Of a DNA stretch of 64,000 nt, positions 1 through 64,000 are shown piece after piece. Every line of letters begins with the position of its first letter. Positions within the stretch are counted from its first letter, which is position 1. Both the position numbers and the translations under genes were made by a program. The notes under the pieces were generated by a model. The model made no database searches. It was not told the DNA's origin and saw nothing but the letters and a program-made list of their open reading frames with translations. Source of the DNA: Verrucomicrobiota bacterium (GTDB lineage: Bacteria > Verrucomicrobiota > Verrucomicrobiia > Chthoniobacterales > UBA10450); the NCBI GenBank assembly GCA_003218135.1, contig QHNQ01000028.1:1-64000 (forward strand), written 5' to 3'.

Positions 1-122
1 TCATGTGGAGCTAAGTCGAGCCATCTCTTGATTATTTAAACGGTAACTCCGCTGCGCTTCGGTCGAAATGACTAGTGGCGTTTCCACAAAACGGCGTTAT
101 TACTTAGTCCGGTGAAGCGGGA

Positions 123-881
123 ATGCTTGTTCCGGAAATCGTAGCGGCAGGCGGCGGTCTCCTGTTTGCGTTCGACCACGCGACGATCGCTGGGAAGCTC
201 GTTCTCACTCTTCTGGCCGTCGCATCCATTTTCAGTTGGTCGATTATGATCACCAAATTGCGCGTGATCCGTTTTGCGCGAAAACAAAATGCGCGTTTTC
301 TCGCGGCGTTCCGGAAAGATCGACAACCGCTGCGTCTGTTTGAGAAGAACGCGCGGTTTCCCGGGTCACCAGTTTTTAACGTGTACCGGGCCGGGTGCCA
401 GGAGATGACATTTCATCTGCTCGGATCGCCTGAGGTAGATGATACGTTTCGCGCTCGACTTGAGATCGCAGACAAAATTTCGCCGGCGCAAATGGGCGCG
501 GTCAACGCGGCGATGGAACGTGCTGTCGGCGAAACAGCGCTTTCACTTGAATCGCAGATGATTTTGCTCGCCACCGCCGTGAGCGGTTCACCCTTTCTTG
601 GATTGCTCGGCACAGTTTGGGGCGTCATGGACGCGTTCACTGGTGTGGCAGAAGCCGGTTCGCCCAGCCTCGTCTCCATGGCGCCGGGCGTGTCCGGCGC
701 GCTTATCACCACGGTGACCGCACTGTGCGTCGCCATTCCAGCGATGTTTGGTTACAATTTTCTCGTCACTAGCATTCGCGGGATGATCGTGGAGATGGAT
801 AACTTCGCAGCCGAACTCGCGTCCGAGTTCGAGCACAAATATGTCGATCACGGCACGCGTGAGGTCGCATTGCGGAGATGA
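123..881 (+). CDS. exbB: MotA/TolQ/ExbB proton channel family protein
   Basis: ORF with the typical GLLGTVWGVMDAF and ALITTVTALCVAIPAMFGYN motifs; followed by an ExbD-like gene. Confidence 0.9.
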   Translation: MLVPEIVAAGGGLLFAFDHATIAGKLVLTLLAVASIFSWSIMITKLRVIRFARKQNARFLAAFRKDRQPLRLFEKNARFPGSPVFNVYRAGCQEMTFHLLGSPEVDDTFRARLEIADKISPAQMGAVNAAMERAVGETALSLESQMILLATAVSGSPFLGLLGTVWGVMDAFTGVAEAGSPSLVSMAPGVSGALITTVTALCVAIPAMFGYNFLVTSIRGMIVEMDNFAAELASEFEHKYVDHGTREVALRR

Positions 882-902
882 TCAGGGTCCATCTTTCCTT
901 CG

Positions 903-988
903 GCGTTGAGCGTTGGGCGTTGAGCGTTGGGCGTTTGTGGAAAAGCTTTTTCAGCACTCAACGTCCAACGTCCAACATCCAACACCCA
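903..988. repeat. Heptad-periodic inverted repeat element A (gcgttga/gcgttgg x4, then acgtcca/acatcca/acaccca)
   Basis: Left arm 903-930 is four consecutive 7-mers; right arm 961-988 is four 7-mers that are near reverse complements. Confidence 0.85.
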
Positions 989-1002
989 ATTCAGAAGCCG
1001 TG

Positions 1003-1419
1003 ATGAGACGCTACTCACAACGCCAGAGTCTCTCCACTCTCAGCGAGATTAACGTCACGCCATTGCTGGATCTGGCATTTGTGCTGCTCATCATCTTCAT
1101 GATCACAACGCCGCTGTTGGAAAGCAGCGTGAATCTGGTGATCCCATCCAGTGGCGCGACGAATCCGCCAATCAAGCCGGGGCGAGTGCAAACCGTCTCG
1201 ATCGATCGCACGGAAACGATTCGCTTTAACAATCAAGTCACGGACCTGAACAAGCTCACTGCAGAATTGACCGAGTTACAACAAACGAATCCTAATGTCG
1301 CCATCGTGATTCGGCCCGATCGAGATTTGCCTGTGCAAAAATTAATCGGGCTAATGGACGCCGTGCAACGGGCGGGAATCACGAAGGTCGGAATTGCTAC
1401 CAGAGCGGAACCGAAATAA
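1003..1419 (+). CDS. exbD: ExbD/TolR biopolymer transport protein
   Basis: MRRYSQ...LSEINVTPLLDLAFVLLIIFMITTPLL motif; the longer ORF start at 913 runs through the repeat, so ATG 1003 is preferred. Confidence 0.9.
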   Translation: MRRYSQRQSLSTLSEINVTPLLDLAFVLLIIFMITTPLLESSVNLVIPSSGATNPPIKPGRVQTVSIDRTETIRFNNQVTDLNKLTAELTELQQTNPNVAIVIRPDRDLPVQKLIGLMDAVQRAGITKVGIATRAEPK

Positions 1420-2295
1420 ATGGCAAGAAGTGGCCGTTTCTGGCGAAACGTTGTCGTGATTGCGGTCGCGCACGTTGCACTGATCGCAGGGCTGATTCGC
1501 TGGAGTCTGGCAGCCAGGGCCTCAAATCCGGAGAGCATCGTTTGGTTAGGCGCCGCTCAAGATCTCGCGGCTGAAGAATCGGGAAACGAGGAAGAGCGAT
1601 CAGGAGAACGCAATGCTCATGTTGCTCAACAGAAACCGTCAAAAGACGACGAAGCTAAAGAGGAAAAACCCGCTGTAACGACCAAGAGTGAAATCGAATT
1701 ATCCACACCGAAGCCGACGCCAACGCTTGCACCAAAACCAGCCGCAACGTCAACACCGAAGCTAAAGCCAACGCCAAAACCGGCGCCGAAACCGACTCCG
1801 GAGAAAACAGTGATGACGAAAGCGACGCGAAAATCCTCGCCTAAGCCGAAGCAGAGCCCGGCAAGATCGAGTGAGGAATCAGGAAAAAATGAGAAAATCC
1901 TTCTGGCGAAAAATGAATCTCAACGCGGCAATGGCAAACCGAGTTCGACGGGCAAAGTCAGCCATGTGGGTGGTGGAAGCAGCGCGTCCGAGTTCGGCTG
2001 GTATGGCAACATGCTGCATGATCGTTTTTACAGCGCCTGGATTCAGCCGACCACCAGCGTTCCTTCCGGCAACAAAATCTCGACTTTCGTCAAAGTTCGA
2101 ATCGAGAAAGATGGGCGCGTCTCCAAGTTCGAAATCATCAAACCATCCGAAAATGTCGTCGTGAACGAATCCGTAGCGGCAATCGCGAAACGCGTGACTG
2201 AAGTTGACGCGCCGCCGACGGGCCTAATCAAAGGCGAGCATTACGACGTAAAAATCAATTTCGAGCTAAATACCGAGCAGGGAACGTCGAACTGA
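1420..2295 (+). CDS. TonB-like energy transducer with Pro/Lys/Thr-rich linker
   Basis: N-terminal TM segment, long KPTPKPAPKPTP linker, C-terminal TonB/TolA-like domain; operon with exbBD. Confidence 0.8.
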   Translation: MARSGRFWRNVVVIAVAHVALIAGLIRWSLAARASNPESIVWLGAAQDLAAEESGNEEERSGERNAHVAQQKPSKDDEAKEEKPAVTTKSEIELSTPKPTPTLAPKPAATSTPKLKPTPKPAPKPTPEKTVMTKATRKSSPKPKQSPARSSEESGKNEKILLAKNESQRGNGKPSSTGKVSHVGGGSSASEFGWYGNMLHDRFYSAWIQPTTSVPSGNKISTFVKVRIEKDGRVSKFEIIKPSENVVVNESVAAIAKRVTEVDAPPTGLIKGEHYDVKINFELNTEQGTSN

Positions 2296-2330
2296 TAGCG
2301 ATCTTCGCCGCGCGAAAATTGTGGCCCCGT

Positions 2331-3132
2331 TTACAAAAGCGAGCGCGTCGTCGGCGATAATTTCAAAATCTCCGGCTCTCGCTTCAGGCGTCGCACGAGT
2401 TCTTTTGAAATCTGGTCGCGCCAACGCGGGGACTGGGTCAAAGCGGCAATGTGACGTTCATATGCCGCCGCGTCGTTAAAGCGCGCGAACCAGACAAAAA
2501 CATTTTCGCCTTCGCGCACCGGCAGCGCGGGAAAAGTGTTCTCGCTGGTGCTCAGTTACGAAATATGCCAGGATCGTTGCGCCTGAACTGCTCACCTCCG
2601 GTTTCACTGTTTTCTCGAAAAACTCAACGAAGTCAGCATCCACCGGCGCATCGAAATAATAGATCGTCGCCACAATTAGTTCGCTCCGGGCCTCGTTTGC
2701 TCTCGCTCGAGGACGTTCCTTGTTTCCAAACGAGAATCCCGAAGGTGGCGTTGCCGGATGCAACAGCAGCACATTATCGGAATCGATCATGGTGGCGTTG
2801 GCCGCTTCGCGATGTGCCTTCCAGACCGGCCCGCCGTAAAAGTCCGTGAGCGCCTGCGCGCGCGACGGCATGTCACGAAAACCTCGCAGCCAGACAAATC
2901 GGTTTGGATTATCCAGGTCCCGGAACTGACCGATGATTTTCATCCCGAGCGCTTCCTGCGATTCGACAAATTCCCGGTCGAACAGATCGATCAGCCGATC
3001 CCGCTTCCTCGGATGCAACGTGTATTGCCGCAGCTCAACAAACGGGCAGCAAGTCTGTGGCAGCTGCGCGTCCGGATTTTCCATCCCGAAACCTTGCGCC
3101 GCGAAAGGAACCGTCGCCATTAGGGATTCCAC
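2331..3132 (-). pseudogene. NIPSNAP family protein, split by a frameshift near 2535-2550
   Basis: ORF 2476-3132 (FVELRQYTLHPRKRDRLIDLFDREFVE...) continues in another frame as NTFPALPVREGENVFVWFARFNDAAAYERHIAAL... Confidence 0.75.
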
Positions 3133-3243
3133 GCGCGCAAAACCAACATCTCAGAGATGAAGCGCCGCCCAAATTTGTATCGTAAGCCCGCTTCGAGATG
3201 GCTTGGGAATTTGCAATTACGGCGCGAGCGACAGACACGCCAA

Positions 3244-4173
3244 TTAAATAATCACCTCCTTTGGCGAAATTTCCACGTGGTACTGTTTCAAGAAGCGCTC
3301 GCGCCATTCAGTGAGGTATTTCAAATTGAACTGCGGCTCTTCAGCCGGCACGTAATGTTTAATAATCAATCCGTAGACTCGCAGCGCGAGCGTTACGGCG
3401 TGCCGCACAACGTTAGGTATTTGGTCAGGCTCACGAATTGGCTGCATCGCGATGTTTTTCTCACCCACTTCAATGCTTTTCCACATATCACTGCCGTGCG
3501 TCACACCTGAGAAAGGACTGTAGACGTAGGTGTATTCTTTCAAACGACCCAAGTCGTCACTGATTTTCCGGATTGATCGAACACCGTAAACTTCGTGCCA
3601 AGGCTGATCATACCCCCTTCGTTGATAGTGCGGCTCGAATTTCGCGTTGATCACATCGAATGGCGGACGAGCAAGTAATGCATCGGTTCGCGCGATTTCG
3701 TCAGATATCTCTTTCTGTTGCTCAGGGGTGAGAGCTAAGCGACTTGAAGCATCGGCATGGCGCGTCGCCTCAGGTGTTCCCGGAACTGTTATTCGATTCC
3801 ACTGGCAACGCCGCCGCAAATTGGCGACGTACAGATGATTTACTCTGTTGTCCGTATCTGACGCCAAGATCCATTCGATCGTCAATGCGGTCTCGAGAAG
3901 GGATCGGCGTTGGAGCGTCGCACTCGAACAATTTCCAGCGCTTGCGAGAATTGCGGCTCCATCAAGATGGACGAGAAATTGCCGAAGCTGGACGAATATG
4001 ATGCAGATTGCTTTGAGATCTCGCGGGCTGTTGATGAACGCCAAAGGGACCAACGACGTTCCATAATCGACGAGCTCATTGATTAGACGTAATGCATCAC
4101 CGAAATGTGCCGCCGTTTGCGTTGCATATTCGCGGTCAAGAACCGCTTTGTCCGAATCGGACATCCGAATCAA
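3244..4173 (-). CDS. DUF5677-like hypothetical protein
   Basis: 309-aa ORF; start overlaps the sufD stop region by 4 nt. Confidence 0.55.
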   Translation of the reverse strand: MIRMSDSDKAVLDREYATQTAAHFGDALRLINELVDYGTSLVPLAFINSPRDLKAICIIFVQLRQFLVHLDGAAILASAGNCSSATLQRRSLLETALTIEWILASDTDNRVNHLYVANLRRRCQWNRITVPGTPEATRHADASSRLALTPEQQKEISDEIARTDALLARPPFDVINAKFEPHYQRRGYDQPWHEVYGVRSIRKISDDLGRLKEYTYVYSPFSGVTHGSDMWKSIEVGEKNIAMQPIREPDQIPNVVRHAVTLALRVYGLIIKHYVPAEEPQFNLKYLTEWRERFLKQYHVEISPKEVII

Positions 4174-5510
4174 ATCCGCGACGGCACTGAGACCTTGTTG
4201 AACTTCTCTTCAATCAGCCGATGCAAATGCTCAGCTATCGCTGGATGATCGAGACGCCGGATGACTTCGTCCAGGAAGCCGGTGACTAAGAGGCGTTGGG
4301 CGACCTTTGTCGGAATGCCGCGGGTGCGCAGATAGAAGAGTTCGTCTTCATCGATCTGGCCGGACGTGGCGCCGTGGGTGCAACGGACGTTGTCGGCGAG
4401 AATTTCAAGGCCGGGCATGGAGTTGGCTTCGGAATCATCGCTCAAAAGGAGATTGCGAACTTTTTGATACGCGTCAGTGAAATGGGCATGCGGTTCTACG
4501 CGGATGAGACCGCCGAAAGTGGTGCGAGCGCGATCGTCGAGCGCATTTTTGTAAAGAAGATCGCTGGCGGTGTGAGGTGAGATGTGGTCCTGCAATGTGC
4601 GAGCATCGAATTCCTGCTGGTGTTTGGCGACTGCGACCGCGAGCAAATCGCTTCGGCCACCTTCGCCGATCAGCCGGCTTAAACTTTCAAAGCGCGAATA
4701 CTTCCCGCCCAAATGCAAATTCAGGCTCATCGCAGAAGCATCGTGATCGACCGTGGTAGAGTTCATTTGTAACGCGATAACATTTTGCGCCCAGTTTTGA
4801 GCGCACACGTAGGTCACTTTCGCGCCCGGACCGGCGATGAGATCGTTCACACCACAGGCGAAGCCCGGCGTGGTCGGGTTACACGAGCGGAAATGCTCGA
4901 TCACAGTGACTTTCGCCAATTCGTCGGTGACGAGGAGCAGATGGGGGAAGATCGACATATTGTCGTGTCGCAACCAATGAAAGATTTCGATCGGTTCTTT
5001 GATCTTGAGCCCGCGCGGCACGAACAAGAATGTTCCCGACGAAACGAGCGCCTTGTGCAGCGCAGCGAACTTAGCCGAACCAAGTGTCGCTTCAGTGGAC
5101 ATGAAATATTTTCGGAAGAGATCGGCGTGCTCCACCATTGCGCGCTCGAGTGGTTGAAAGATCACGCCGCGCCGTTTCAGATGTTCAGAAATCACGTCGC
5201 GCTCGATCAGTTGATCGTTCGCGAAAATCATCCGAGCCGCGTAATGGTCGAGCCCACGGGAATACTTTAAAACATTTTTACGGTCGTCTTCAGAAAGCGG
5301 CGCACTGGTTTTGAACGGCGCCAGATCGAGAAGCGCGACATTGGAAAATCGCCAGGCCTGATCTTTTCTGGTCGGGGTCGGCAACCCTTCGAATTCTTTC
5401 CAGGCGGCGTGTTGCTGGTCGCGGAACCAATCTGGAAATTCGCGCAACTCGTTCGGCCCAGATAGAATTGGCGCGGATTTGACCAGTTCGTGATTTGCGA
5501 CTGAAAACAT
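4170..5510 (-). CDS. sufD: Fe-S cluster assembly protein SufD
   Basis: SufD-like C-terminal motifs (TCAHGATSGQIDEDELFYLRTRGI...); adjacent to sufB and sufC. Confidence 0.93.
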   Translation of the reverse strand: MFSVANHELVKSAPILSGPNELREFPDWFRDQQHAAWKEFEGLPTPTRKDQAWRFSNVALLDLAPFKTSAPLSEDDRKNVLKYSRGLDHYAARMIFANDQLIERDVISEHLKRRGVIFQPLERAMVEHADLFRKYFMSTEATLGSAKFAALHKALVSSGTFLFVPRGLKIKEPIEIFHWLRHDNMSIFPHLLLVTDELAKVTVIEHFRSCNPTTPGFACGVNDLIAGPGAKVTYVCAQNWAQNVIALQMNSTTVDHDASAMSLNLHLGGKYSRFESLSRLIGEGGRSDLLAVAVAKHQQEFDARTLQDHISPHTASDLLYKNALDDRARTTFGGLIRVEPHAHFTDAYQKVRNLLLSDDSEANSMPGLEILADNVRCTHGATSGQIDEDELFYLRTRGIPTKVAQRLLVTGFLDEVIRRLDHPAIAEHLHRLIEEKFNKVSVPSRI

Positions 5511-5530
5511 CGTATTACCTCAGAGCAGAA

Positions 5531-5549
5531 CGGCGGTCAGAGACCGCCG
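5531..5549. repeat. Short palindrome CGGCGGTC-AGA-GACCGCCG
   Basis: Perfect 8-bp arms in the sufB-sufD gap; similar units at 32852, 55533 and 56590. Confidence 0.75.
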
Positions 5550-5577
5550 CTACAGCAAAGTTTGATGGCGAAAACGG

Positions 5578-6987
5578 TTACCCGACCGAGCCTTCCATCT
5601 CCAGCTCGATCAGCCGCTTGAGCTCGACGCTGTATTCCATCGGAAATTGGCGGACGAGATCGTTGACAAAACCGTTCACGCTCAAGCTCATCGCCTGGGC
5701 CTCGCTGAGGCCGCGCTGTTGCATGTAGAAAATTTGCTCCGCGCTTACCTGGCTGACGCTGGCTTCGTGCTGGACGGCGTTGCCGGTGCCGCGCACGGTG
5801 ATAGCCGGATACGTGTCCGTTCGCGACGTCGAGTTGATGAGAAGCGCGTCGCACTCGGTGTTGTTCTTGCAATTCTTAAGGTGCTTTGGCACGTGGACCA
5901 GTCCGCGGTAAGTCGCCCGGCCTTTGCCGATCGAGATCGATTTAGAGATAATGTTGCTGGTCGTTTCATCGGCAGCGTGAATCATCTTGGCGCCAGTGTC
6001 CTGGTGCTGGCCGTCGTTGGCGAGCGCGATGGAGAGAACTTCACCGCGTGCTTTGCGACCTTTCATAATCACGCTCGGATATTTCATGGTGAGACGCGAG
6101 CCGATGTTGCAATCGATCCATTTCACTTCGGCGTTTTCCTGAGCGAGCCCGCGTTTGGTCACGAGATTGAAGACGTTGGAAGCCCAGTTCTGCACCGTGA
6201 TGTACTGAATCTTCGCGCCCTTCAGCGCGACGAGTTCCACCACAGCGCTGTGGAGTGTTGGCGTATTAAACTTCGGCGCCGTGCAGCCCTCCATGTAGGT
6301 CACTTCCGAGCCTTCATCGGCAATGATGAGGGTGCGCTCGAACTGACCGAAGTTTTCGGCATTGATACGGAAGTACGCCTGAAGCGGGTGCTTCACTTTC
6401 ACACCTGGCGGAACGTAAATGAATGAGCCACCGCTGAACACAGCGGAATTCAGCGCGCTAAACTTGTTGTCGGCGATCGGGATGACTTTACCGAACCACT
6501 TCCGGAAAATTTCCGGATAATTCTTCAGCCCCTCTGTCGATCCGACGAAAATGACGCCTTGTTCGCCAACGGCTTTCTTGATATTCGAATAGACTGCTTC
6601 GCTGTCGAACTGCGCTTCCACACCGGCGAGGAATTTGCGCTCCTGCTCAGGAATGCCAAGCCGCTCAAATGTGCGCTTAATGTCGTCCGGAACTTCTTCC
6701 CAGCTGCGTTTCGTCTCAGTACCGGGCGAGAGATAGTAACGGATCTTGTCGAAATCGATGGCTTCGAGATCCTTGCTCGCCCAGTGCGTCGGGAGCGGTT
6801 TTTCCAGAAATGTTTTCAAGCCGCGCAAACGGAACTCGCGCACCCAATCTGGGTCCTCTTTGACGTCCGATATGTAGCGAACAGTCCGCTCGCTCAGTCC
6901 GGCGCCCGCATCGCGCACGTGAGCTTCCGGATAAAAGAAATCTCCTTTGCTTCTATCAATATTGACGGCAGAAGTTTCGGTTTTCAT
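5578..6987 (-). CDS. sufB: Fe-S cluster assembly protein SufB
   Basis: Full-length SufB; C-terminal motif [24 protein letters not shown]. Confidence 0.96.
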
Positions 6988-7004
6988 TGTGTATTTTCCC
7001 CTGT

Positions 7005-7769
7005 TTATCTAAACGCTGGTTCAACCGCCCCCTCCCGCGCCCAATCGTAGCCCCTCTCCTCGAGCTCCAGAGCGAGCTCTTTTCGCCCGCTTCTAACGAT
7101 TCGCCCTCCTACCATCACATGGACGTAATCGGGGACGATGTAGTTCAGGAGGCGCTGATAATGCGTGATTAACAATATCCCAAGATCCGGACCGCGCAAC
7201 GAATTGACTCCGTGCGCAACGGTCTTGAGCGCGTCGATGTCCAGGCCGCTATCAGTCTCATCGAGAACAGCGTATTTTGGTTCGAGCATGGCCAGTTGCA
7301 GAATTTCAGCGCGCTTTTTTTCGCCGCCGGAGAAACCCTCGTTGACTGCCCGGGACGTAAACGACCGGTCCATGCCGAGCAGTTCCATTTTTTCATAAAG
7401 TTTTGCGTAATAATCGGTGGCCTCGAGTTCTTCGCCTTCCGGCACACGTGATTGCAACGCTGCGCGCAGGAAATTAGCAATTGTTACTCCCGGGATTTCG
7501 CTCGGATACTGAAAGGCCAGGAACAAGCCGCGCCGCGCCCGTTCGTCCGGTTCAAGTTCAAGAAGATTCTCTCCATCCATTAACACCCTGCCAGCGGTAA
7601 CCTGATAGTCGGGGTGGCCAGCGAGCACTTTGGCCAGTGTACTTTTGCCTGAGCCATTTGGGCCCATAAGCGCGTGCACCTCGCCCCGCGGCACGCGGAG
7701 CGTCAACCCGCGAACAATCTCCTGACCGTTTACGGCGATATGCAGGTTCTCTATGTTCAATTCGTTCAT
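7005..7769 (-). CDS. sufC: Fe-S cluster assembly ATPase SufC
   Basis: Walker [10 protein letters not shown], signature FSGGEKKR; start taken at [11 protein letters not shown] (7769), not the longer ORF. Confidence 0.95.
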
Positions 7770-8140
7770 AAAAGCGAACAACAAATATACGTCGGATCGG
7801 CAGATTTGCGAACGGTTTGGCTCCCTCGAATCGCGCGCTCTTTTCGTATCAGAGCTCCTCGGGGCGGGAGGATTACGCCCCACGCCGTGATATAAGCCTA
7901 AGGTCCAATTCGCGGCTTGCACACGGGCCAGTAGACTGAGACAAAACCGCATGGGCCGCCACAGACAGCGCGACAGGCGCGGTACGGGCATACCGCCGGG
8001 ACAACAGTTGTTAATCCTGGAACCAGGATGCAGTTCCAGCTTTTACAGCCAGTAACGTTGTGATGGATCGGTGGCTGAAGAGGAACGCACGGCTTCGATT
8101 CGCTCTCAGCTCATAACTGCTGCTGAACAAGACTCGCGGG

Positions 8141-9638
8141 TCAACGGCCCACTTGAGCCACAGTCGCCGTTGGCTTTGAGGTGCTCCTAATTCCAAGATG
8201 CAGACGCAGGATCCGATCAAGCTCGGCAATTGTTTGCGGCAGTTCGCAGGAACCGTGCGGGCCGGGAACTATGAGCTCGGATTGGGCACTATCGAGGTGC
8301 GAGCTCCAGTAAGCCACGACGCCATCACTGCTGTTTGGTGAATCGCCTCTTCCGCGATCGCCGATGATCGAGTGATAGGGAACGCTGATAGGCGCTCCAT
8401 TAATTACCGGCAACGCCGGATTGGTCGGCTTCAGGCCCGTGATACTGTTGGGCAGACGCTTGGAACTTCCCGTGATTTGCGCGAGATCCGCGGCGGTGAG
8501 CGAGTCCATTATGACTGCTGCCATTCGCGTCGGAAGCGTAATCAGACTAATTAGTCAGCATGCCGCCCATGCTGTGGCCGACCACAATGTAAGGCTTGTG
8601 GTTGGGGTACAGTTGATCGGCCTTGGCCAATTCTTCCCGTAACCGCAGTGCCGAATAGAGGATGGGGTTGCCGGTCGGGTATGCAAATATCCAGAATTGA
8701 TAATGTTTGCGGATCTCGGGGTCGGCCTGGAGTCCATTGATCGTCTGCACCCACGTGAACGGCGTTGAGAAAAGCCCATGCACAAATACCAGAGGGATTC
8801 GATCGGGATCATACGGCTGCATGAAATAGAGCCCAGTCGGTGCCGGGTATTTGGTTGCATTGAATCCGCCAAGCAATCCCACAAACATCAGATTGCCCGG
8901 CGGCTGGTAGTAGCTCATCGGCGCTGAGAAATTCGCCGCCAGGGGGCGAGTTTTTCCTTCGACAGTCGCCGTCGGTTGTTTGGCTGGGCGACGAAGTGCC
9001 AGAGTGGCGTCCTTCCCGTGAAAATCTAATGTGGCCGTCACTGCGGCCGTTATTCCTCTCGGCGGCGCAAACTTTTCAGGTGGATTGACCTTTCGCACTC
9101 CTACAAGCGCGCCGCCGACACCTTTGTGAATGTTTTCCTTCCTGATCAGTTTTTCTTTGATCTGCTGTTCGAGCTCAAAGGAGGTGAAATAGTTCGGTGT
9201 CCAGACTGCGTGACTGGCGGGTTCAAGCCGTAGATGATAAGTGCTGTTATTCCCTGTTAGAGTCACCGGGTGGTTCCACAGTCGTCCGCCTTCACTGGAG
9301 CGCAGCAAAACCGTCAGTTCACCGCAGGCTGAATTGTAGGTATTCACGGCTGGCGTTTCCTGCGATCCGCTTCCCAGCAATGGAGCGGTCATGGAAGCCG
9401 CCTGCAGATAATCGGCAGCTCTTGTTTCAACTGGAACGCTCGCGGAGCGCGCCTCGTGCATGATGCTCGCGGTGGGCGCATATTCAGGACCGCGTCCGGT
9501 CTGCGGCGCCGTCGCGCAGCTGGCAAAAAACGCGAGGCAAGTTGTGGCCGCAATAAAGCGAAGCCAGACCGGCGTTCTTGGATGGTTAGGATTCATGGAA
9601 TTTGGGTGGTTCACTTGGATCGGGTCAGAGTTGACCAA
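8141..9638 (-). pseudogene. Alpha/beta hydrolase, apparently with internal deletion and frame change near 8545
   Basis: N-terminal ORF 8547-9638 ends just after VVGHSMGGMLTN; C-terminal part (PYHSIIGDRGRGDSPNSSDGVVAYWSSHLDSAQSELIVPGPHGS) lies in 8141-8524 in another frame. Confidence 0.75.
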
Positions 9639-10045
9639 AAAATTTCATAAACCCAGCGCGGATGCCTATAAGACTTTCGACCTATATATCAGCGGCGCTG
9701 CGTTGTTGTGAAGCAAAAATCTCACTCGCCTGCGATTCACATCTTGGACTAAGGTAAAACCAAACGGCGGAAGCAAGATGTGTCGAAAATGAGGCGAGCC
9801 ACCTGATCCCCGATGCTGACAACTGAAAGGGCCGATCACGATTATTGTGAGCTCATCGGACCGCGCGATATACGTCTATCGCAACGCCACGCTGCACGGT
9901 CTGAAACGGCTATTCGTCAAGATTCGCCGAATCACAGCTGCCGAACTCCCCATCGGGACGACCAACCGTACAAAGCCAGTAAGCAAAACAATTTCGCTGG
10001 CGCGCTGATTGTAAGATTCTTTAGGTTGTAGCGACCAATCGAAGC

Positions 10046-10624
10046 ATGGCTACGCAAGATGTCACTCGACCTGTTTTTCTACCTGTGGTTATCGGCACAC
10101 CGCGCCAGGGCCGCTTAACTGAACCCGCCGCGAAGTTCGTTTTCGGCGAAGTGTCAAAACGCAGCGATATCGAAACGGAACTGATCGATATCCGGAAAAT
10201 TCCCATTCGCATGGATGACGCCGGCGAGGCGCTGAAAGACAGCGAGTTTTCAGCCACGGTCAGCCGCTCCGATGGACTCATACTCGTCGTTCCGGAATAC
10301 AATCATAGTTTCCCCGGTCTGCTGAAGCATGTGCTCGATACAAACCTGAAAGAATATATCCACAAAGCCGTCGGCGTCTGCGGCGTATCGGCCGGACCAT
10401 TCGGCGGCGCGCGTATGATCGAGAGCTTGCTCCCGGTCCTGCGTGAACTCGGGTTGGTTACGATTTTTTGGGATGTCTACTTCGGTACCGCTGGCAAACT
10501 GTTCGATCCGGCGACCGGAAAAATCACCGATCCAGCTTACGGGCGTCGTGTGGCAAAATTCCTGGACGAACTCGTCTGGATGGCGCGCGCACTTCGCTAC
10601 GCACGCGAAAACATTCCCGCGTGA
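10046..10624 (+). CDS. NADPH-dependent FMN reductase family protein
   Basis: VPEYNHSFPGLLKHVLD and GVSAGPFGGARM motifs. Confidence 0.88.
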   Translation: MATQDVTRPVFLPVVIGTPRQGRLTEPAAKFVFGEVSKRSDIETELIDIRKIPIRMDDAGEALKDSEFSATVSRSDGLILVVPEYNHSFPGLLKHVLDTNLKEYIHKAVGVCGVSAGPFGGARMIESLLPVLRELGLVTIFWDVYFGTAGKLFDPATGKITDPAYGRRVAKFLDELVWMARALRYARENIPA

Positions 10625-10663
10625 TTCAGTAGCCGAGATCAATGATCCCGAATGCCGAGGCTG

Positions 10664-10737
10664 CGCGCCCGGGAGGATTCGAACCTCCGACCTACGGATT
10701 AGAAATCCGTTGCTCTATCCGGCTGAGCTACGGGCGC
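10664..10737 (-). tRNA. tRNA-Arg (TCT anticodon)
   Basis: Reverse complement gcgcccgtagctcagccggatagagcaacggatttctaatccgtaggtcggaggttcgaatcctcccgggcgc folds as a cloverleaf; loop TTTCTAA; no encoded CCA. Confidence 0.95.
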
Positions 10738-10875
10738 AGATCGTGAACGCAATATCTCGCTCTTGAATTTGAAAAATCCAGCACGAACACGACCGCGAAC
10801 GCACGGAGCTAGAGTACGATTGACGCATCGCCGCAAACTTGATAAACCCTGAGGTCTCGGGACTGCGTTCGGGAT

Positions 10876-13656
10876 TTGTCGGTCATGGCTAAAGAGACTT
10901 CATCGGGCAATTCTTCGCTGCCGCTGCATGAGGTATTGGAAGCGGAGTTTGTCGCTTTGCACGGGGCACTGCCGGCAGATTATCCAGGCTCAACCGCGCG
11001 CGAAATTCGGTTAAAGGCGTTTTGGGCAGCTGTTCACGGACTGAAGGAACAACGCGCGGCGCTTTGCATATCTGGGGGCGGCATCCGCAGCGCCACTTTT
11101 GGCTTGGGAGTTTTGCAGGGGCTCGCGCGCTGCGGTTTGCTCGACAAGTTTCACTATCTTTCTACGGTCTCGGGCGGCGGATACATTGGCAGTTGGTTGA
11201 GCGCGTGGATTCATCGCGCCAAGGACGGTCTGGCCAGTGTCGCAGACCAACTGGCGCGCCCCAGCGAGACTGCGAGACCAAATCCGGAACCGGCAGAGAT
11301 CCAAAACCTGCGGAGCTACAGTAACTATCTTACGCCGCGGCTCGGGCTGTTTTCCGCAGACAGTTGGACACTCGTTGGTACGTATCTGCGCAACCTTCTG
11401 TTGAACTGGAGCGTGATCATTCCATTGCTGGCCGCCTTTCTGACCCTACCATGGCTTTATAGCTCGATCGTCATGGTGGACCCGCCGCCGCGAACAGACG
11501 CGTTATTTTGGACTGGAGCGGCGCTGGTCGTGATCGCTGTCGCTTACATGGGGTTCAATTTGCCATGCGGGCGCAATCTTCGATGGAATCAAAAGCGATT
11601 CGTGCGCTTCTGCCTGCTGCCACTTTTCCTGGCGTCAGTGCTGATGACCATGCACTGGGCATGGTTCAATTATTATGGGCGTTCTCTGATTGCCTGGCCG
11701 TTATTCGGGTTCGGCGACCCTCACACATGGGTGCCGTTCCTCTATCTAGGAATGGCGCTGCATCTTATCTCATATCTCACGTCGTTGCTCCCGGCTCACG
11801 GCTTTCGGCCGTTGGAGTTTGTTGCTGTCATTGTCTCGGGCGCAATCGGCGGAGCCATTCTGTGGTTAGGCGCGCAAAAATTATTTCCGCGGCCGGTCAT
11901 GCAGATGGAGTTGTACATCTGCCTGAGCATTCCATTTTTCATGGCGCTGTTTTTTTTGGCAATTGTGGTCTTCGCGGGGATTTCCAGCCGCTGGACCGAA
12001 GATCCAGATCGTGAATGGTGGGGTCGCGCCGCTGGCTGGCTATTCGCAGTTGCGCTCGCGTGGCTGTTGATCAGCGGCCTCGTAATTTTCGGACCGCTCT
12101 CGCTTAAATGGACATGGTCGTTCATCACAACGGGAGGCTTGGCCGCACTCGTCACGGTGTTGGGCGGTCGTAGCCCAAAGGTTGCAGGTAGTGAAAAGGA
12201 GCGTGCGACAGCGAGTCCGATGGGTCTGATCCTGTCCAAGGCGTCGACAATCGCGGCGGCGGTATTTGCAGCGGTGCTGTTGATTCTCATTACCGAGGTA
12301 ACCACGTCGGTCATGGCGAAGTTGATTGAGACCTATCACGTAACCCTAAGTTACAAGGCAGATCTGAACTCTATATCCGGCCTCCTAGGCCGGGCCGAGC
12401 CATATCTGAATGTGATTTTCTATACGCCCTGGTGGCTGGTGCTTCCGTTAGCGTCCCTCCTCATGCTTGTCGCCGTTGTCATGGCGCGACTGGTGAACGC
12501 AAACAAATTTTCGCTGCATGGAATGTATCGGGACCGGTTGATCCGCGCCTACCTGGGCGCTTCCAATTCGGATCGAAAACCAAATCCCTTTACCGGTTTC
12601 GATGAGAACGACAATATCAAGATGCGCGAGCTTTGGATGCCGGAGAAATTTCACGGCAAGCTGATGCCTGTTGCAAATATCGCGCTCAACCTGGTCTCAG
12701 GCGAAAAGCTTGGTTGGCAGGAGCGCAAGGCACAGAGCTTCACCGTCACTCCGTTGCACTGCGGCTCCTCAGCGATGGACCCAGGCTACCGTCCCGCGGC
12801 GGGCCCCGATGGGACAGTGTACGGTGGCCCGAAAGGCATCTCGCTCGGAAGTGCCATCACTATCTCCGGCGCTGCCGCCAGTCCGAACATGGGCTATCAC
12901 TCGTCGCCATTGGTTACTTTTATCCTCACCTTGCTCAACGTGCGGCTCGGCGCGTGGCTGGGAAACCCGGGAAAGGCAGGCGATCACACCTTCCAGCTTG
13001 GATATCCGGAGAGCAGTGTACAGCCGATTATCGATGAAGCTTTTGGCCTGACGAACGACACCAGCCCATATGTTTATCTCTCCGATGGCGGCCACTTCGA
13101 AAACCTTGGGCTGTATGAGATGGTGCTTCGCCGTTGCCACTATATCGTTGTGATCGATGCCGGCGAGGACCCGCAGTGCTCGTTCGCCGATCTTGGAGAG
13201 GCCGTCCGGAAAATACGAATCGACTTCGGCATTTCGATCGAGTTCGACCAAATTGATATTTTCCCGCGCGGTTGCGATGTAGCGCAGAGTCAAAAAGGAC
13301 GGAACTGTGCGATCGGACGGATTTGTTACTCGGTTCTCGACGGGCCAAACGCTCCTGACGGCATTCTCATCTATATCAAACCTGCCTGTTACGGAAATGA
13401 GCCGCGCGATATTTTCGAATACTTCAAGAGGAGCGCCACTTTTCCCCACGAGAGCACGGCCGACCAATTCTTCTCAGAGTCGCAGTTCGAGAGTTACCGC
13501 ATGCTCGGCGCACACACGATGGAGAAATTGTGCACCGATTGCGGCGGCGATTTTGACTGTTTCATTCGCGACGTTTTACAGCGCCACCTGGACATTAAAG
13601 CACCTGATTGGCTAGCAGCATTGCTCGAACGGTCTGCCGGCACAGCTGCAGTATAA
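10876..13656 (+). CDS. Patatin-like phospholipase with large internal membrane region
   Basis: GGGIRSATFGLGVLQGL, TVSGGGYIG and YLSDGGHFENLGLYEMVLRR motifs; several hydrophobic segments between them. Confidence 0.85.
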   Translation: MSVMAKETSSGNSSLPLHEVLEAEFVALHGALPADYPGSTAREIRLKAFWAAVHGLKEQRAALCISGGGIRSATFGLGVLQGLARCGLLDKFHYLSTVSGGGYIGSWLSAWIHRAKDGLASVADQLARPSETARPNPEPAEIQNLRSYSNYLTPRLGLFSADSWTLVGTYLRNLLLNWSVIIPLLAAFLTLPWLYSSIVMVDPPPRTDALFWTGAALVVIAVAYMGFNLPCGRNLRWNQKRFVRFCLLPLFLASVLMTMHWAWFNYYGRSLIAWPLFGFGDPHTWVPFLYLGMALHLISYLTSLLPAHGFRPLEFVAVIVSGAIGGAILWLGAQKLFPRPVMQMELYICLSIPFFMALFFLAIVVFAGISSRWTEDPDREWWGRAAGWLFAVALAWLLISGLVIFGPLSLKWTWSFITTGGLAALVTVLGGRSPKVAGSEKERATASPMGLILSKASTIAAAVFAAVLLILITEVTTSVMAKLIETYHVTLSYKADLNSISGLLGRAEPYLNVIFYTPWWLVLPLASLLMLVAVVMARLVNANKFSLHGMYRDRLIRAYLGASNSDRKPNPFTGFDENDNIKMRELWMPEKFHGKLMPVANIALNLVSGEKLGWQERKAQSFTVTPLHCGSSAMDPGYRPAAGPDGTVYGGPKGISLGSAITISGAAASPNMGYHSSPLVTFILTLLNVRLGAWLGNPGKAGDHTFQLGYPESSVQPIIDEAFGLTNDTSPYVYLSDGGHFENLGLYEMVLRRCHYIVVIDAGEDPQCSFADLGEAVRKIRIDFGISIEFDQIDIFPRGCDVAQSQKGRNCAIGRICYSVLDGPNAPDGILIYIKPACYGNEPRDIFEYFKRSATFPHESTADQFFSESQFESYRMLGAHTMEKLCTDCGGDFDCFIRDVLQRHLDIKAPDWLAALLERSAGTAAV

Positions 13657-13665
13657 AATCGAAGA

Positions 13666-13702
13666 CCGGCGGCTCGCCCATTGCCCCTGCGAACTCCGCC
13701 GG
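13666..13702. terminator. GC-rich hairpin downstream of peptidoglycan-binding paralog 2 (and of the convergent patatin gene)
   Basis: CCGGCGGctcgc...gcgaactCCGCCGG. Confidence 0.6.
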
Positions 13703-13764
13703 CCAATCGCCGAAAGTGTGTACTATTCGCCCGCCAGTCTTAGCGGTTATTGAAACAGACTGGA

Positions 13765-14493
13765 TCAGTTGCTTGCGTATCCGTGGTCGCGCTCGTAGGC
13801 GCGGATTGCTCGACGCGTCTGCGGGCCCAAAACGCCGTCGACCGAGCCATGATAATAACCGGCGCGTGCGAGTCGGCGCTGCAGCTCGGCGACTCTGGAG
13901 TGAGTGGCCTGGCCATATTGACCGTTGCCATTGCCATTGCCATTGCCGTAGTCGCCGCCGTATTGGTTTCCCCCATAGCCGTAGCCATAACCGTAACCGT
14001 ACGGGTCGCCGTAGCCGTAGGAGCCGTAGCCGTACGGGTAACCATAATAGGGATATCCCCAGTCCCAGCCGGCGCCCCAGCCCCAACCCCACCACCACGG
14101 AAAGCCGAAGGAACCGATGAAGATTACATTATTATGACCATGATGATGCCCGTTGTGCCAGTTTCCACCGTGCCAATTGCCGCCATGGCCCCAATTGCCG
14201 CCGTGACCCCAGTTGCCACCACGGCCCCAGTTTCTGCCTTGCCAGTTGCTGCCCCCGTTTCCGCCACGCCAGTTGCCGCCAGCCCAGCGCTGGCCTCCCC
14301 AAGCGCCCATTCCGGGACGCGCGGCCATTCCAGGACGCCCGCCACCTGCAGCGAAATGATGGCCGCCACCGCCGCCACCGCGCGGCGCAGCATTGAGAAC
14401 TGGTGCACTGAGCATTAACGCAACAAGGCAACCAAACAAAAATACAATTTTGGGATGATTCATAATTCGTAAAGTTTGTACACCATTAGACAC
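13765..14493 (-). CDS. Secreted Gly/Trp/Tyr-rich protein with C-terminal peptidoglycan-binding domain
   Basis: Signal-like N-terminus; C-terminal LQRRLARAGYYHGSVDGVLGPQTRRAIRAYERDHGY; low-complexity NGNGNG/GYGYGY. Confidence 0.8.
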   Translation of the reverse strand: MSNGVQTLRIMNHPKIVFLFGCLVALMLSAPVLNAAPRGGGGGGHHFAAGGGRPGMAARPGMGAWGGQRWAGGNWRGGNGGSNWQGRNWGRGGNWGHGGNWGHGGNWHGGNWHNGHHHGHNNVIFIGSFGFPWWWGWGWGAGWDWGYPYYGYPYGYGSYGYGDPYGYGYGYGYGGNQYGGDYGNGNGNGNGQYGQATHSRVAELQRRLARAGYYHGSVDGVLGPQTRRAIRAYERDHGYASN

Positions 14494-14542
14494 CGTACGC
14501 GACGCAAAGTCTCGGTTTATTTTTACTGTGCCAAAGAATTAA

Positions 14543-14589
14543 TTGAAACCGGCGGCTCGCCCGTTTGCCATGCGAGTCCGCCGGTTCAA
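14543..14589. terminator. GC-rich hairpin downstream of peptidoglycan-binding paralog 1
   Basis: ttgaaaCCGGCGGctcgc...gcgagtCCGCCGGttcaa, related to 13666-13702. Confidence 0.65.
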
Positions 14590-14619
14590 ATCAAACCGAT
14601 TCAGTAATCGGTTTTTGAA

Positions 14620-15267
14620 TTAGCCCAAGCCCATTCGGTTGAGAAGACGTCCACTGATCATCCCGTCGATAACCATCCCATTGGTGCTTTCAAAAGCAGC
14701 GATGGCGGCTCGGGTTCGTGGTCCCATTACTCCATCAACCACACCACTATAGAAGCCAAACTCACCCAAACGGCGCTGGACTGCTGCAACGGTTCCAGCG
14801 TCATAGCCATAGCCTCCGCCGTAGTACGAATAGCTGCTATACGGATAACCCCCGTAGTACGAATATGGATAGTAGCTATACGATCCGTAAGGCCAGCCTG
14901 AATAGTAGCCGGAATACGGATAGCCCCCGCCGCCGCCATAGTAATAGCGAGTGCCGCCGTAGTACCCATTATACCCATTATTGCCGTAATACTGAGTCCC
15001 GGCATAGCGGCTGCCACTGTAATAACGCGTAGACGCGTAGCGACGGGTGCCGCTGAACTGCGCGCTGCTGCCTCGGCTATACATCGGCGCCATCTGCCGA
15101 GTAGCATGGCCCGCTCTAGGGGTTACCTGTGTTGTCCGTGCAGCCATTCGCTGCGGCTTTGACGCAGAGGTACCCATGGACTTTTTGTGCTTCTCGCCAA
15201 ATGCTGGTGATGCAATCAACGCCGCTGCGGCGCAGCAACTTATCAGAAATAATCGTTTGGTTTTCAT
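14620..15267 (-). CDS. Secreted Tyr/Gly-rich protein with C-terminal peptidoglycan-binding domain
   Basis: Signal peptide-like start; C-terminal VQRRLGEFGFYSGVVDGVMGPRTRAAIAAFESTNGM. Confidence 0.82.
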   Translation of the reverse strand: MKTKRLFLISCCAAAALIASPAFGEKHKKSMGTSASKPQRMAARTTQVTPRAGHATRQMAPMYSRGSSAQFSGTRRYASTRYYSGSRYAGTQYYGNNGYNGYYGGTRYYYGGGGGYPYSGYYSGWPYGSYSYYPYSYYGGYPYSSYSYYGGGYGYDAGTVAAVQRRLGEFGFYSGVVDGVMGPRTRAAIAAFESTNGMVIDGMISGRLLNRMGLG

Positions 15268-15515
15268 TACGTATTTCCTCCCTTTTTATATCCCTGTCAT
15301 AGCGCTGCCCCAAAGTAATCGAGGTTGTCCCCGACCGGAGGACAGCCACCGGTTTTGAACCTTGGGACTGACGTACCTTTGATTCGTCGCTGAACCCTGT
15401 CGCGGATGCGCAGTGGGATACGTGTAATTAGAAACTCTCAACCGACTGGGGGTTTCGCATAGATTCTTTGCTTTTAGCGCCTAGCGATCGGGCTTATCAT
15501 CGCGCCTTAATCGCC

Positions 15516-16793
15516 ATGAAGCGTGCTGCGTTTCTCATTTGCGTCGTGTTCGCTCCGCACATGTTTTGTGCCGCGCCGCAAGAGCGGAGTGTGAGTCCAT
15601 CGCGCCAATTTATCGTTTTCGGAGCTGATGCGGTGCTGCGCGGCGCGGTCTCCGATGCCGCAGAACGAACGAAAGCGAATCTTCTCGCGCTATTGCGGCA
15701 GCGCGACAACTGGACAGTCCCTATCGTGCTAAATTTGCAACCGCAGCAGGCAAACCTTCCGGAACTGGCAGCTGCTGAGTTGCGATTCAGCCAGACTGGG
15801 TTCGGACTCAAGCTGCAGCTTGATGTGACCTTCTCGCAAGATCTCGATGTCTCCTTGGTCGAACGTGAACTGCTCCGCGCGATCTTGCTGGAAATGATTT
15901 ATCGAAAGCGACCGCAACTCGCCGCCGGCACTGCGTTTATCGAACCGCCGGATTGGTTGATCGACGGCACTCTGGCGCTGGCGCCCGGACATGATCGGGG
16001 ACAGTTAGTCGAAGCCCTTACCGCGACGGGGAACACACCGACACTGGAGAAATTTCTCCAGCAACGCCCCGCAATTCTCGATTCGGCGGGGCGAGTGCTG
16101 TACCGAGCGTACTCGCTTGCACTTGTGCAAATGCTGCTTGAGCCAAAGGACGGTGCTGCGCGCCTGGCGCAATACATCGGTCGTCTGTCTGACGCCTCAA
16201 ACGATCCGCTAACGGATTTGAAGGCGCAGTTTCCGCTCCTGCGTTCTGATGCGGAGGAAACGTGGCAATCAAGCTTGCATCAGTTGAGAAACTTCCAGGC
16301 TTACCAGTTACTCACGTTTGCCGAAAGCGAGCGGCGTCTTGGTGAACTGTTGCAGGTGAAAGCTTCCGAAGCGAATCGGCCGCCCAAGCTGACCAGTGTG
16401 GCCGAACTCGCCAAGCGCAAGCCTTCTGCAAATGAAAAGATGGCGCTGAATAATCTTAGCCATGAGCTGCTCGTGTTTGTTGTTCAAGCGAATCCGGTTT
16501 TGCGTCCAATCGCGCGTGAATACGGCGAAATCGCCGCACTGCTTGCCCGCGGTAAGAGGAGAGGCATCGTGAAGCGTTTGTCGCGTTTGGAGACCACTCA
16601 CAAGCAACTGGCCTCCCGGATGAGCGACATTGACGATTACATGAACTGGTTCGAAGCGACTCAAATGAAGAACGGCAGCGGCAATTTCACCGATTATCTC
16701 AAAGCCATCGATCAATCGCAGCCCTCGATATCAAAGCGACGCGATCCACTCACGGTGTACGTCGATGCGCTGGAGGACCAGCTCGAAAATTGA
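15516..16793 (+). CDS. Secreted hypothetical protein
   Basis: Long ORF; signal-like MKRAAFLICVVFAPHMFCA at 15516. Confidence 0.65.
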   Translation: MKRAAFLICVVFAPHMFCAAPQERSVSPSRQFIVFGADAVLRGAVSDAAERTKANLLALLRQRDNWTVPIVLNLQPQQANLPELAAAELRFSQTGFGLKLQLDVTFSQDLDVSLVERELLRAILLEMIYRKRPQLAAGTAFIEPPDWLIDGTLALAPGHDRGQLVEALTATGNTPTLEKFLQQRPAILDSAGRVLYRAYSLALVQMLLEPKDGAARLAQYIGRLSDASNDPLTDLKAQFPLLRSDAEETWQSSLHQLRNFQAYQLLTFAESERRLGELLQVKASEANRPPKLTSVAELAKRKPSANEKMALNNLSHELLVFVVQANPVLRPIAREYGEIAALLARGKRRGIVKRLSRLETTHKQLASRMSDIDDYMNWFEATQMKNGSGNFTDYLKAIDQSQPSISKRRDPLTVYVDALEDQLEN

Positions 16794-16885
16794 CCGCCCA
16801 CACGAATGAACATTTGGCCAACAGTTGCCCTGTCGGGCTTTAGCGATTAGCTTTCAACGCAGCGCGTTATGAACGCGCATTTCTC

Positions 16886-17335
16886 TTGATGCAAAAGATT
16901 GGGTTTGCCGAGGCTCTCGATTCGATTATTGCAAGCGATCCGCGTTATCAACGGGACGTCTACGTTTTTTTGCGCGACGCGCTCGATTTTACGACAAAGC
17001 AGCAGAAGAAACTCAAGGGCGCTAGCGTGCGCCACGTGACCGGCCCGGAATTGCTCGACGGCGTGCGGCGGTACGCACTGAAGGAATTCGGACCAATGGT
17101 GATCACCGTCTTCGATAACTGGGGAGTGCGTTCGTGCGAGGACATTGGGAACATTGTCTTTAATCTGATCGGTGCCGGCGTATTCGGAAAAACCGAGGAG
17201 GATTCGATTGAAGATTTCAAAAATGTCTATGATTTCAGAGAAGCTTTTGTAAAACCGTTCGCCCCGGAAACGCCAACGACTGTAAAACGGCCGGCGCACT
17301 TGCCGGCGCCAAAGCCCGCGACATCACGCAAGTAA
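16886..17335 (+). CDS. Minf_1886 family (Planctomycetes/Verrucomicrobia conserved) hypothetical protein
   Basis: MQKIGFAEALDSIIASDPRYQRDVYVFLRDALDFT... matches the remembered family pattern. Confidence 0.8.
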   Translation: MMQKIGFAEALDSIIASDPRYQRDVYVFLRDALDFTTKQQKKLKGASVRHVTGPELLDGVRRYALKEFGPMVITVFDNWGVRSCEDIGNIVFNLIGAGVFGKTEEDSIEDFKNVYDFREAFVKPFAPETPTTVKRPAHLPAPKPATSRK

Positions 17336-17443
17336 ATGGTAAAAAGGTGAAAGGTTGAACGGAATTTCACCTTGGCTGTCGGTTATCAGTCATCTGATCA
17401 ACGATCGCTGATCGCCGGGATTGATGTGCAAATCCGATCAATA

Positions 17444-18814
17444 ATGTATCGCGTACTACTAGCGAAGTTTCTGCCAGCGGCTCTATTACTTTGCATGGGC
17501 AACTTGAAAGCTGCACCAGCCGAGCGTTCCGGCGTCATCGCCTTTCCGCCAAGCACGGCGCAGAAATGGATTCTGCCAAACGGGCTGACGATCATCGTTC
17601 AGGAGGATCGCAGCGCGGCCGTTGCTAGCGTGCAGGCGTGGTGCGCCACGGGAAGCATCTACGAAGACCAGCACCTCGGCGCAGGGTTGTCGCACATTCT
17701 CGAGCACATGCTGTTCAAGGGAACCAAGACCCGAGGGAAAAATGAGATCGCGCAAAAAATCCAAGACGTAGGCGGCTACATCAACGCTTACACGTCGTTC
17801 GATCGCACCGTTTTTTGGATCGACGTGCCGAAAGACGGCGTGGCCACCGCTCTCGACATTCTGGCGGACGCGACGATGAATTCGACTTTGCCGCCGGAAG
17901 AATATCAGAAAGAACAGGAAGTCATCCGGCGCGAGTTTGCCATGGGGATGGATGATCCTGATCGGATGGCGGGGCTGCTCCTTTTCGCAACGGCTTACCA
18001 GCAGCATCCCTATCGCTTCCCAGTCATCGGCGAACTCGAGATTTACAATCAGCTGACGCAAGAACAGGTGGTGCAGTATTACAAGACGCGATACGTCCCC
18101 AACAATCTTACCTTCGTTGTCGTCGGGGATGTCGATGCCGAAAAGGTGCGGCAACAACTCGCCGAGGCGTTCAAGTCTTATCCGGAAAAATCGCTGAAGC
18201 CGGTATTTGTTCCTGCGGAACCGCCGCAACTTGGCCGGCGCGAAGTGCACCAGGAATTTTCCACGGAATTGACGCACCTTTCGCTCGCCTGGCACATCCC
18301 GGAGGTCACGAATCCGGACGTGCCCGCGCTCGATCTGCTCTCGACCATTCTCGGCGACGGGCGCAGCTCGCGCTTGTACCGGCGCGTGCGCGAAGAAGCC
18401 GGTTTGGCATTTAGCATCTCCGCATTTTCTTACACGCCGGGCGATCCCGGGTTATTTGGGATCGACGCCACTGTCGATCCGAAGAAACGCGAACCAGCAG
18501 AGCAACTGGCGTTGCGCATTGTTGATGAGGCGAAATCGGCCGGAGTCACTGCGGATGAATTGAAAAAGGCGAAGAAGATGACACTGAGTCATCATCTCGG
18601 CGCGCTCACGACCATGCGCGGCCAAGCCTCGGACATCGGCTCGAACTGGTTGCTTACGCGCGATCTGAATTTCAGCCGGCATTATCTCGATGCTGTTCAG
18701 AAGGTCACGCTCGATGACATTAAACGCGTCGCGGCAACTTACCTGACGGAGAATAATCTCACCGTCATCTCGTTGAATCCAAAGGGCTCGCTGCAAATGG
18801 CGTCACTCGTTTGA
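17444..18814 (+). CDS. M16 family zinc peptidase, N-terminal half of a probable two-domain protein
   Basis: HILEHMLFKGT (HxxEH) and downstream M16 motifs; ends at the apparent deletion/frame junction near 18790. Confidence 0.88.
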   Translation: MYRVLLAKFLPAALLLCMGNLKAAPAERSGVIAFPPSTAQKWILPNGLTIIVQEDRSAAVASVQAWCATGSIYEDQHLGAGLSHILEHMLFKGTKTRGKNEIAQKIQDVGGYINAYTSFDRTVFWIDVPKDGVATALDILADATMNSTLPPEEYQKEQEVIRREFAMGMDDPDRMAGLLLFATAYQQHPYRFPVIGELEIYNQLTQEQVVQYYKTRYVPNNLTFVVVGDVDAEKVRQQLAEAFKSYPEKSLKPVFVPAEPPQLGRREVHQEFSTELTHLSLAWHIPEVTNPDVPALDLLSTILGDGRSSRLYRRVREEAGLAFSISAFSYTPGDPGLFGIDATVDPKKREPAEQLALRIVDEAKSAGVTADELKKAKKMTLSHHLGALTTMRGQASDIGSNWLLTRDLNFSRHYLDAVQKVTLDDIKRVAATYLTENNLTVISLNPKGSLQMASLV

Positions 18815-19905
18815 TGGCCAAGGTGTTGTTGAAAGGAACCAAAACGCGCACTGCCGAGCAAATCGCCAACGAGATTGAAGCAGTAGGCGGTTCGATTTCG
18901 GGCGAGGCCGGTAACAACAGCTTTAGCGTGTCGGTCGATGTCATGAAGCCCGACGTGAAATTGGGTGTGGGCCTGCTCTCGGATGTGCTGCTCAACGCAA
19001 CCTTTCCCGAAAAAGCGATCGCGCGTGAAAGGGAAATCCAGATCGCCGCGATCCAACAGGAGGAAGAGCAGCTGGCCGCGGTCGCCCGCAACATCATGCG
19101 GCAGGCGCTGTTTGCGCAGCATCCGTACGCGCTGCGGACGAACGGCTCCATTGATTCTGTTCAGCGATTAACGCAAAAAGATTTGATCGACTTTCGTGAT
19201 CGTTACGTCGCCGCAAAAAATGGTGTGATTTTCGTCTTTGGCGATGTCAAAGCGGCCGAAGTAAAGCAGCTCGTCGAGGAAGCGCTTGCAAAAATGAAGC
19301 CCGGCGCGCTCGCACTCACGGATGCAAAACCTTCGACGCCTCTGGGCAAACCGGAAACCGTCGAGAGCCGCAAAGACAAAGCGCAAGGCGTGCTCATGGT
19401 CGGGTTTCGCGGCGCGAGTTTGTTGAGCCCTGATCGTTACGCGCTGGAATTGATCGATGAAGCCAGCAGCGATTTAGGATCGCGTTTTTTCATCCGCATT
19501 CGGGATCCGGGTTGGGCTTATTATGTCGGCGCCAGCCAGATGCAGGGTCTGGTGCCGGGACTTTTCGCATTTTATCTCGGCACCGATCCGCAGAAGATCG
19601 AGCCGGTGAAGACCGCGTTACTGGATGAAATCTACAAGCTGGCAAATGATGGGCTCACCCCCGAAGAACTAGCCCGGGCGAAAAAGAAACTGATTGGTCA
19701 ACAGGAGATTGCCAATCAAAGCAATGAGGCGTTTGGCTATCATTGCGCGCTGGACGAGCTCTACGGACTCGGCTTCGATTTCTACAAGCGACTCGAGCAC
19801 GATGTGAACGCGGTGACGCCTGAGCATATTAAGCTAGTGGCGGCAAAATATTTTCGTGATCAACCGTACGTTTTAGCAACGGTGCGACCTCCAGAGAAAA
19901 AGTGA
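18784..19905 (+). pseudogene. M16 peptidase second domain, lacking its N-terminal part
   Basis: Frame is open from about 18784 (KGLAANGVTRLMAKVLLKGTKTRTAEQIANEIEAVGGS...) before any internal start; the beginning of the domain is missing. Confidence 0.75.
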
Positions 19906-19994
19906 GCCGCCTTCGGATAGAGCGGCGAGACTGGGGCTACGACGGGCAGGCGGGTGACGAGAGAACCCGTCCATGATATACTGGTTCAACTGAT

Positions 19995-20022
19995 CATTCG
20001 TCACTCATCACTCATCACTTTC
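19995..20022. repeat. Heptad repeat (cattcgt cactcat cactcat cactttc)
   Basis: Consecutive 7-mers ending 4 nt before the ATG at 20027. Confidence 0.6.
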
Positions 20023-20026
20023 TTCT

Positions 20027-20476
20027 ATGGCTGAAGTCCAAAAAACCACACTAAGCGGCGAGCTTTCGCAGCGCTTCATTGAATTTGTCATCATGCATGC
20101 GCAAAACGCCGCGCTGTTTCTTGGCCAAATTCCGAATCCAAAGAGCGGCGAACCCGAAGTGAACCTCGATTTGGCCAGAATGTTCATCGATCAACTCGCC
20201 ATGATTCAGGAAAAAACGCGCGGCAACCTGACGAACGAAGAGACAAAAGTGTTGAGCAACGCGCTTTCCAATTTGCAAATGGCATATGTAGAGATTGCGA
20301 AGGAACAGCCCAAGGGCGCCGCGCAGCCTGAGGCGCCGGAAGCCGCAGCACCGACGCCGCAACCAGAATCCGCAGAACAATCGTCCCCAGCCGAGGCGCA
20401 ACCATCGGCCCCGATCAGTTCAGCTGAACCCGAGACAGAATCGCGGAAGAAATTCACCAAGAGCTACGGGCCTTAG
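20027..20476 (+). CDS. DUF1844 domain protein
   Basis: LSQRFIEFVIMHAQNAALFLGQIPNP...; Pro/Ala/Glu-rich tail. Confidence 0.8.
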   Translation: MAEVQKTTLSGELSQRFIEFVIMHAQNAALFLGQIPNPKSGEPEVNLDLARMFIDQLAMIQEKTRGNLTNEETKVLSNALSNLQMAYVEIAKEQPKGAAQPEAPEAAAPTPQPESAEQSSPAEAQPSAPISSAEPETESRKKFTKSYGP

Positions 20477-20599
20477 CTAGATTCTGCTTTGCCGAGATCG
20501 TTCGCGTGTGTACGCCGGCGGTTTTTAGGTCTATGATGGAATTAAGCTGAAAGCTTCTATATAAACCTCGTTAGATGTTTTCAATAGCCCTTCAGGCGA

Positions 20600-20944
20600 G
20601 TGTTCGAAATGAGGAAGTACCATCATCTCGGAATTCCGACCACTGAAAAAAGAGAGGGCGAAGTGCATCTGAAGCACTTGAAAATTTATGTGAGTGGTTA
20701 CAAGGAAAGTCTCTACCACATCGAGTGGATGAGGTACGAACCGGATGCGCCGTATCCGGAGCTCGTCAAGACCATGCCTCATGTGGCCTTTGAGGTCGAC
20801 GATCTTGAGCAAGAACTCAAGGACAAGAAGGTGATCATCGCACCAAATAGCCCCAGCCCAGGCGTCACCGTCGCATTCATCGAAGACAATGGGGCACCGG
20901 TTGAGTTTCTACAGATCGACAAGACTCAGGCACAAGACGCCTAA
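20600..20944 (+). CDS. VOC/glyoxalase-like protein
   Basis: KYHHLGIPTT...HVAFEVDDLEQELKDKKVI...GAPVEFLQ. Confidence 0.75.
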   Translation: MFEMRKYHHLGIPTTEKREGEVHLKHLKIYVSGYKESLYHIEWMRYEPDAPYPELVKTMPHVAFEVDDLEQELKDKKVIIAPNSPSPGVTVAFIEDNGAPVEFLQIDKTQAQDA

Positions 20945-21019
20945 CCACACACTAGAGCGGGACACTCGCTCCGCTCGCGCCCCTCAGTGTGGCGGGGTTA
21001 GGCCGACACCGCAAATGCG

Positions 21020-21448
21020 ATGAAACGCACGTGGACGATCATCGGCGTACGCGACGTTGCCGCTAGCTTCAAATGGTACCAGTCGCTATTCGGCCAGCCC
21101 GAGACGGCTCCGGCCCATGTCTACTGGGGTCAAATCGTCGATACGGATGGAACTGTGTTGCTTTGCCTCCACCAGTGGGGCGTGCACGAGCATCCCTCCC
21201 TGATAAGCCCGGACGATGCGTCACCTGGCAAAGGCCTCCTCTTGTTCTTCCGCGTCGACGATTTCGACAAAGCCCTGAAGAGGGCACGCGCTCTCGTCAC
21301 CCGATTCGAGGACGAGCCCCACGTGAACCCGAACACTGGAACTATGGAGTTCTCACTCCCGGATCCGGACGGATACTACGTGACGATCAGTGCGCTCTCG
21401 GCGCCCGAGCGCAGAGGACCCGCGAGGCGGCGTCCCAACAAGCGCTGA
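21020..21448 (+). CDS. VOC/glyoxalase-bleomycin resistance family protein
   Basis: VRDVAASFKWYQSLFG...FSLPDPDGYYVTIS. Confidence 0.85.
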   Translation: MKRTWTIIGVRDVAASFKWYQSLFGQPETAPAHVYWGQIVDTDGTVLLCLHQWGVHEHPSLISPDDASPGKGLLLFFRVDDFDKALKRARALVTRFEDEPHVNPNTGTMEFSLPDPDGYYVTISALSAPERRGPARRRPNKR

Positions 21449-21473
21449 TCGTTAGAGCAAGCAGTGCGCTACC

Positions 21474-22493
21474 CTACCGGCTGCTCGTGCGTGTGGGAGT
21501 TGCGCGCGGGCGCGGTTTGGTCTTCGCGCTTTTGCGTACCGTGATCGTGCCCTGACCGGGAGCGGGAGTTGAGGATGCTTCGGCGTACTTTTTTGTCGAG
21601 GGCCAGATTAAACGCCACGGCTGAGTTTTTATCGTCTCGCTAAATTGCTTGATGTTTGTACCGGCGGGCTCGAGCTCGGTGGTCGCCACCTTTAATTTCT
21701 CTGACGAGTTGCGCAGGTTTCGCAGCGTCACCTCGATGTTGTCGTTCTCCGTAAGGCTGGTGCTGATTTTCTCGATGTTTGTGAGCGAATGCGAAAGGGC
21801 GCTGTCCGGCGCAGTCAGACCGGACATATGTTCGCCGAACGTTTTGAACTGGCTGAGAGCAAGGGTTAGCTCGGAATTTTCGTCGGTGAGACGGTTAAGA
21901 TTTTGCGCCGTCTGCTGGAGATCCTTCATGGTGTTAGTCGCTTCGGCTGCGACAGGTTTGATCACTTCCAGCATCTTCGCTGCCGCTTCGCCTAGGTCGG
22001 GAGTGCGTTCTCCAGCGAATATCTCGCCATCCTTTGCGCGGCCGGAGGCTTCGGTCCCCTGCGTAATATCGATCGCCATGTCGCCCAGTAATCCAAGCTG
22101 CATCATGCGGGTCTTGGCATCCCGATACACCTTGGCGTTCTTGTCCACCTGCACGTCCACGCGCACTTCGAATCTTGGTTTGCTAGGCGTGGTAGTCGGG
22201 CTGGGACTCGCATTCGCTTCCGGCTGATTAATGGTTGTGGCCGCTGCTTCCGCCTGCTTTTCTTCTTTGGGCGAGACGGGCGAATACAATTTTTGCACCT
22301 GACCAATGTTGCGACCGGCCAGCATCACCGGCGCGCCCTGTTTGATTCCCGCAGCGTTATCGAAGTAAATCTTGTACGTCACAAGCGGGCGGAACAATCC
22401 CGGCGCACCGAGCAAAACCAAAAGGAATGCGACCACGGCGATCGTGCCGATCACCAGCAGGCCAGTCATGATTTCATTTCTTTGTAATTGCAT
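21474..22493 (-). CDS. MlaD/MCE family protein
   Basis: Single N-terminal TM, VTYKIYFDNAAGIKQGAPVMLAGRNIGQV MCE motif. Confidence 0.9.
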   Translation of the reverse strand: MQLQRNEIMTGLLVIGTIAVVAFLLVLLGAPGLFRPLVTYKIYFDNAAGIKQGAPVMLAGRNIGQVQKLYSPVSPKEEKQAEAAATTINQPEANASPSPTTTPSKPRFEVRVDVQVDKNAKVYRDAKTRMMQLGLLGDMAIDITQGTEASGRAKDGEIFAGERTPDLGEAAAKMLEVIKPVAAEATNTMKDLQQTAQNLNRLTDENSELTLALSQFKTFGEHMSGLTAPDSALSHSLTNIEKISTSLTENDNIEVTLRNLRNSSEKLKVATTELEPAGTNIKQFSETIKTQPWRLIWPSTKKYAEASSTPAPGQGTITVRKSAKTKPRPRATPTRTSSR

Positions 22494-23262
22494 CGAGGCT
22501 GCCTTCCAGAATGGGACCTTCAGTACTGCCGCTCAAAAACTGAGCGACCACCGGATTTTTGGATTGTTTGAATTTTTCAGGTTCGGCTTCTTCAATGATT
22601 TTTCCCTGATACAACATAGCCATTCGCGTGCCGATGCGAAAGGCGCTGTCCATTTCGTGCGTGACGGTGATGGATGTGACCTTCGCTGTATCACTCAGGC
22701 TGATAATTAATTCGTCGATGACGGAGGCGATGACCGGGTCAAGACCGGCTGACGGCTCGTCAAGAAGCATCAACTCCGGCTCGAGCACCAGAGCGCGCGC
22801 AAGGGCGACGCGTTTCCGCATGCCGCCACTGAGTTCCTCCGGCAAGAGGTCTTTGGAATCCTTCATGCCGACAAGCTCCAATTTTTCATCGACGATTTTG
22901 TCAATCTCATCACGCGATTTGTCCGTAAGCTCTTCGAGGGGGAGGGCAACGTTTTCGCGCACGTTACGAGAACTGAGCAGCGCCGAATATTGGTATACCA
23001 TGCCCATATGCTGCCGGACGGCCTGAAGTTTCCGCCGCTGGAGCCCCGTGATTTCAAAGCGCTTGAAAAAAATGGAACCGGCATTGGGGCGAAGCGTGCC
23101 GAGAATCAACCGCAAAATTGTGCTCTTGCCACTGCCGCTCTGGCCCATGATCACCAAACGCTCCTGCGGCTCCACGTTGAGCGAAAAGCCGTCGAGGACT
23201 TTGTTTTCTTCAAATTGCATGCACACGTCGCGTAACTCGACCATGTGCTTGGGCGTCGTCAT
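22474..23262 (-). CDS. MlaF-type ABC transporter ATP-binding protein
   Basis: GQSGSGKST, LSGGMRKRVALARAL; start chosen at MTTPKHMVEL (23262). Confidence 0.93.
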   Translation of the reverse strand: MTTPKHMVELRDVCMQFEENKVLDGFSLNVEPQERLVIMGQSGSGKSTILRLILGTLRPNAGSIFFKRFEITGLQRRKLQAVRQHMGMVYQYSALLSSRNVRENVALPLEELTDKSRDEIDKIVDEKLELVGMKDSKDLLPEELSGGMRKRVALARALVLEPELMLLDEPSAGLDPVIASVIDELIISLSDTAKVTSITVTHEMDSAFRIGTRMAMLYQGKIIEEAEPEKFKQSKNPVVAQFLSGSTEGPILEGSLDAITKK

Positions 23263-24092
23263 GTTGGATAAAACGTCGTGTAGATAACGTTGTATAGCGT
23301 ATCGAAGCCGATCACGGCGGTGATCGCCGTCACGACGCTGGACGTTGTGGAGATGCCCACGCCCGCTGCACCGCCTTTCACGGTCAATCCCCGGTAACAG
23401 GCAATAGCCGCAATGAGCAGGCCAAACAGGAAACTCTTGAAGATCCCGGTGATGATGTCGCGAATGAGCAACGAATCTTTTACGAGATCGAGAAAATATG
23501 GAAACGCGATACTGAAATAGGCTTTGCAAATCAGGCTGCTTGCAAGTATCGCGGCGATGTTCGAAGCCGTGGAGAGACACGGCATCAAGAGAATCAAGGC
23601 GAGCATCCGCGGCGCAACAAGGAAACGCAGCGGGCCGATACCCATGGATTCGATCGCTTCGACTTCCTCGGAAACTTGCATGGTGCCGAGCTCGGCCGTG
23701 AACGCAGCACCGATCCGCGCCGCCACCATAATGCCGGTGAGAAGTGGGCCTAGTTCACGCGTAAAACCGATTGCCACCAAGCCAGGGATCAACCGTTCTG
23801 TTCCGAAGCGTTGTAATTGGTAGCCGGTGAGCAACGTCATTGTCAGTCCGAGGAAAAATGACACCAGGCCCACCAGTGGCACGGAATCGACACCGGCGCG
23901 TTGACTATGCCGAAAAAAACTGGTGGCGCGAAACGGCACCCGCCCCTGTTGGATGCGTTCGAACATTTCCTCGAACGTGTTTACGATGAACCAGAACACG
24001 CCGCCGACCTCGCGCAGAAAATTGCGTGAGATGTGGCCGATTCCCTGCGCAACTAAAACGGGCGGCGGTTGAGCGTCTGCCATGGCGAGCAA
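23259..24092 (-). CDS. MlaE-type ABC transporter permease
   Basis: MlaE family membrane protein motifs (GFTRELGPLLTGIMVAARIGAAFTAELGTM). Confidence 0.93.
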   Translation of the reverse strand: MLAMADAQPPPVLVAQGIGHISRNFLREVGGVFWFIVNTFEEMFERIQQGRVPFRATSFFRHSQRAGVDSVPLVGLVSFFLGLTMTLLTGYQLQRFGTERLIPGLVAIGFTRELGPLLTGIMVAARIGAAFTAELGTMQVSEEVEAIESMGIGPLRFLVAPRMLALILLMPCLSTASNIAAILASSLICKAYFSIAFPYFLDLVKDSLLIRDIITGIFKSFLFGLLIAAIACYRGLTVKGGAAGVGISTTSSVVTAITAVIGFDTLYNVIYTTFYPT

Positions 24093-24365
24093 AAGTTGGC
24101 CTTAGTTGCGGGGCGGGCAAAGAGCAAAGTTACCGTTAAAATCGCAGGTCGTCTTCGATTCGTTTGTTCCGAGCAGATCAGCCGTGCCACTGGCCAAATC
24201 GGAGTCCACCCCTCTGCCATTCGGATCATGCAGGAGCGCGCGGGCAGGGAAGGTTTGCCGATCATTCTTGGCGGCGACATAGCCTTCGACGGCACATCCA
24301 AGCGTCGTCCCCTGCCCGGCCACTAGGATCGACAATTGACGCTTCGAGAGTGACTTTAACGGAAT

Positions 24366-25451
24366 GTGAAATTGCTGGCCGCAGCGAATTGCTTCTTTGT
24401 CTTCCTGCTCTTTAGTGCAGCCCCGAAGGCTTTCGAGGCGCTTGCGCAAGAACCGGCACCGTCCCCGACAGCTGCAACGGGAAAACGCCCTGAGAATCAG
24501 GAAGAGATGCAAAGAAAGAATTTTGGAATCGTAATCCATGGCGGCGCCGGAACCATCGAGCGCAGCACGATGACTCCGGAAAAAGAGCGCGCATATCGCG
24601 CGGGCCTCGAGCGCGCGCTGACGGCTGGTTACGAAATCTTGAAGCGTGGCGGATCAAGTCTCGACGCAACGGAAGCAGCCGTGCGCGTGTTGGAGGACGA
24701 CCCGCATTTTAATGCGGGTCGAGGTTCTGTTTTCACAAGCGCCGGCACAAACGAGATGGACGCTTCCATTATGGATGGAAACACGCTGAAAGCCGGGGCA
24801 GTTGCCAGCGTCAAACGCGTGAAAAACCCCGTCAGCCTCGCCCGACTGGTCATGGAAAAATCTCCTCACGTGATTCTCGATTGCGTGGGCGCGGAAGCGT
24901 TCGCGAAGGAAAACGGGATTGAGCTAGTGGATCCAAAATATTTTTTTACGCAGGAACGCTGGGACGCATTGCAGAAAATTAAGGAAGCGGAAAAGCACGG
25001 CGGCGTCGGCGGCAAGAGATTTTTTATCTCGGAAGATGGTCGGCACGGCACGGTGGGCGCTGTCGCGCTGGATAAGGCTGGTAATCTGGCGGCGGCGACT
25101 TCGACCGGCGGGATGGACAACAAACTGCCGGGGCGAATCGGCGACACGCCGGTCATAGGCGCCGGGACCTATGCGAACAATCAAACCTGCGCGGTGTCCT
25201 GTACCGGCGATGGCGAGTATTTTATTCGTGCCGGCGTGGCTCATGAAGTTTCAGCGCTGATCGAATATCGGGGAATGAAATTGCAGGAAGCGGCGCAAAT
25301 GGCTCTGGACGCAGTGGAAAAGCTCGGCGGCGCTGGCGGATTGATCGCCATCGATAAAAATGGCGAGATCGCTTTGCCATTTAATACAAACGGCATGTAT
25401 CGCGGGTATGTCGATCCAAATGGCAAGTTTGTCGTGGAGATTTACAAGTGA
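24366..25451 (+). CDS. Isoaspartyl peptidase/L-asparaginase (Ntn hydrolase)
   Basis: VIHGGAGTIE, HFNAGRGSVFT, GRHGTVGAVALD motifs. Confidence 0.93.
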   Translation: MKLLAAANCFFVFLLFSAAPKAFEALAQEPAPSPTAATGKRPENQEEMQRKNFGIVIHGGAGTIERSTMTPEKERAYRAGLERALTAGYEILKRGGSSLDATEAAVRVLEDDPHFNAGRGSVFTSAGTNEMDASIMDGNTLKAGAVASVKRVKNPVSLARLVMEKSPHVILDCVGAEAFAKENGIELVDPKYFFTQERWDALQKIKEAEKHGGVGGKRFFISEDGRHGTVGAVALDKAGNLAAATSTGGMDNKLPGRIGDTPVIGAGTYANNQTCAVSCTGDGEYFIRAGVAHEVSALIEYRGMKLQEAAQMALDAVEKLGGAGGLIAIDKNGEIALPFNTNGMYRGYVDPNGKFVVEIYK

Positions 25452-25498
25452 GTTCGTGATTGGTCGAAGCGTTGAACCGCTGAAGCGAAAACGGCATT

Positions 25499-25590
25499 GT
25501 CATTCTGAGCGAAGCGAAGAATCTCAGAGGAGTTCTTCCGGTCGCGCAAAGATGACAATCAGAGACGTTTCGCTTCGCTCAACATGACAA
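25499..25590. repeat. REP-like inverted repeat R1 (tcattctgagcgaagcgaagaatctc ... gagacgtttcgcttcgctcaacatgac)
   Basis: Arms are imperfect reverse complements; related units at 26350 and 31025. Confidence 0.85.
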
Positions 25591-25616
25591 CACAGGGCTA
25601 CCCGCTTTAACGCTTC

Positions 25617-26342
25617 ATGCTCCCGCCGTTCTCCATCGTGATTCCGTGCTTCAATGAACAAGGGCGCATCGGCGAAACGCTCAGGGTTGCGATCGATTAT
25701 CTCGCCGCCAATGCTCCGACAAGTGAATTGATCGTGGTGAACGACGGGTCAACCGACGCAACTGCCGCTGTCGCACGCGAAAAGTTGAATGGGGCAACGA
25801 TCCAAACGCGGTTGATCGAAAATTTTCCGAATCGTGGCAAGGGCGCGGCCGTGCGTTCCGGATTGCTTGCGGCGCGAGAACCGATCGGGCTCTTTTCTGA
25901 TGCGGATCTTTCCACGCCGCTCACAGAAACGCCGAAACTCATCGAGCCAATTGCAAATGGCGAAGTCGACATTGCGTTCGGTTCGCGCGCGCTCGACCGC
26001 AGTTTGATTGGCATTCATCAACCGTGGCGGCGAGAGCAAGGGGGCCGTGTTTTCAATCTGCTTGTGCGCGTCGCGACCGGCCTGCCGTTTTGGGACACGC
26101 AATGCGGATTTAAGGCGTTTCGGCTCGATGTTTGCCGTTCGATTCTGGAGGCGGCGCGAGTGGATGGTTTTGCATTCGATGTCGAGCTGCTTTATCTCGC
26201 ACAGCGCGCAGGCTTACGGATTCGCGAAATTCCCGTGCGGTGGAACCATGCTGAAGGCAGTAAAGTTAGTTTTTTTCGTGATAGCCTGCGGATGCTGCGC
26301 GAAGTGATCGCGTTGAGAACAAAGCGCTCTGGCGTAAAATGA
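25617..26342 (+). CDS. Glycosyltransferase family 2 (dolichyl-phosphate glucosyltransferase-like)
   Basis: FSIVIPCFNEQGRIGETL, VNDGSTDAT, FSDADLSTP motifs. Confidence 0.92.
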   Translation: MLPPFSIVIPCFNEQGRIGETLRVAIDYLAANAPTSELIVVNDGSTDATAAVAREKLNGATIQTRLIENFPNRGKGAAVRSGLLAAREPIGLFSDADLSTPLTETPKLIEPIANGEVDIAFGSRALDRSLIGIHQPWRREQGGRVFNLLVRVATGLPFWDTQCGFKAFRLDVCRSILEAARVDGFAFDVELLYLAQRAGLRIREIPVRWNHAEGSKVSFFRDSLRMLREVIALRTKRSGVK

Positions 26343-26348
26343 CGCAGA

Positions 26349-26456
26349 GTCATCCTGAACAAAGTGAAGGATCTCACGAGAGGTGATCGAACACATTAGT
26401 TAGCTTGTGTGTTCAACCTTCCGTCGGGGAGGTCCCTCGCTTCGCTCGGGATGACA
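26349..26456. repeat. REP-like inverted repeat R2 (tcatcctgaacaaagtgaaggatct ... ggtccctcgcttcgctcgggatgac)
   Basis: Same family as R1 and R3. Confidence 0.8.
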
Positions 26457-26520
26457 AACCGCGCGACTGCTTTCCTTTGCAGCATCGTCGCCTAAACTGA
26501 GTTTTGCAGCTTTCATTTTC

Positions 26521-29500
26521 ATGCAGTCCTTTCAATTTCATCCTGCGGTCGAGCGTTGGTTCCAGCAAACTTTTGGATCACCGACTGAACCGCAAGTGCG
26601 TGGCTGGCCGGCAATCCAATCCGGTCGGCACGTGCTGATTTCTGCGCCGACAGGCTCTGGAAAAACGCTGGCGGCGTTTCTCGCTTCACTCGATGCTCTT
26701 TTCCGCCAGGGCGCCGAGGGCGATTTGCCGGACGAAACGCAAGTTGTTTACGTCTCGCCGCTCAAAGCGTTGAGCAATGATATTCGCAAAAATCTTCAGG
26801 AGCCGCTTGCAGGAATTCGCGCCTTGTTAGGTCAAACGAATGGTCGGGAACTCGATGTGCGCGCTGAAGTGCGCACGGGCGATACGACTGCCGCGCAACG
26901 GCAGGCGCTTATAAAGAAGCCGCCGCACATTCTAGTCACGACGCCGGAATCCCTCTATCTGCTGCTCACTTCCGATTCCGGCCGGCGCATGCTAAGCACG
27001 GTACGAACGCTGATTCTCGATGAGATTCACGCCATCGTTGACGACCGGCGAGGCGCGCATCTCGCACTGAGCGTCGAACGATTGGCGGCGCTAACCCGCC
27101 TTCGCCAAGGCTACGGCGGGCAGGCGAAAAATCCGCTCCAACGAATCGGTTTATCTGCAACGCAAAAACCGATTGAAGAGGTTGCACGTTTCCTCGTCGG
27201 CACTTGCGCCGTGGATGGCGCTGGCAATCCGGATTGCGAGATCATCGACATCGGACATCGTCGCGAATTGGACCTGGCGATTGAGCTCCCGAGTTCGCCG
27301 CTGGAAGCCGTGATGTCGAACGAAGTTTGGGAGGAAATTTACCGTCGGCTCGCGGAACTGATTCAGGCGCACCAGACTACTTTGGTTTTCGTGAACACGC
27401 GCCGGATGGCCGAGCGGGTGACACATCACTTGAGCGAACTGCTTGGCGCCGATGTAGTCACATCGCATCATGGAAGTCTTTCCGCGAAACTGCGTCTCGA
27501 TGCGGAAGACCGATTGAAGCGCGGCGAATTGAAAGCGCTCGTTGCCACGGCTTCGCTCGAGTTGGGCATCGATATCGGTTCGGTTGATCTCGTATGTCAG
27601 CTCGGTAGCACGCGCTCCATAGCCACCCTGCTGCAACGCGTCGGTCGCGCTGAGCACAAACGTAGCGGCTTGCCGAAAGGCCGTATCTTCCCGTTGAGCC
27701 GTGACGAACTGATCGAATGCGCGGCGTTACTTCGCTGCGTGCATCGTGGCGAACTGGATCATCTCAACATCCCGGAAAAAGCGCTGGATGTGCTCGCCCA
27801 ACAAATCGTCGCTGCGGCTTCCACAGAAGATTGGCATGAAGATGAATTCTTTGAGCTCATCTCTTCAGCTTGGCCGTACCGGAATCTCACTCGCGGCGAG
27901 TTCGATAGCGTCGTGAAAATGCTCGCCGATGGTTTCAGCACCAAGCGCGGCAGGCGTTCAGCATTGATTCATCACGATGGGGTGAATCATCGTTTGCGTG
28001 GCCGGCGCGGCGCGCGACTCGTCGCGCTGACTTCAGGCGGCGCGATTCCCGACAACGCTGATTATCGAGTCATTCTCGAACCATCGGAAACTTTCGTTGG
28101 CACAGTCAACGAGGATTTCGCTGTGGAAAGCTTGGCCGGCGACATTTTTCAGCTCGGCAACGCGTCCTGGCGAATCTTACGTGTGAACTCAGGCGTGGTT
28201 CGTGTAGAAGACGCGAAAGGCCAACCTCCGGGAATTCCTTTTTGGTTGGGCGAAGCACCGGCACGCACCGCTGAATTGTCAGAGGCGGTTTCCAATTTGC
28301 GAACGGAGATCGAACAATTGCTGAGCGATGGCGAAGACGTTCGTGATTGCCTGACTAAGGAAATTCAGTTGCCCCCTGATGCTGCGCAGCAGCTCGCCGA
28401 TTATTTTTCCGACGCCTATCGCGCGCTTGGCGCAATTCCATCGCAGCAAACGCTCGTGATGGAGCGCTTCTTCGATGAATCGGGCGGGATGCAACTCGTT
28501 TTGCACGCGCCTTTTGGTAGTCGAATTAATCGAGCCTGGGGTCTCGCACTGAGAAAACGTTTTTGTCGTTCGTTTAATTTCGAGCTGCAAGCAGCGGCGA
28601 CGGACGACGCCATCGTGATTTCGCTGGGTACACAGCATTCATTTCCGCTGGAGGAAGTTTTTCGTTATCTGAATTCGAAAACTGTCCGCGACCTTCTCGT
28701 TCAAGCGTTGCTCGACGCGCCGATGTTCACGATTCGGTGGCGCTGGAACGCGACGCGTTCGCTCGCCGTGCCACGATTTCGCGGCGGCGCAAAAATCGCA
28801 GCGCCATTGCAGCGCATGGAATCGGAAAATCTTTTGGCCGCAGTTTTTCCAGACCAGCTCGCGTGCCTCGAACACATCGTTGGTGACCGCGAAATTCCGA
28901 ATCACCCCCTCGTGAGGCAGACAATTGACGACTGTCTGACCGAAGCGATGGACATCGATGGTCTCGAACTAGTTCTGCGCAGGATTGAACAGGGTGAGAT
29001 CCGCTGCATCGCGCGCGATTTGCCGGAACCATCGCCGCTCGCGTCAGAGATCTTAAATGCTCGGCCGTACGCGTTTTTAGATAACGCGCCTCTCGAAGAA
29101 CGTCGCACGCAGGCGGTTTACACGCGGCGAGCTTCTGAAAGAAACGGCAGCGACGGATTGGGTGTTCTAGACGCGGCCGCAATCGAGAGAGTCGAAAAAG
29201 AAGCTTGGCCTGAAGCGACAAACGCAGACGAATTGCACGACGCGCTGATGTTGCTCGGTGTCATGACCGAAGAGGAGGTTCAGCGAACGTCAGGTGGCGA
29301 AAGTGCAGAACATTTCATGTCAGCGCTTGCAGCTGAAAATCGGGCCACGCGGCTGGTTGTTCCCGCGCAACAACCAAAACACCGCGAGGTTTTGGACTGC
29401 GGCGCTGCAGCGCCGCTTTCGAACGGTGAGGAAAATTCCGAAAAGCGCCGGAGCACCGGCGCACTCCAAAACGCTGGCGCGACCAAGACGTTCTGTATCG

Positions 29501-31023
29501 CTGCGGAACGGCTTCCGATGATTCATGCGATTTATCCCAACGCGGTTGTCGAGCGCGATTTGATCGTTCCTGAGGCGCTGCGTGGAAAGAATTGGGAACG
29601 AGCCAACGGAATTCGCGAACTGGTTCGCGGGCGATTGGAAGTTTGCGGACCGGTTACTGCCGATGAGCTAACAGACATTTTGGAGTTATCGCGTTCAGAA
29701 ATTGATGCGGCATTGCTGGGCCTCGAAGCAGAAGGATTCATTCTCCGCGGAAAATTTCGACCGCAGGCAACCAAGCAAGAATGGTGTGATCGCCGGCTGC
29801 TGGCGCGAATTCACCGGCTCACGATCGACCGGCTCCGGGCGGAGATTCAGCCGGTCTCAGTTCAGGATTTCTATCGATTTCTGTTCGCGTGGCAGCACGC
29901 CGATCAAGAATATCGCGTGGAAGGACCGAAAGGTTTGCAGTCCGTGTTGGAACAACTCGACGGTTCCGAGTTGCCGTTGGCGGCTTGGGAATCGGCAGTG
30001 CTCGCCGCGCGCGTTATTGATTACGATCCGGAGTGGCTGGATCGTCTTTGCTTCTCCGGTCGCGTCGGCTGGGGACGTTTGAGCGCGCCGCAAAATCCGC
30101 GCACGCGTGCGTCGGCCCCGCTGCGATCAAGCCCAATCGCGCTCTATCAGCGCGAAAATTTGCATGACTGGCTGCTCCTGGCTGAGGGCAATTCTGCGAT
30201 TGAACTTTCGAGCGGAAGCCAAGCTGTCTTCGAGGCCCTGAAAAGCGGTGGCGCGCTGTTTTTCGCTGAGCTGGTACGGCGCACCGACAAGTCGGTGCTG
30301 CCTTCTCAAGTCGAGGAAGCTTTGTCGCAGCTCGCGGCACTCGGTCTGGTGACTTCGGACAGTTTCGATGGGTTGCGGGCGCTTCTCGTTCCATCAAATA
30401 AACGGCCTACGTTCGGCCGCAACATTGGAAAGCGACGGCACAAAACAAATGTGGCGAGCATTGAGTTCGCAGGTCGCTGGTCGTTGCTGAGAACGGAGAT
30501 TGCCTCGAAATCAACTGGAAACGGTGCGGGAAGCTCCGAGCGTGACACTGCCATCGAGAAATTTGCACGGGTGCTATTGCGCCGCTACGGCGTTATGTTT
30601 CGCCGATTGCTCGAGCGCGAAACGTCTGCCGTCAGGTGGTATGAATTGGGGCGAATTTATCGCCGATGGGAAGCGCGCGGCGAAATTCGCGGCGGTTATT
30701 TTGTTGGCGGAATCAGCGGAGAACAATTCGCGTTGCCTGAAGCGATCGGTTTATTGCGTTCCATTCGCAAGACGCCGCTAAATGGCCGGCTGATTACGCT
30801 CAGCGCTGCGGACCCGCTGAATTTGCAGGGGATTCTCACGCCTGGCCCGCGCATTGCCGCGCTCACCGCAGGCCGCATTTTATTCCGCGACGGATTACCG
30901 ATTGCGGCGCTTGAGGCCGGCGAGCTGCGCAAAGTCTCCGATGCGCCCGTCTCTGACTTGCAAATTGAAACGGCGCTTCGAGTGGGAAAGCTGCGTCCGT
31001 CGCTTCGGCCGTATTACAAATAA
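26521..31023 (+). CDS. lhr: Lhr-like DEAD/DEAH helicase (1500 aa)
   Basis: [28 protein letters not shown] helicase motifs and Lhr C-terminal region. Confidence 0.95.
27095..27120. repeat. In-frame palindromic repeat CCCGCCTTCGCCAAGGCTACGGCGGG inside lhr
   Basis: Encodes RLRQGYGGQ between the DEIH and SAT motifs; CCCGCC/GGCGGG ends pair. Confidence 0.75.
29389..29474. repeat. In-frame double-palindrome repeat inside lhr
   Basis: gttttggactgcggcgctgcagcgccgctttcg and cgaaaagcgccggagcaccggcgcactccaaaacgc are imperfect inverted copies. Confidence 0.8.
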
Positions 31024-31024
31024 A

Positions 31025-31124
31025 CCACGGCGTCATCCTGAGCGGAGCGAAGTCGAAGGATCCCGTCGAACGACCGCAGGTAATGCCACGGGATTTCTCG
31101 ACTTCGCTCGGAATGACGGCGTGG
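31025..31124. repeat. REP-like inverted repeat R3
   Basis: ccacggcgtcatcctgagcggagcgaagtcgaaggatcccgt versus reverse complement of acgggatttctcgacttcgctcggaatgacggcgtgg. Confidence 0.85.
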
Positions 31125-31132
31125 ATCGCGCG

Positions 31133-31537
31133 CTATTTCTTGACGATCTCGGCGTTCTCGATCATCGCGATGCCGCCACGCTCCGCGAGCTTGCCTTTCA
31201 ACGTGATGTTTTTGCCGCAGTATTCGGCAAGCTGATCATTCATTGGCTTGTGTTCGCCAACCACGAGATATGCCTTGCCGTCGCTGACGATGCCCACGGG
31301 CCCACCGCTTTTGATGCATTTTGCCCCACAGGACTGACCATGCTTTTCGCCGACGGCGTTGTGATCGACGTAGCACATCATATCGACAACTTCGCCGGTT
31401 ACTTCTTTCGAAGCGCCGGCGTCGGCACTGTGCTCGTGTTCCTGGGCGATCGCCAGCGGCGCGACCGCCAATGCTGTAATGAATGTCGCGGTTACTGCGA
31501 CTTTCAGAACTGTAGGTTTGTTGGTTGAATTAAACAT
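31133..31537 (-). CDS. Small secreted Cys-containing hypothetical protein
   Basis: Signal-like MFNSTNKPTVLKVAVTATFITALAVAPLAIAQ; CYVDHNAVGEKHGQSCGAKCI. Confidence 0.75.
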   Translation of the reverse strand: MFNSTNKPTVLKVAVTATFITALAVAPLAIAQEHEHSADAGASKEVTGEVVDMMCYVDHNAVGEKHGQSCGAKCIKSGGPVGIVSDGKAYLVVGEHKPMNDQLAEYCGKNITLKGKLAERGGIAMIENAEIVKK

Positions 31538-31581
31538 GAAACAAATCTGGGCTGCTTGGCGCATTGGTCAATCGGTCACAA

Positions 31582-31642
31582 AATGACGAATACCGAAGAC
31601 GCGGCTTGGCTTGGCTTTTCGTCATTCGGCTTTCGTCATTAT
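31582..31642. repeat. Heptad-periodic inverted repeat element D (aatgacg aataccg aagacgc / cttttcg tcattcg gctttcg tcattat)
   Basis: 7-nt phased arms, reverse complementary; right arm overlaps the carA stop. Confidence 0.75.
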
Positions 31643-32790
31643 TTTTGCTTCTCGATCAACTCAGCGAACTGATCGAAAAAATATGTCGCGTCGTGCGGGC
31701 CGGGCGCCGCTTCAGGATGATATTGCACACTGAAGATCGGCAATTCCTTGTGACGCATTCCCTCAACCGTGCGGTCGTTCAAGTTGATATGAGTTACTTC
31801 CACATCTGTGGGCAGCGACTCTGCGTCGACGGCGAATCCGTGATTTTGCGCAGTGATTGCCACTTTGCCGGTGCGCAAATCTTTTACCGGCTGGTTAGCG
31901 CCACGATGGCCGAATTTCAATTTGAAGGTCGATCCGCCAAACGCGAAACCGAGAATCTGATGACCAAGACAGATTCCGAAGATCGGCTTCTTGCCCATCA
32001 AATCGTGCACCGTTTCGTGCGCGTAAGGTAGCGCCGCGGGATCGCCGGGGCCGTTGGAGAGAAAAATTCCGTCGGGATTCAATGCCAACGCTACGTCGGC
32101 AGGCGTCGCTGCTGGGACGACAGTTACTGCAAAGCCTTTCTGGCGAAGCAGGCGCAGGATATTTTCTTTGATGCCATAGTCGTACGCGACGACTTGAAAC
32201 TTGATTGGCGGCAGCGCGCGTTTGGTTTCCCCATTACCGGCAATCGACCACGGCACGCTGAACTTGTCCTCCGGGTCCCAGCGGTAAATTTTGTTTGTTG
32301 ATACTTCCCTGACGTAATCCATCCCGATCACGCCCTCGCCTTCAATCGCTCGTTGCGTCGCTTCTGCGGGCGAAATCTGTTCAGTCGTAAGACATGCTTT
32401 CATTGCACCGCGGGTGCGCAGATGCCGCGTCAGCGCGCGCGTGTCGATTTCCTGCCCGCCGGGGATATTCCATCTTCGCAGATACTCATCGAGCGACATT
32501 TCGGAGCGCCAGTTGCTCGGGATCTGAGTCAATTCTTCTATGACGAATCCGCGCACATGCGGCGAGCGGCTCTCCTGATCGAGCGAATTGATCCCGTAAT
32601 TTCCGATCAAGGGATAAGTCATCGCCACGATCTGTCCGCGGTACGACGGATCGGTCAGCACCTCCTGATAGCCCGTCATGGCGGTGTTGAAACAAACTTC
32701 GCCAACGCGCGTGCCTATTGCACCAAATGATTCACCCTCGAAATATCGACCGTCTTCGAGGGCCAGGAGAGTGCGCACGTCACTGCGCAC
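31639..32790 (-). CDS. carA: Carbamoyl-phosphate synthase small subunit
   Basis: Class I glutamine amidotransferase motifs [20 protein letters not shown]. Confidence 0.96.
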
Positions 32791-32851
32791 TATCGATTGC
32801 GCCGGCGGATTTTCAAATCACGATCGAGAAACCGCAGTCCAAAATTAGTTG

Positions 32852-32872
32852 GGCGGACGAGAGACCGCCGTT
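32852..32872. repeat. Short palindrome of the GGCGG...CCGCC family
   Basis: ggcggacgagagaccgccgtt; reverse complement resembles 55533-55553. Confidence 0.5.
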
Positions 32873-32890
32873 CCTTGGCACAGCATCAAC

Positions 32891-32927
32891 AAAAAAACCC
32901 GGATCGAAAAATTCGACCCGGGTTTTA
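32891..32927 (-). terminator. Rho-independent terminator
   Basis: Minus strand AAAACCCGGGTCGAAtttTTCGATCCGGGTTTTTTT. Confidence 0.88.
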
Positions 32928-33195
32928 AATTTTACCCCGCTGGTGCCGTTCAGGTGAATTCTCCCGTTCCCTTTTAGGAAAGGGCGGATGACCGTTGCTG
33001 CGGAATCTGACTTCCAATCAAGGCCTGTCATTTTCCGCACCAACCAAGCCTCCGTATTTCGTCAACTATCGGTTCGGGGACGTCACCTCAATCGCGAACA
33101 TCGCAGGGCAAATTGGAAAGCCGCTGGCTGAGAGTTGAACGGAAAGCACTGGTTTCCTGCCCAACCCTCACCGAGCGGCTCTCAATCTCAAAGAA

Positions 33196-35523
33196 CTATT
33201 CGCGCAGTTCCGCGCCGAGGTCGCGCCGCAATCGCTCGCGAATTTTCGCGTGCGCTGCGTTCACTTCCTCACTCGTCAGTGTGCGACTTCGGTCTCGATA
33301 TGTCAATCTATATGCGAGCGACTTTCGTCCCGTCCCGATTTCGCCGCCGCTAAACAAATCGAACAGCTCGATGCTTTCCAAAAGCGGCTCGCGCGGTTCT
33401 CCAATCGTGCGCAAAATTTTTTCCTGCGAGATTTCGTCAGGCACGAGCATCGCAATATCGCGCCTGATCGCTGGATAGCGGTCGAGCTCTCGAAATTTCT
33501 TTGCCGATTCGCCTGTAGCCAAAAGGAGATCGGCGTGCAGCTCGGCAACGAGCACCGAACCTGGCGCGCTCGATTTGTCGGCCAAAAGTTGACCACCGAA
33601 CCCCACTAGCTGGTCGCCGGAACAAACTTCGACCGCGAGCGCGAGACCAGGGAATTTTCCTCGCCGAAACGAAAGATTTGGTACAACGCATTCGAGCGCG
33701 CCCTTGAGATCAAACAAGTCGAGGCTGCGTTTTGCCTGCGATCGCCAGTTCGGTGCGCCAGCGACATTTCCCCAGAGCAAAAGGGCAAGGTGCCGTTCCT
33801 CCTTTCCCGATGGCGGGATGAATGCGCGTCCGATTTCAAAAATCGAAACGCTCTCGGCCCCCGCGCGAATATTTCCTTCGAGCACTCCAAGCAAACCGGC
33901 GATCAAGCTCGGCCGCAGTGCGACGTGATCTTCGCTCAACGGATTTCGCAATTCGACTGCGCCTTTGCTGAACGCCGAAGCGTTTCGCGAAATTAATTTC
34001 GAGGTGCGCGCTTCGAAAAGTCCACGCGCAACCAGTCGCTCGCGCATGTGTGTTTCCAGATCGTACTCGCGATCGGCCGCGGTTGAAGGAGTGAACCGGC
34101 TGCGGTCTCTCCCCGGAATTTTGTTGGCACCGTAAGCGCGTACGACTTCTTCAATAAGATCGACATCGCGCTGCAAATCACGCCGGTAACTTGGAATTTT
34201 CCATTTTGTGATCTTGGCCGCGCTAATCTTCTTCAAACCAAAGTGCGTGAGAATTTCGTCGATCGTTTTGGGTTTGATCGCGATCCCCACGACACGGTCG
34301 CATTTTTCATAGATCAACGAAACGTCAGAGGGGTTCGATGGAAGCTCACCGGCAACGTGAATTTCCCTTGCCACAGTTCCGCCCGTAATTTCTTGAATCA
34401 GTTCCGTTGCGCGAGCTGACGCGCGCAGAACCATTTCCGGGTCGACGCCGCGTTCAAATCGGTAACTCGCGTCGCTTGGAAGATCCAGCTCCCGCGCGGT
34501 GCGCCGAACGCTCGCCGGCAAAAAGTAGGCGGCCTCGAGCAAAACATTCCTGGTCGACTCAGTAACGCCGGTCTCCTCGCCACCCATAACGCCGCCGATC
34601 CCCACAGCGCGTTCTTGATCGGCGACTACGCAATTGTCCGGTTTCAGCGAGTATGTTTTTCCGTCGAGTGCGAGAAACTTTTCGCCATCGCGCGCGAGTC
34701 GAACGTTGATGTCGCCTCTTAACTTATCGGCGTCGAACGCGTGCGTCGGTTGTCCGAGCTCGAGCATCACGAAGTTCGAGATGTCAACGATGTTGTTGAT
34801 CGAACGAATGCCAACGCTCTCAATTTCCGCGCGTAACCATTGCGGACTCGGCCCGACTTTCACTTTGTCGATCCTACGCGCGGAGAAAAATGGACACTCA
34901 GGTGTTGCGGTAATCGTCACGCCGGTTTTTTTGACGGGTATTTTCGCTTCGCGGGGCGTCGACTTGAGTTTCTTGCCGGTCAGCGCGGCGATTTCGCGCG
35001 CGAGACCAAAATGACTGAGCAAATCGCCGCGGTTCGGAGTGATCTCGACGTCGAGAATCGTATCGCTTGGGAAAAGATCGGTAATCGGCGCGCCAACTTT
35101 TGCCTCCGGCGACAAAATCAGCAGACCCGAGGCGTCTTCGCCCAGGCCGAGCTCAATGGGGCTGCATAGCATTCCTTCCGAATCGACGCCGCGCAGTTTG
35201 CTTTTTCGAATTTCGGTCCCGTTCGGCAATTTCGCGCCTGAGAGGGCCAGCGGAACTTTATCGCCGACCTTATAATTGGTGGCGCCGCAAACGATTTGTC
35301 GTTTCGTGCCGCTCCCGTCATCCACTTCGCAAACGGTGAGTCGATCGGCATTCGGATGGCGCGACGACGCGGTAATTTGCGAAACAAGCACCTTCTCGAT
35401 CTTCGCGCGGCAGGTTTCGATGTTTTTGGTCTCGACTCCGGCGCGCGTCAACAAATCGGCGATCTCTTCCGGAGTCCTTGGAAGATCGACAAATTCGCGC
35501 AGCCAATTAACTAAAAATTTCAT
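33196..35523 (-). CDS. pheT: Phenylalanyl-tRNA synthetase beta subunit
   Basis: MKFLVNWLREFVDLPRTPEEIADLLTRAGVE... full-length PheT; ATG at 35523 overlaps the pheS stop. Confidence 0.96.
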   Translation of the reverse strand: MKFLVNWLREFVDLPRTPEEIADLLTRAGVETKNIETCRAKIEKVLVSQITASSRHPNADRLTVCEVDDGSGTKRQIVCGATNYKVGDKVPLALSGAKLPNGTEIRKSKLRGVDSEGMLCSPIELGLGEDASGLLILSPEAKVGAPITDLFPSDTILDVEITPNRGDLLSHFGLAREIAALTGKKLKSTPREAKIPVKKTGVTITATPECPFFSARRIDKVKVGPSPQWLRAEIESVGIRSINNIVDISNFVMLELGQPTHAFDADKLRGDINVRLARDGEKFLALDGKTYSLKPDNCVVADQERAVGIGGVMGGEETGVTESTRNVLLEAAYFLPASVRRTARELDLPSDASYRFERGVDPEMVLRASARATELIQEITGGTVAREIHVAGELPSNPSDVSLIYEKCDRVVGIAIKPKTIDEILTHFGLKKISAAKITKWKIPSYRRDLQRDVDLIEEVVRAYGANKIPGRDRSRFTPSTAADREYDLETHMRERLVARGLFEARTSKLISRNASAFSKGAVELRNPLSEDHVALRPSLIAGLLGVLEGNIRAGAESVSIFEIGRAFIPPSGKEERHLALLLWGNVAGAPNWRSQAKRSLDLFDLKGALECVVPNLSFRRGKFPGLALAVEVCSGDQLVGFGGQLLADKSSAPGSVLVAELHADLLLATGESAKKFRELDRYPAIRRDIAMLVPDEISQEKILRTIGEPREPLLESIELFDLFSGGEIGTGRKSLAYRLTYRDRSRTLTSEEVNAAHAKIRERLRRDLGAELRE

Positions 35524-36536
35524 GCGAACTGGCGAAGGAACCGCAAATCGTTTTGCGCGAAGAGGCGGATGTCGGGGATATCGAACAAAATCATTGCGAG
35601 ACGATCCATACCGAGACCGAAGGCAAAGCCGCTCCACTTTTCCGGGTCGTAAGCTTTGTCGCCGCGCGCTTTGTTGACCTGCTCGAAAACGGCAGGATGC
35701 ACGACACCTGAGCCGGCGACTTCGATCCAGCGTTCACCGCCCTTGAGCGCTTTCGATTTCACGTAAACCTCGAGGCTCGGCTCAGTGAACGGAAAAAAGT
35801 GAGGCCGAAACTCCACTCCTGTATCCGCGCCGAACAATTCGCGCATGAAGAACTCGAGCGTGCCTTTCAAATCGGCCACGCTGACGTTTTCATCGACGTA
35901 AAGACCTTCGATCTGGTGAAACTGCGGGCTGTGCGTTGCGTCCAGTTCGTCGCGGCGATACGCGGCTCCGGGCGCGATTACGCGAATCGGCGGCGGCGCG
36001 CCTCGCATGGTGCGGATTTGCACGGTCGAAGTGTGCGTGCGCAGCAATCGCCCGTCCGGCAGATAAAATGTGTCCTGCTCGTTGCGCGCCGGATGTTCGG
36101 GTGGCGTGTTGAGCGCATCGAAACAATGCCATTCGTCTTCGACGTCCGGCCCATCTGCGAGCGCGAAGCCCATCCGACGAAAAATTTCGATCGAGCGCTC
36201 CCACATTTGGGTCAGCGGATGCAATGCGCCAATGTCGCGCGGCGTTCCGGGAAGTGAGATGTCGATTTTCGCGAGCGCACCCGATTCTTTCTGCGATCGA
36301 AATTGTTGCGCACGCGCTTCGATTGCGGCGGTGACGGCGTTGCGAACGTCGTTGAGCAACTTACCAATGACCGGCTTCTCTTCCTTCGCGAGCGTTTTCA
36401 TTTGCTCGCCCCACGCGGAAACGCTGCCGCTCTTTCCGAGATATTTTACGCGTACGGACTCGAGCGCCTGTTCGTCAGGCGCGGAACCGATTTCGCGCAG
36501 CGCTTCGTCGCGGAGTTGTTCGAGCGGGTGGGTCAT
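35520..36536 (-). CDS. pheS: Phenylalanyl-tRNA synthetase alpha subunit
   Basis: Class II aaRS motifs; start chosen at MTHPLEQLRDEALREIG. Confidence 0.96.
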   Translation of the reverse strand: MTHPLEQLRDEALREIGSAPDEQALESVRVKYLGKSGSVSAWGEQMKTLAKEEKPVIGKLLNDVRNAVTAAIEARAQQFRSQKESGALAKIDISLPGTPRDIGALHPLTQMWERSIEIFRRMGFALADGPDVEDEWHCFDALNTPPEHPARNEQDTFYLPDGRLLRTHTSTVQIRTMRGAPPPIRVIAPGAAYRRDELDATHSPQFHQIEGLYVDENVSVADLKGTLEFFMRELFGADTGVEFRPHFFPFTEPSLEVYVKSKALKGGERWIEVAGSGVVHPAVFEQVNKARGDKAYDPEKWSGFAFGLGMDRLAMILFDIPDIRLFAQNDLRFLRQFA

Positions 36537-36588
36537 TGGAGCGAAACGTGAACGTTTAGCGCGCGATGTCCAACGCGAATCGGGTAGC

Positions 36589-36660
36589 GCCCGCATCTTA
36601 CGGGCAGTGATCGACATCCTGCCGATCAGAAATGCCGCACGCCGGGAGCGTGCGCTCCCG
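36589..36660. repeat. Three consecutive hairpins between rplT and pheS
   Basis: GCCCGcatcttaCGGGC (36589-36605), GATCG...CGATC (36609-36627), CGGGAGCGtgCGCTCCCG (36643-36660). Confidence 0.75.
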
Positions 36661-37038
36661 TCACGCCGCTTTTTTGTTCTTCTTCTCCAGCGCTGCTTTA
36701 GCCTGGTCAATAACCGATTTAAATGCCGCTTCGTCAGTGACTGCGAGATCGGCAAGAATTTTCCGGTCGAGGCCAATGCCGGCGGCTTTCAATCCTTCCG
36801 CAAAACGGCTGTAGTTCATTCCATTCGCGCGCGCAGCCGCATTTAGCCGTTGAATCCAGAGATAACGAAACGTGCGTTTCCGCGTTTTGCGGTCGCGGTA
36901 CGCCCAATACCGCCCTTTCATGATCGCGTCTTTCGCGTAGCGGAAAAGTTTTGAACGGCGACCGCGGTAGCCTTTGGCTTTTTTTAAGATTCGTTTACGG
37001 CGCGCCCGGCTGGCCGGGGCATTAGTGGCTCTTGGCAT
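36661..37038 (-). CDS. rplT: 50S ribosomal protein L20
   Basis: [42 protein letters not shown]. Confidence 0.97.
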
Positions 37039-37046
37039 TGTTGTTT

Positions 37047-37158
37047 GCCCCAAAAATCGCGTCGGGGCTCCTCGTTCAGCGAGCTGTTGTTCCGTTGTCG
37101 ATCTTTCCCACCTCGCTCACTGATTCATTCCGCGCACGCGGAATAGGCGGAAAGATCG
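37047..37158 (-). promoter_or_regulatory. Candidate structured leader of rplT
   Basis: Perfect 10-bp stem CGATCTTTCC (37099-37108)/GGAAAGATCG (37149-37158) enclosing ATTCCGCGcaCGCGGAAT; separate GCCCC...GGGGC hairpin 37047-37068 just before the ATG. Confidence 0.55.
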
Positions 37159-37226
37159 CGGGCCAGAAAGTAAATGCTGAACGCAAAATGACAACCGCTT
37201 TTCGTTGGGATTTCGGCATTCTTTCG

Positions 37227-38366
37227 TCATTTGAGAAGTCGAGATTCTTCGTTGGGTTTTCGCCAAACGAGCCACGCGAGGATGCCGACCGCGGCGCCGC
37301 CTAAATGCGCGGCCGATGAGACAGAACTCATGCCTGCTTTCTGCTCAAGAGTGCCGATGAGCTGGAAGAGAATCCAAAGAACGAAAACGAACCAGGCGGG
37401 CAATCGGATCCAGTGAAACCATACGAATCCCCAGCGCATCAGAAAAGCGAGCCGCATCTGCGGAAAGTTCAGAGCGTAAAACGTAATCACTCCGACAATG
37501 CCGCCACTGGCGCCGATACAGGGGGTCTGTGAGCGAGGATCCAGAGCGATATGCGCCAGGTCACCGACGATTGCCGCGAGGGCGATGACCACGACATACC
37601 GCAGCGGTCGCAGAAAATTTTCCACTGCATGGCCAAAGGCCAGTAGGAAATAAATGTTTCCGGCAAGATGAATTATGCCTGCGTGAAGGAAGAACGACGT
37701 GACGAACGTCAGACCGTCGAGCCGCGTCGCCTGCGCTGGAATCAATCCGAAACGTTGAACAACTTCGCGAAGGTGTGGAAAGGCAACAAGACTCGCGCAG
37801 ATGATAGCGGCGGAAAGCAGCCATGTTGTCCACGGTTCTCGCTGCTCTTCTGGTTCGTCAAATTCGACTGGTAATCCAAAACACGCGGCGATCTGTTTCC
37901 ACAATTCCTCGGGCGGGGCGCTGTCTAGGTCCGAGCCCTCGGCCTGTTTGGACAGCCGTTCGACTTCGACCATGGCGAGCATCTCGCGCGCTTTTTGCGG
38001 AAGTTCGGGAGCGACCGGCGCCGGCTCCGGCTGGCGCGGAACGAGCGTGTCAACTTCGTGGGTGTCGAACCAGATGAAATGGCAGTGCTGGCAGACATCG
38101 ACGTTGATTTCCGCTCGGTCAGATAAGGCGACGCCGATCATCGGCTGCCGGCATGATGGACAAGGCAGGCCGAGGCGTCCCTCGCCGCGCATGGCATGCA
38201 GCCATAGCGGATTGATTGATTCCGGCGTGAAACGATTGCGCAACAACTCGATGGTCACCGCGCGACCGCCGCACCCATCGCACGCGTAGAAAACGCCGCC
38301 GGAAGTGCGCACTTCTTTCAGCGGCACGTTACACCGCGGGCAGGTCAGCGGGGCGTCATCAGGCAT
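37227..38366 (-). CDS. Rhomboid family intramembrane serine protease with N-terminal zinc-ribbon region
   Basis: CPRCNVPL..CDGCGG cysteines; GASGGIVGVI catalytic motif, AHLGG. Confidence 0.9.
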   Translation of the reverse strand: MPDDAPLTCPRCNVPLKEVRTSGGVFYACDGCGGRAVTIELLRNRFTPESINPLWLHAMRGEGRLGLPCPSCRQPMIGVALSDRAEINVDVCQHCHFIWFDTHEVDTLVPRQPEPAPVAPELPQKAREMLAMVEVERLSKQAEGSDLDSAPPEELWKQIAACFGLPVEFDEPEEQREPWTTWLLSAAIICASLVAFPHLREVVQRFGLIPAQATRLDGLTFVTSFFLHAGIIHLAGNIYFLLAFGHAVENFLRPLRYVVVIALAAIVGDLAHIALDPRSQTPCIGASGGIVGVITFYALNFPQMRLAFLMRWGFVWFHWIRLPAWFVFVLWILFQLIGTLEQKAGMSSVSSAAHLGGAAVGILAWLVWRKPNEESRLLK

Positions 38367-38373
38367 ATGAGGG

Positions 38374-38489
38374 ATTAGTGAGAAGTGATTAGTGAGAAGT
38401 GAGAAGCAAATTCTGCAACCGTGGACCTCTCAGATCTCACTTGTCACGTTTCGCGCGCCAGTTGCACCTTTCACTAATCACCTGTCATT
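38374..38489. repeat. Heptad-periodic inverted repeat element C (attagtg agaagtg attagtg agaagtg ... / cactaat)
   Basis: 7-nt phased left arm 38374-38408; right part has rc units (tcactaatcac, ctcacttgtcac). Confidence 0.7.
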
Positions 38490-38514
38490 CGGCGTTGTTT
38501 TGCTATAATCGCGC

Positions 38515-40443
38515 ATGCATTGGTTTGGCCGAGCGCGGTTGTTCGTGCTGACGCTGATTTGTCTCTTTTGGACTGGCCTGATTTTTGTCGGTCATTTCTT
38601 TCCGAGCGCGCCGTTCATTTCGACGCCGTGGCGTGGCGAGCAGGGCTTTGAAGATTTGCTTCGTCGCGAGGGACGAAAAACCGCGCCGCCTCCCGATTTC
38701 GTTTTTCTCGGACTTGATCAAAGCACGTTAGAATTGACGGCGTACAGCGCGGAAGAACTCCAAGGCAACCGGGCTCTTCAACTCCTGGCTGAGCGGCCGT
38801 TCCCGTGGTCGCGCGAAGTTTGGGCGCTTTTGCTTGATCGTCTGTTTGGGGCGGGGGCACGCCTGGTTGTATTTGATTTGCTTTTTAATCCGCCCAACGA
38901 TGGTGACCCGGCATTTCACGCCGCGCTCGATCGTTACCACGACAAGGTCGTCCTCGGTGCGAATTTCGATATGGAGAATGGCGTGGTGCAGGCGACTACA
39001 CCGAACAGTGCGCTGATTCCGCCGCCGCAACTCCTGGATGACCGTGTCGGATTCGTGAATTTCTGGCCGGATGTGATCGACGGAAGAGTTCGCGCTGTGA
39101 GTTATCGCGTGACGAATCTGGAACTCGCGGGCTTGCCGCCGCATCCTGGCGCAGAAGTTTATGAATCTCTTTCCGCCCGCGCTTTGACTAAAATCGGCCA
39201 CGGAAATGATGTGCCGCGCGATTTTCACGGCTACATGATTCGTTTCACCGCGCCGGACGCATTCGAACAGCACCGGCTCTATGAAGTTTTCGATCCCAAA
39301 CTGTGGCAGGCGAATTACGCCAATGGAGCCTTTTTCAAGGACAAAATCATAATGGTAGGACCGTCTGCGCAGGTATTGCACGATGTCGTCGATACACCAA
39401 TCAGCACAACCACATTGGGTCCGGAGCTGCATTTGCAGGCTATGGCTGCAGCTCTTGGTCACGAGTTTTTACGGCCCACACCGCCGAAAGTTGGCCTGAC
39501 GCTCGTGGCCGCAGCGGGACTTATTGCGTGGTCGCTTGTCGCATTGGTGCGGAAACCGCTGATTTGTATTGGCGCGCTTGTGGCGATTACGGCCGCTTGT
39601 CTCGGAACGGCGCGATTGCTTTACGATAACACTGGGTTGCTGCTGCTCACCGTTCCGGTGTTGGCGGCTCTCGTCCTCAGCGGATTGTTCTCACTCGGGT
39701 TCGAATACTTCCTCGAGCGCCGGGAGAAATTGCGCACCAGGCGCACGCTGGAACGCTACGTCTCGAAAAATTTAGTCAGGGAAATTCTGGAAAACCCAGA
39801 CAGCTACTATAGCTCACTCAAGGGCGTGCGCGTGCCGGTGACGATTTTGTTCTCGGACTTGATTGGCTTCACCACGTTGTCGGAAAAAGCCGATCCAGAG
39901 GCATTGGTTACGCAGCTCAATGAGCATCTCAGCCGGATGACTTCGGTCATTTTCAACAATGGGGGCACACTCGATAAATTTATTGGTGACGCCATCATGG
40001 CGGTTTGGGGCAACGTGCGCAGCCTTGGCACGGCGCAGGACGCGAAAAACGCTGCGCGCGCGGCGCTGGCGATGCGACAAGAACTGGCACAGCTGAATCA
40101 GAAGTGGCGCAGTGAAGGGCGGATGGGCCTTGGCATGGGCATCGGCATCAATCAAGGCGAGGTGATCGTTGGCAATATTGGCTCGCAGGAGCGGATGGAT
40201 CCCACTGTTATTGGCGACGCAGTAAACCTGGCATCACGTTTGGAAGGTCTTACACGGGTCTACGGCGCCGATATTCTTGTTGGCGCCTCAGGGGCCGATC
40301 AGGCCAAGATCCTGTTTTCACGTTTCCTGGAATTTTATCCCGACGACCTCCTGGCGAAAATGTATCTGAGCCGCTCGCTGGAGTACGAGCACACCCCGCC
40401 CGACGAAGCATGGGACGCGGTGGAGGTGTTCCAGAAAAAATGA
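38515..40443 (+). CDS. CHASE2 domain adenylate/guanylate cyclase
   Basis: N-terminal CHASE2-like domain, TM segments, cyclase motifs ILFSDLIGFTTLSEKADPE, GDAIMAVWG, GDAVNLASRLE. Confidence 0.92.
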   Translation: MHWFGRARLFVLTLICLFWTGLIFVGHFFPSAPFISTPWRGEQGFEDLLRREGRKTAPPPDFVFLGLDQSTLELTAYSAEELQGNRALQLLAERPFPWSREVWALLLDRLFGAGARLVVFDLLFNPPNDGDPAFHAALDRYHDKVVLGANFDMENGVVQATTPNSALIPPPQLLDDRVGFVNFWPDVIDGRVRAVSYRVTNLELAGLPPHPGAEVYESLSARALTKIGHGNDVPRDFHGYMIRFTAPDAFEQHRLYEVFDPKLWQANYANGAFFKDKIIMVGPSAQVLHDVVDTPISTTTLGPELHLQAMAAALGHEFLRPTPPKVGLTLVAAAGLIAWSLVALVRKPLICIGALVAITAACLGTARLLYDNTGLLLLTVPVLAALVLSGLFSLGFEYFLERREKLRTRRTLERYVSKNLVREILENPDSYYSSLKGVRVPVTILFSDLIGFTTLSEKADPEALVTQLNEHLSRMTSVIFNNGGTLDKFIGDAIMAVWGNVRSLGTAQDAKNAARAALAMRQELAQLNQKWRSEGRMGLGMGIGINQGEVIVGNIGSQERMDPTVIGDAVNLASRLEGLTRVYGADILVGASGADQAKILFSRFLEFYPDDLLAKMYLSRSLEYEHTPPDEAWDAVEVFQKK

Positions 40444-40535
40444 TGTGCTGATCCTGAGCCGCGCAGACGGCGAAGGACCTCACAGATGACAGATGATGGC
40501 TAGCCAAAGCGGCTAGCGCGCAGTAAAGAACTCGC

Positions 40536-41930
40536 GTGAAGGAAGCACCGAATAAATTTCACTTCCTCGGAATTTGCGGGACGGCAATGGCCTCGGTGGC
40601 GGCCGCGTTGCAAGAGCGCGGCTTTAAAGTCAGCGGCTCGGACGAAAATGTTTATCCTCCGATGTCAACGTTTCTACAGGAGAAAGGGATCGCGCTTAAG
40701 CAAGGCTACCGCGCAGAGAATATCCCGCCCGACACGGATGTGGTGGTGATCGGCAACGCGATGAAGCGCGGGAATCCGGAAGTGGAAGCCGTCCTGAATA
40801 GAAAACTGTTTTATCTCTCGTTGCCGGAGGTGCTGAAGAATTATTTCTTGCGCGGCAGACATAATCTTGTCGTTACAGGGACGCACGGTAAAACAACCGT
40901 CACGGCGTTGCTTGCCTGGATTATGGAGAAAGCCGGGCGCAAGCCCGGTTATCTGATTGCCGGCCTGCCGAAAAATTTCGGCCAGGGCGCGCGGCTGAAC
41001 GATTCGAAGTATTTCATAATTGAAGGCGACGAGTACGACACTGCATTTTTCGATAAGCGCTCAAAGTTTGTTCATTACCTCCCGGAACTCGTGATCGTAA
41101 ACAACATCGAGTTCGATCACGCGGACATCTTCAAGAATCTCGATGAAATCAAGCTGAGCTTCCGGCGTTTGCTCAACATTGTTCCTCAGAATGGAATGGT
41201 GCTGTTGAACGGCGACGATCCCAATTGCGTCGAGGTGGCCAAAGATTGCCTGGCGCAGATGATCGAGGTCGGTTTCTCTAAAAATTGCGCGCAACGGATA
41301 TGTGAGGTGGCTTACTCCCCCGAAGGCTCGCGGTTCAAGCTCGGGGAAGACACTTTCGAAATTCCGCTCGTCGGCGAATTCAATGTTCATAATGCTGCAA
41401 TGTCCGCGATGGCAGCAAGGTTTTACGATGTGCCAAAGACGAAAATCGACGCTGCGTTCAAGAGTTTTGCTGGGGTCGCGCGTCGACTGGAGCTCCGTGG
41501 CGAAGTGCGGGGCGTTAAGGTGATTGATGATTTTGGCCATCACCCTACAGCAATCGCGCAGACGTTGCAGGCGCTTCGTCAGCGCTACCGTGGGCACCGG
41601 CTTTGGGCTGTGTTTGAACCGCGTTCGAATACGACTCGTCGTGCAGTGTTTCAACAGCAACTTCCTGAAGCGTTAAAACTGGCCGATGGGGTTTTTATTT
41701 CTCAGGTGGCCAAGCTGGAACAGATACCCGAGAACGAGCGACTAAAACCGGAGAGAGTTGTGGCTGCGATTGTCGGGACCGGCCGGCCTGCGTTCTACGA
41801 ACAAAATGCCGATGCCATTGCGGAGCGAATTGTTCCGTTACTTCGTCCAAAAGATGTCGTCGTAGTTTTTAGTAACGGCGGTTTCGATAACATTCACGAG
41901 AAGCTTCTCGTGAGGCTGCGTGAATTGTAG
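40536..41930 (+). CDS. mpl: UDP-N-acetylmuramate:L-alanyl-gamma-D-glutamyl-meso-diaminopimelate ligase
   Basis: FHFLGICGTAMASVAA, TGTHGKTTV, EGDEYDTAFFDKRSKF motifs. Confidence 0.93.
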   Translation: MKEAPNKFHFLGICGTAMASVAAALQERGFKVSGSDENVYPPMSTFLQEKGIALKQGYRAENIPPDTDVVVIGNAMKRGNPEVEAVLNRKLFYLSLPEVLKNYFLRGRHNLVVTGTHGKTTVTALLAWIMEKAGRKPGYLIAGLPKNFGQGARLNDSKYFIIEGDEYDTAFFDKRSKFVHYLPELVIVNNIEFDHADIFKNLDEIKLSFRRLLNIVPQNGMVLLNGDDPNCVEVAKDCLAQMIEVGFSKNCAQRICEVAYSPEGSRFKLGEDTFEIPLVGEFNVHNAAMSAMAARFYDVPKTKIDAAFKSFAGVARRLELRGEVRGVKVIDDFGHHPTAIAQTLQALRQRYRGHRLWAVFEPRSNTTRRAVFQQQLPEALKLADGVFISQVAKLEQIPENERLKPERVVAAIVGTGRPAFYEQNADAIAERIVPLLRPKDVVVVFSNGGFDNIHEKLLVRLREL

Positions 41931-41968
41931 GGCGTTTCTGTGAAACGCCGGCGTCTGACACAGACGCC
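41931..41968. repeat. Two abutting perfect hairpins
   Basis: GGCGTTTC-TGT-GAAACGCC (41931-41949) directly followed by GGCGTCTG-ACA-CAGACGCC (41950-41968). Confidence 0.9.
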
Positions 41969-41981
41969 CGACAAATCACTT

Positions 41982-42527
41982 TTATGGCGCCGCAGACGTA
42001 TGATCGTGCACGATGCGCCAGCCTTCGGGCAGGCGTTTGAAAATCAGCGTGAAGCGGCCATGCGGTCGGTCCTTTGCGCGTTTCAAGCTCCAGTGACCGA
42101 GCACCGCGGCGGCGTCAGGAGACAGCAGAGTGATCTCAAGCTCTGAAAAAGTAAGCGTCCCCATTTTCGCCCGATCGGAGTATTTGGTTCGATACCGCTC
42201 GCGGACTATGTCCCAACCGCGTCTGACTTCATCGCCTGAAACAAAAACAGTCGACGGTGAGCGCGCATAGCCGTTCATGAATCCATCAATGTCGCCGCGG
42301 TTCCAGGCTTGCTGTTGTGCGTGAAGAACAGAGCGGATCCGAGGAATGTCGTTTGGGATTCCGCCGAGCGCCGTGCCAGCGATCGGCATTACTAGAATAC
42401 ATGAGGTAATCGCGATCGTACGTCCGAGTCGCAACCGGTGCGCCACGGCAGACGTGCTTCGCGGATTCGAAGGGCCAAGCACTTGCGGCGCAGGTGATCG
42501 GTAGTAAGCTACGGGGCTTTGTCTCAT
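41982..42527 (-). CDS. SnoaL/DUF4440-like secreted protein
   Basis: HAQQQAWNRGDIDGFMNGYARSP...WRIVHDHTSA. Confidence 0.75.
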   Translation of the reverse strand: MRQSPVAYYRSPAPQVLGPSNPRSTSAVAHRLRLGRTIAITSCILVMPIAGTALGGIPNDIPRIRSVLHAQQQAWNRGDIDGFMNGYARSPSTVFVSGDEVRRGWDIVRERYRTKYSDRAKMGTLTFSELEITLLSPDAAAVLGHWSLKRAKDRPHGRFTLIFKRLPEGWRIVHDHTSAAP

Positions 42528-45062
42528 TCAGCGCGAGCAGTGAAGGATTGTTCAACTGAGGGAAATACGTTGACGGGTTTCATAAATCTACTAGCGTCGC
42601 CAATCCACCCAGATAAGACTGTGCACCGGTTTATCTGCATCGCCCTGCCCAAATCGCTACGCTCATGCGTTGCGGGCGCGGCGATCCTCGTGTTTGCCAA
42701 CGCGACGTTGATTCTTGCTCAAGGCGCACCACAGGGTGCCCAGGGAGTGCGGCCTGTCAAGGTACCGCAACCGGGAGAGACGCCTGGTTCTAAAGTAACT
42801 GATCCACCACCGGCAGACCCGCCAGCTCCTGCCAATGCGCCAGCAACCGTACGGCTTCAGTTTCCAAACAGCGATGTGGCAGATGTGTTGCATCTGTACG
42901 AGCAGCTCACCGGTAAGAAACTGGTGATGGATAATTTTGTACAGGGCAAGGTCAACATTTTCATCGCCAAAGACGTGTCGCGCGAGGAGGCAATCAAAAT
43001 CATCGAGATAAGCATGGCGCTGAATGGAATTTCGCTCGTTCCCGCTGGACGCGACATCATCGACGTGGTCGGGGCTGGTCAGAACCCTCGCAAAGCCCCG
43101 GTTCCGATTATTTCTGACATGGCTGACATTCCGCCGGGGAACCCGGTAGTCAGTTTCTTGTTCAAGCTGCAGTACGCGGATCCTCAGGAGCTTCAGCAAG
43201 TGCTGATGGCATATTTTCAGGGAAGCTCGGGCACGATCAATATTCTGGCTCTGCCGAAATCATCCAGTCTTTTGGTGACGCAGAATGCCGACATCATTCG
43301 AGAGCTTGCTGGTGTGATCGAACAAGTGGACGTCGCTCCTGCGGAAGTGGTGAGCGAGTTTATCAAGCTGGAGCGGGCCGACGCCAGCAAAGTTGTCGAC
43401 ATGCTGAATGAAATTTTCGAGAAGGGAAGTCAGACGCCAGGCCAGCCCGGCGTCCGCGCGGTCAAGGTGCCTGGAGCGGTGCCGCAACCAATGCAAGTGG
43501 AAGCTGGAGGTGGTCTGCTGTCCGAAGAGGCAGTAATCGTCGGAAAGATCAAACTTACTCCGGATGTGCGCACCAATCGGATTCACATAGTGACACGTCC
43601 GATCAACATGCCTTTCATTCGTAAGTTGATCCACGAATTCGATGCCAATGTTGAATTTGGAAAGCCCGTCACCCGACCACTGCGATACATTTCCGCCGGC
43701 GAAGTTTTGCCAGTGCTTGTGCAGGCATTGACTGAACCGGGAACAGAAGGTGGTGGCGGTGGCGCGGGCGCGGGTGGAGCCCTAGCGCCTCCTGCAGCTT
43801 CGCCTGCAGGACAACAACAACAGCGCCGGTCAGGTTACTCGGGGACAACTCCCTTCAGCGGGGGCGATACAGGTACTGCTGGCGGCAGCACGCTGAACAT
43901 CTCGGAAGAACTTTCTACTCAACCGGTGGACACTGCGCCTAAGGCAGTTGTCATCGGAAACGCCAAGCTCATCGCTGATCAACGTGCAAACAGCATCATC
44001 ATCCTAGGCAACCGCGAGGTGGTCGTGAAGGTGGAAAAAATTTTGGATGAAATGGACGTCAAGGCGCCGCAAGTGGCGCTCAGCACGGTTATTGGACAGT
44101 TGACACTCAATAACAGCGAAGAATTCGGTGTCGATTGGTTCGCCAAGTACCAAAACAAAGTGGTGGGAATTTCTCGCAACAACACCATATTTGGCTTGAA
44201 CAACCCACGGATTCCGGTCCCGAGTGTTGCTCCTTCCATTTCACCTGGAATCGTCGGCGGCAACACGGGGTCCATTCTCGATCCTTCCAATCTGATCAAT
44301 TTCGGTCAGATCATTCAGCAGGTAACCAATGGCACAAACATATATGTCGCGGCTGGAAACTATCTCGCGGCTATTGTGCATCTGCTCGAGTCCACCGGCC
44401 GGTTCAAAGTTATGTCGCGGCCGACGGTGTTCACGAGCAACAACAAGAAGGCAATCATCGCATCAGGGCAGGAGGTTCCGGTGCCTGTCAATACTCTCTC
44501 TAATGTTGGAACTGTCGGGATCAACGGAACGGCTGCCGTACAGGCGAGCATCGAATACAAGAAAGTCGTGCTTCAGCTTGAGGTCGTGCCGCTCATTAAT
44601 TCCGAGAAGGAAGTGTCGCTCGATATTTTGCAGAAGATCGACAGTATTGTGCCAGGCGGAGATGTAAGCATCAGTGGCAATCAGGTCCCAACAATCGCTA
44701 CGCGTTATATTCGCACCAACGTTTCCGCGGCGAACGGATCGACCATCATCCTGGGCGGATTGGTCGAAGAGGAAAAGAACAAGCAGTACCAAGGCATTCC
44801 TTATCTCTCGCGCATCCCCCTAATCGGCGTGGCGTTCCGTGGCACAGCAGTTAGCAAGACGCGCCGCGAGCTGATCATTCTTATGTGTCCGCAGGTCTCG
44901 CTGACCAAGTTGGATGCGTATCGGCTGCGCCAGAGATGGGAGGACACCACGCATTTTGGGCCGGAACTCGATCAGAACGAGTGTCCGGATTGCCCCAAAG
45001 TGGAAGGCGGCAAACAGTTACCCTTGCCGCCCCCCGATATTCCCGCGGCGAAAGATATGTAG
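42519..45062 (+). CDS. gspD: Type II secretion system secretin GspD (start uncertain)
   Basis: N-domains plus secretin domain; TNVSAANGSTIILGGLVEEEKN...PYLSRIPLIGVAFRGT. Confidence 0.92.
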   Translation: MSHSARAVKDCSTEGNTLTGFINLLASPIHPDKTVHRFICIALPKSLRSCVAGAAILVFANATLILAQGAPQGAQGVRPVKVPQPGETPGSKVTDPPPADPPAPANAPATVRLQFPNSDVADVLHLYEQLTGKKLVMDNFVQGKVNIFIAKDVSREEAIKIIEISMALNGISLVPAGRDIIDVVGAGQNPRKAPVPIISDMADIPPGNPVVSFLFKLQYADPQELQQVLMAYFQGSSGTINILALPKSSSLLVTQNADIIRELAGVIEQVDVAPAEVVSEFIKLERADASKVVDMLNEIFEKGSQTPGQPGVRAVKVPGAVPQPMQVEAGGGLLSEEAVIVGKIKLTPDVRTNRIHIVTRPINMPFIRKLIHEFDANVEFGKPVTRPLRYISAGEVLPVLVQALTEPGTEGGGGGAGAGGALAPPAASPAGQQQQRRSGYSGTTPFSGGDTGTAGGSTLNISEELSTQPVDTAPKAVVIGNAKLIADQRANSIIILGNREVVVKVEKILDEMDVKAPQVALSTVIGQLTLNNSEEFGVDWFAKYQNKVVGISRNNTIFGLNNPRIPVPSVAPSISPGIVGGNTGSILDPSNLINFGQIIQQVTNGTNIYVAAGNYLAAIVHLLESTGRFKVMSRPTVFTSNNKKAIIASGQEVPVPVNTLSNVGTVGINGTAAVQASIEYKKVVLQLEVVPLINSEKEVSLDILQKIDSIVPGGDVSISGNQVPTIATRYIRTNVSAANGSTIILGGLVEEEKNKQYQGIPYLSRIPLIGVAFRGTAVSKTRRELIILMCPQVSLTKLDAYRLRQRWEDTTHFGPELDQNECPDCPKVEGGKQLPLPPPDIPAAKDM

Positions 45063-45080
45063 TAGCGGCCTCTACGCTTT

Positions 45081-45491
45081 ATGAAACGAATAACACTCGC
45101 TTTGATTCTCGGCCTTGGTGCAACCATCGCGCAAGGTGATGAGTTCGACGTTTTGTCTCACGATATTTTTCGGCCGACAGATGTTTTGGCGCAGAGAGAT
45201 GAATGGGGATTGGTTCATCAGGGGCCGCGCGTGAATGCCACTGACTTTGCGCCGAGATATCGTTGGCGGTGGATTTATTATCTCAAGGCCCCCGAACAAC
45301 TCGTTCTGCAGCCGGCTTACGTCGGCTCAATGCAAGCGGCGCTACGCCGGTTGGGCTACTATTGCGGCCCGGTGGACGGCGTGTACACCGAAGAGGTCGC
45401 GGATGCTATCGCACGGCTGCAAAAGAACTGTTCGATGAAGGTCACCGGCACCCTTACGGATCCTGTGCGGCGTGCGTTGCACATGCCCTGA
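45081..45491 (+). CDS. Secreted peptidoglycan-binding domain protein
   Basis: MQAALRRLGYYCGPVDGVYTEEVADAIARLQKNCSMKVTGTL. Confidence 0.8.
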   Translation: MKRITLALILGLGATIAQGDEFDVLSHDIFRPTDVLAQRDEWGLVHQGPRVNATDFAPRYRWRWIYYLKAPEQLVLQPAYVGSMQAALRRLGYYCGPVDGVYTEEVADAIARLQKNCSMKVTGTLTDPVRRALHMP

Positions 45492-45500
45492 GTTTCGCTG

Positions 45501-47240
45501 ATGAACGGAACTCCCAGTCAGTCCCTGATTAATTTGCTGCTGCAAAGCGGTGTGTCTTCACAGGAAGAAGCGGCGCAACTGGCAACGAACTTGAACGGCG
45601 GTTCTTGGGTAAGCCAGGTGCTCGATTCGGGTAAAGTGGATGAGCAACGTTTCCTCGGCGCAATTGGGAATTTCTTCCGGGTGCCGGTTGTCTCCATGGA
45701 CGCGAAAAAAATCGATCGCGTGGCATTATCGATCTTACCGAGTCGTTTTGTTTTTCAACATCATGTTTTGCCGATCGAGGTGAAGGAAAATTCCGTGGTG
45801 CTGGCGACATACGATCTTTTCAATTCCATCGGCCGGCAGCTGGCCGCGCAGCTTTTGAAGAAACCGGCCGAGTGGGTGCTGGTTCCGCGCGCGCAGCTCT
45901 TGCGCGCAATGAAAACGCTGTACGGCGTCGGCGCCGAGACATTCGACGAAATTCTAAAAACGCGAGGTTCGCTCGACCTATTGAACGACGCTGAGACGGC
46001 GATCGAACTCAATGCCGACGATCCCGAGGCGTCCGTGGTGAAATTCGTAAACCAAATCATTCGCGAAGCGATCCTGGAGCGCGCCACTGACATTCACGTC
46101 GAGCCGCTCGAAAACGATCTGCGGATTCGGTATCGAATTGATGGAATTTTGCACGAAGTCGCTGTGCCGCCGCAGTTACGCGTCTTGCAATCGGCCATTA
46201 TCTCGCGCCTGAAAGTCATGTCGCACATGGATATCGCAGAACGCCGGTTGCCTCAGGACGGCCGCATGAATTTGCTCGCCAACAATCAGGAGATCGACGT
46301 GCGCGTTTCCACGATTCCAACCGTAAATGGCGAGTCAATCAGTCTCCGGTTGCTCAGTCGCGGCGAGCAGCAATTCAATTTCGAACGGCTCGATCTCGGC
46401 GAGAAACAGGAGAAAATCATCCGTCATCTGTTGACGCAGCCCAACGGAATCATTCTGCTTACCGGCCCAACCGGCTGCGGAAAATCGACCTCGCTCTATT
46501 GTTTCCTGAGCAGCATCAATTCAGTGCAACGCCGCATCATCACGATCGAAGAACCGGTCGAGTACCGTATTGCCGGTGTTTCGCAAATCGATGTGAAACC
46601 AGAAATTGATCTGACCTTCGCCAAAGGTCTCCGCCACATTTTGCGACAAGATCCGAATGTAGTGATGGTTGGTGAGATCCGTGATATCGAGACGGCGGAC
46701 ATCGCGATTCGCGCGGCGATGACTGGTCACCTTGTTTTCAGCACGCTGCACACCAATGACGCCGTTGGAGGCATCACGCGTTTGCTCGACATGGACGTGG
46801 AACCCTTCCTGCTCGCCTCGGTAGTGAAATGTTTCATCGCGCAACGCCTCGTGCGGACGATTTGCCCTGACTGCGTCGAAGTTGTTGATTATCCGCACGA
46901 ATATCTGGCCGAGATCGGTTTTCCAGTCAAAGAACACGGCACCCGCTTCCGGCGCGGCGCCGGTTGCGACCAATGCCGCCAGACCGGGTATCAGGGTCGC
47001 GCGGCGATCTATGAAATTTGCCTCATCACCGAGCCGTTGAGAAGGCTCGTCATGCAAAAGCGCGATGGCGGCGAACTGAAGCAATGCGCTATTGCCGAAG
47101 GTATGGAGACGTTGCGACAGGACGGCTGGCGGCGCGTCGCCCAAGGCAGAACAACCATCGAAGAAGTTGTCCGCGTCACCCAAACTGATGAAGTAATGGC
47201 CGAAACGGCCGAAGAAGCCGAGCCGGTGGTGGCGGGATAG
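45501..47240 (+). CDS. gspE: GspE/PulE family secretion ATPase
   Basis: Walker A GPTGCGKST, GEIRDIETADIAIRAAMTGHLVFSTLHTND, CxxC zinc motifs. Confidence 0.95.
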   Translation: MNGTPSQSLINLLLQSGVSSQEEAAQLATNLNGGSWVSQVLDSGKVDEQRFLGAIGNFFRVPVVSMDAKKIDRVALSILPSRFVFQHHVLPIEVKENSVVLATYDLFNSIGRQLAAQLLKKPAEWVLVPRAQLLRAMKTLYGVGAETFDEILKTRGSLDLLNDAETAIELNADDPEASVVKFVNQIIREAILERATDIHVEPLENDLRIRYRIDGILHEVAVPPQLRVLQSAIISRLKVMSHMDIAERRLPQDGRMNLLANNQEIDVRVSTIPTVNGESISLRLLSRGEQQFNFERLDLGEKQEKIIRHLLTQPNGIILLTGPTGCGKSTSLYCFLSSINSVQRRIITIEEPVEYRIAGVSQIDVKPEIDLTFAKGLRHILRQDPNVVMVGEIRDIETADIAIRAAMTGHLVFSTLHTNDAVGGITRLLDMDVEPFLLASVVKCFIAQRLVRTICPDCVEVVDYPHEYLAEIGFPVKEHGTRFRRGAGCDQCRQTGYQGRAAIYEICLITEPLRRLVMQKRDGGELKQCAIAEGMETLRQDGWRRVAQGRTTIEEVVRVTQTDEVMAETAEEAEPVVAG

Positions 47241-47316
47241 CGCACGCCTAACCGCGCGGTCATCTACGTGCTCGACGTGCGGTAGTGACGTGTCCCTTCC
47301 TCCGTTCGGGAACGGC

Positions 47317-47988
47317 TCAGTTTACGCCTGGGACGCCACGCAATTCGCGGATCGCTTTGGCGTAGTCCTTCGAGTGAAAAATCGAAGTGCCGGCCACGAG
47401 TACGTTCGCGCCGTTTTCTATTGAGATTCGCGCGGTCCTGTCATTAATGCCGCCGTCCACTTCAATGTCTATCTTGCGCTCGCGCGATTTGTTCCATGCC
47501 GCCGCGCGCCTGACCTTTTCCATCTGATCGGCGCGGAACTCTTGTCCGCCAAAGCCAGGATGCACAGTCATCACAAGCAGCATATCGATCGTGCCGAGGA
47601 ACGGTTCGACCAAGTCGAACGCGGTCTCGGGATTTAGCGTAAGGCCCGCTCGACAGCCCGCCTCGCGAATTTGCCGCAACGTTTTCACGACGTCGTGTTT
47701 GGCTTCCGGTTCCACGTGAACGGTGATTGAGTTTGCGCCGACTTTGATGAATCGCGGCACATAATGCTCGGCATGCTCGATCATGAGATGCACGTCGAGT
47801 GGCAGACTTGTTTCTTTGCGGACGAATCGAACAATGTCCGGCCCAAAGGAAATGTTATCGACAAAATGTCCATCCATGATGTCGCAATGGATCCAATCCG
47901 CGCCTGCGGTTTCGATGCGATGAATTTCATCGCTGAGCCGCGAAAAATCGGCGGCAAGAACGGACGGAGCGATGATGATTCTCGCCAT
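47317..47988 (-). CDS. rpe: Ribulose-phosphate 3-epimerase
   Basis: IAPSVLAADFSRLSDEI, VHPGFGGQEF, DGGIND. Confidence 0.96.
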   Translation of the reverse strand: MARIIIAPSVLAADFSRLSDEIHRIETAGADWIHCDIMDGHFVDNISFGPDIVRFVRKETSLPLDVHLMIEHAEHYVPRFIKVGANSITVHVEPEAKHDVVKTLRQIREAGCRAGLTLNPETAFDLVEPFLGTIDMLLVMTVHPGFGGQEFRADQMEKVRRAAAWNKSRERKIDIEVDGGINDRTARISIENGANVLVAGTSIFHSKDYAKAIRELRGVPGVN

Positions 47989-48215
47989 GAGTGATGCAGT
48001 AAAGGAGTAATGCATTGATGGCAAGGTCGCAGTGATGACCGCAATGCAACACTCGCTACTGAAACAGAATGCGCTTGACGGCGCGCCGCGCTGTTTCATG
48101 TTACCGCGTTTCAGCCTGGCCGAACCGCGCCGCAGGAAAGAGTCCTGCGAAAATGGATTCGCTCAGACGGTGAACGCGTTTCCTTCGGACTGGAAGTGCT
48201 GCTAATAAGTAATTC

Positions 48216-49256
48216 ATGTTCAACGGACTTTTCGGCTGGTTATCCAGCGACATCGGCATCGATCTCGGGACGGCAAACACTCTTGTTTACGTAAAAGACC
48301 AGGGGATCGTCTTACGTGAGCCATCGGTGGTAGCCGTGCAGGCCGGAACCAACAGAGTCCTGGCAGTCGGTGACGAAGCCAAGCGCATGCTCGGCCGCAC
48401 GCCGGCGAATATTGTCGCGGTGCGTCCGCTAAAGGATGGCGTGATTGCCGACTTCGAAGTTACTGAGGCAATGTTGCGGCACTTCATCAGCAAAGTGCAT
48501 AACCGGCGGGTACGCGCCAGGCCGCGCGTAGTGATCGCAGTGCCTTCCGGAATTACCGAAGTGGAAAAGCGCGCTGTACGTGAATCCGCGACGCACGCCG
48601 GTGCGCGCGAAGTTTATTTGATCGAGGAACCGATGGCGGCGGCAATCGGCGTGGGACTCCCAGTACAGGATCCGGCAGGCAACATGATCATCGATATCGG
48701 TGGCGGCACGACCGAAGTCGCTCTTATTTCACTTTCCGGAATTGTGTTCAGTCGAAGCGTGCGCGTCGCAGGCGATGAGTTGGACGAGGCCATCGTACAA
48801 TACATGAAGCGCGCTTACAATTTGATGGTCGGCGAACGCACGGCAGAAGAAATCAAGATCAAGATTGGCTCGGCGTATCCGAGCGAAAAAGAAACCAGCG
48901 TTGAAGTGAAGGGGCGCGATCTCGTCGCTGGTTTGCCAAAAACGCTCATGATTACTTCACAGGAAGTGCGCGAAGCGTTGCTCGAACCGATCTCCACCAT
49001 CGTTGATTCCGTGCGTATTACCCTCGAACGCTGTCCTCCTGAACTTTCGGCGGATCTTGTCGATCGCGGATTGGTACTGGCGGGCGGAGGTGCGTTGCTA
49101 CGGGGCTTTGACAAACTTTTGAGTGAGGAAACAGGTTTGCCTGTCCATGTAGCTGAAGATCCGCTTAGTGCAGTGGCGGAAGGGACCGGCAAATGCCTCA
49201 ATGAACTTAAGTTTCTGCGTCAGGTCGCTTCAGCCGATCGCCAGTGGCGCGGATAA
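48216..49256 (+). CDS. mreB: Rod shape-determining protein MreB
   Basis: [40 protein letters not shown]. Confidence 0.98.
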
Positions 49257-49352
49257 TTGCGGATTGACGATTTCGGATTGCGGATTGACTTCCGTTCTTC
49301 CGCTGATTTCGATCTCAATCAAGTCCAAACGCGCAATCTGCAATCCGGAATC
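49256..49352. repeat. Heptad-periodic inverted repeat element B (attgcgg attgacg atttcgg attgcgg ... / cgcaatc tgcaatc cggaatc)
   Basis: 7-nt phased arms, reverse complementary, ending 4 nt before the mreC ATG. Confidence 0.85.
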
Positions 49353-49355
49353 GAC

Positions 49356-50159
49356 ATGAGCCGTACAAGTATTATCGCGCTGCTGATCTTTGGCGCTGTT
49401 TTGGGGTATTTTCTCAGCTTCGGGCCTGAGACGACGCAGAAGTTCAAGGCGAGCGTGTACCAGTTGCTGGCGCCATTTTTGACGGGCGGTTCGGGGATAA
49501 AAAAGCAGATCACATCCGTGCGCACCGGCTTGAGGTCTCTCGATCAACTCGAGCACGAGAGTGCTGCACTTCAGGTGGAAAACCGAGAGCTGCGCGCGAC
49601 CAACCAGGGCCTGCGAGATGTGGAGCACGAAGTTAATCGTCTGCGTCACGCGCTGAATTATCGAGAGCGGTCCGTCTTCAAGTTGATCGCAGCAGAAATT
49701 ATTGCGCGCGACTCCTCGACTTGGTGGCGGACCATTACAATCAATCGTGGCAGAAGAGACGGCATCGAAACGGATATGCCTGTAGTAACCGACTTGGGTC
49801 TGGTCGGAAAAACTACTACCGTGAGCGACAGCATTTCGGTTGTGTTGTTGGTTTCGGATGAAAATTGCCGGCTCGCGGCTTCAGTCGAAGGCAGCCGCGA
49901 GCAGGGGATCGTCTCTGGCGAACGAACCACAACGGGACTAACTCCTCTTCTGAACCTGAATTTCTTATCGAAGCAGGCTGACCTAAAGCCCGGCCAGAAA
50001 GTTTACACTTCCGGAGTAGGCGGCGTTTTTCCGTCGGGGTTGCTCGTTGGTTTAGTGAAAAGTTACCGGGTTCGGGAGTTAGACGGACAAGCCCAACTGA
50101 CTCCAGCGGTCGATCTGTCGCATTTGGAGGATGTGTTTGTGGTAACTGGACGAAGATGA
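49356..50159 (+). CDS. mreC: Rod shape-determining protein MreC
   Basis: MSRTSIIALLIFGAVLGYF...; MreC beta domain pattern; between mreB and mreD. Confidence 0.92.
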   Translation: MSRTSIIALLIFGAVLGYFLSFGPETTQKFKASVYQLLAPFLTGGSGIKKQITSVRTGLRSLDQLEHESAALQVENRELRATNQGLRDVEHEVNRLRHALNYRERSVFKLIAAEIIARDSSTWWRTITINRGRRDGIETDMPVVTDLGLVGKTTTVSDSISVVLLVSDENCRLAASVEGSREQGIVSGERTTTGLTPLLNLNFLSKQADLKPGQKVYTSGVGGVFPSGLLVGLVKSYRVRELDGQAQLTPAVDLSHLEDVFVVTGRR

Positions 50160-50698
50160 TATTTTTTGTTCTTCTGCTGTTTCTGGTGCTGGTGGCGCAG
50201 ATTGCGGAGCTGTTCATTCCGGCGCTGCCGTGGCTCTACAATGCGCATGTCTATATTGTGCCGGTAATCGTTTTTTATGGTGCGATGGCTCTGCCGTTTC
50301 CGTTGATGCTGGCGCTTGCGCTGTACGCGGGGGTTTTGCTTGATGCGCTTACTGTGCAAGTGATTGGTGGCAAAGTTGAAATCTCAGCAGGATCGTCGAT
50401 ACTGCTTTACGGTGTGCTGGCAGGAATAATGCATGGGCTCAGACCGCTCTTTGCCCGCGGCCACTGGGAAGTGCATTGCATCCTGAGCGGCATCTTTACG
50501 TCGTTGATAGTTTTGGCGCAATACCTCATGATCACGTTTCGCCGCGGCTCTCTTGTTTTTAACCGCGAAATTTGCTGGCAAATCGGCACACCAGGTCTCA
50601 TTGCTATGGCTATCGCGCCGATTGTTTTCTGGCTGCTTCAGTGGATGGGACGTATGACGGCTTATCCGTATAGTCCCGAAGGGAGGCAATACAAATGA
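50156..50698 (+). CDS. mreD: Rod shape-determining protein MreD
   Basis: Small polytopic membrane protein in the mre operon. Confidence 0.85.
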   Translation: MIFFVLLLFLVLVAQIAELFIPALPWLYNAHVYIVPVIVFYGAMALPFPLMLALALYAGVLLDALTVQVIGGKVEISAGSSILLYGVLAGIMHGLRPLFARGHWEVHCILSGIFTSLIVLAQYLMITFRRGSLVFNREICWQIGTPGLIAMAIAPIVFWLLQWMGRMTAYPYSPEGRQYK

Positions 50699-52974
50699 AC
50701 AGAGGCCGGCTGAGCTCACGTCTCCGGATTCAGCTTGTTGGCTTACTCATGCTGTTGGGCATGGGCGCGCTCGGGCTGAGGCTCTGGTGGATACAAGTAG
50801 CCCATGGCGCAGAATGGACTTCACAGCTTCGTGGCAGTTCCCAAGCGACCGTCCGCATCCCCTCCGTGCGCGGCGAGATCAAAGACCGCAACGGCGTGAC
50901 TCTTGTCCAAAACCGCGCCAGTTATGAGGTGGATTTCTATTTGCCCGAAATGGTTAAAGGCTATCGCGAACGCTTTGGTTCGCCACCGTTGACTGAATAT
51001 CGAGCAGTCATCAATGGCATGCCGAAAGATCAAAAGGAGCCAGACATAATCAAGATTGTGAATGACGGTATCGTCCCACGTCTTAACGACCTCGATCTTG
51101 CACGCGACTACAATGCCGGTCGGTTGCAGAAACATTATCGCAACGACACCGAGGTCCCATACTCCTACGTCAAAGATATCGATTTCCCAACTTTAGCGAA
51201 ATTCTCTGAACATGACGTCGGATTGCCGGGAGTAGATATCGCGATCAAACCGGTGCGCTCGTACGTCTATGGTGCGTTGGCCGCCCATATTCTGGGTTAC
51301 GTCGGCATGCCCAATGACATCGACAAAGAGGAAGCAGGGAAATTCACCTTTTACCAGCAGGACGTGGAAGGAAAATCGAACATCGAAAAAACGATGGACC
51401 AATATCTGCGCGGGAAACCTGGTGTGCGTTATTTGCGCAAGAATGCCAAGGGAACGATCGAAGGTGTCCTTAAGGAAGATCCTCCACAACAAGGCGCCAA
51501 CGTTTTCCTCACTATCGATTCGCGCATTCAGGCGATTGCAGAGGAAGCGCTGCGCGCGGTGAGTCGGGCTGGTGCGGTAGTTGTCGATCCAAACAACGGC
51601 AACGTTCTGGCGCTGACTTCGGTTCCCTCATTTGATCCAAATACTTTCATCCCCAGCATCAAGGCCAAGGATTGGAAAGCGCTGCAGAAAGACGAGGCCG
51701 ATCCATTAGTCAACCGCGCGATTAGTTGCCTGCCGCCAGGATCCACATTTAAGCTCATCACGTCACTCGCCGGATTGCGGGGCGCGAAAAATTTAGCAGG
51801 TGCTAAATACAGCTGCGGTGGCGGTGTGAGTTACGGTGACCACTTCTTCCAATGCTGGGTAGCCTCAAAACATTATACCCACGGGACCATCGGACTGGCC
51901 GATGCGATCAAGGTGTCGTGCGACTCCTTTTTCTATCAGTACGGCAATGCAGCCGGGATTCAGTCGATTGACCACATTGGCAAGATGTTGGGAATCGGCG
52001 AGGAATCAGGTCTGCAACTCAGCGGCGAACAGACCGGCAATATGCCCGGGCCAGAGTGGATGCAAATCCATCATCCACAAGAGAGATGGTCACAAGCGCA
52101 AACGGCGAACGTTTCAATTGGTCAGGGCTACACACTTGTTTCTCCACTGCAACTGGCTATGTCCTATGCAGCGATCGCAAACGGCGGCGTCTGTTATTAC
52201 CCACGCTTGGTCGATAAGGTTTTGAAGCAAGACGGCTCTCCGCTCTTAGATGAGCAAGGCAATCCAGCAGCGCCACCACCGCGGGTCCGATCGGATTTAC
52301 GTCAGGAAATCCCCCCTGACCGGATCGAGCTGGTCCGCAAAGGTCTTTGGAAGGTTGTCAACGAAGGCGGTGGAACCGGCGGCAGGGCACATTTGCAAGA
52401 TTGGGTGGTCGCGGGAAAAACCGGCACTGCGCAGGCCACCGAGCGCGGCCACGAGGAAAACGTTGCGTGGTTTGCGTGTTTCGCGCCATTTGACCATCCG
52501 AAGTACGTCGTCGTAGTGATGGTGCAGGGCGCCTCTGGGCACGGCGGAGAGGTTGCGGGCCCGATCGCTACACGCATTCTCGAACGCACGCTCGCGCAGG
52601 ATGAAGGAAAGTTCGACATGAAGGTCGCTTGGCTCACACCCGCACATCACGCCAATCCGCTCCAATTGATCAAAGCAGTGGCTTATCACGACGCGGGAGG
52701 AAATCTCGGAAGCGATGATGAGGAAGGTGCCGATAATGCACAAGGCGCGGCTGCGCAAATGGCAAGCTCCGACGCGTCGCCCGATGTCGAACCCGAAGCA
52801 GATTCTCAAGGGAGCGTCCGGCGGCGAGGAAGCGCTCCCGTAGTTCGGACGACCTCGGCTGCGCCCCAGGCACCACGCAACTTTTTTGAACGTCTTTTTG
52901 GAGTACGCCGGCAACCGGCACCTGCACCACCGCCGCCACCGCCTAACCGCCGGCGTGGAACAAATACACGATGA
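50695..52974 (+). CDS. mrdA: Penicillin-binding protein 2
   Basis: Transpeptidase motifs STFK (PPGSTFKLITS), SCDSFFYQYG, KTGTAQ. Confidence 0.95.
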   Translation: MNRGRLSSRLRIQLVGLLMLLGMGALGLRLWWIQVAHGAEWTSQLRGSSQATVRIPSVRGEIKDRNGVTLVQNRASYEVDFYLPEMVKGYRERFGSPPLTEYRAVINGMPKDQKEPDIIKIVNDGIVPRLNDLDLARDYNAGRLQKHYRNDTEVPYSYVKDIDFPTLAKFSEHDVGLPGVDIAIKPVRSYVYGALAAHILGYVGMPNDIDKEEAGKFTFYQQDVEGKSNIEKTMDQYLRGKPGVRYLRKNAKGTIEGVLKEDPPQQGANVFLTIDSRIQAIAEEALRAVSRAGAVVVDPNNGNVLALTSVPSFDPNTFIPSIKAKDWKALQKDEADPLVNRAISCLPPGSTFKLITSLAGLRGAKNLAGAKYSCGGGVSYGDHFFQCWVASKHYTHGTIGLADAIKVSCDSFFYQYGNAAGIQSIDHIGKMLGIGEESGLQLSGEQTGNMPGPEWMQIHHPQERWSQAQTANVSIGQGYTLVSPLQLAMSYAAIANGGVCYYPRLVDKVLKQDGSPLLDEQGNPAAPPPRVRSDLRQEIPPDRIELVRKGLWKVVNEGGGTGGRAHLQDWVVAGKTGTAQATERGHEENVAWFACFAPFDHPKYVVVVMVQGASGHGGEVAGPIATRILERTLAQDEGKFDMKVAWLTPAHHANPLQLIKAVAYHDAGGNLGSDDEEGADNAQGAAAQMASSDASPDVEPEADSQGSVRRRGSAPVVRTTSAAPQAPRNFFERLFGVRRQPAPAPPPPPPNRRRGTNTR

Positions 52975-53046
52975 ACTTCTGGTCAGAACCATTACCGCAG
53001 GACGTATCGGGAATTTGGCTTCTGACAGATCAACCTCTTCAGTTTT

Positions 53047-54621
53047 ATGATAGACAAGGTAAAAAAGATTTTGGGGCTTTCTTCTCGAAAGACTGGCAAC
53101 AAGCTGATACTCAGCGTGGAAAAACTCGAATCGCGGGTAGCGCTGCTAGAAAACAGCCGACTGGAGGAATATAGCGTCGAACGTAGCACCTCGAGGAATA
53201 TCGTCGGCAGCATCTACAAGGGAAAAGTCCGAAACATCGAGATGGGATTGAAGGCGATGTTTGTCGACATCGGCTTCGAGAAAAACGCGTTTCTGCATTT
53301 TTGGGATGCGATTCCGGCCGCGCTTGATAGCGGGATTGAAGAAATCGATCGCCGAGGAAACAAGCGTCCTCGAAAACGAATCACCGTAAAAGATATACCG
53401 AGTATTTACCCGGTCAGCTCGGATGTCATTGTGCAGGTAACCAAAGGCCCGATCGGTACAAAGGGGCCGCGGGTGACTACCAATCTCAGTTTTCCGGGGC
53501 GTTACCTAGTGCTGATGCCGTTCAGTGATCACAGCGGTATCTCGCGAAAAATTGAGAACCCAAAGGAACGCGAGCGGCTCCGTAAGGTTCTGCGCGACCT
53601 GGACACTCCAGAAGGTGTTGGAGTCATCATTCGCACAGTAGGCGAAGGCCAGCGCGCCAGATATTTCGTCCGCGATCTGCGTTTCCTGCTCGATCAGTGG
53701 GCCAAAGTAGAGCAGGCCATTCGCGACAACCCGGCTCCTTGTCGGCTGTTTGAGGAACCGGACCTGGTTGAGCGAACGGTGCGCGATTTTCTGACCGAAG
53801 AAATCGACCAGGTCGTTTGCGACGATCGGGAATCAACGGACAGGATGATCGAAATGATTGGGCAGATTTCCAGGCGCGCGCGTAATCGGGTTCGTTTTTA
53901 CGACGGTGCCACGCCGATTTTCGAGACTTACGGCGTGCAAAAACAAATCGACGACGCATTTCACAGGCAAGTCTGGCTGAACTGTGGCGGGTATATCGTG
54001 ATTGATGAGACTGAAGCGTTGGTAGCCATTGATGTGAATACCGGCCGCAATAAGGGGGGACGCGATGTGGAGAAAACAATTTTGCAAACCAACCTGGAGG
54101 CGGCAGATGAAATCGCGCGCCAGCTTCGGTTGCGCAACATCGGTGGTTTGATCATAAGCGACTTCATCGACATGAAGAGCCGGAGAGACCAGCAGGCGGT
54201 TTACAATTTGATGAAGGAGCGGCTCAGCCGTGATAAAGCCAGGACGCATGTGCTTCCCATTTCACAACTCGGCCTGATGGAGATGACCCGACAAAGAGCC
54301 CAGGAAAGCCTGAGCGACACGATCTATGAAAATTGCCCGTACTGCGCTGGGCGTGGAGTTGTGAAAACATCCATGACCACAAGCGTGGAACTGCACAGGA
54401 CTCTAAACACCGTCATGCGCAAATATCAGGACACCATTCACGAAATCCGGGTGATCTTGAACCCCGACGTTTTGAAGCGATTAAGAGAGGAAGATGAAGA
54501 ACTATTGGTGGAACTGGAGCGCCGGTACGCAGGTCGCTTAATGTTCCGCGGCGACCCTACATTTCACCATGAAAGGTTCGTCATTACGGACGCCAATACC
54601 GGGGCCGAACTGAAGCCTTAA
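53047..54621 (+). CDS. rng: Ribonuclease G/E family
   Basis: S1-like N-terminus, IDVNTGRN, QLGLMEMTRQR, CPYCAGRG. Confidence 0.95.
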   Translation: MIDKVKKILGLSSRKTGNKLILSVEKLESRVALLENSRLEEYSVERSTSRNIVGSIYKGKVRNIEMGLKAMFVDIGFEKNAFLHFWDAIPAALDSGIEEIDRRGNKRPRKRITVKDIPSIYPVSSDVIVQVTKGPIGTKGPRVTTNLSFPGRYLVLMPFSDHSGISRKIENPKERERLRKVLRDLDTPEGVGVIIRTVGEGQRARYFVRDLRFLLDQWAKVEQAIRDNPAPCRLFEEPDLVERTVRDFLTEEIDQVVCDDRESTDRMIEMIGQISRRARNRVRFYDGATPIFETYGVQKQIDDAFHRQVWLNCGGYIVIDETEALVAIDVNTGRNKGGRDVEKTILQTNLEAADEIARQLRLRNIGGLIISDFIDMKSRRDQQAVYNLMKERLSRDKARTHVLPISQLGLMEMTRQRAQESLSDTIYENCPYCAGRGVVKTSMTTSVELHRTLNTVMRKYQDTIHEIRVILNPDVLKRLREEDEELLVELERRYAGRLMFRGDPTFHHERFVITDANTGAELKP

Positions 54622-54758
54622 GGCGGGTCAAAAAAGACTTGCAAATTCGGGCGGCTCGGCTCAGACTCGGGCATCCAGACACGGATGCGAACTTCGTTTT
54701 GACTTGGACGCCAAAATGTTTGGAGGCTAAAAGGAAACTTAACCAAAAGGAGAAATAA

Positions 54759-55460
54759 ATGAAAAAGTTGCTGTTGTGCCTGTTAGGGGCAGGCGCGCTC
54801 GCTTCGGCCGCGTTTGCCGGAACTGAGTATTCTGGGAAGGAAATGAAACAGGTAGCTCCGCCGCCTTGTCCTGAATGGTACGCGGATAGAGAGTTTAACG
54901 TCTCGCTTTGGGGCACGTATGCCTTCGTGGGACATGATTGGGTAGACGACCGGTACATCGAGGCCAATCACGCCTGGGGTGGTGGCGTCGATTTCAAGTA
55001 CTTCTTCATGCGCTACATTGGCGTGGGGATCGAAGGATGGGCGGTTGATGCAAACCAGAAACGCGAAGATATCTTCGTCGATTTCAGTGACGGAATTTTT
55101 CAGCGCAGCTTCCACAGTGAGCGCAACGCGATCGGAGCCGTATTAGGCACCTTGACTCTCCGCTATCCGATTCCTTGCACGCGCTTTGCGCCTTATATTT
55201 TTGGCGGCGCCGGCGGGATCTTTGGTGGCGGCCAGAGGCCAATCAATAAGGCATTTACTGAACCGGGAGAAGGCTTCGACATTGTGCAGACGGTTGGTCA
55301 TACAAACAGCGAGGCGCGGGCAATCGGTCAGGTTGGCGGTGGAATAGAAATTCGGTTCACCCCGCACATTGGCTGGGTCAGTGATTTCAGCTGGAACATT
55401 GTCGACGGACCCCAAAACAACTTCGGCATGGTCCGCACCGGCGTGAATTTTGCCTTCTAA
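54759..55460 (+). CDS. Outer membrane beta-barrel protein
   Basis: Signal peptide, AKGE-like RBS (aaaggagaaataa), barrel-like alternation, terminal Phe. Confidence 0.82.
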   Translation: MKKLLLCLLGAGALASAAFAGTEYSGKEMKQVAPPPCPEWYADREFNVSLWGTYAFVGHDWVDDRYIEANHAWGGGVDFKYFFMRYIGVGIEGWAVDANQKREDIFVDFSDGIFQRSFHSERNAIGAVLGTLTLRYPIPCTRFAPYIFGGAGGIFGGGQRPINKAFTEPGEGFDIVQTVGHTNSEARAIGQVGGGIEIRFTPHIGWVSDFSWNIVDGPQNNFGMVRTGVNFAF

Positions 55461-55483
55461 ACATCCACGCTAGGCTTTGCTTG

Positions 55484-55518
55484 AAAGCGGCGTCCGAAAC
55501 ACTGGACGCCGCTTTTTT
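55484..55518 (+). terminator. Rho-independent terminator
   Basis: AAAGCGGCGTCCgaaacactGGACGCCGCTTTTTT. Confidence 0.93.
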
Positions 55519-55532
55519 GTACGCGACAAGGA

Positions 55533-55553
55533 ACGGCGGTCTCCAGTCCGCCG
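55533..55553. repeat. Short palindrome (aacggcggtctccagtccgccg)
   Basis: Same family as 5531 and 32852. Confidence 0.6.
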
Positions 55554-55626
55554 ACACCGTTAACTGCTTCCCACGAAGATCGCGATTGGCGTTTGCGAAG
55601 GCCCGCATGGGCACGAAATTATCCTG

Positions 55627-56574
55627 ATGTCATTCGCCGAGACTTTGGACAACCTTGCTCTGACAAAATCCGCGCTTGTTCAGCGCTTCGAGGATCTGAT
55701 TTCACCGAAATCGGATCACGAACTCGAAGCAATGGCCCAAGCGTCACGGTCGCTGACGTTGCAAAATTTTGGACGCACGATGCGGCTGTTTGCTCCGCTT
55801 TATCTTTCCAACGAGTGCATCAACAATTGTCGGTATTGCGGTTTCTCCCGTGACAATCCCATCCTCCGCGTCACGCTCGAAGTCGATGAAGTCATCGCTG
55901 AAGCGCAGCATCTCGCCCGACAGGGATTTCGCCAGATTCTTCTTGTCGCAGGTGAACATCCAAAGTTTGTCAGCCGCGATTACTTGGCTGAATGCGTGCG
56001 CTCGCTCGCCCCGGATTTTTCGTCGATCTCGATCGAAGTGGGTCCAATGGAGACGGAGGATTATGTGCGGATTGTCGAGGCCGGGGCGGAAGGGCTCGTC
56101 GTTTATCAGGAGACCTACAACCGCGGTGTCTATGCTGAGATGCATACTGCCGGGCCAAAGCGCGATTTTAATTTTCGGCTCGATTGTGCCGAGCGCGGGT
56201 ATGCGGCTGGTTTTCGCCGCCTGGGCATCGGCGCGCTCATCGGCTTGTCGCGGTGGCAGGACGAAGCGATCGCGCTTGCAGCGCACCTCGAGTATTTGTT
56301 CAGACATTGCTGGCAGGCGCAAATCACTGTCAGTCTTCCCCGCTTGCGCCCGGCAGCAGGCGGGTTTCGTCCGCTTTTCTCCATCACCGACCGCGAACTC
56401 GCTCAGTTGGTTTGCGCATTGCGCATTGTGTTTCCGCAGCTCGGGATCGTGTTGAGCACGCGCGAGCGTGAGATCAGCGACGAACGTTCCCCAGCCGAAA
56501 TCGCCGCAGTGCTTCGCCGTCGCGGGCTCGAACCGGTTTGGAAAGATTGGGACCAGGCACTGTGTAGTGCATGA
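55627..56574 (+). CDS. thiH: 2-iminoacetate synthase ThiH, apparently lacking an internal C-terminal segment
   Basis: Radical SAM CINNCRYCGF; ends ...ISDERSPAEIAAVLRRRGLEPVWKDWDQAL. Confidence 0.9.
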   Translation: MSFAETLDNLALTKSALVQRFEDLISPKSDHELEAMAQASRSLTLQNFGRTMRLFAPLYLSNECINNCRYCGFSRDNPILRVTLEVDEVIAEAQHLARQGFRQILLVAGEHPKFVSRDYLAECVRSLAPDFSSISIEVGPMETEDYVRIVEAGAEGLVVYQETYNRGVYAEMHTAGPKRDFNFRLDCAERGYAAGFRRLGIGALIGLSRWQDEAIALAAHLEYLFRHCWQAQITVSLPRLRPAAGGFRPLFSITDRELAQLVCALRIVFPQLGIVLSTREREISDERSPAEIAAVLRRRGLEPVWKDWDQALCSA

Positions 56575-56589
56575 CAATTTCATCTGTAG

Positions 56590-56608
56590 CGGCGGTATAC
56601 GACCGCCG
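56590..56608. repeat. Short palindrome CGGCGGTatacgACCGCCG
   Basis: Sits between thiH and thiS. Confidence 0.65.
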
Positions 56609-56620
56609 GATTTCGCAGCG

Positions 56621-56821
56621 ATGAAAATTTTGCTCAACGGCGAATGCGTGGATACTCGACAAGCCAAAACGATCGCGGAGCTAATTGATCGGTATCAATT
56701 ACCGCCGCAATCGATCTTGGTTGAGCACAACGGTCTCGCCGTGCATCGACACGAATGGTCAGAGCGCCCCCTATCCCAAGGCGACCGTATCGAATTCATC
56801 CGCGTCGTTGCCGGCGGCTGA
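56621..56821 (+). CDS. thiS: Sulfur carrier protein ThiS
   Basis: MKILLNGECVDTRQAKTIAELI...VVAGG C-terminal GG. Confidence 0.9.
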   Translation: MKILLNGECVDTRQAKTIAELIDRYQLPPQSILVEHNGLAVHRHEWSERPLSQGDRIEFIRVVAGG

Positions 56822-56829
56822 ACGACTTG

Positions 56830-58254
56830 TTAGGCCTGCGCGGCGCTTTTTACCACCACCCGCATCCCGTCTGCTTGGATTACGGTGACTGGTGTTTGCG
56901 GGGCAATGAATTCGCCTTCGGTGACAACATCGACTACGTGATCGGCGAAGCGCGCTTTGCCGCTCGGTCGCAAAACCGTGATTGCGGTGCCTTGCATTCC
57001 GGGCGCGAGCGCGAGGGCAGTAGCGAATTGTCTTGGCATGCCGGCTAACGATGGCCCGGGCGGATTCGAATCCATCAAGGCGAATCGCCGATAAATGCTT
57101 GTACGCGGCAGATAGCGCGCGAGCAGGGCGATGACGATGAATGAGCCGACGATCGCGATGAACATGTTGAGCAACGGCATCGCGAGCATTTTCCCGGTTG
57201 GGAAAAAGTTTTGCCCCGGGTAACGATCGATCATCGTCCAAAGCAATGAGGCCAGCATGAGAAACACCCCGAGGACGCCGAAAACAATTGTGGTATGCGC
57301 GAAGAAAAGAATCTCGATTAATACGAGAACCATCCCGAGGACAAAAAGCGCGACAACTTCCCAGCCGGCGAGCCCCGCCAGATAATGGCCAAGAAAAAAG
57401 AGCGCAAAGCAAATCGCAGAAATGATCCCGGGCCATGTCACCCCCGGCAGTTTGAACTCCAGATACGCGCCGAGGATTCCGCCCAGGAGCAGCAACGGCG
57501 CGATCGCAGTGATCCAAAACGCGATTTGCTCGAACCCAGTGGGCTCGATCGTCGCGACGTTGCCTTTGAGCCCGGCTTTTTTGGTTAGATCGGCAATTGA
57601 ATCGACGATGCCTTCTGCGAGTAACGGCTTGCCGTTGATCTTTTCAGTCCCTTCCTGCGCATTAAGAGTCAGGACCGCTCCCTTGGGGTGAACCACGCGG
57701 TCGCCGATCTTTACTTCTTTATCTTTGTTCATGAACGCCTCGGCAAGATCGGGATTGTGGCCGTTCTTGATCGCCGAGCCGCGGACGAGCGCAGACCAAT
57801 ATGAAATCGTCTTCTCCTTGGCTGTGGCGGGAAGATCTTCTCCAGTCGGAAGAATTGGCGCGGCAGCGCCAATGGCGCTCACCGGTGCCATGTAAATATG
57901 TTGAGTGGCGATGGCGATGAGCGCACCCGCCGAGCCGGCGTTTGTATTGATAAATGTGTACGTGGGGATTTTCGTTTGATTGAGCGCGTTGACGATATCC
58001 GCCGCAGCATCCAAACGCCCACCGTAAGTATTCATCTCGAAGATGATCGCGGAGGCTTCGTTGTTTTCGGCTGTTTTGACCGCGCGCCGTAAAAATGCCA
58101 GTAGCGAAGGCGCGACTTCCCCTCGCAACGGCATGACGACCGCGTCACCTTTGTGAATCACCTCACGCGCTTCCGCTGTCACTGTCTCAGTCAACGCGGA
58201 AAACAAAACGGCCAACAACAGTTTCCTTGTCACAAGTTGGAGATTATTTCGCAC
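56830..58254 (-). CDS. NfeD family membrane-bound serine protease (ClpP-like)
   Basis: EMNTYGGRLDAAADI, NTNAGSAGALIAIA; C-terminal NfeD OB domain. Confidence 0.9.
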   Translation of the reverse strand: MRNNLQLVTRKLLLAVLFSALTETVTAEAREVIHKGDAVVMPLRGEVAPSLLAFLRRAVKTAENNEASAIIFEMNTYGGRLDAAADIVNALNQTKIPTYTFINTNAGSAGALIAIATQHIYMAPVSAIGAAAPILPTGEDLPATAKEKTISYWSALVRGSAIKNGHNPDLAEAFMNKDKEVKIGDRVVHPKGAVLTLNAQEGTEKINGKPLLAEGIVDSIADLTKKAGLKGNVATIEPTGFEQIAFWITAIAPLLLLGGILGAYLEFKLPGVTWPGIISAICFALFFLGHYLAGLAGWEVVALFVLGMVLVLIEILFFAHTTIVFGVLGVFLMLASLLWTMIDRYPGQNFFPTGKMLAMPLLNMFIAIVGSFIVIALLARYLPRTSIYRRFALMDSNPPGPSLAGMPRQFATALALAPGMQGTAITVLRPSGKARFADHVVDVVTEGEFIAPQTPVTVIQADGMRVVVKSAAQA

Positions 58255-58310
58255 TGCGTAAGTTTGGCATCGCTTCCAAAGCCAAACGAGGTAAAAATAA
58301 TCAGGCGCGC

Positions 58311-60161
58311 ATGGGAACGATCCCTTCGGAAACGATCGAGCAAATCGCTGCCGCGAACGATATCGTCGAAGTAATTGGTTCGTATTTTCCGCTGAAACGC
58401 GCGGGAGCGAATTTCAAGGCGCTCTGTCCCTTTCATCAGGAAAAGACGCCGTCGTTCATGGTGAGTCCGAGCCGGCAAACGTTTCATTGTTTCGGCTGCG
58501 GCGCAGGCGGGAGCGTCTTCCGGTTTGTGGTGGATTACGAGCATGTCGATTTTCCGTCAGCGGTGCGCAAACTCGCCGCTCGCGCCGGGATAACCGTGGT
58601 CGAGAAATATGGCGGAGGCGCCACCGGTGATGAACATCGGCAACGCGAATTGCGCGAGCGTTTGCTCAAATTGCATACTGAGGCTGCGCAATGGTTCCAC
58701 GAAAACCTGATTAAGAGAGAAGTCGGCGAGGCCGCGCGAAATTATCTGGCGAACCGCGGGATCACAGGAACAATCGCGAAACGTTGGCAAGTCGGCTACG
58801 CTCCTGACGAGTGGGACGCATTCGGCAGTTGGGCACGCGCGCGGGGCTTTGAAATCCGCGATCTCATCGCGAGCGGTCTCGCAAAAACCAGGGACGATGC
58901 GGAAAAGACTCCGGTCGAGAGGACAAGCGCCTACGATCGCTTTCGCGGGCGAATCATGTTCCCGATTTGCAATGACCTCGGCGAAGTAATCGCGTTCAGT
59001 GGACGCCTTCTACAAGATAAAGAGGGCGCAGCGAAATATCTGAATTCGCCCGAGACGGCCCTTTTTCAAAAGAGCCGTGTGCTTTTCGGATTGGACAAAA
59101 CCAAGCGCGCTCTGATTGAGGCGAACTGTGCGGTCGTCTGCGAAGGACAGGTCGATTTAATAAGCTTGTTTGAGGCTGGGATTACGAATGTGGTGGCGCC
59201 GCAGGGTACGGCATTCACCGAAAATCAGGCGCGCATTCTTAAACGATACGTGAGGGAGATTGTTCTCTGCTATGATTCGGATAAAGCCGGCCAAAAAGCA
59301 GCCGAGAAATCGTTAAGCCCACTGTTGCGGTTAGTAGCCCATACAGCTTGGTACAACGCATTATCCAATCACTTTTACGTACGAATTGCCGAGATGCCGC
59401 CCGGCAAAGATCCCGACACTCTGATTCATGAAGAAGGTGCTGATGCTTTCAGGGAAAGAATTACTAACGCACCAGATTTTTTCGACTATTGGATCGACCG
59501 AGCGAGTAGAGAAATAGACTTCTCGTCTTTGAAGGCAAAGATGGATTTGGCTGCGTCTCTTGCAAGCACGGTTTCTGAAATACACGATCCACTGTTCCGT
59601 GGTCAGGTAGAGCACAAGGTCGCGTCTCGGTTGTCGATTCCCGTCACTGAATTCAAGGTGCTGGTCAAAAAACCTTCGATCGCGCCAGCTCCAAGTCGAC
59701 TTGAACAGGTTGACGTTGTTCGTGGCCACGACATCGCAATGATTTCGATGCTTGTTTTGCGTGATCAACCATCCCGTAATTTTCTTCTCAAAATGAACTG
59801 GCGCGAGGTCTTGGAACAAACGCCCGGCGCCGATTTACTGATCCGGGTGTTGGAAACCGAGCTTCGAACGAACGACGCGGCTTCGCTGAGCGCCTTCATG
59901 TCCAAACTTTCTCCCGAGGACGAAAGTCTGGTTTCTGCTTGGCTCATGCAGAAGATGCCGGCCAACGCAGTTGAGGTGACGGAAAGCTGGTGGAAAGGTC
60001 TGCGGCGAGCGGCGTTTAGGCGGCAACTTGCGGTCGCCGAGAGCCGGATCAAAGTTCCGGGTCTCAGCACCGGGGACATCATAAATTTGCAAAAACAAAT
60101 TCTTGACCTGCAGGAACAGCTCCACGAGCTTTCGCAGCCCGCCGGCTCGGCCGACAATTAG
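58311..60161 (+). CDS. dnaG: DNA primase
   Basis: CPFHQEKTPSFMVSP...CFGCGAGG zinc domain; TOPRIM region. Confidence 0.96.
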   Translation: MGTIPSETIEQIAAANDIVEVIGSYFPLKRAGANFKALCPFHQEKTPSFMVSPSRQTFHCFGCGAGGSVFRFVVDYEHVDFPSAVRKLAARAGITVVEKYGGGATGDEHRQRELRERLLKLHTEAAQWFHENLIKREVGEAARNYLANRGITGTIAKRWQVGYAPDEWDAFGSWARARGFEIRDLIASGLAKTRDDAEKTPVERTSAYDRFRGRIMFPICNDLGEVIAFSGRLLQDKEGAAKYLNSPETALFQKSRVLFGLDKTKRALIEANCAVVCEGQVDLISLFEAGITNVVAPQGTAFTENQARILKRYVREIVLCYDSDKAGQKAAEKSLSPLLRLVAHTAWYNALSNHFYVRIAEMPPGKDPDTLIHEEGADAFRERITNAPDFFDYWIDRASREIDFSSLKAKMDLAASLASTVSEIHDPLFRGQVEHKVASRLSIPVTEFKVLVKKPSIAPAPSRLEQVDVVRGHDIAMISMLVLRDQPSRNFLLKMNWREVLEQTPGADLLIRVLETELRTNDAASLSAFMSKLSPEDESLVSAWLMQKMPANAVEVTESWWKGLRRAAFRRQLAVAESRIKVPGLSTGDIINLQKQILDLQEQLHELSQPAGSADN

Positions 60162-60219
60162 TTGTCGATCTAGAGCCCGGGAAGATCGAACGTCTTAGTC
60201 AAATCTTAACCGTACAATC

Positions 60220-62064
60220 TTGGCCAGGCATTCGAAACGAAGGGGAGGGAGCCGACAATCGTCGGCGCAACGGCTTAATGGAAGCAAGCGTCACCGCGTG
60301 GCCTCAAGAAAACATCTCGCTGGCAGGCGGAATCTGAAGAAGAACTCAAGAAGGGCTGCGTTCAAAATCGCGCGCATTAGGGCCGGCTCGAGGCGATCTG
60401 CTAATGGGCAATTGCCGGATGCCGCGCCGAGAGCGCTATCTGGTTTGTATTCGGCTATTGAAGTCCAGAATCGCATTCGCGAACTGATCAAGCTGGCAAA
60501 GGAACAAGGCTACCTCACATTTGACGATCTAAACGAGGCGTTGCCAGAGGGCGTCACCGACGCCGACGAACTGGATATGATCCTGACGCGGCTGCGCCGC
60601 TTGGAGATCGACGTTATCGAAGCGTCTGAAGTGGATCGCTATAAGGATGGCAAAAAAGACGCAGACGAGGACGAAGAAGATGAGAGAACGGAACCGAAGG
60701 TTGATATTCTCGACGATCCGGTGCGGATGTATCTCAAGCAGATGGGCCAGGTCCCCCTGCTAACTCGGGAACAGGAAGTTGAAATATCCAAACGAATTGA
60801 GGAAGCCGAAGGGATGGTCCAGAAGCACATCAGTCGCTTTGGCTTTGTCGCGCGCGCGCATCTGGAACTTGCCCGGAAGCTCCTCGAGTGCCGCGAACGC
60901 TTCGATCGCGTGATTCTCGATAAGAAAATCGAGAGCCGCGAAAGATACATGAAGAACCTCCCTCGCTTGTGCAAACAGGTGGAGCAATTAAGCACGGCGA
61001 TCACCCAAAAATTTTGTGAGCTTGGGCGCAACTCGTCAAAAAAGCGATCCCGGGGAATGAAGGCGTTGCAAAAGACCTTGGGTTCGCTGCAAAGGATTTA
61101 TCCGTATTTTTACCTGAAGCAAAGAGTCACAGAGGAATTTGTGCACCTGGCGGACGACGCGCACCACACGTCGCTGTACCTGCGCACCGAGATAGCAAAA
61201 AATCCTCGAAGTCAAAAAAGACGTCTCCAGCTTCAGAATAAAGTCCGTGAGTTGGAAAAGAGCCTGTGGTTTTCGCTTTCTGATTATGCCGAAGAGTATC
61301 GGACATTGAAGACTTGGCTGCGCCAGGCGTTTAAGGCCAAGACCGAGATGGTGGAAGCCAATCTCCGTCTGGTTATTTCAATCGCAAAAAAATACACCAA
61401 TCGAGGCCTTTCGTTTCTCGATTTGATCCAGGAAGGCAATATGGGCCTGATGAAAGCGGTCGAGAAATTTGAATACCGGCGGGGCTACAAGTTTTCCACT
61501 TATGCGACATGGTGGATTCGGCAGGCGATCACACGATCCATCGCCGATCAGGCGCGCACGATCCGAATTCCCGTGCACATGATCGAGACGATCAACAAGC
61601 TCATGCGCGTTCAAAAACAGCTGGTGCAGGAATACGGACGAGAACCTACGCCCGACGAGGTGGCCGAAGAAGTGCTGTTGCCAGTTGATCGTGTTCGTGC
61701 GGTCCTCAAGATGGCCCAACAGCCGATTTCATTGCAGTCTCCGGTGGGTGAGAGCGACGAAACGAATTTTGGGGACTTTATCGAAGATAGAGGCGCCGAA
61801 AATCCGAGCGACATGACCGCTATTGTTTTACTCAAAGAAAAAATCAAAGACGTGCTGGAGACGCTGACCGATCGAGAACGACAAGTGCTCGAGCAACGCT
61901 TTGGCCTGATTGATGGATACAGCCGAACCTTGGAGGAAGTCGGTCGGCAATTCCAAGTCACACGCGAGCGGATTCGCCAGATCGAAGCAAAAGCCTTGCG
62001 CAAAATGCGCCACCCAACTCGTATTCGACAGCTAGAAGGTTTTCTTGAAGCCCCAGGAATATAG
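60220..62064 (+). CDS. rpoD: Primary RNA polymerase sigma factor RpoD
   Basis: Regions 1.1-4.2; [37 protein letters not shown]. Confidence 0.96.
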
Positions 62065-62132
62065 TGTCAATCTTGAGCACCTTATTCGGGCGCAACTTCC
62101 GATGCTGCAAGTAGTTCAATTGACAGGAGACC

Positions 62133-62486
62133 ATGGAACCTCAAGATGACAAACAGTTGTGGGATATTCTGGGCCGCGTTCCCGAGCCCAGTCTTTCGCC
62201 GTTCTTCGCCCGCAACGTAGTAAGAAAGATCCGCCAGGAAGCGACTCGTTTCGAGCGGGCGCGAAACTGGTTTAGCCTGCGAAGACTTGTTGCAGCCTCA
62301 GCTGTGGCAATCATCGTGGTCGGCATGGCTATCGCCACGCGCCATCCAATCTCACAGACACCGTCTGGAAACGATCTAGAGGTGGTGGCCAAAGTCGATC
62401 CACAAGATTATGACGTCGTGGCTGATCTGGATGAATTGATCGCCTGGGATGAAAATAGTGTGTGGGACGAAAAGCCGACCTTGTGA
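62133..62486 (+). CDS. Small single-TM hypothetical protein downstream of rpoD
   Basis: ORF with one TM segment (VAASAVAIIVVGMAIA). Confidence 0.65.
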   Translation: MEPQDDKQLWDILGRVPEPSLSPFFARNVVRKIRQEATRFERARNWFSLRRLVAASAVAIIVVGMAIATRHPISQTPSGNDLEVVAKVDPQDYDVVADLDELIAWDENSVWDEKPTL

Positions 62487-63027
62487 GCTAGTCGTCGCTT
62501 TATCGATTTTTGTTTTATCTTGCGCCGCTGCGCAAGCGCAACCGCAGTCACATCGAGCGGTCAGCCGGCCGATGCCCGGGCCCCCGCATGGGCCACCGGC
62601 AGGTCAGGGCGCTGGCTCTGCGCGCGGGCCAGCGGGTCAAAGCAGCCGTGAGCGCTGGCTCGCAATGCCGCCGGAAGCTCGGCAAAATTTCCGGCGCAAC
62701 GCGGAGCGTTGGATGCAGATGAGTCCCGAAGAACGCAACGTGATGCGGCAGCGAGAGAATCTGCGGCGCCAGACGATTCAACGTGAGACGGAAACCGCGC
62801 TTCGCGAATCCGGTCTTCGTCTGAATCCGCAGGAGCGCGCTCAATTTGAATCGCGTTACGTTCAGGAACGGCGAAAGGTCGAACAAACGCTCCGGCAGCA
62901 AATCGAAGCTGAGCGGCAAAAGGAACTGCCGGCACTGATTCAGCAGCTAAAAAAAGAGTTCCAGATTGATCAGCCAGTCAGAAGTCCTGCGACGAAACCA
63001 GCGGAGTCGGCTAATCCAAAAAAGTAG
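62449..63027 (+). CDS. DUF3106-like secreted protein
   Basis: RWLAMPPEARQNFRRNAERWMQMSPEERNVMRQRE; overlaps the previous ORF by 38 nt. Confidence 0.7.
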   Translation: MKIVCGTKSRPCELVVALSIFVLSCAAAQAQPQSHRAVSRPMPGPPHGPPAGQGAGSARGPAGQSSRERWLAMPPEARQNFRRNAERWMQMSPEERNVMRQRENLRRQTIQRETETALRESGLRLNPQERAQFESRYVQERRKVEQTLRQQIEAERQKELPALIQQLKKEFQIDQPVRSPATKPAESANPKK

Positions 63028-63081
63028 ACCCGGCTTTTTTCGCAAATCTCCCGCAGCGAAAGGATCCTCCCCTAAAATGCT

Positions 63082-63109
63082 GCTGGCTCGAAATTGCTTT
63101 CGAGCCAGC
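63082..63109. terminator. Strong hairpin between convergent genes
   Basis: GCTGGCTCGAAA-TTGC-TTTCGAGCCAGC. Confidence 0.7.
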
Positions 63110-63138
63110 TCAATCTGATTTCTAGATCCGGCGTCACC

Positions 63139-63372
63139 TTAATATCGGTAATAATGGTGGTGACGATGATGGCGATAATAATAACGGTGTCCGCCGTACC
63201 AGTAGTAGGGCCGGTAATAGTGATAACGATACGGATAATAGTAGCCGTAAGGGTAATATCCGTAGTAACCCGGTCCAAGCCCAATGCTGAAGTAAACTCC
63301 AGCATCGGAGCGGGGCACCGCGGCAAAGGTCAAGCCTCCCGCCACCAGTGCAATAAACAGAAGTTTCTTCAT
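63139..63372 (-). CDS. Small secreted Tyr/His/Arg-rich protein
   Basis: Signal peptide MKKLLFIALVAGGLTFAAV then GYYGYYPYGYYYPYRYHYYRPYY...HRHHHYYRY. Confidence 0.7.
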   Translation of the reverse strand: MKKLLFIALVAGGLTFAAVPRSDAGVYFSIGLGPGYYGYYPYGYYYPYRYHYYRPYYWYGGHRYYYRHHRHHHYYRY

Positions 63373-63390
63373 TGTTTTACCTCCTAATGA

Positions 63391-64000
63391 TTAAACAGGA
63401 GGCCTCCCGAAAGGTTTCCCGTTTTTACCCTGCCCGACGTCTTCCGGATATCCAGTTATGCAAACACTCCGCGCGATCCGTCGATATGAAATGCCGCGAA
63501 GGTGCAATGCATTCGCGGTATTTTCGGCGCCGCCAGCGGGGAACGCGATGACTGGTCCTCCGGTCAAAATAGGACCGAGATAAAGTTGCACCTTGTCAAT
63601 GAGACGCGCGTCGAGCGCCTGGCCGAGCACTTCGCCCCCACCCTCAATCAGCACGCTCGTAATACCTCGTTTGCCAAGATTTTTCAGCACGGCAGCCAGC
63701 GATTTACATCGATAAATCAGCGTTCGTGATGCGAACCGGTCGGAAAATAAGTGAGCCGGCCGTGGAAGGTTGCCCGAACGCGTGAGCACGACACGCCAGG
63801 GTTGCCGCGCGCGGCGCACACCGCGCACGGTTAATCGCGGGTTGTCTGCGCGTACCGTCTCCGCTCCAACAAGCACCGCGTCCACGTGTGCGCGAAGCTC
63901 ATGTGCGTGGCGCCGTGCGAAAGGACCAGTGATCCACCGATGCTCGGCGGCACGGCGCGTCAAGCGACCATCAAGCGACATCCCGCATTTTGCGATGACG
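63391..64000 (-). CDS. ribD: RibD reductase domain (riboflavin biosynthesis), truncated by window end
   Basis: VIAKCGMSLDGRLTRR...VDAVLVGAETVRADNPRLTVR; frame stays open to 64000. Confidence 0.85.
   Translation of the reverse strand, partial: VIAKCGMSLDGRLTRRAAEHRWITGPFARRHAHELRAHVDAVLVGAETVRADNPRLTVRGVRRARQPWRVVLTRSGNLPRPAHLFSDRFASRTLIYRCKSLAAVLKNLGKRGITSVLIEGGGEVLGQALDARLIDKVQLYLGPILTGGPVIAFPAGGAENTANALHLRGISYRRIARSVCITGYPEDVGQGKNGKPFGRPPV

Follow-up and report, generated by a model that had tools for sequence, protein, structure and literature searches.

A hairpin of inverted 7-nt repeats between exbB and exbD belongs to a dispersed repeat family of Udaeobacter-like Verrucomicrobiota

Introduction

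What is the inverted repeat, phased in units of seven nucleotides, that fills the gap between the exbB-like and exbD-like genes of an uncultured Verrucomicrobiota bacterium of soil, and how might it have come to lie and remain there? The DNA analysed here, referred to as the window, is the 64,000-nt stretch formed by positions 1 to 64,000 of contig QHNQ01000028.1. It belongs to a 2.75 Mb draft genome whose closest named relatives are metagenome-assembled genomes (MAGs) of soil Verrucomicrobia, including Candidatus Udaeobacter sp. Repeats of 7 nt have been known since 2007 to be over-represented in bacteria, without an accepted cause (reviewed in PMC4679880 and PMC4692102).

Results

Structure of the exbB-exbD element and of similar sites in the window

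As a whole, the exbB-exbD element (window 902-986) has two arms in inverted orientation, each consisting of five 7-mers built on the word CAACGYY. The features of the junction are as follows:

123..881, plus strand: exbB-like gene (MotA/TolQ/ExbB; Pfam PF01618, E 1.2e-26), upstream neighbour of the element, with its TGA stop at 879-881
902..936, minus strand: left arm of five heptads, AAACGCC CAACGCT CAACGCC CAACGCT CAACGCC as read on the minus strand
937..951, no strand: loop of 15 nt between the inner arm ends, GTGGAAAAGCTTTTT
952..986, plus strand: right arm of five heptads, CAGCACT CAACGTC CAACGTC CAACATC CAACACC
987..995, plus strand: terminal motif CAATTCAGA, which recurs at many of the family's other arms according to a flank profile of 121 arms
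1003..1419, plus strand: exbD-like gene (Pfam PF02472, E 2.4e-28), downstream neighbour, with its ATG 7 nt past the terminal motif

The letters and coordinates reported for 903-988 in a preliminary description of this DNA were correct, and so was the distance of 14 nt between position 988 and the exbD ATG at 1003. Folded as RNA, the element reaches z-scores of -4.9 and -4.7 on the two strands against dinucleotide shuffles, none of the 200 shuffles being its equal. No T-run follows the stem, positions 987-1002 reading CAATTCAGAAGCCGTG. As for Rfam, no family was found at or above its gathering cut-off for the element, the sole pass in the whole window being a tRNA; only miRNA precursor models matched the element below threshold, as expected for a long hairpin.

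Three other sites of the window carry structures of the same kind, each with its own words, and a fourth carries a single arm:

31582..31641, no strand: inverted heptads with the word GAATGAC, hairpin z -5.6
38373..38482, no strand: inverted heptads with the words AGTGAGA/AGTGATT, in a divergent gap, z -4.4
49256..49353, no strand: inverted heptads with the word CGGATTG, downstream of mreB (MreB, PF06723), z -3.8
19989..20019, no strand: lone heptad arm with the word ACTCATC, just before an ATG, with neither inverted partner nor hairpin (z +0.6)

Five further sites had initially been listed beside the exbB-exbD element. Those at 31582, 38374 and 49256 are retained, while the one at 19995 is the single arm given above and the one at 17341-17410, with no detectable lag-7 tract and a weak fold (z -2.3), is left out of the class. 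The proposal that such elements form one class, having the 7-nt period and the inverted layout in common and differing in their words, is supported.

Abundance and distribution of the heptad repeats

Period-7 tracts were counted in 444 kb of DNA chosen blind to the element, namely the window, ten contigs from the genome that it belongs to, and the first contigs from each of four other genomes of the same genus. This sample holds 24 such tracts vs. 0.3 in dinucleotide shuffles (about 80 times more). Period 8 is less enriched (8 vs. 0.8), no enrichment over the shuffles was seen in these 444 kb for periods 5, 10, 11 and 13, and period 14 and multiples of three are also enriched, the latter being expected in coding DNA. 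With long-ORF cores taken as the measure of coding DNA, only four of the 24 period-7 tracts lie within them, even though these cores represent 67% of the 444 kb. The preliminary description would have been abandoned had there been no excess of such tracts over shuffled DNA, or had the element been identical to a named repeat family; the excess is present, and no such identity was found.

The exbB-exbD element is a member of a dispersed repeat family with dozens of related hairpins. With up to two mismatches, the pattern CAACGNCCAACGNCCAAC has 112 matches in the own genome vs. five for the reversed control, and matches were found in all 34 sampled genomes of the same genus. Concerning the other families of the order, the counts are mostly at control level, with exceptions that include G036 and G045. 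Across the phylum, a stricter pattern has a patchy distribution (34 of 196 genomes), and the copies sampled from distant families comprise several with the same inverted layout and others that are long direct arrays. In L353, L354 and L355, which come from other families of the phylum, words resembling those of the CAACGYY family (AACATYG, GTTGGAC/GTGGGAC) form long direct heptad arrays, not short inverted arms, and the array of L355 reaches the contig end.

Arm units and their pairing

Arm length has a preferred value: among 155 distinct CAACGYY arms, the mode is five heptads (81 arms), followed by six (41 arms), the sixth unit being in some cases the terminal near-heptad. The arm unit is usually [RAACGYC](CAACGYY)x4, starts mostly with RAACG and often ends with CAATTCAGA or a closely similar sequence. 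Single arms are common in the arm sample. Adjacent arms of the final arm sample are inverted in 45 pairs out of 45, 34 in the CAA-then-TTG and 11 in the TTG-then-CAA order, with no direct pair; in the more common order the loop is often just TTCAGA. At the exbB-exbD orthologs, every complete heptad pair has the TTG-then-CAA order, which is the rarer one overall.

Within an element, the left and right arms have an identity of 0.754, which is no higher than the 0.765 obtained when arms are exchanged among elements of the same group. For two loci followed through orthologs, identity is 0.70 between left and right arms, 0.86-0.88 for the same arm between species and 0.76 between different loci; each arm is therefore inherited separately, and the complementarity of the arms stems from family membership. 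The base-level co-evolution of the arms that had been suggested earlier does not agree with these values, left-right identity being lower than that between loci.

Concerning word composition, AA or TT was observed in 90% of the lag-7 tracts (78% of the distinct words) vs. 56% of the flanking DNA, which is a trend only, because the words are not independent.

The exbB-exbD junction across the order

The exbB-exbD gap was compared at 66 junctions with both ends recognised. It measures -4 nt, i.e. an ATGA stop/start overlap, in 29 of them, 3-48 nt in nine and 73-187 nt in 28. The long gaps hold a heptad hairpin, a GTCATGTCGAGCGAAGTCGAG...GACTCCGCTGCGCTCCGCTCGGAATGACA hairpin, a CAGGAAAGC hairpin or a CACGGATGAA hairpin; their fold z-score is below -2 in 24 of the 28 (86%), and the main stem covers 0.88 of the gap vs. 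0.71 in shuffles.

Sister rows differ in their state: L036 is empty and L043 has the heptads, L031 is empty and L035 has another hairpin, L032 has the heptads and L047 another hairpin. When mapped on a tree built from exbB plus exbD, the heptad state requires five changes, at least four of which are forced by well-supported branches. The ancestral state is likely the 4-nt ATGA overlap and, since many outgroups have this overlap, the inserts are probably derived; a single old insertion followed by several precise losses could also have produced the pattern. The earlier suggestion of an RNA hairpin or a mobile unit gains support here, for one or both of them: a given junction is occupied in relatives by the same hairpin, by one built on other words or by an unrelated hairpin, or is empty.

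The GTCATGTCGAGCGAAGTCGAG...GACTCCGCTGCGCTCCGCTCGGAATGACA hairpin family, which is unrelated to the heptads, was seen at the exbB-exbD junction of L035, L037, L047, L054, L069 and L070, and positions 1-77 of the window, just before exbB, resemble a copy of it.

Other junctions and copies within genes

Downstream of mreB (window 49256), the CGGATTG hairpin is present in the own genome and in L242, L244, L247, L249 and L250. At the same place, L239 has a mixed CAATCGG element and L240 a GAAACCG/CTATCCG element, both within flanks 84-90% identical to those of the window, and L255 and L262 have unrelated hairpins. At junction C (own copy L148:19016-19105), the CAACGYY hairpin is kept in six of the eight compared species; in L182 one arm is exchanged for another hairpin, and L207 has a GTTTGAT-type inverted heptad element. 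As for junction B, in L185, L195 and L197 a GTCATGTTGAGC hairpin is nested in the loop of an inverted repeat with the words GTTGAAGCG/TTAACG.

Copies were also observed within genes. In uvrA, in-frame CAACGYY arms occur at L032:811-903, L039:1372-1464, L109:1577-1669 and L033:1545-1637, in the loop that runs from the ABC signature to Walker B (LSGGESQRLKL...LFIFDEPTTGLHF); the same site in other species is taken up by heptads with the word AAATCAG, AATCCGC or AAACCGG, or else the loop is short. The uvrA gene of Opitutus terrae (Verrucomicrobia) has been reported to be interrupted by REPs (PMC3733652). A gene for a PMT-type mannosyltransferase of the own genome (L148:17211-17299, C209) also contains in-frame heptads, and in its orthologs either other heptad words are present in frame or the loop is shorter, all intervals having a length divisible by three. 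Finally, at L148:15902-16072, an apparent tRNA gene has a CACTGAT heptad array on one side and a GATTTCC/GATTGCC one on the other.

Conservation, folding strand and gene orientation

The element is conserved above four-fold sites. Mean identity of the exb gap is 0.746 vs. 0.515 at the four-fold sites of exbB (eight carriers), and that of junction C is about 0.775 vs. 0.449 (six carriers, average of 15 pairs), both comparisons being made among recognisable carriers only, so that they may overstate the constraint. By heptad phase, ortholog identity is highest at AA (0.96 and 0.99 at two loci). Covariation is weak, a kept two-sided change being found in 2 of 31 and 1 of 30 predicted pairs. No consistent strand preference was seen in the folding energy, which favours the sense strand in 11 cases, the antisense strand in seven and neither in three, these orthologs not being independent. 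In the genus DNA, gaps with hairpins are fewer between divergent genes (8-15%) than between co-directional (26-44%) or convergent ones.

Discussion

Possible origin and role of the hairpins

The explanation that we favour, tentatively and at a little under an even chance, is that of a repeat family resembling REPs, of which copies are inserted at gene junctions and then maintained as gap-spanning hairpins in the mRNA. The unit would be the arm of about five 7-mers, single or as an inverted pair, the whole working like a REP dimer, and its copies would be inserted at gene junctions by some enzyme. In a polycistronic mRNA, the arm pair would form a stem-loop over most of the inserted gap, and such folding within the transcript is probable for the exbB-exbD element. 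The stop of exbB and the start of exbD might in this way be brought side by side at the base of the stem, thereby keeping the translation of the second gene tolerable. Such a junction would then take almost any hairpin and little else, and a hairpin already in place would be retained under constraint; a junction with an overlapping-gene past may thus bear a hairpin but not an open 120 nt spacer. Enzymatic insertion, action at the RNA level and the coupling benefit are the steps of this account that we infer.

A tolerance of hairpins over open spacers fits the 86% of long exb inserts with z below -2, vs. 26-44% of co-directional gaps, and the lower hairpin share of the gaps between divergent genes. 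In favour of the explanation as a whole are also the 112 vs. five matches in the genome and the matches in all 34 same-genus genomes, the mode of five heptads, the 0.88 of the gap covered by the stem, the unrelated hairpins at the same junction, the sister species that differ in state, the identity of retained copies above that of four-fold sites, the higher identity of ortholog arms (0.86-0.88) than of arms from different loci (0.76) and the inversion of all 45 adjacent pairs. Against it stand the few compensatory changes, the lack of a consistent strand preference in folding energy, the common single arms, which could not bridge a gap, and the fact that some copies lie within reading frames or between divergent genes, for which coupling is irrelevant.

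A somewhat unlikely alternative is a purely selfish hairpin repeat, functionless, moved by a hairpin-recognising transposase (RAYT-like Y1 or other) and confined to junctions only because genes rarely tolerate its copies. It would account for the presence, absence and replacement of elements between sister species, the many copies per genome, the patchiness in the phylum, the in-frame copies in tolerant protein loops and the REP-like arrangement of the units (PMC3733652), yet the conservation in place above four-fold sites argues against it. Concerning movement by Y1, heptad tracts near Y1 loci are at about background level (six in 90.8 kb vs. 24 in 444 kb). Target duplication, which a MITE would be expected to show, was not established either, the flank repeats having a mean of 4.53 vs. 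4.29 for swapped flanks (P 0.05).

A RAYT/Y1 transposase as the mover is not supported by the 30 Y1_Tnp loci, which show no heptad enrichment. The L042 copy lies between two copies of a 10-nt repeat, AAGTGATGAG, that at first resembled a target duplication, but close relatives suggest a secondary origin. As for the duplicated ATGA at exbB-exbD, it proves no target duplication, because selection requires ATGA.

It is improbable, in our estimate, that the class is defined by structure and not by sequence, i.e. that an inverted layout with a phase of 7 nt, in which the words are interchangeable, is made or kept by a process responding to the layout only. Under such a process, related species would swap word families at one junction, because the junction or the machinery would select a gap-spanning hairpin and not a motif.

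Quite improbable is an operator, on DNA or RNA, for a protein that reads an AA.TT step every 7 bp, the arms being arrays of binding sites. The AA phase, the most conserved between orthologs (0.96 and 0.99), and the share of lag-7 tracts with AA or TT in the word (90% vs. 56% in the flanks) are in line with it, and a post-transcriptional binding protein has been proposed for the TAACTGA repeats (PMC4679880). However, different word families and unrelated hairpins interchange at the same junction, the flanking genes are unrelated, and a site array needs no strict inverted pairing.

A model based on the preliminary description, in which arrays arise and drift by 7-nt slippage while template switching keeps the arms complementary, is also given a low probability. 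Expansions to ten or more near-perfect heptads do exist (L112 and L126), and an occasional 7-nt gap is seen, in two orthologs (alignment A1), but length change is rare in orthologs, whose differences are mostly substitutions. Slippage is possible without being the rule, since arm length has a preferred value, and the shared end motifs point the same way. Nor are the own arms of an element more alike than swapped ones, and independent local slippage does not predict one word at many loci.

Finally, a transcription terminator or attenuator, which the strong stem-loop in the gap and the strong hairpins common in convergent gaps might evoke, is hardly credible for a stem without a following T-run, with copies also within open reading frames and between two genes that probably form one operon, given their neighbouring position and, in many relatives, their 4-nt overlap.

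Returning to the REP-like family kept as mRNA hairpins, if these hairpins do hold stop and start together, they would help explain the accumulation of palindromic repeats within operons of one common group of soil bacteria. One junction, in dozens of related species, is found empty, with heptads of one word, with those of another word or with an unrelated hairpin, and repeat origin, replacement and constraint are therefore directly testable.

Comparison with known repeats

REP elements with GTAG or CGTC tags resemble the present elements in being palindromes scattered through intergenic DNA, which occur singly or as inverted dimers in either polarity; their direct dimers are rare, and REPs also occur in reading frames (PMC3733652). 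Each REP unit, however, is by itself a short hairpin with a tag and a 5-13 bp stem (PMC3733652), whereas the arm alone is here an array of heptads and not a hairpin: a single arm is non-palindromic, and the lone arm at 19989-20019 does not fold (z +0.6). No GTAG or CGTC tag appears in the flank profile of the 121 arms, CGTC being internal to the repeated word, and heptad tracts are at about background density at the 30 Y1_Tnp loci, in contrast to the GTAG REP/RAYT arrangement of a tyrosine transposase gene flanked by the repeat.

The heptads also resemble the cyanobacterial STRR heptamers, which are likewise heptanucleotide tandem repeats dispersed in the genome. The latter are direct tandem arrays and have been used for fingerprinting. 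To our knowledge, they have not been described with inverted pairing or a preferred arm length. In Calothrix, three kinds of dispersed heptanucleotide tandem repeats (STRR) are known (cited in PMC4692102).

Like the present elements, the TAACTGA repeats are intergenic 7-nt units, often a short distance upstream of start codons and patchy across phyla (PMC4679880). They are found in Beggiatoaceae, Cyanobacteria and Bacteroidetes, as direct repeats (169 sets) with one inverted case; related heptamers are rarely or never repeated in that genome, and the reported strain differences are mostly 7-nt indels (PMC4679880).

With the GGGAATC repeats of Xanthomonas, the present elements have in common intergenic 7-nt tandem units in inverted pairs. 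The Xanthomonas repeats are intergenic heptamer arrays with a preferred number of four units and many inverted pairs (70 and 75 cases); most of them occupy the same gene pairs in the two species, few lie between divergent genes, and no function has been found; the GGGGA(C/T)T repeats of Nostoc are related to them (PMC4692102). The Xanthomonas repeats, from another phylum, are G-rich, quadruplex-capable and of 2 to 26 units, and their word, (GGGANTN)n, differs from CAACGYY. Here, by contrast, there are many words in one genome, a mode of five units plus an end motif, and other hairpins replacing the element at the same junction.

In the literature that we searched, no repeat family of Udaeobacter had been described. 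Since inverted pairs of heptamer arrays have been published for Xanthomonas, where they are unexplained, the CAACGYY elements of Udaeobacter-like genomes are regarded as a variant of a kind already known.
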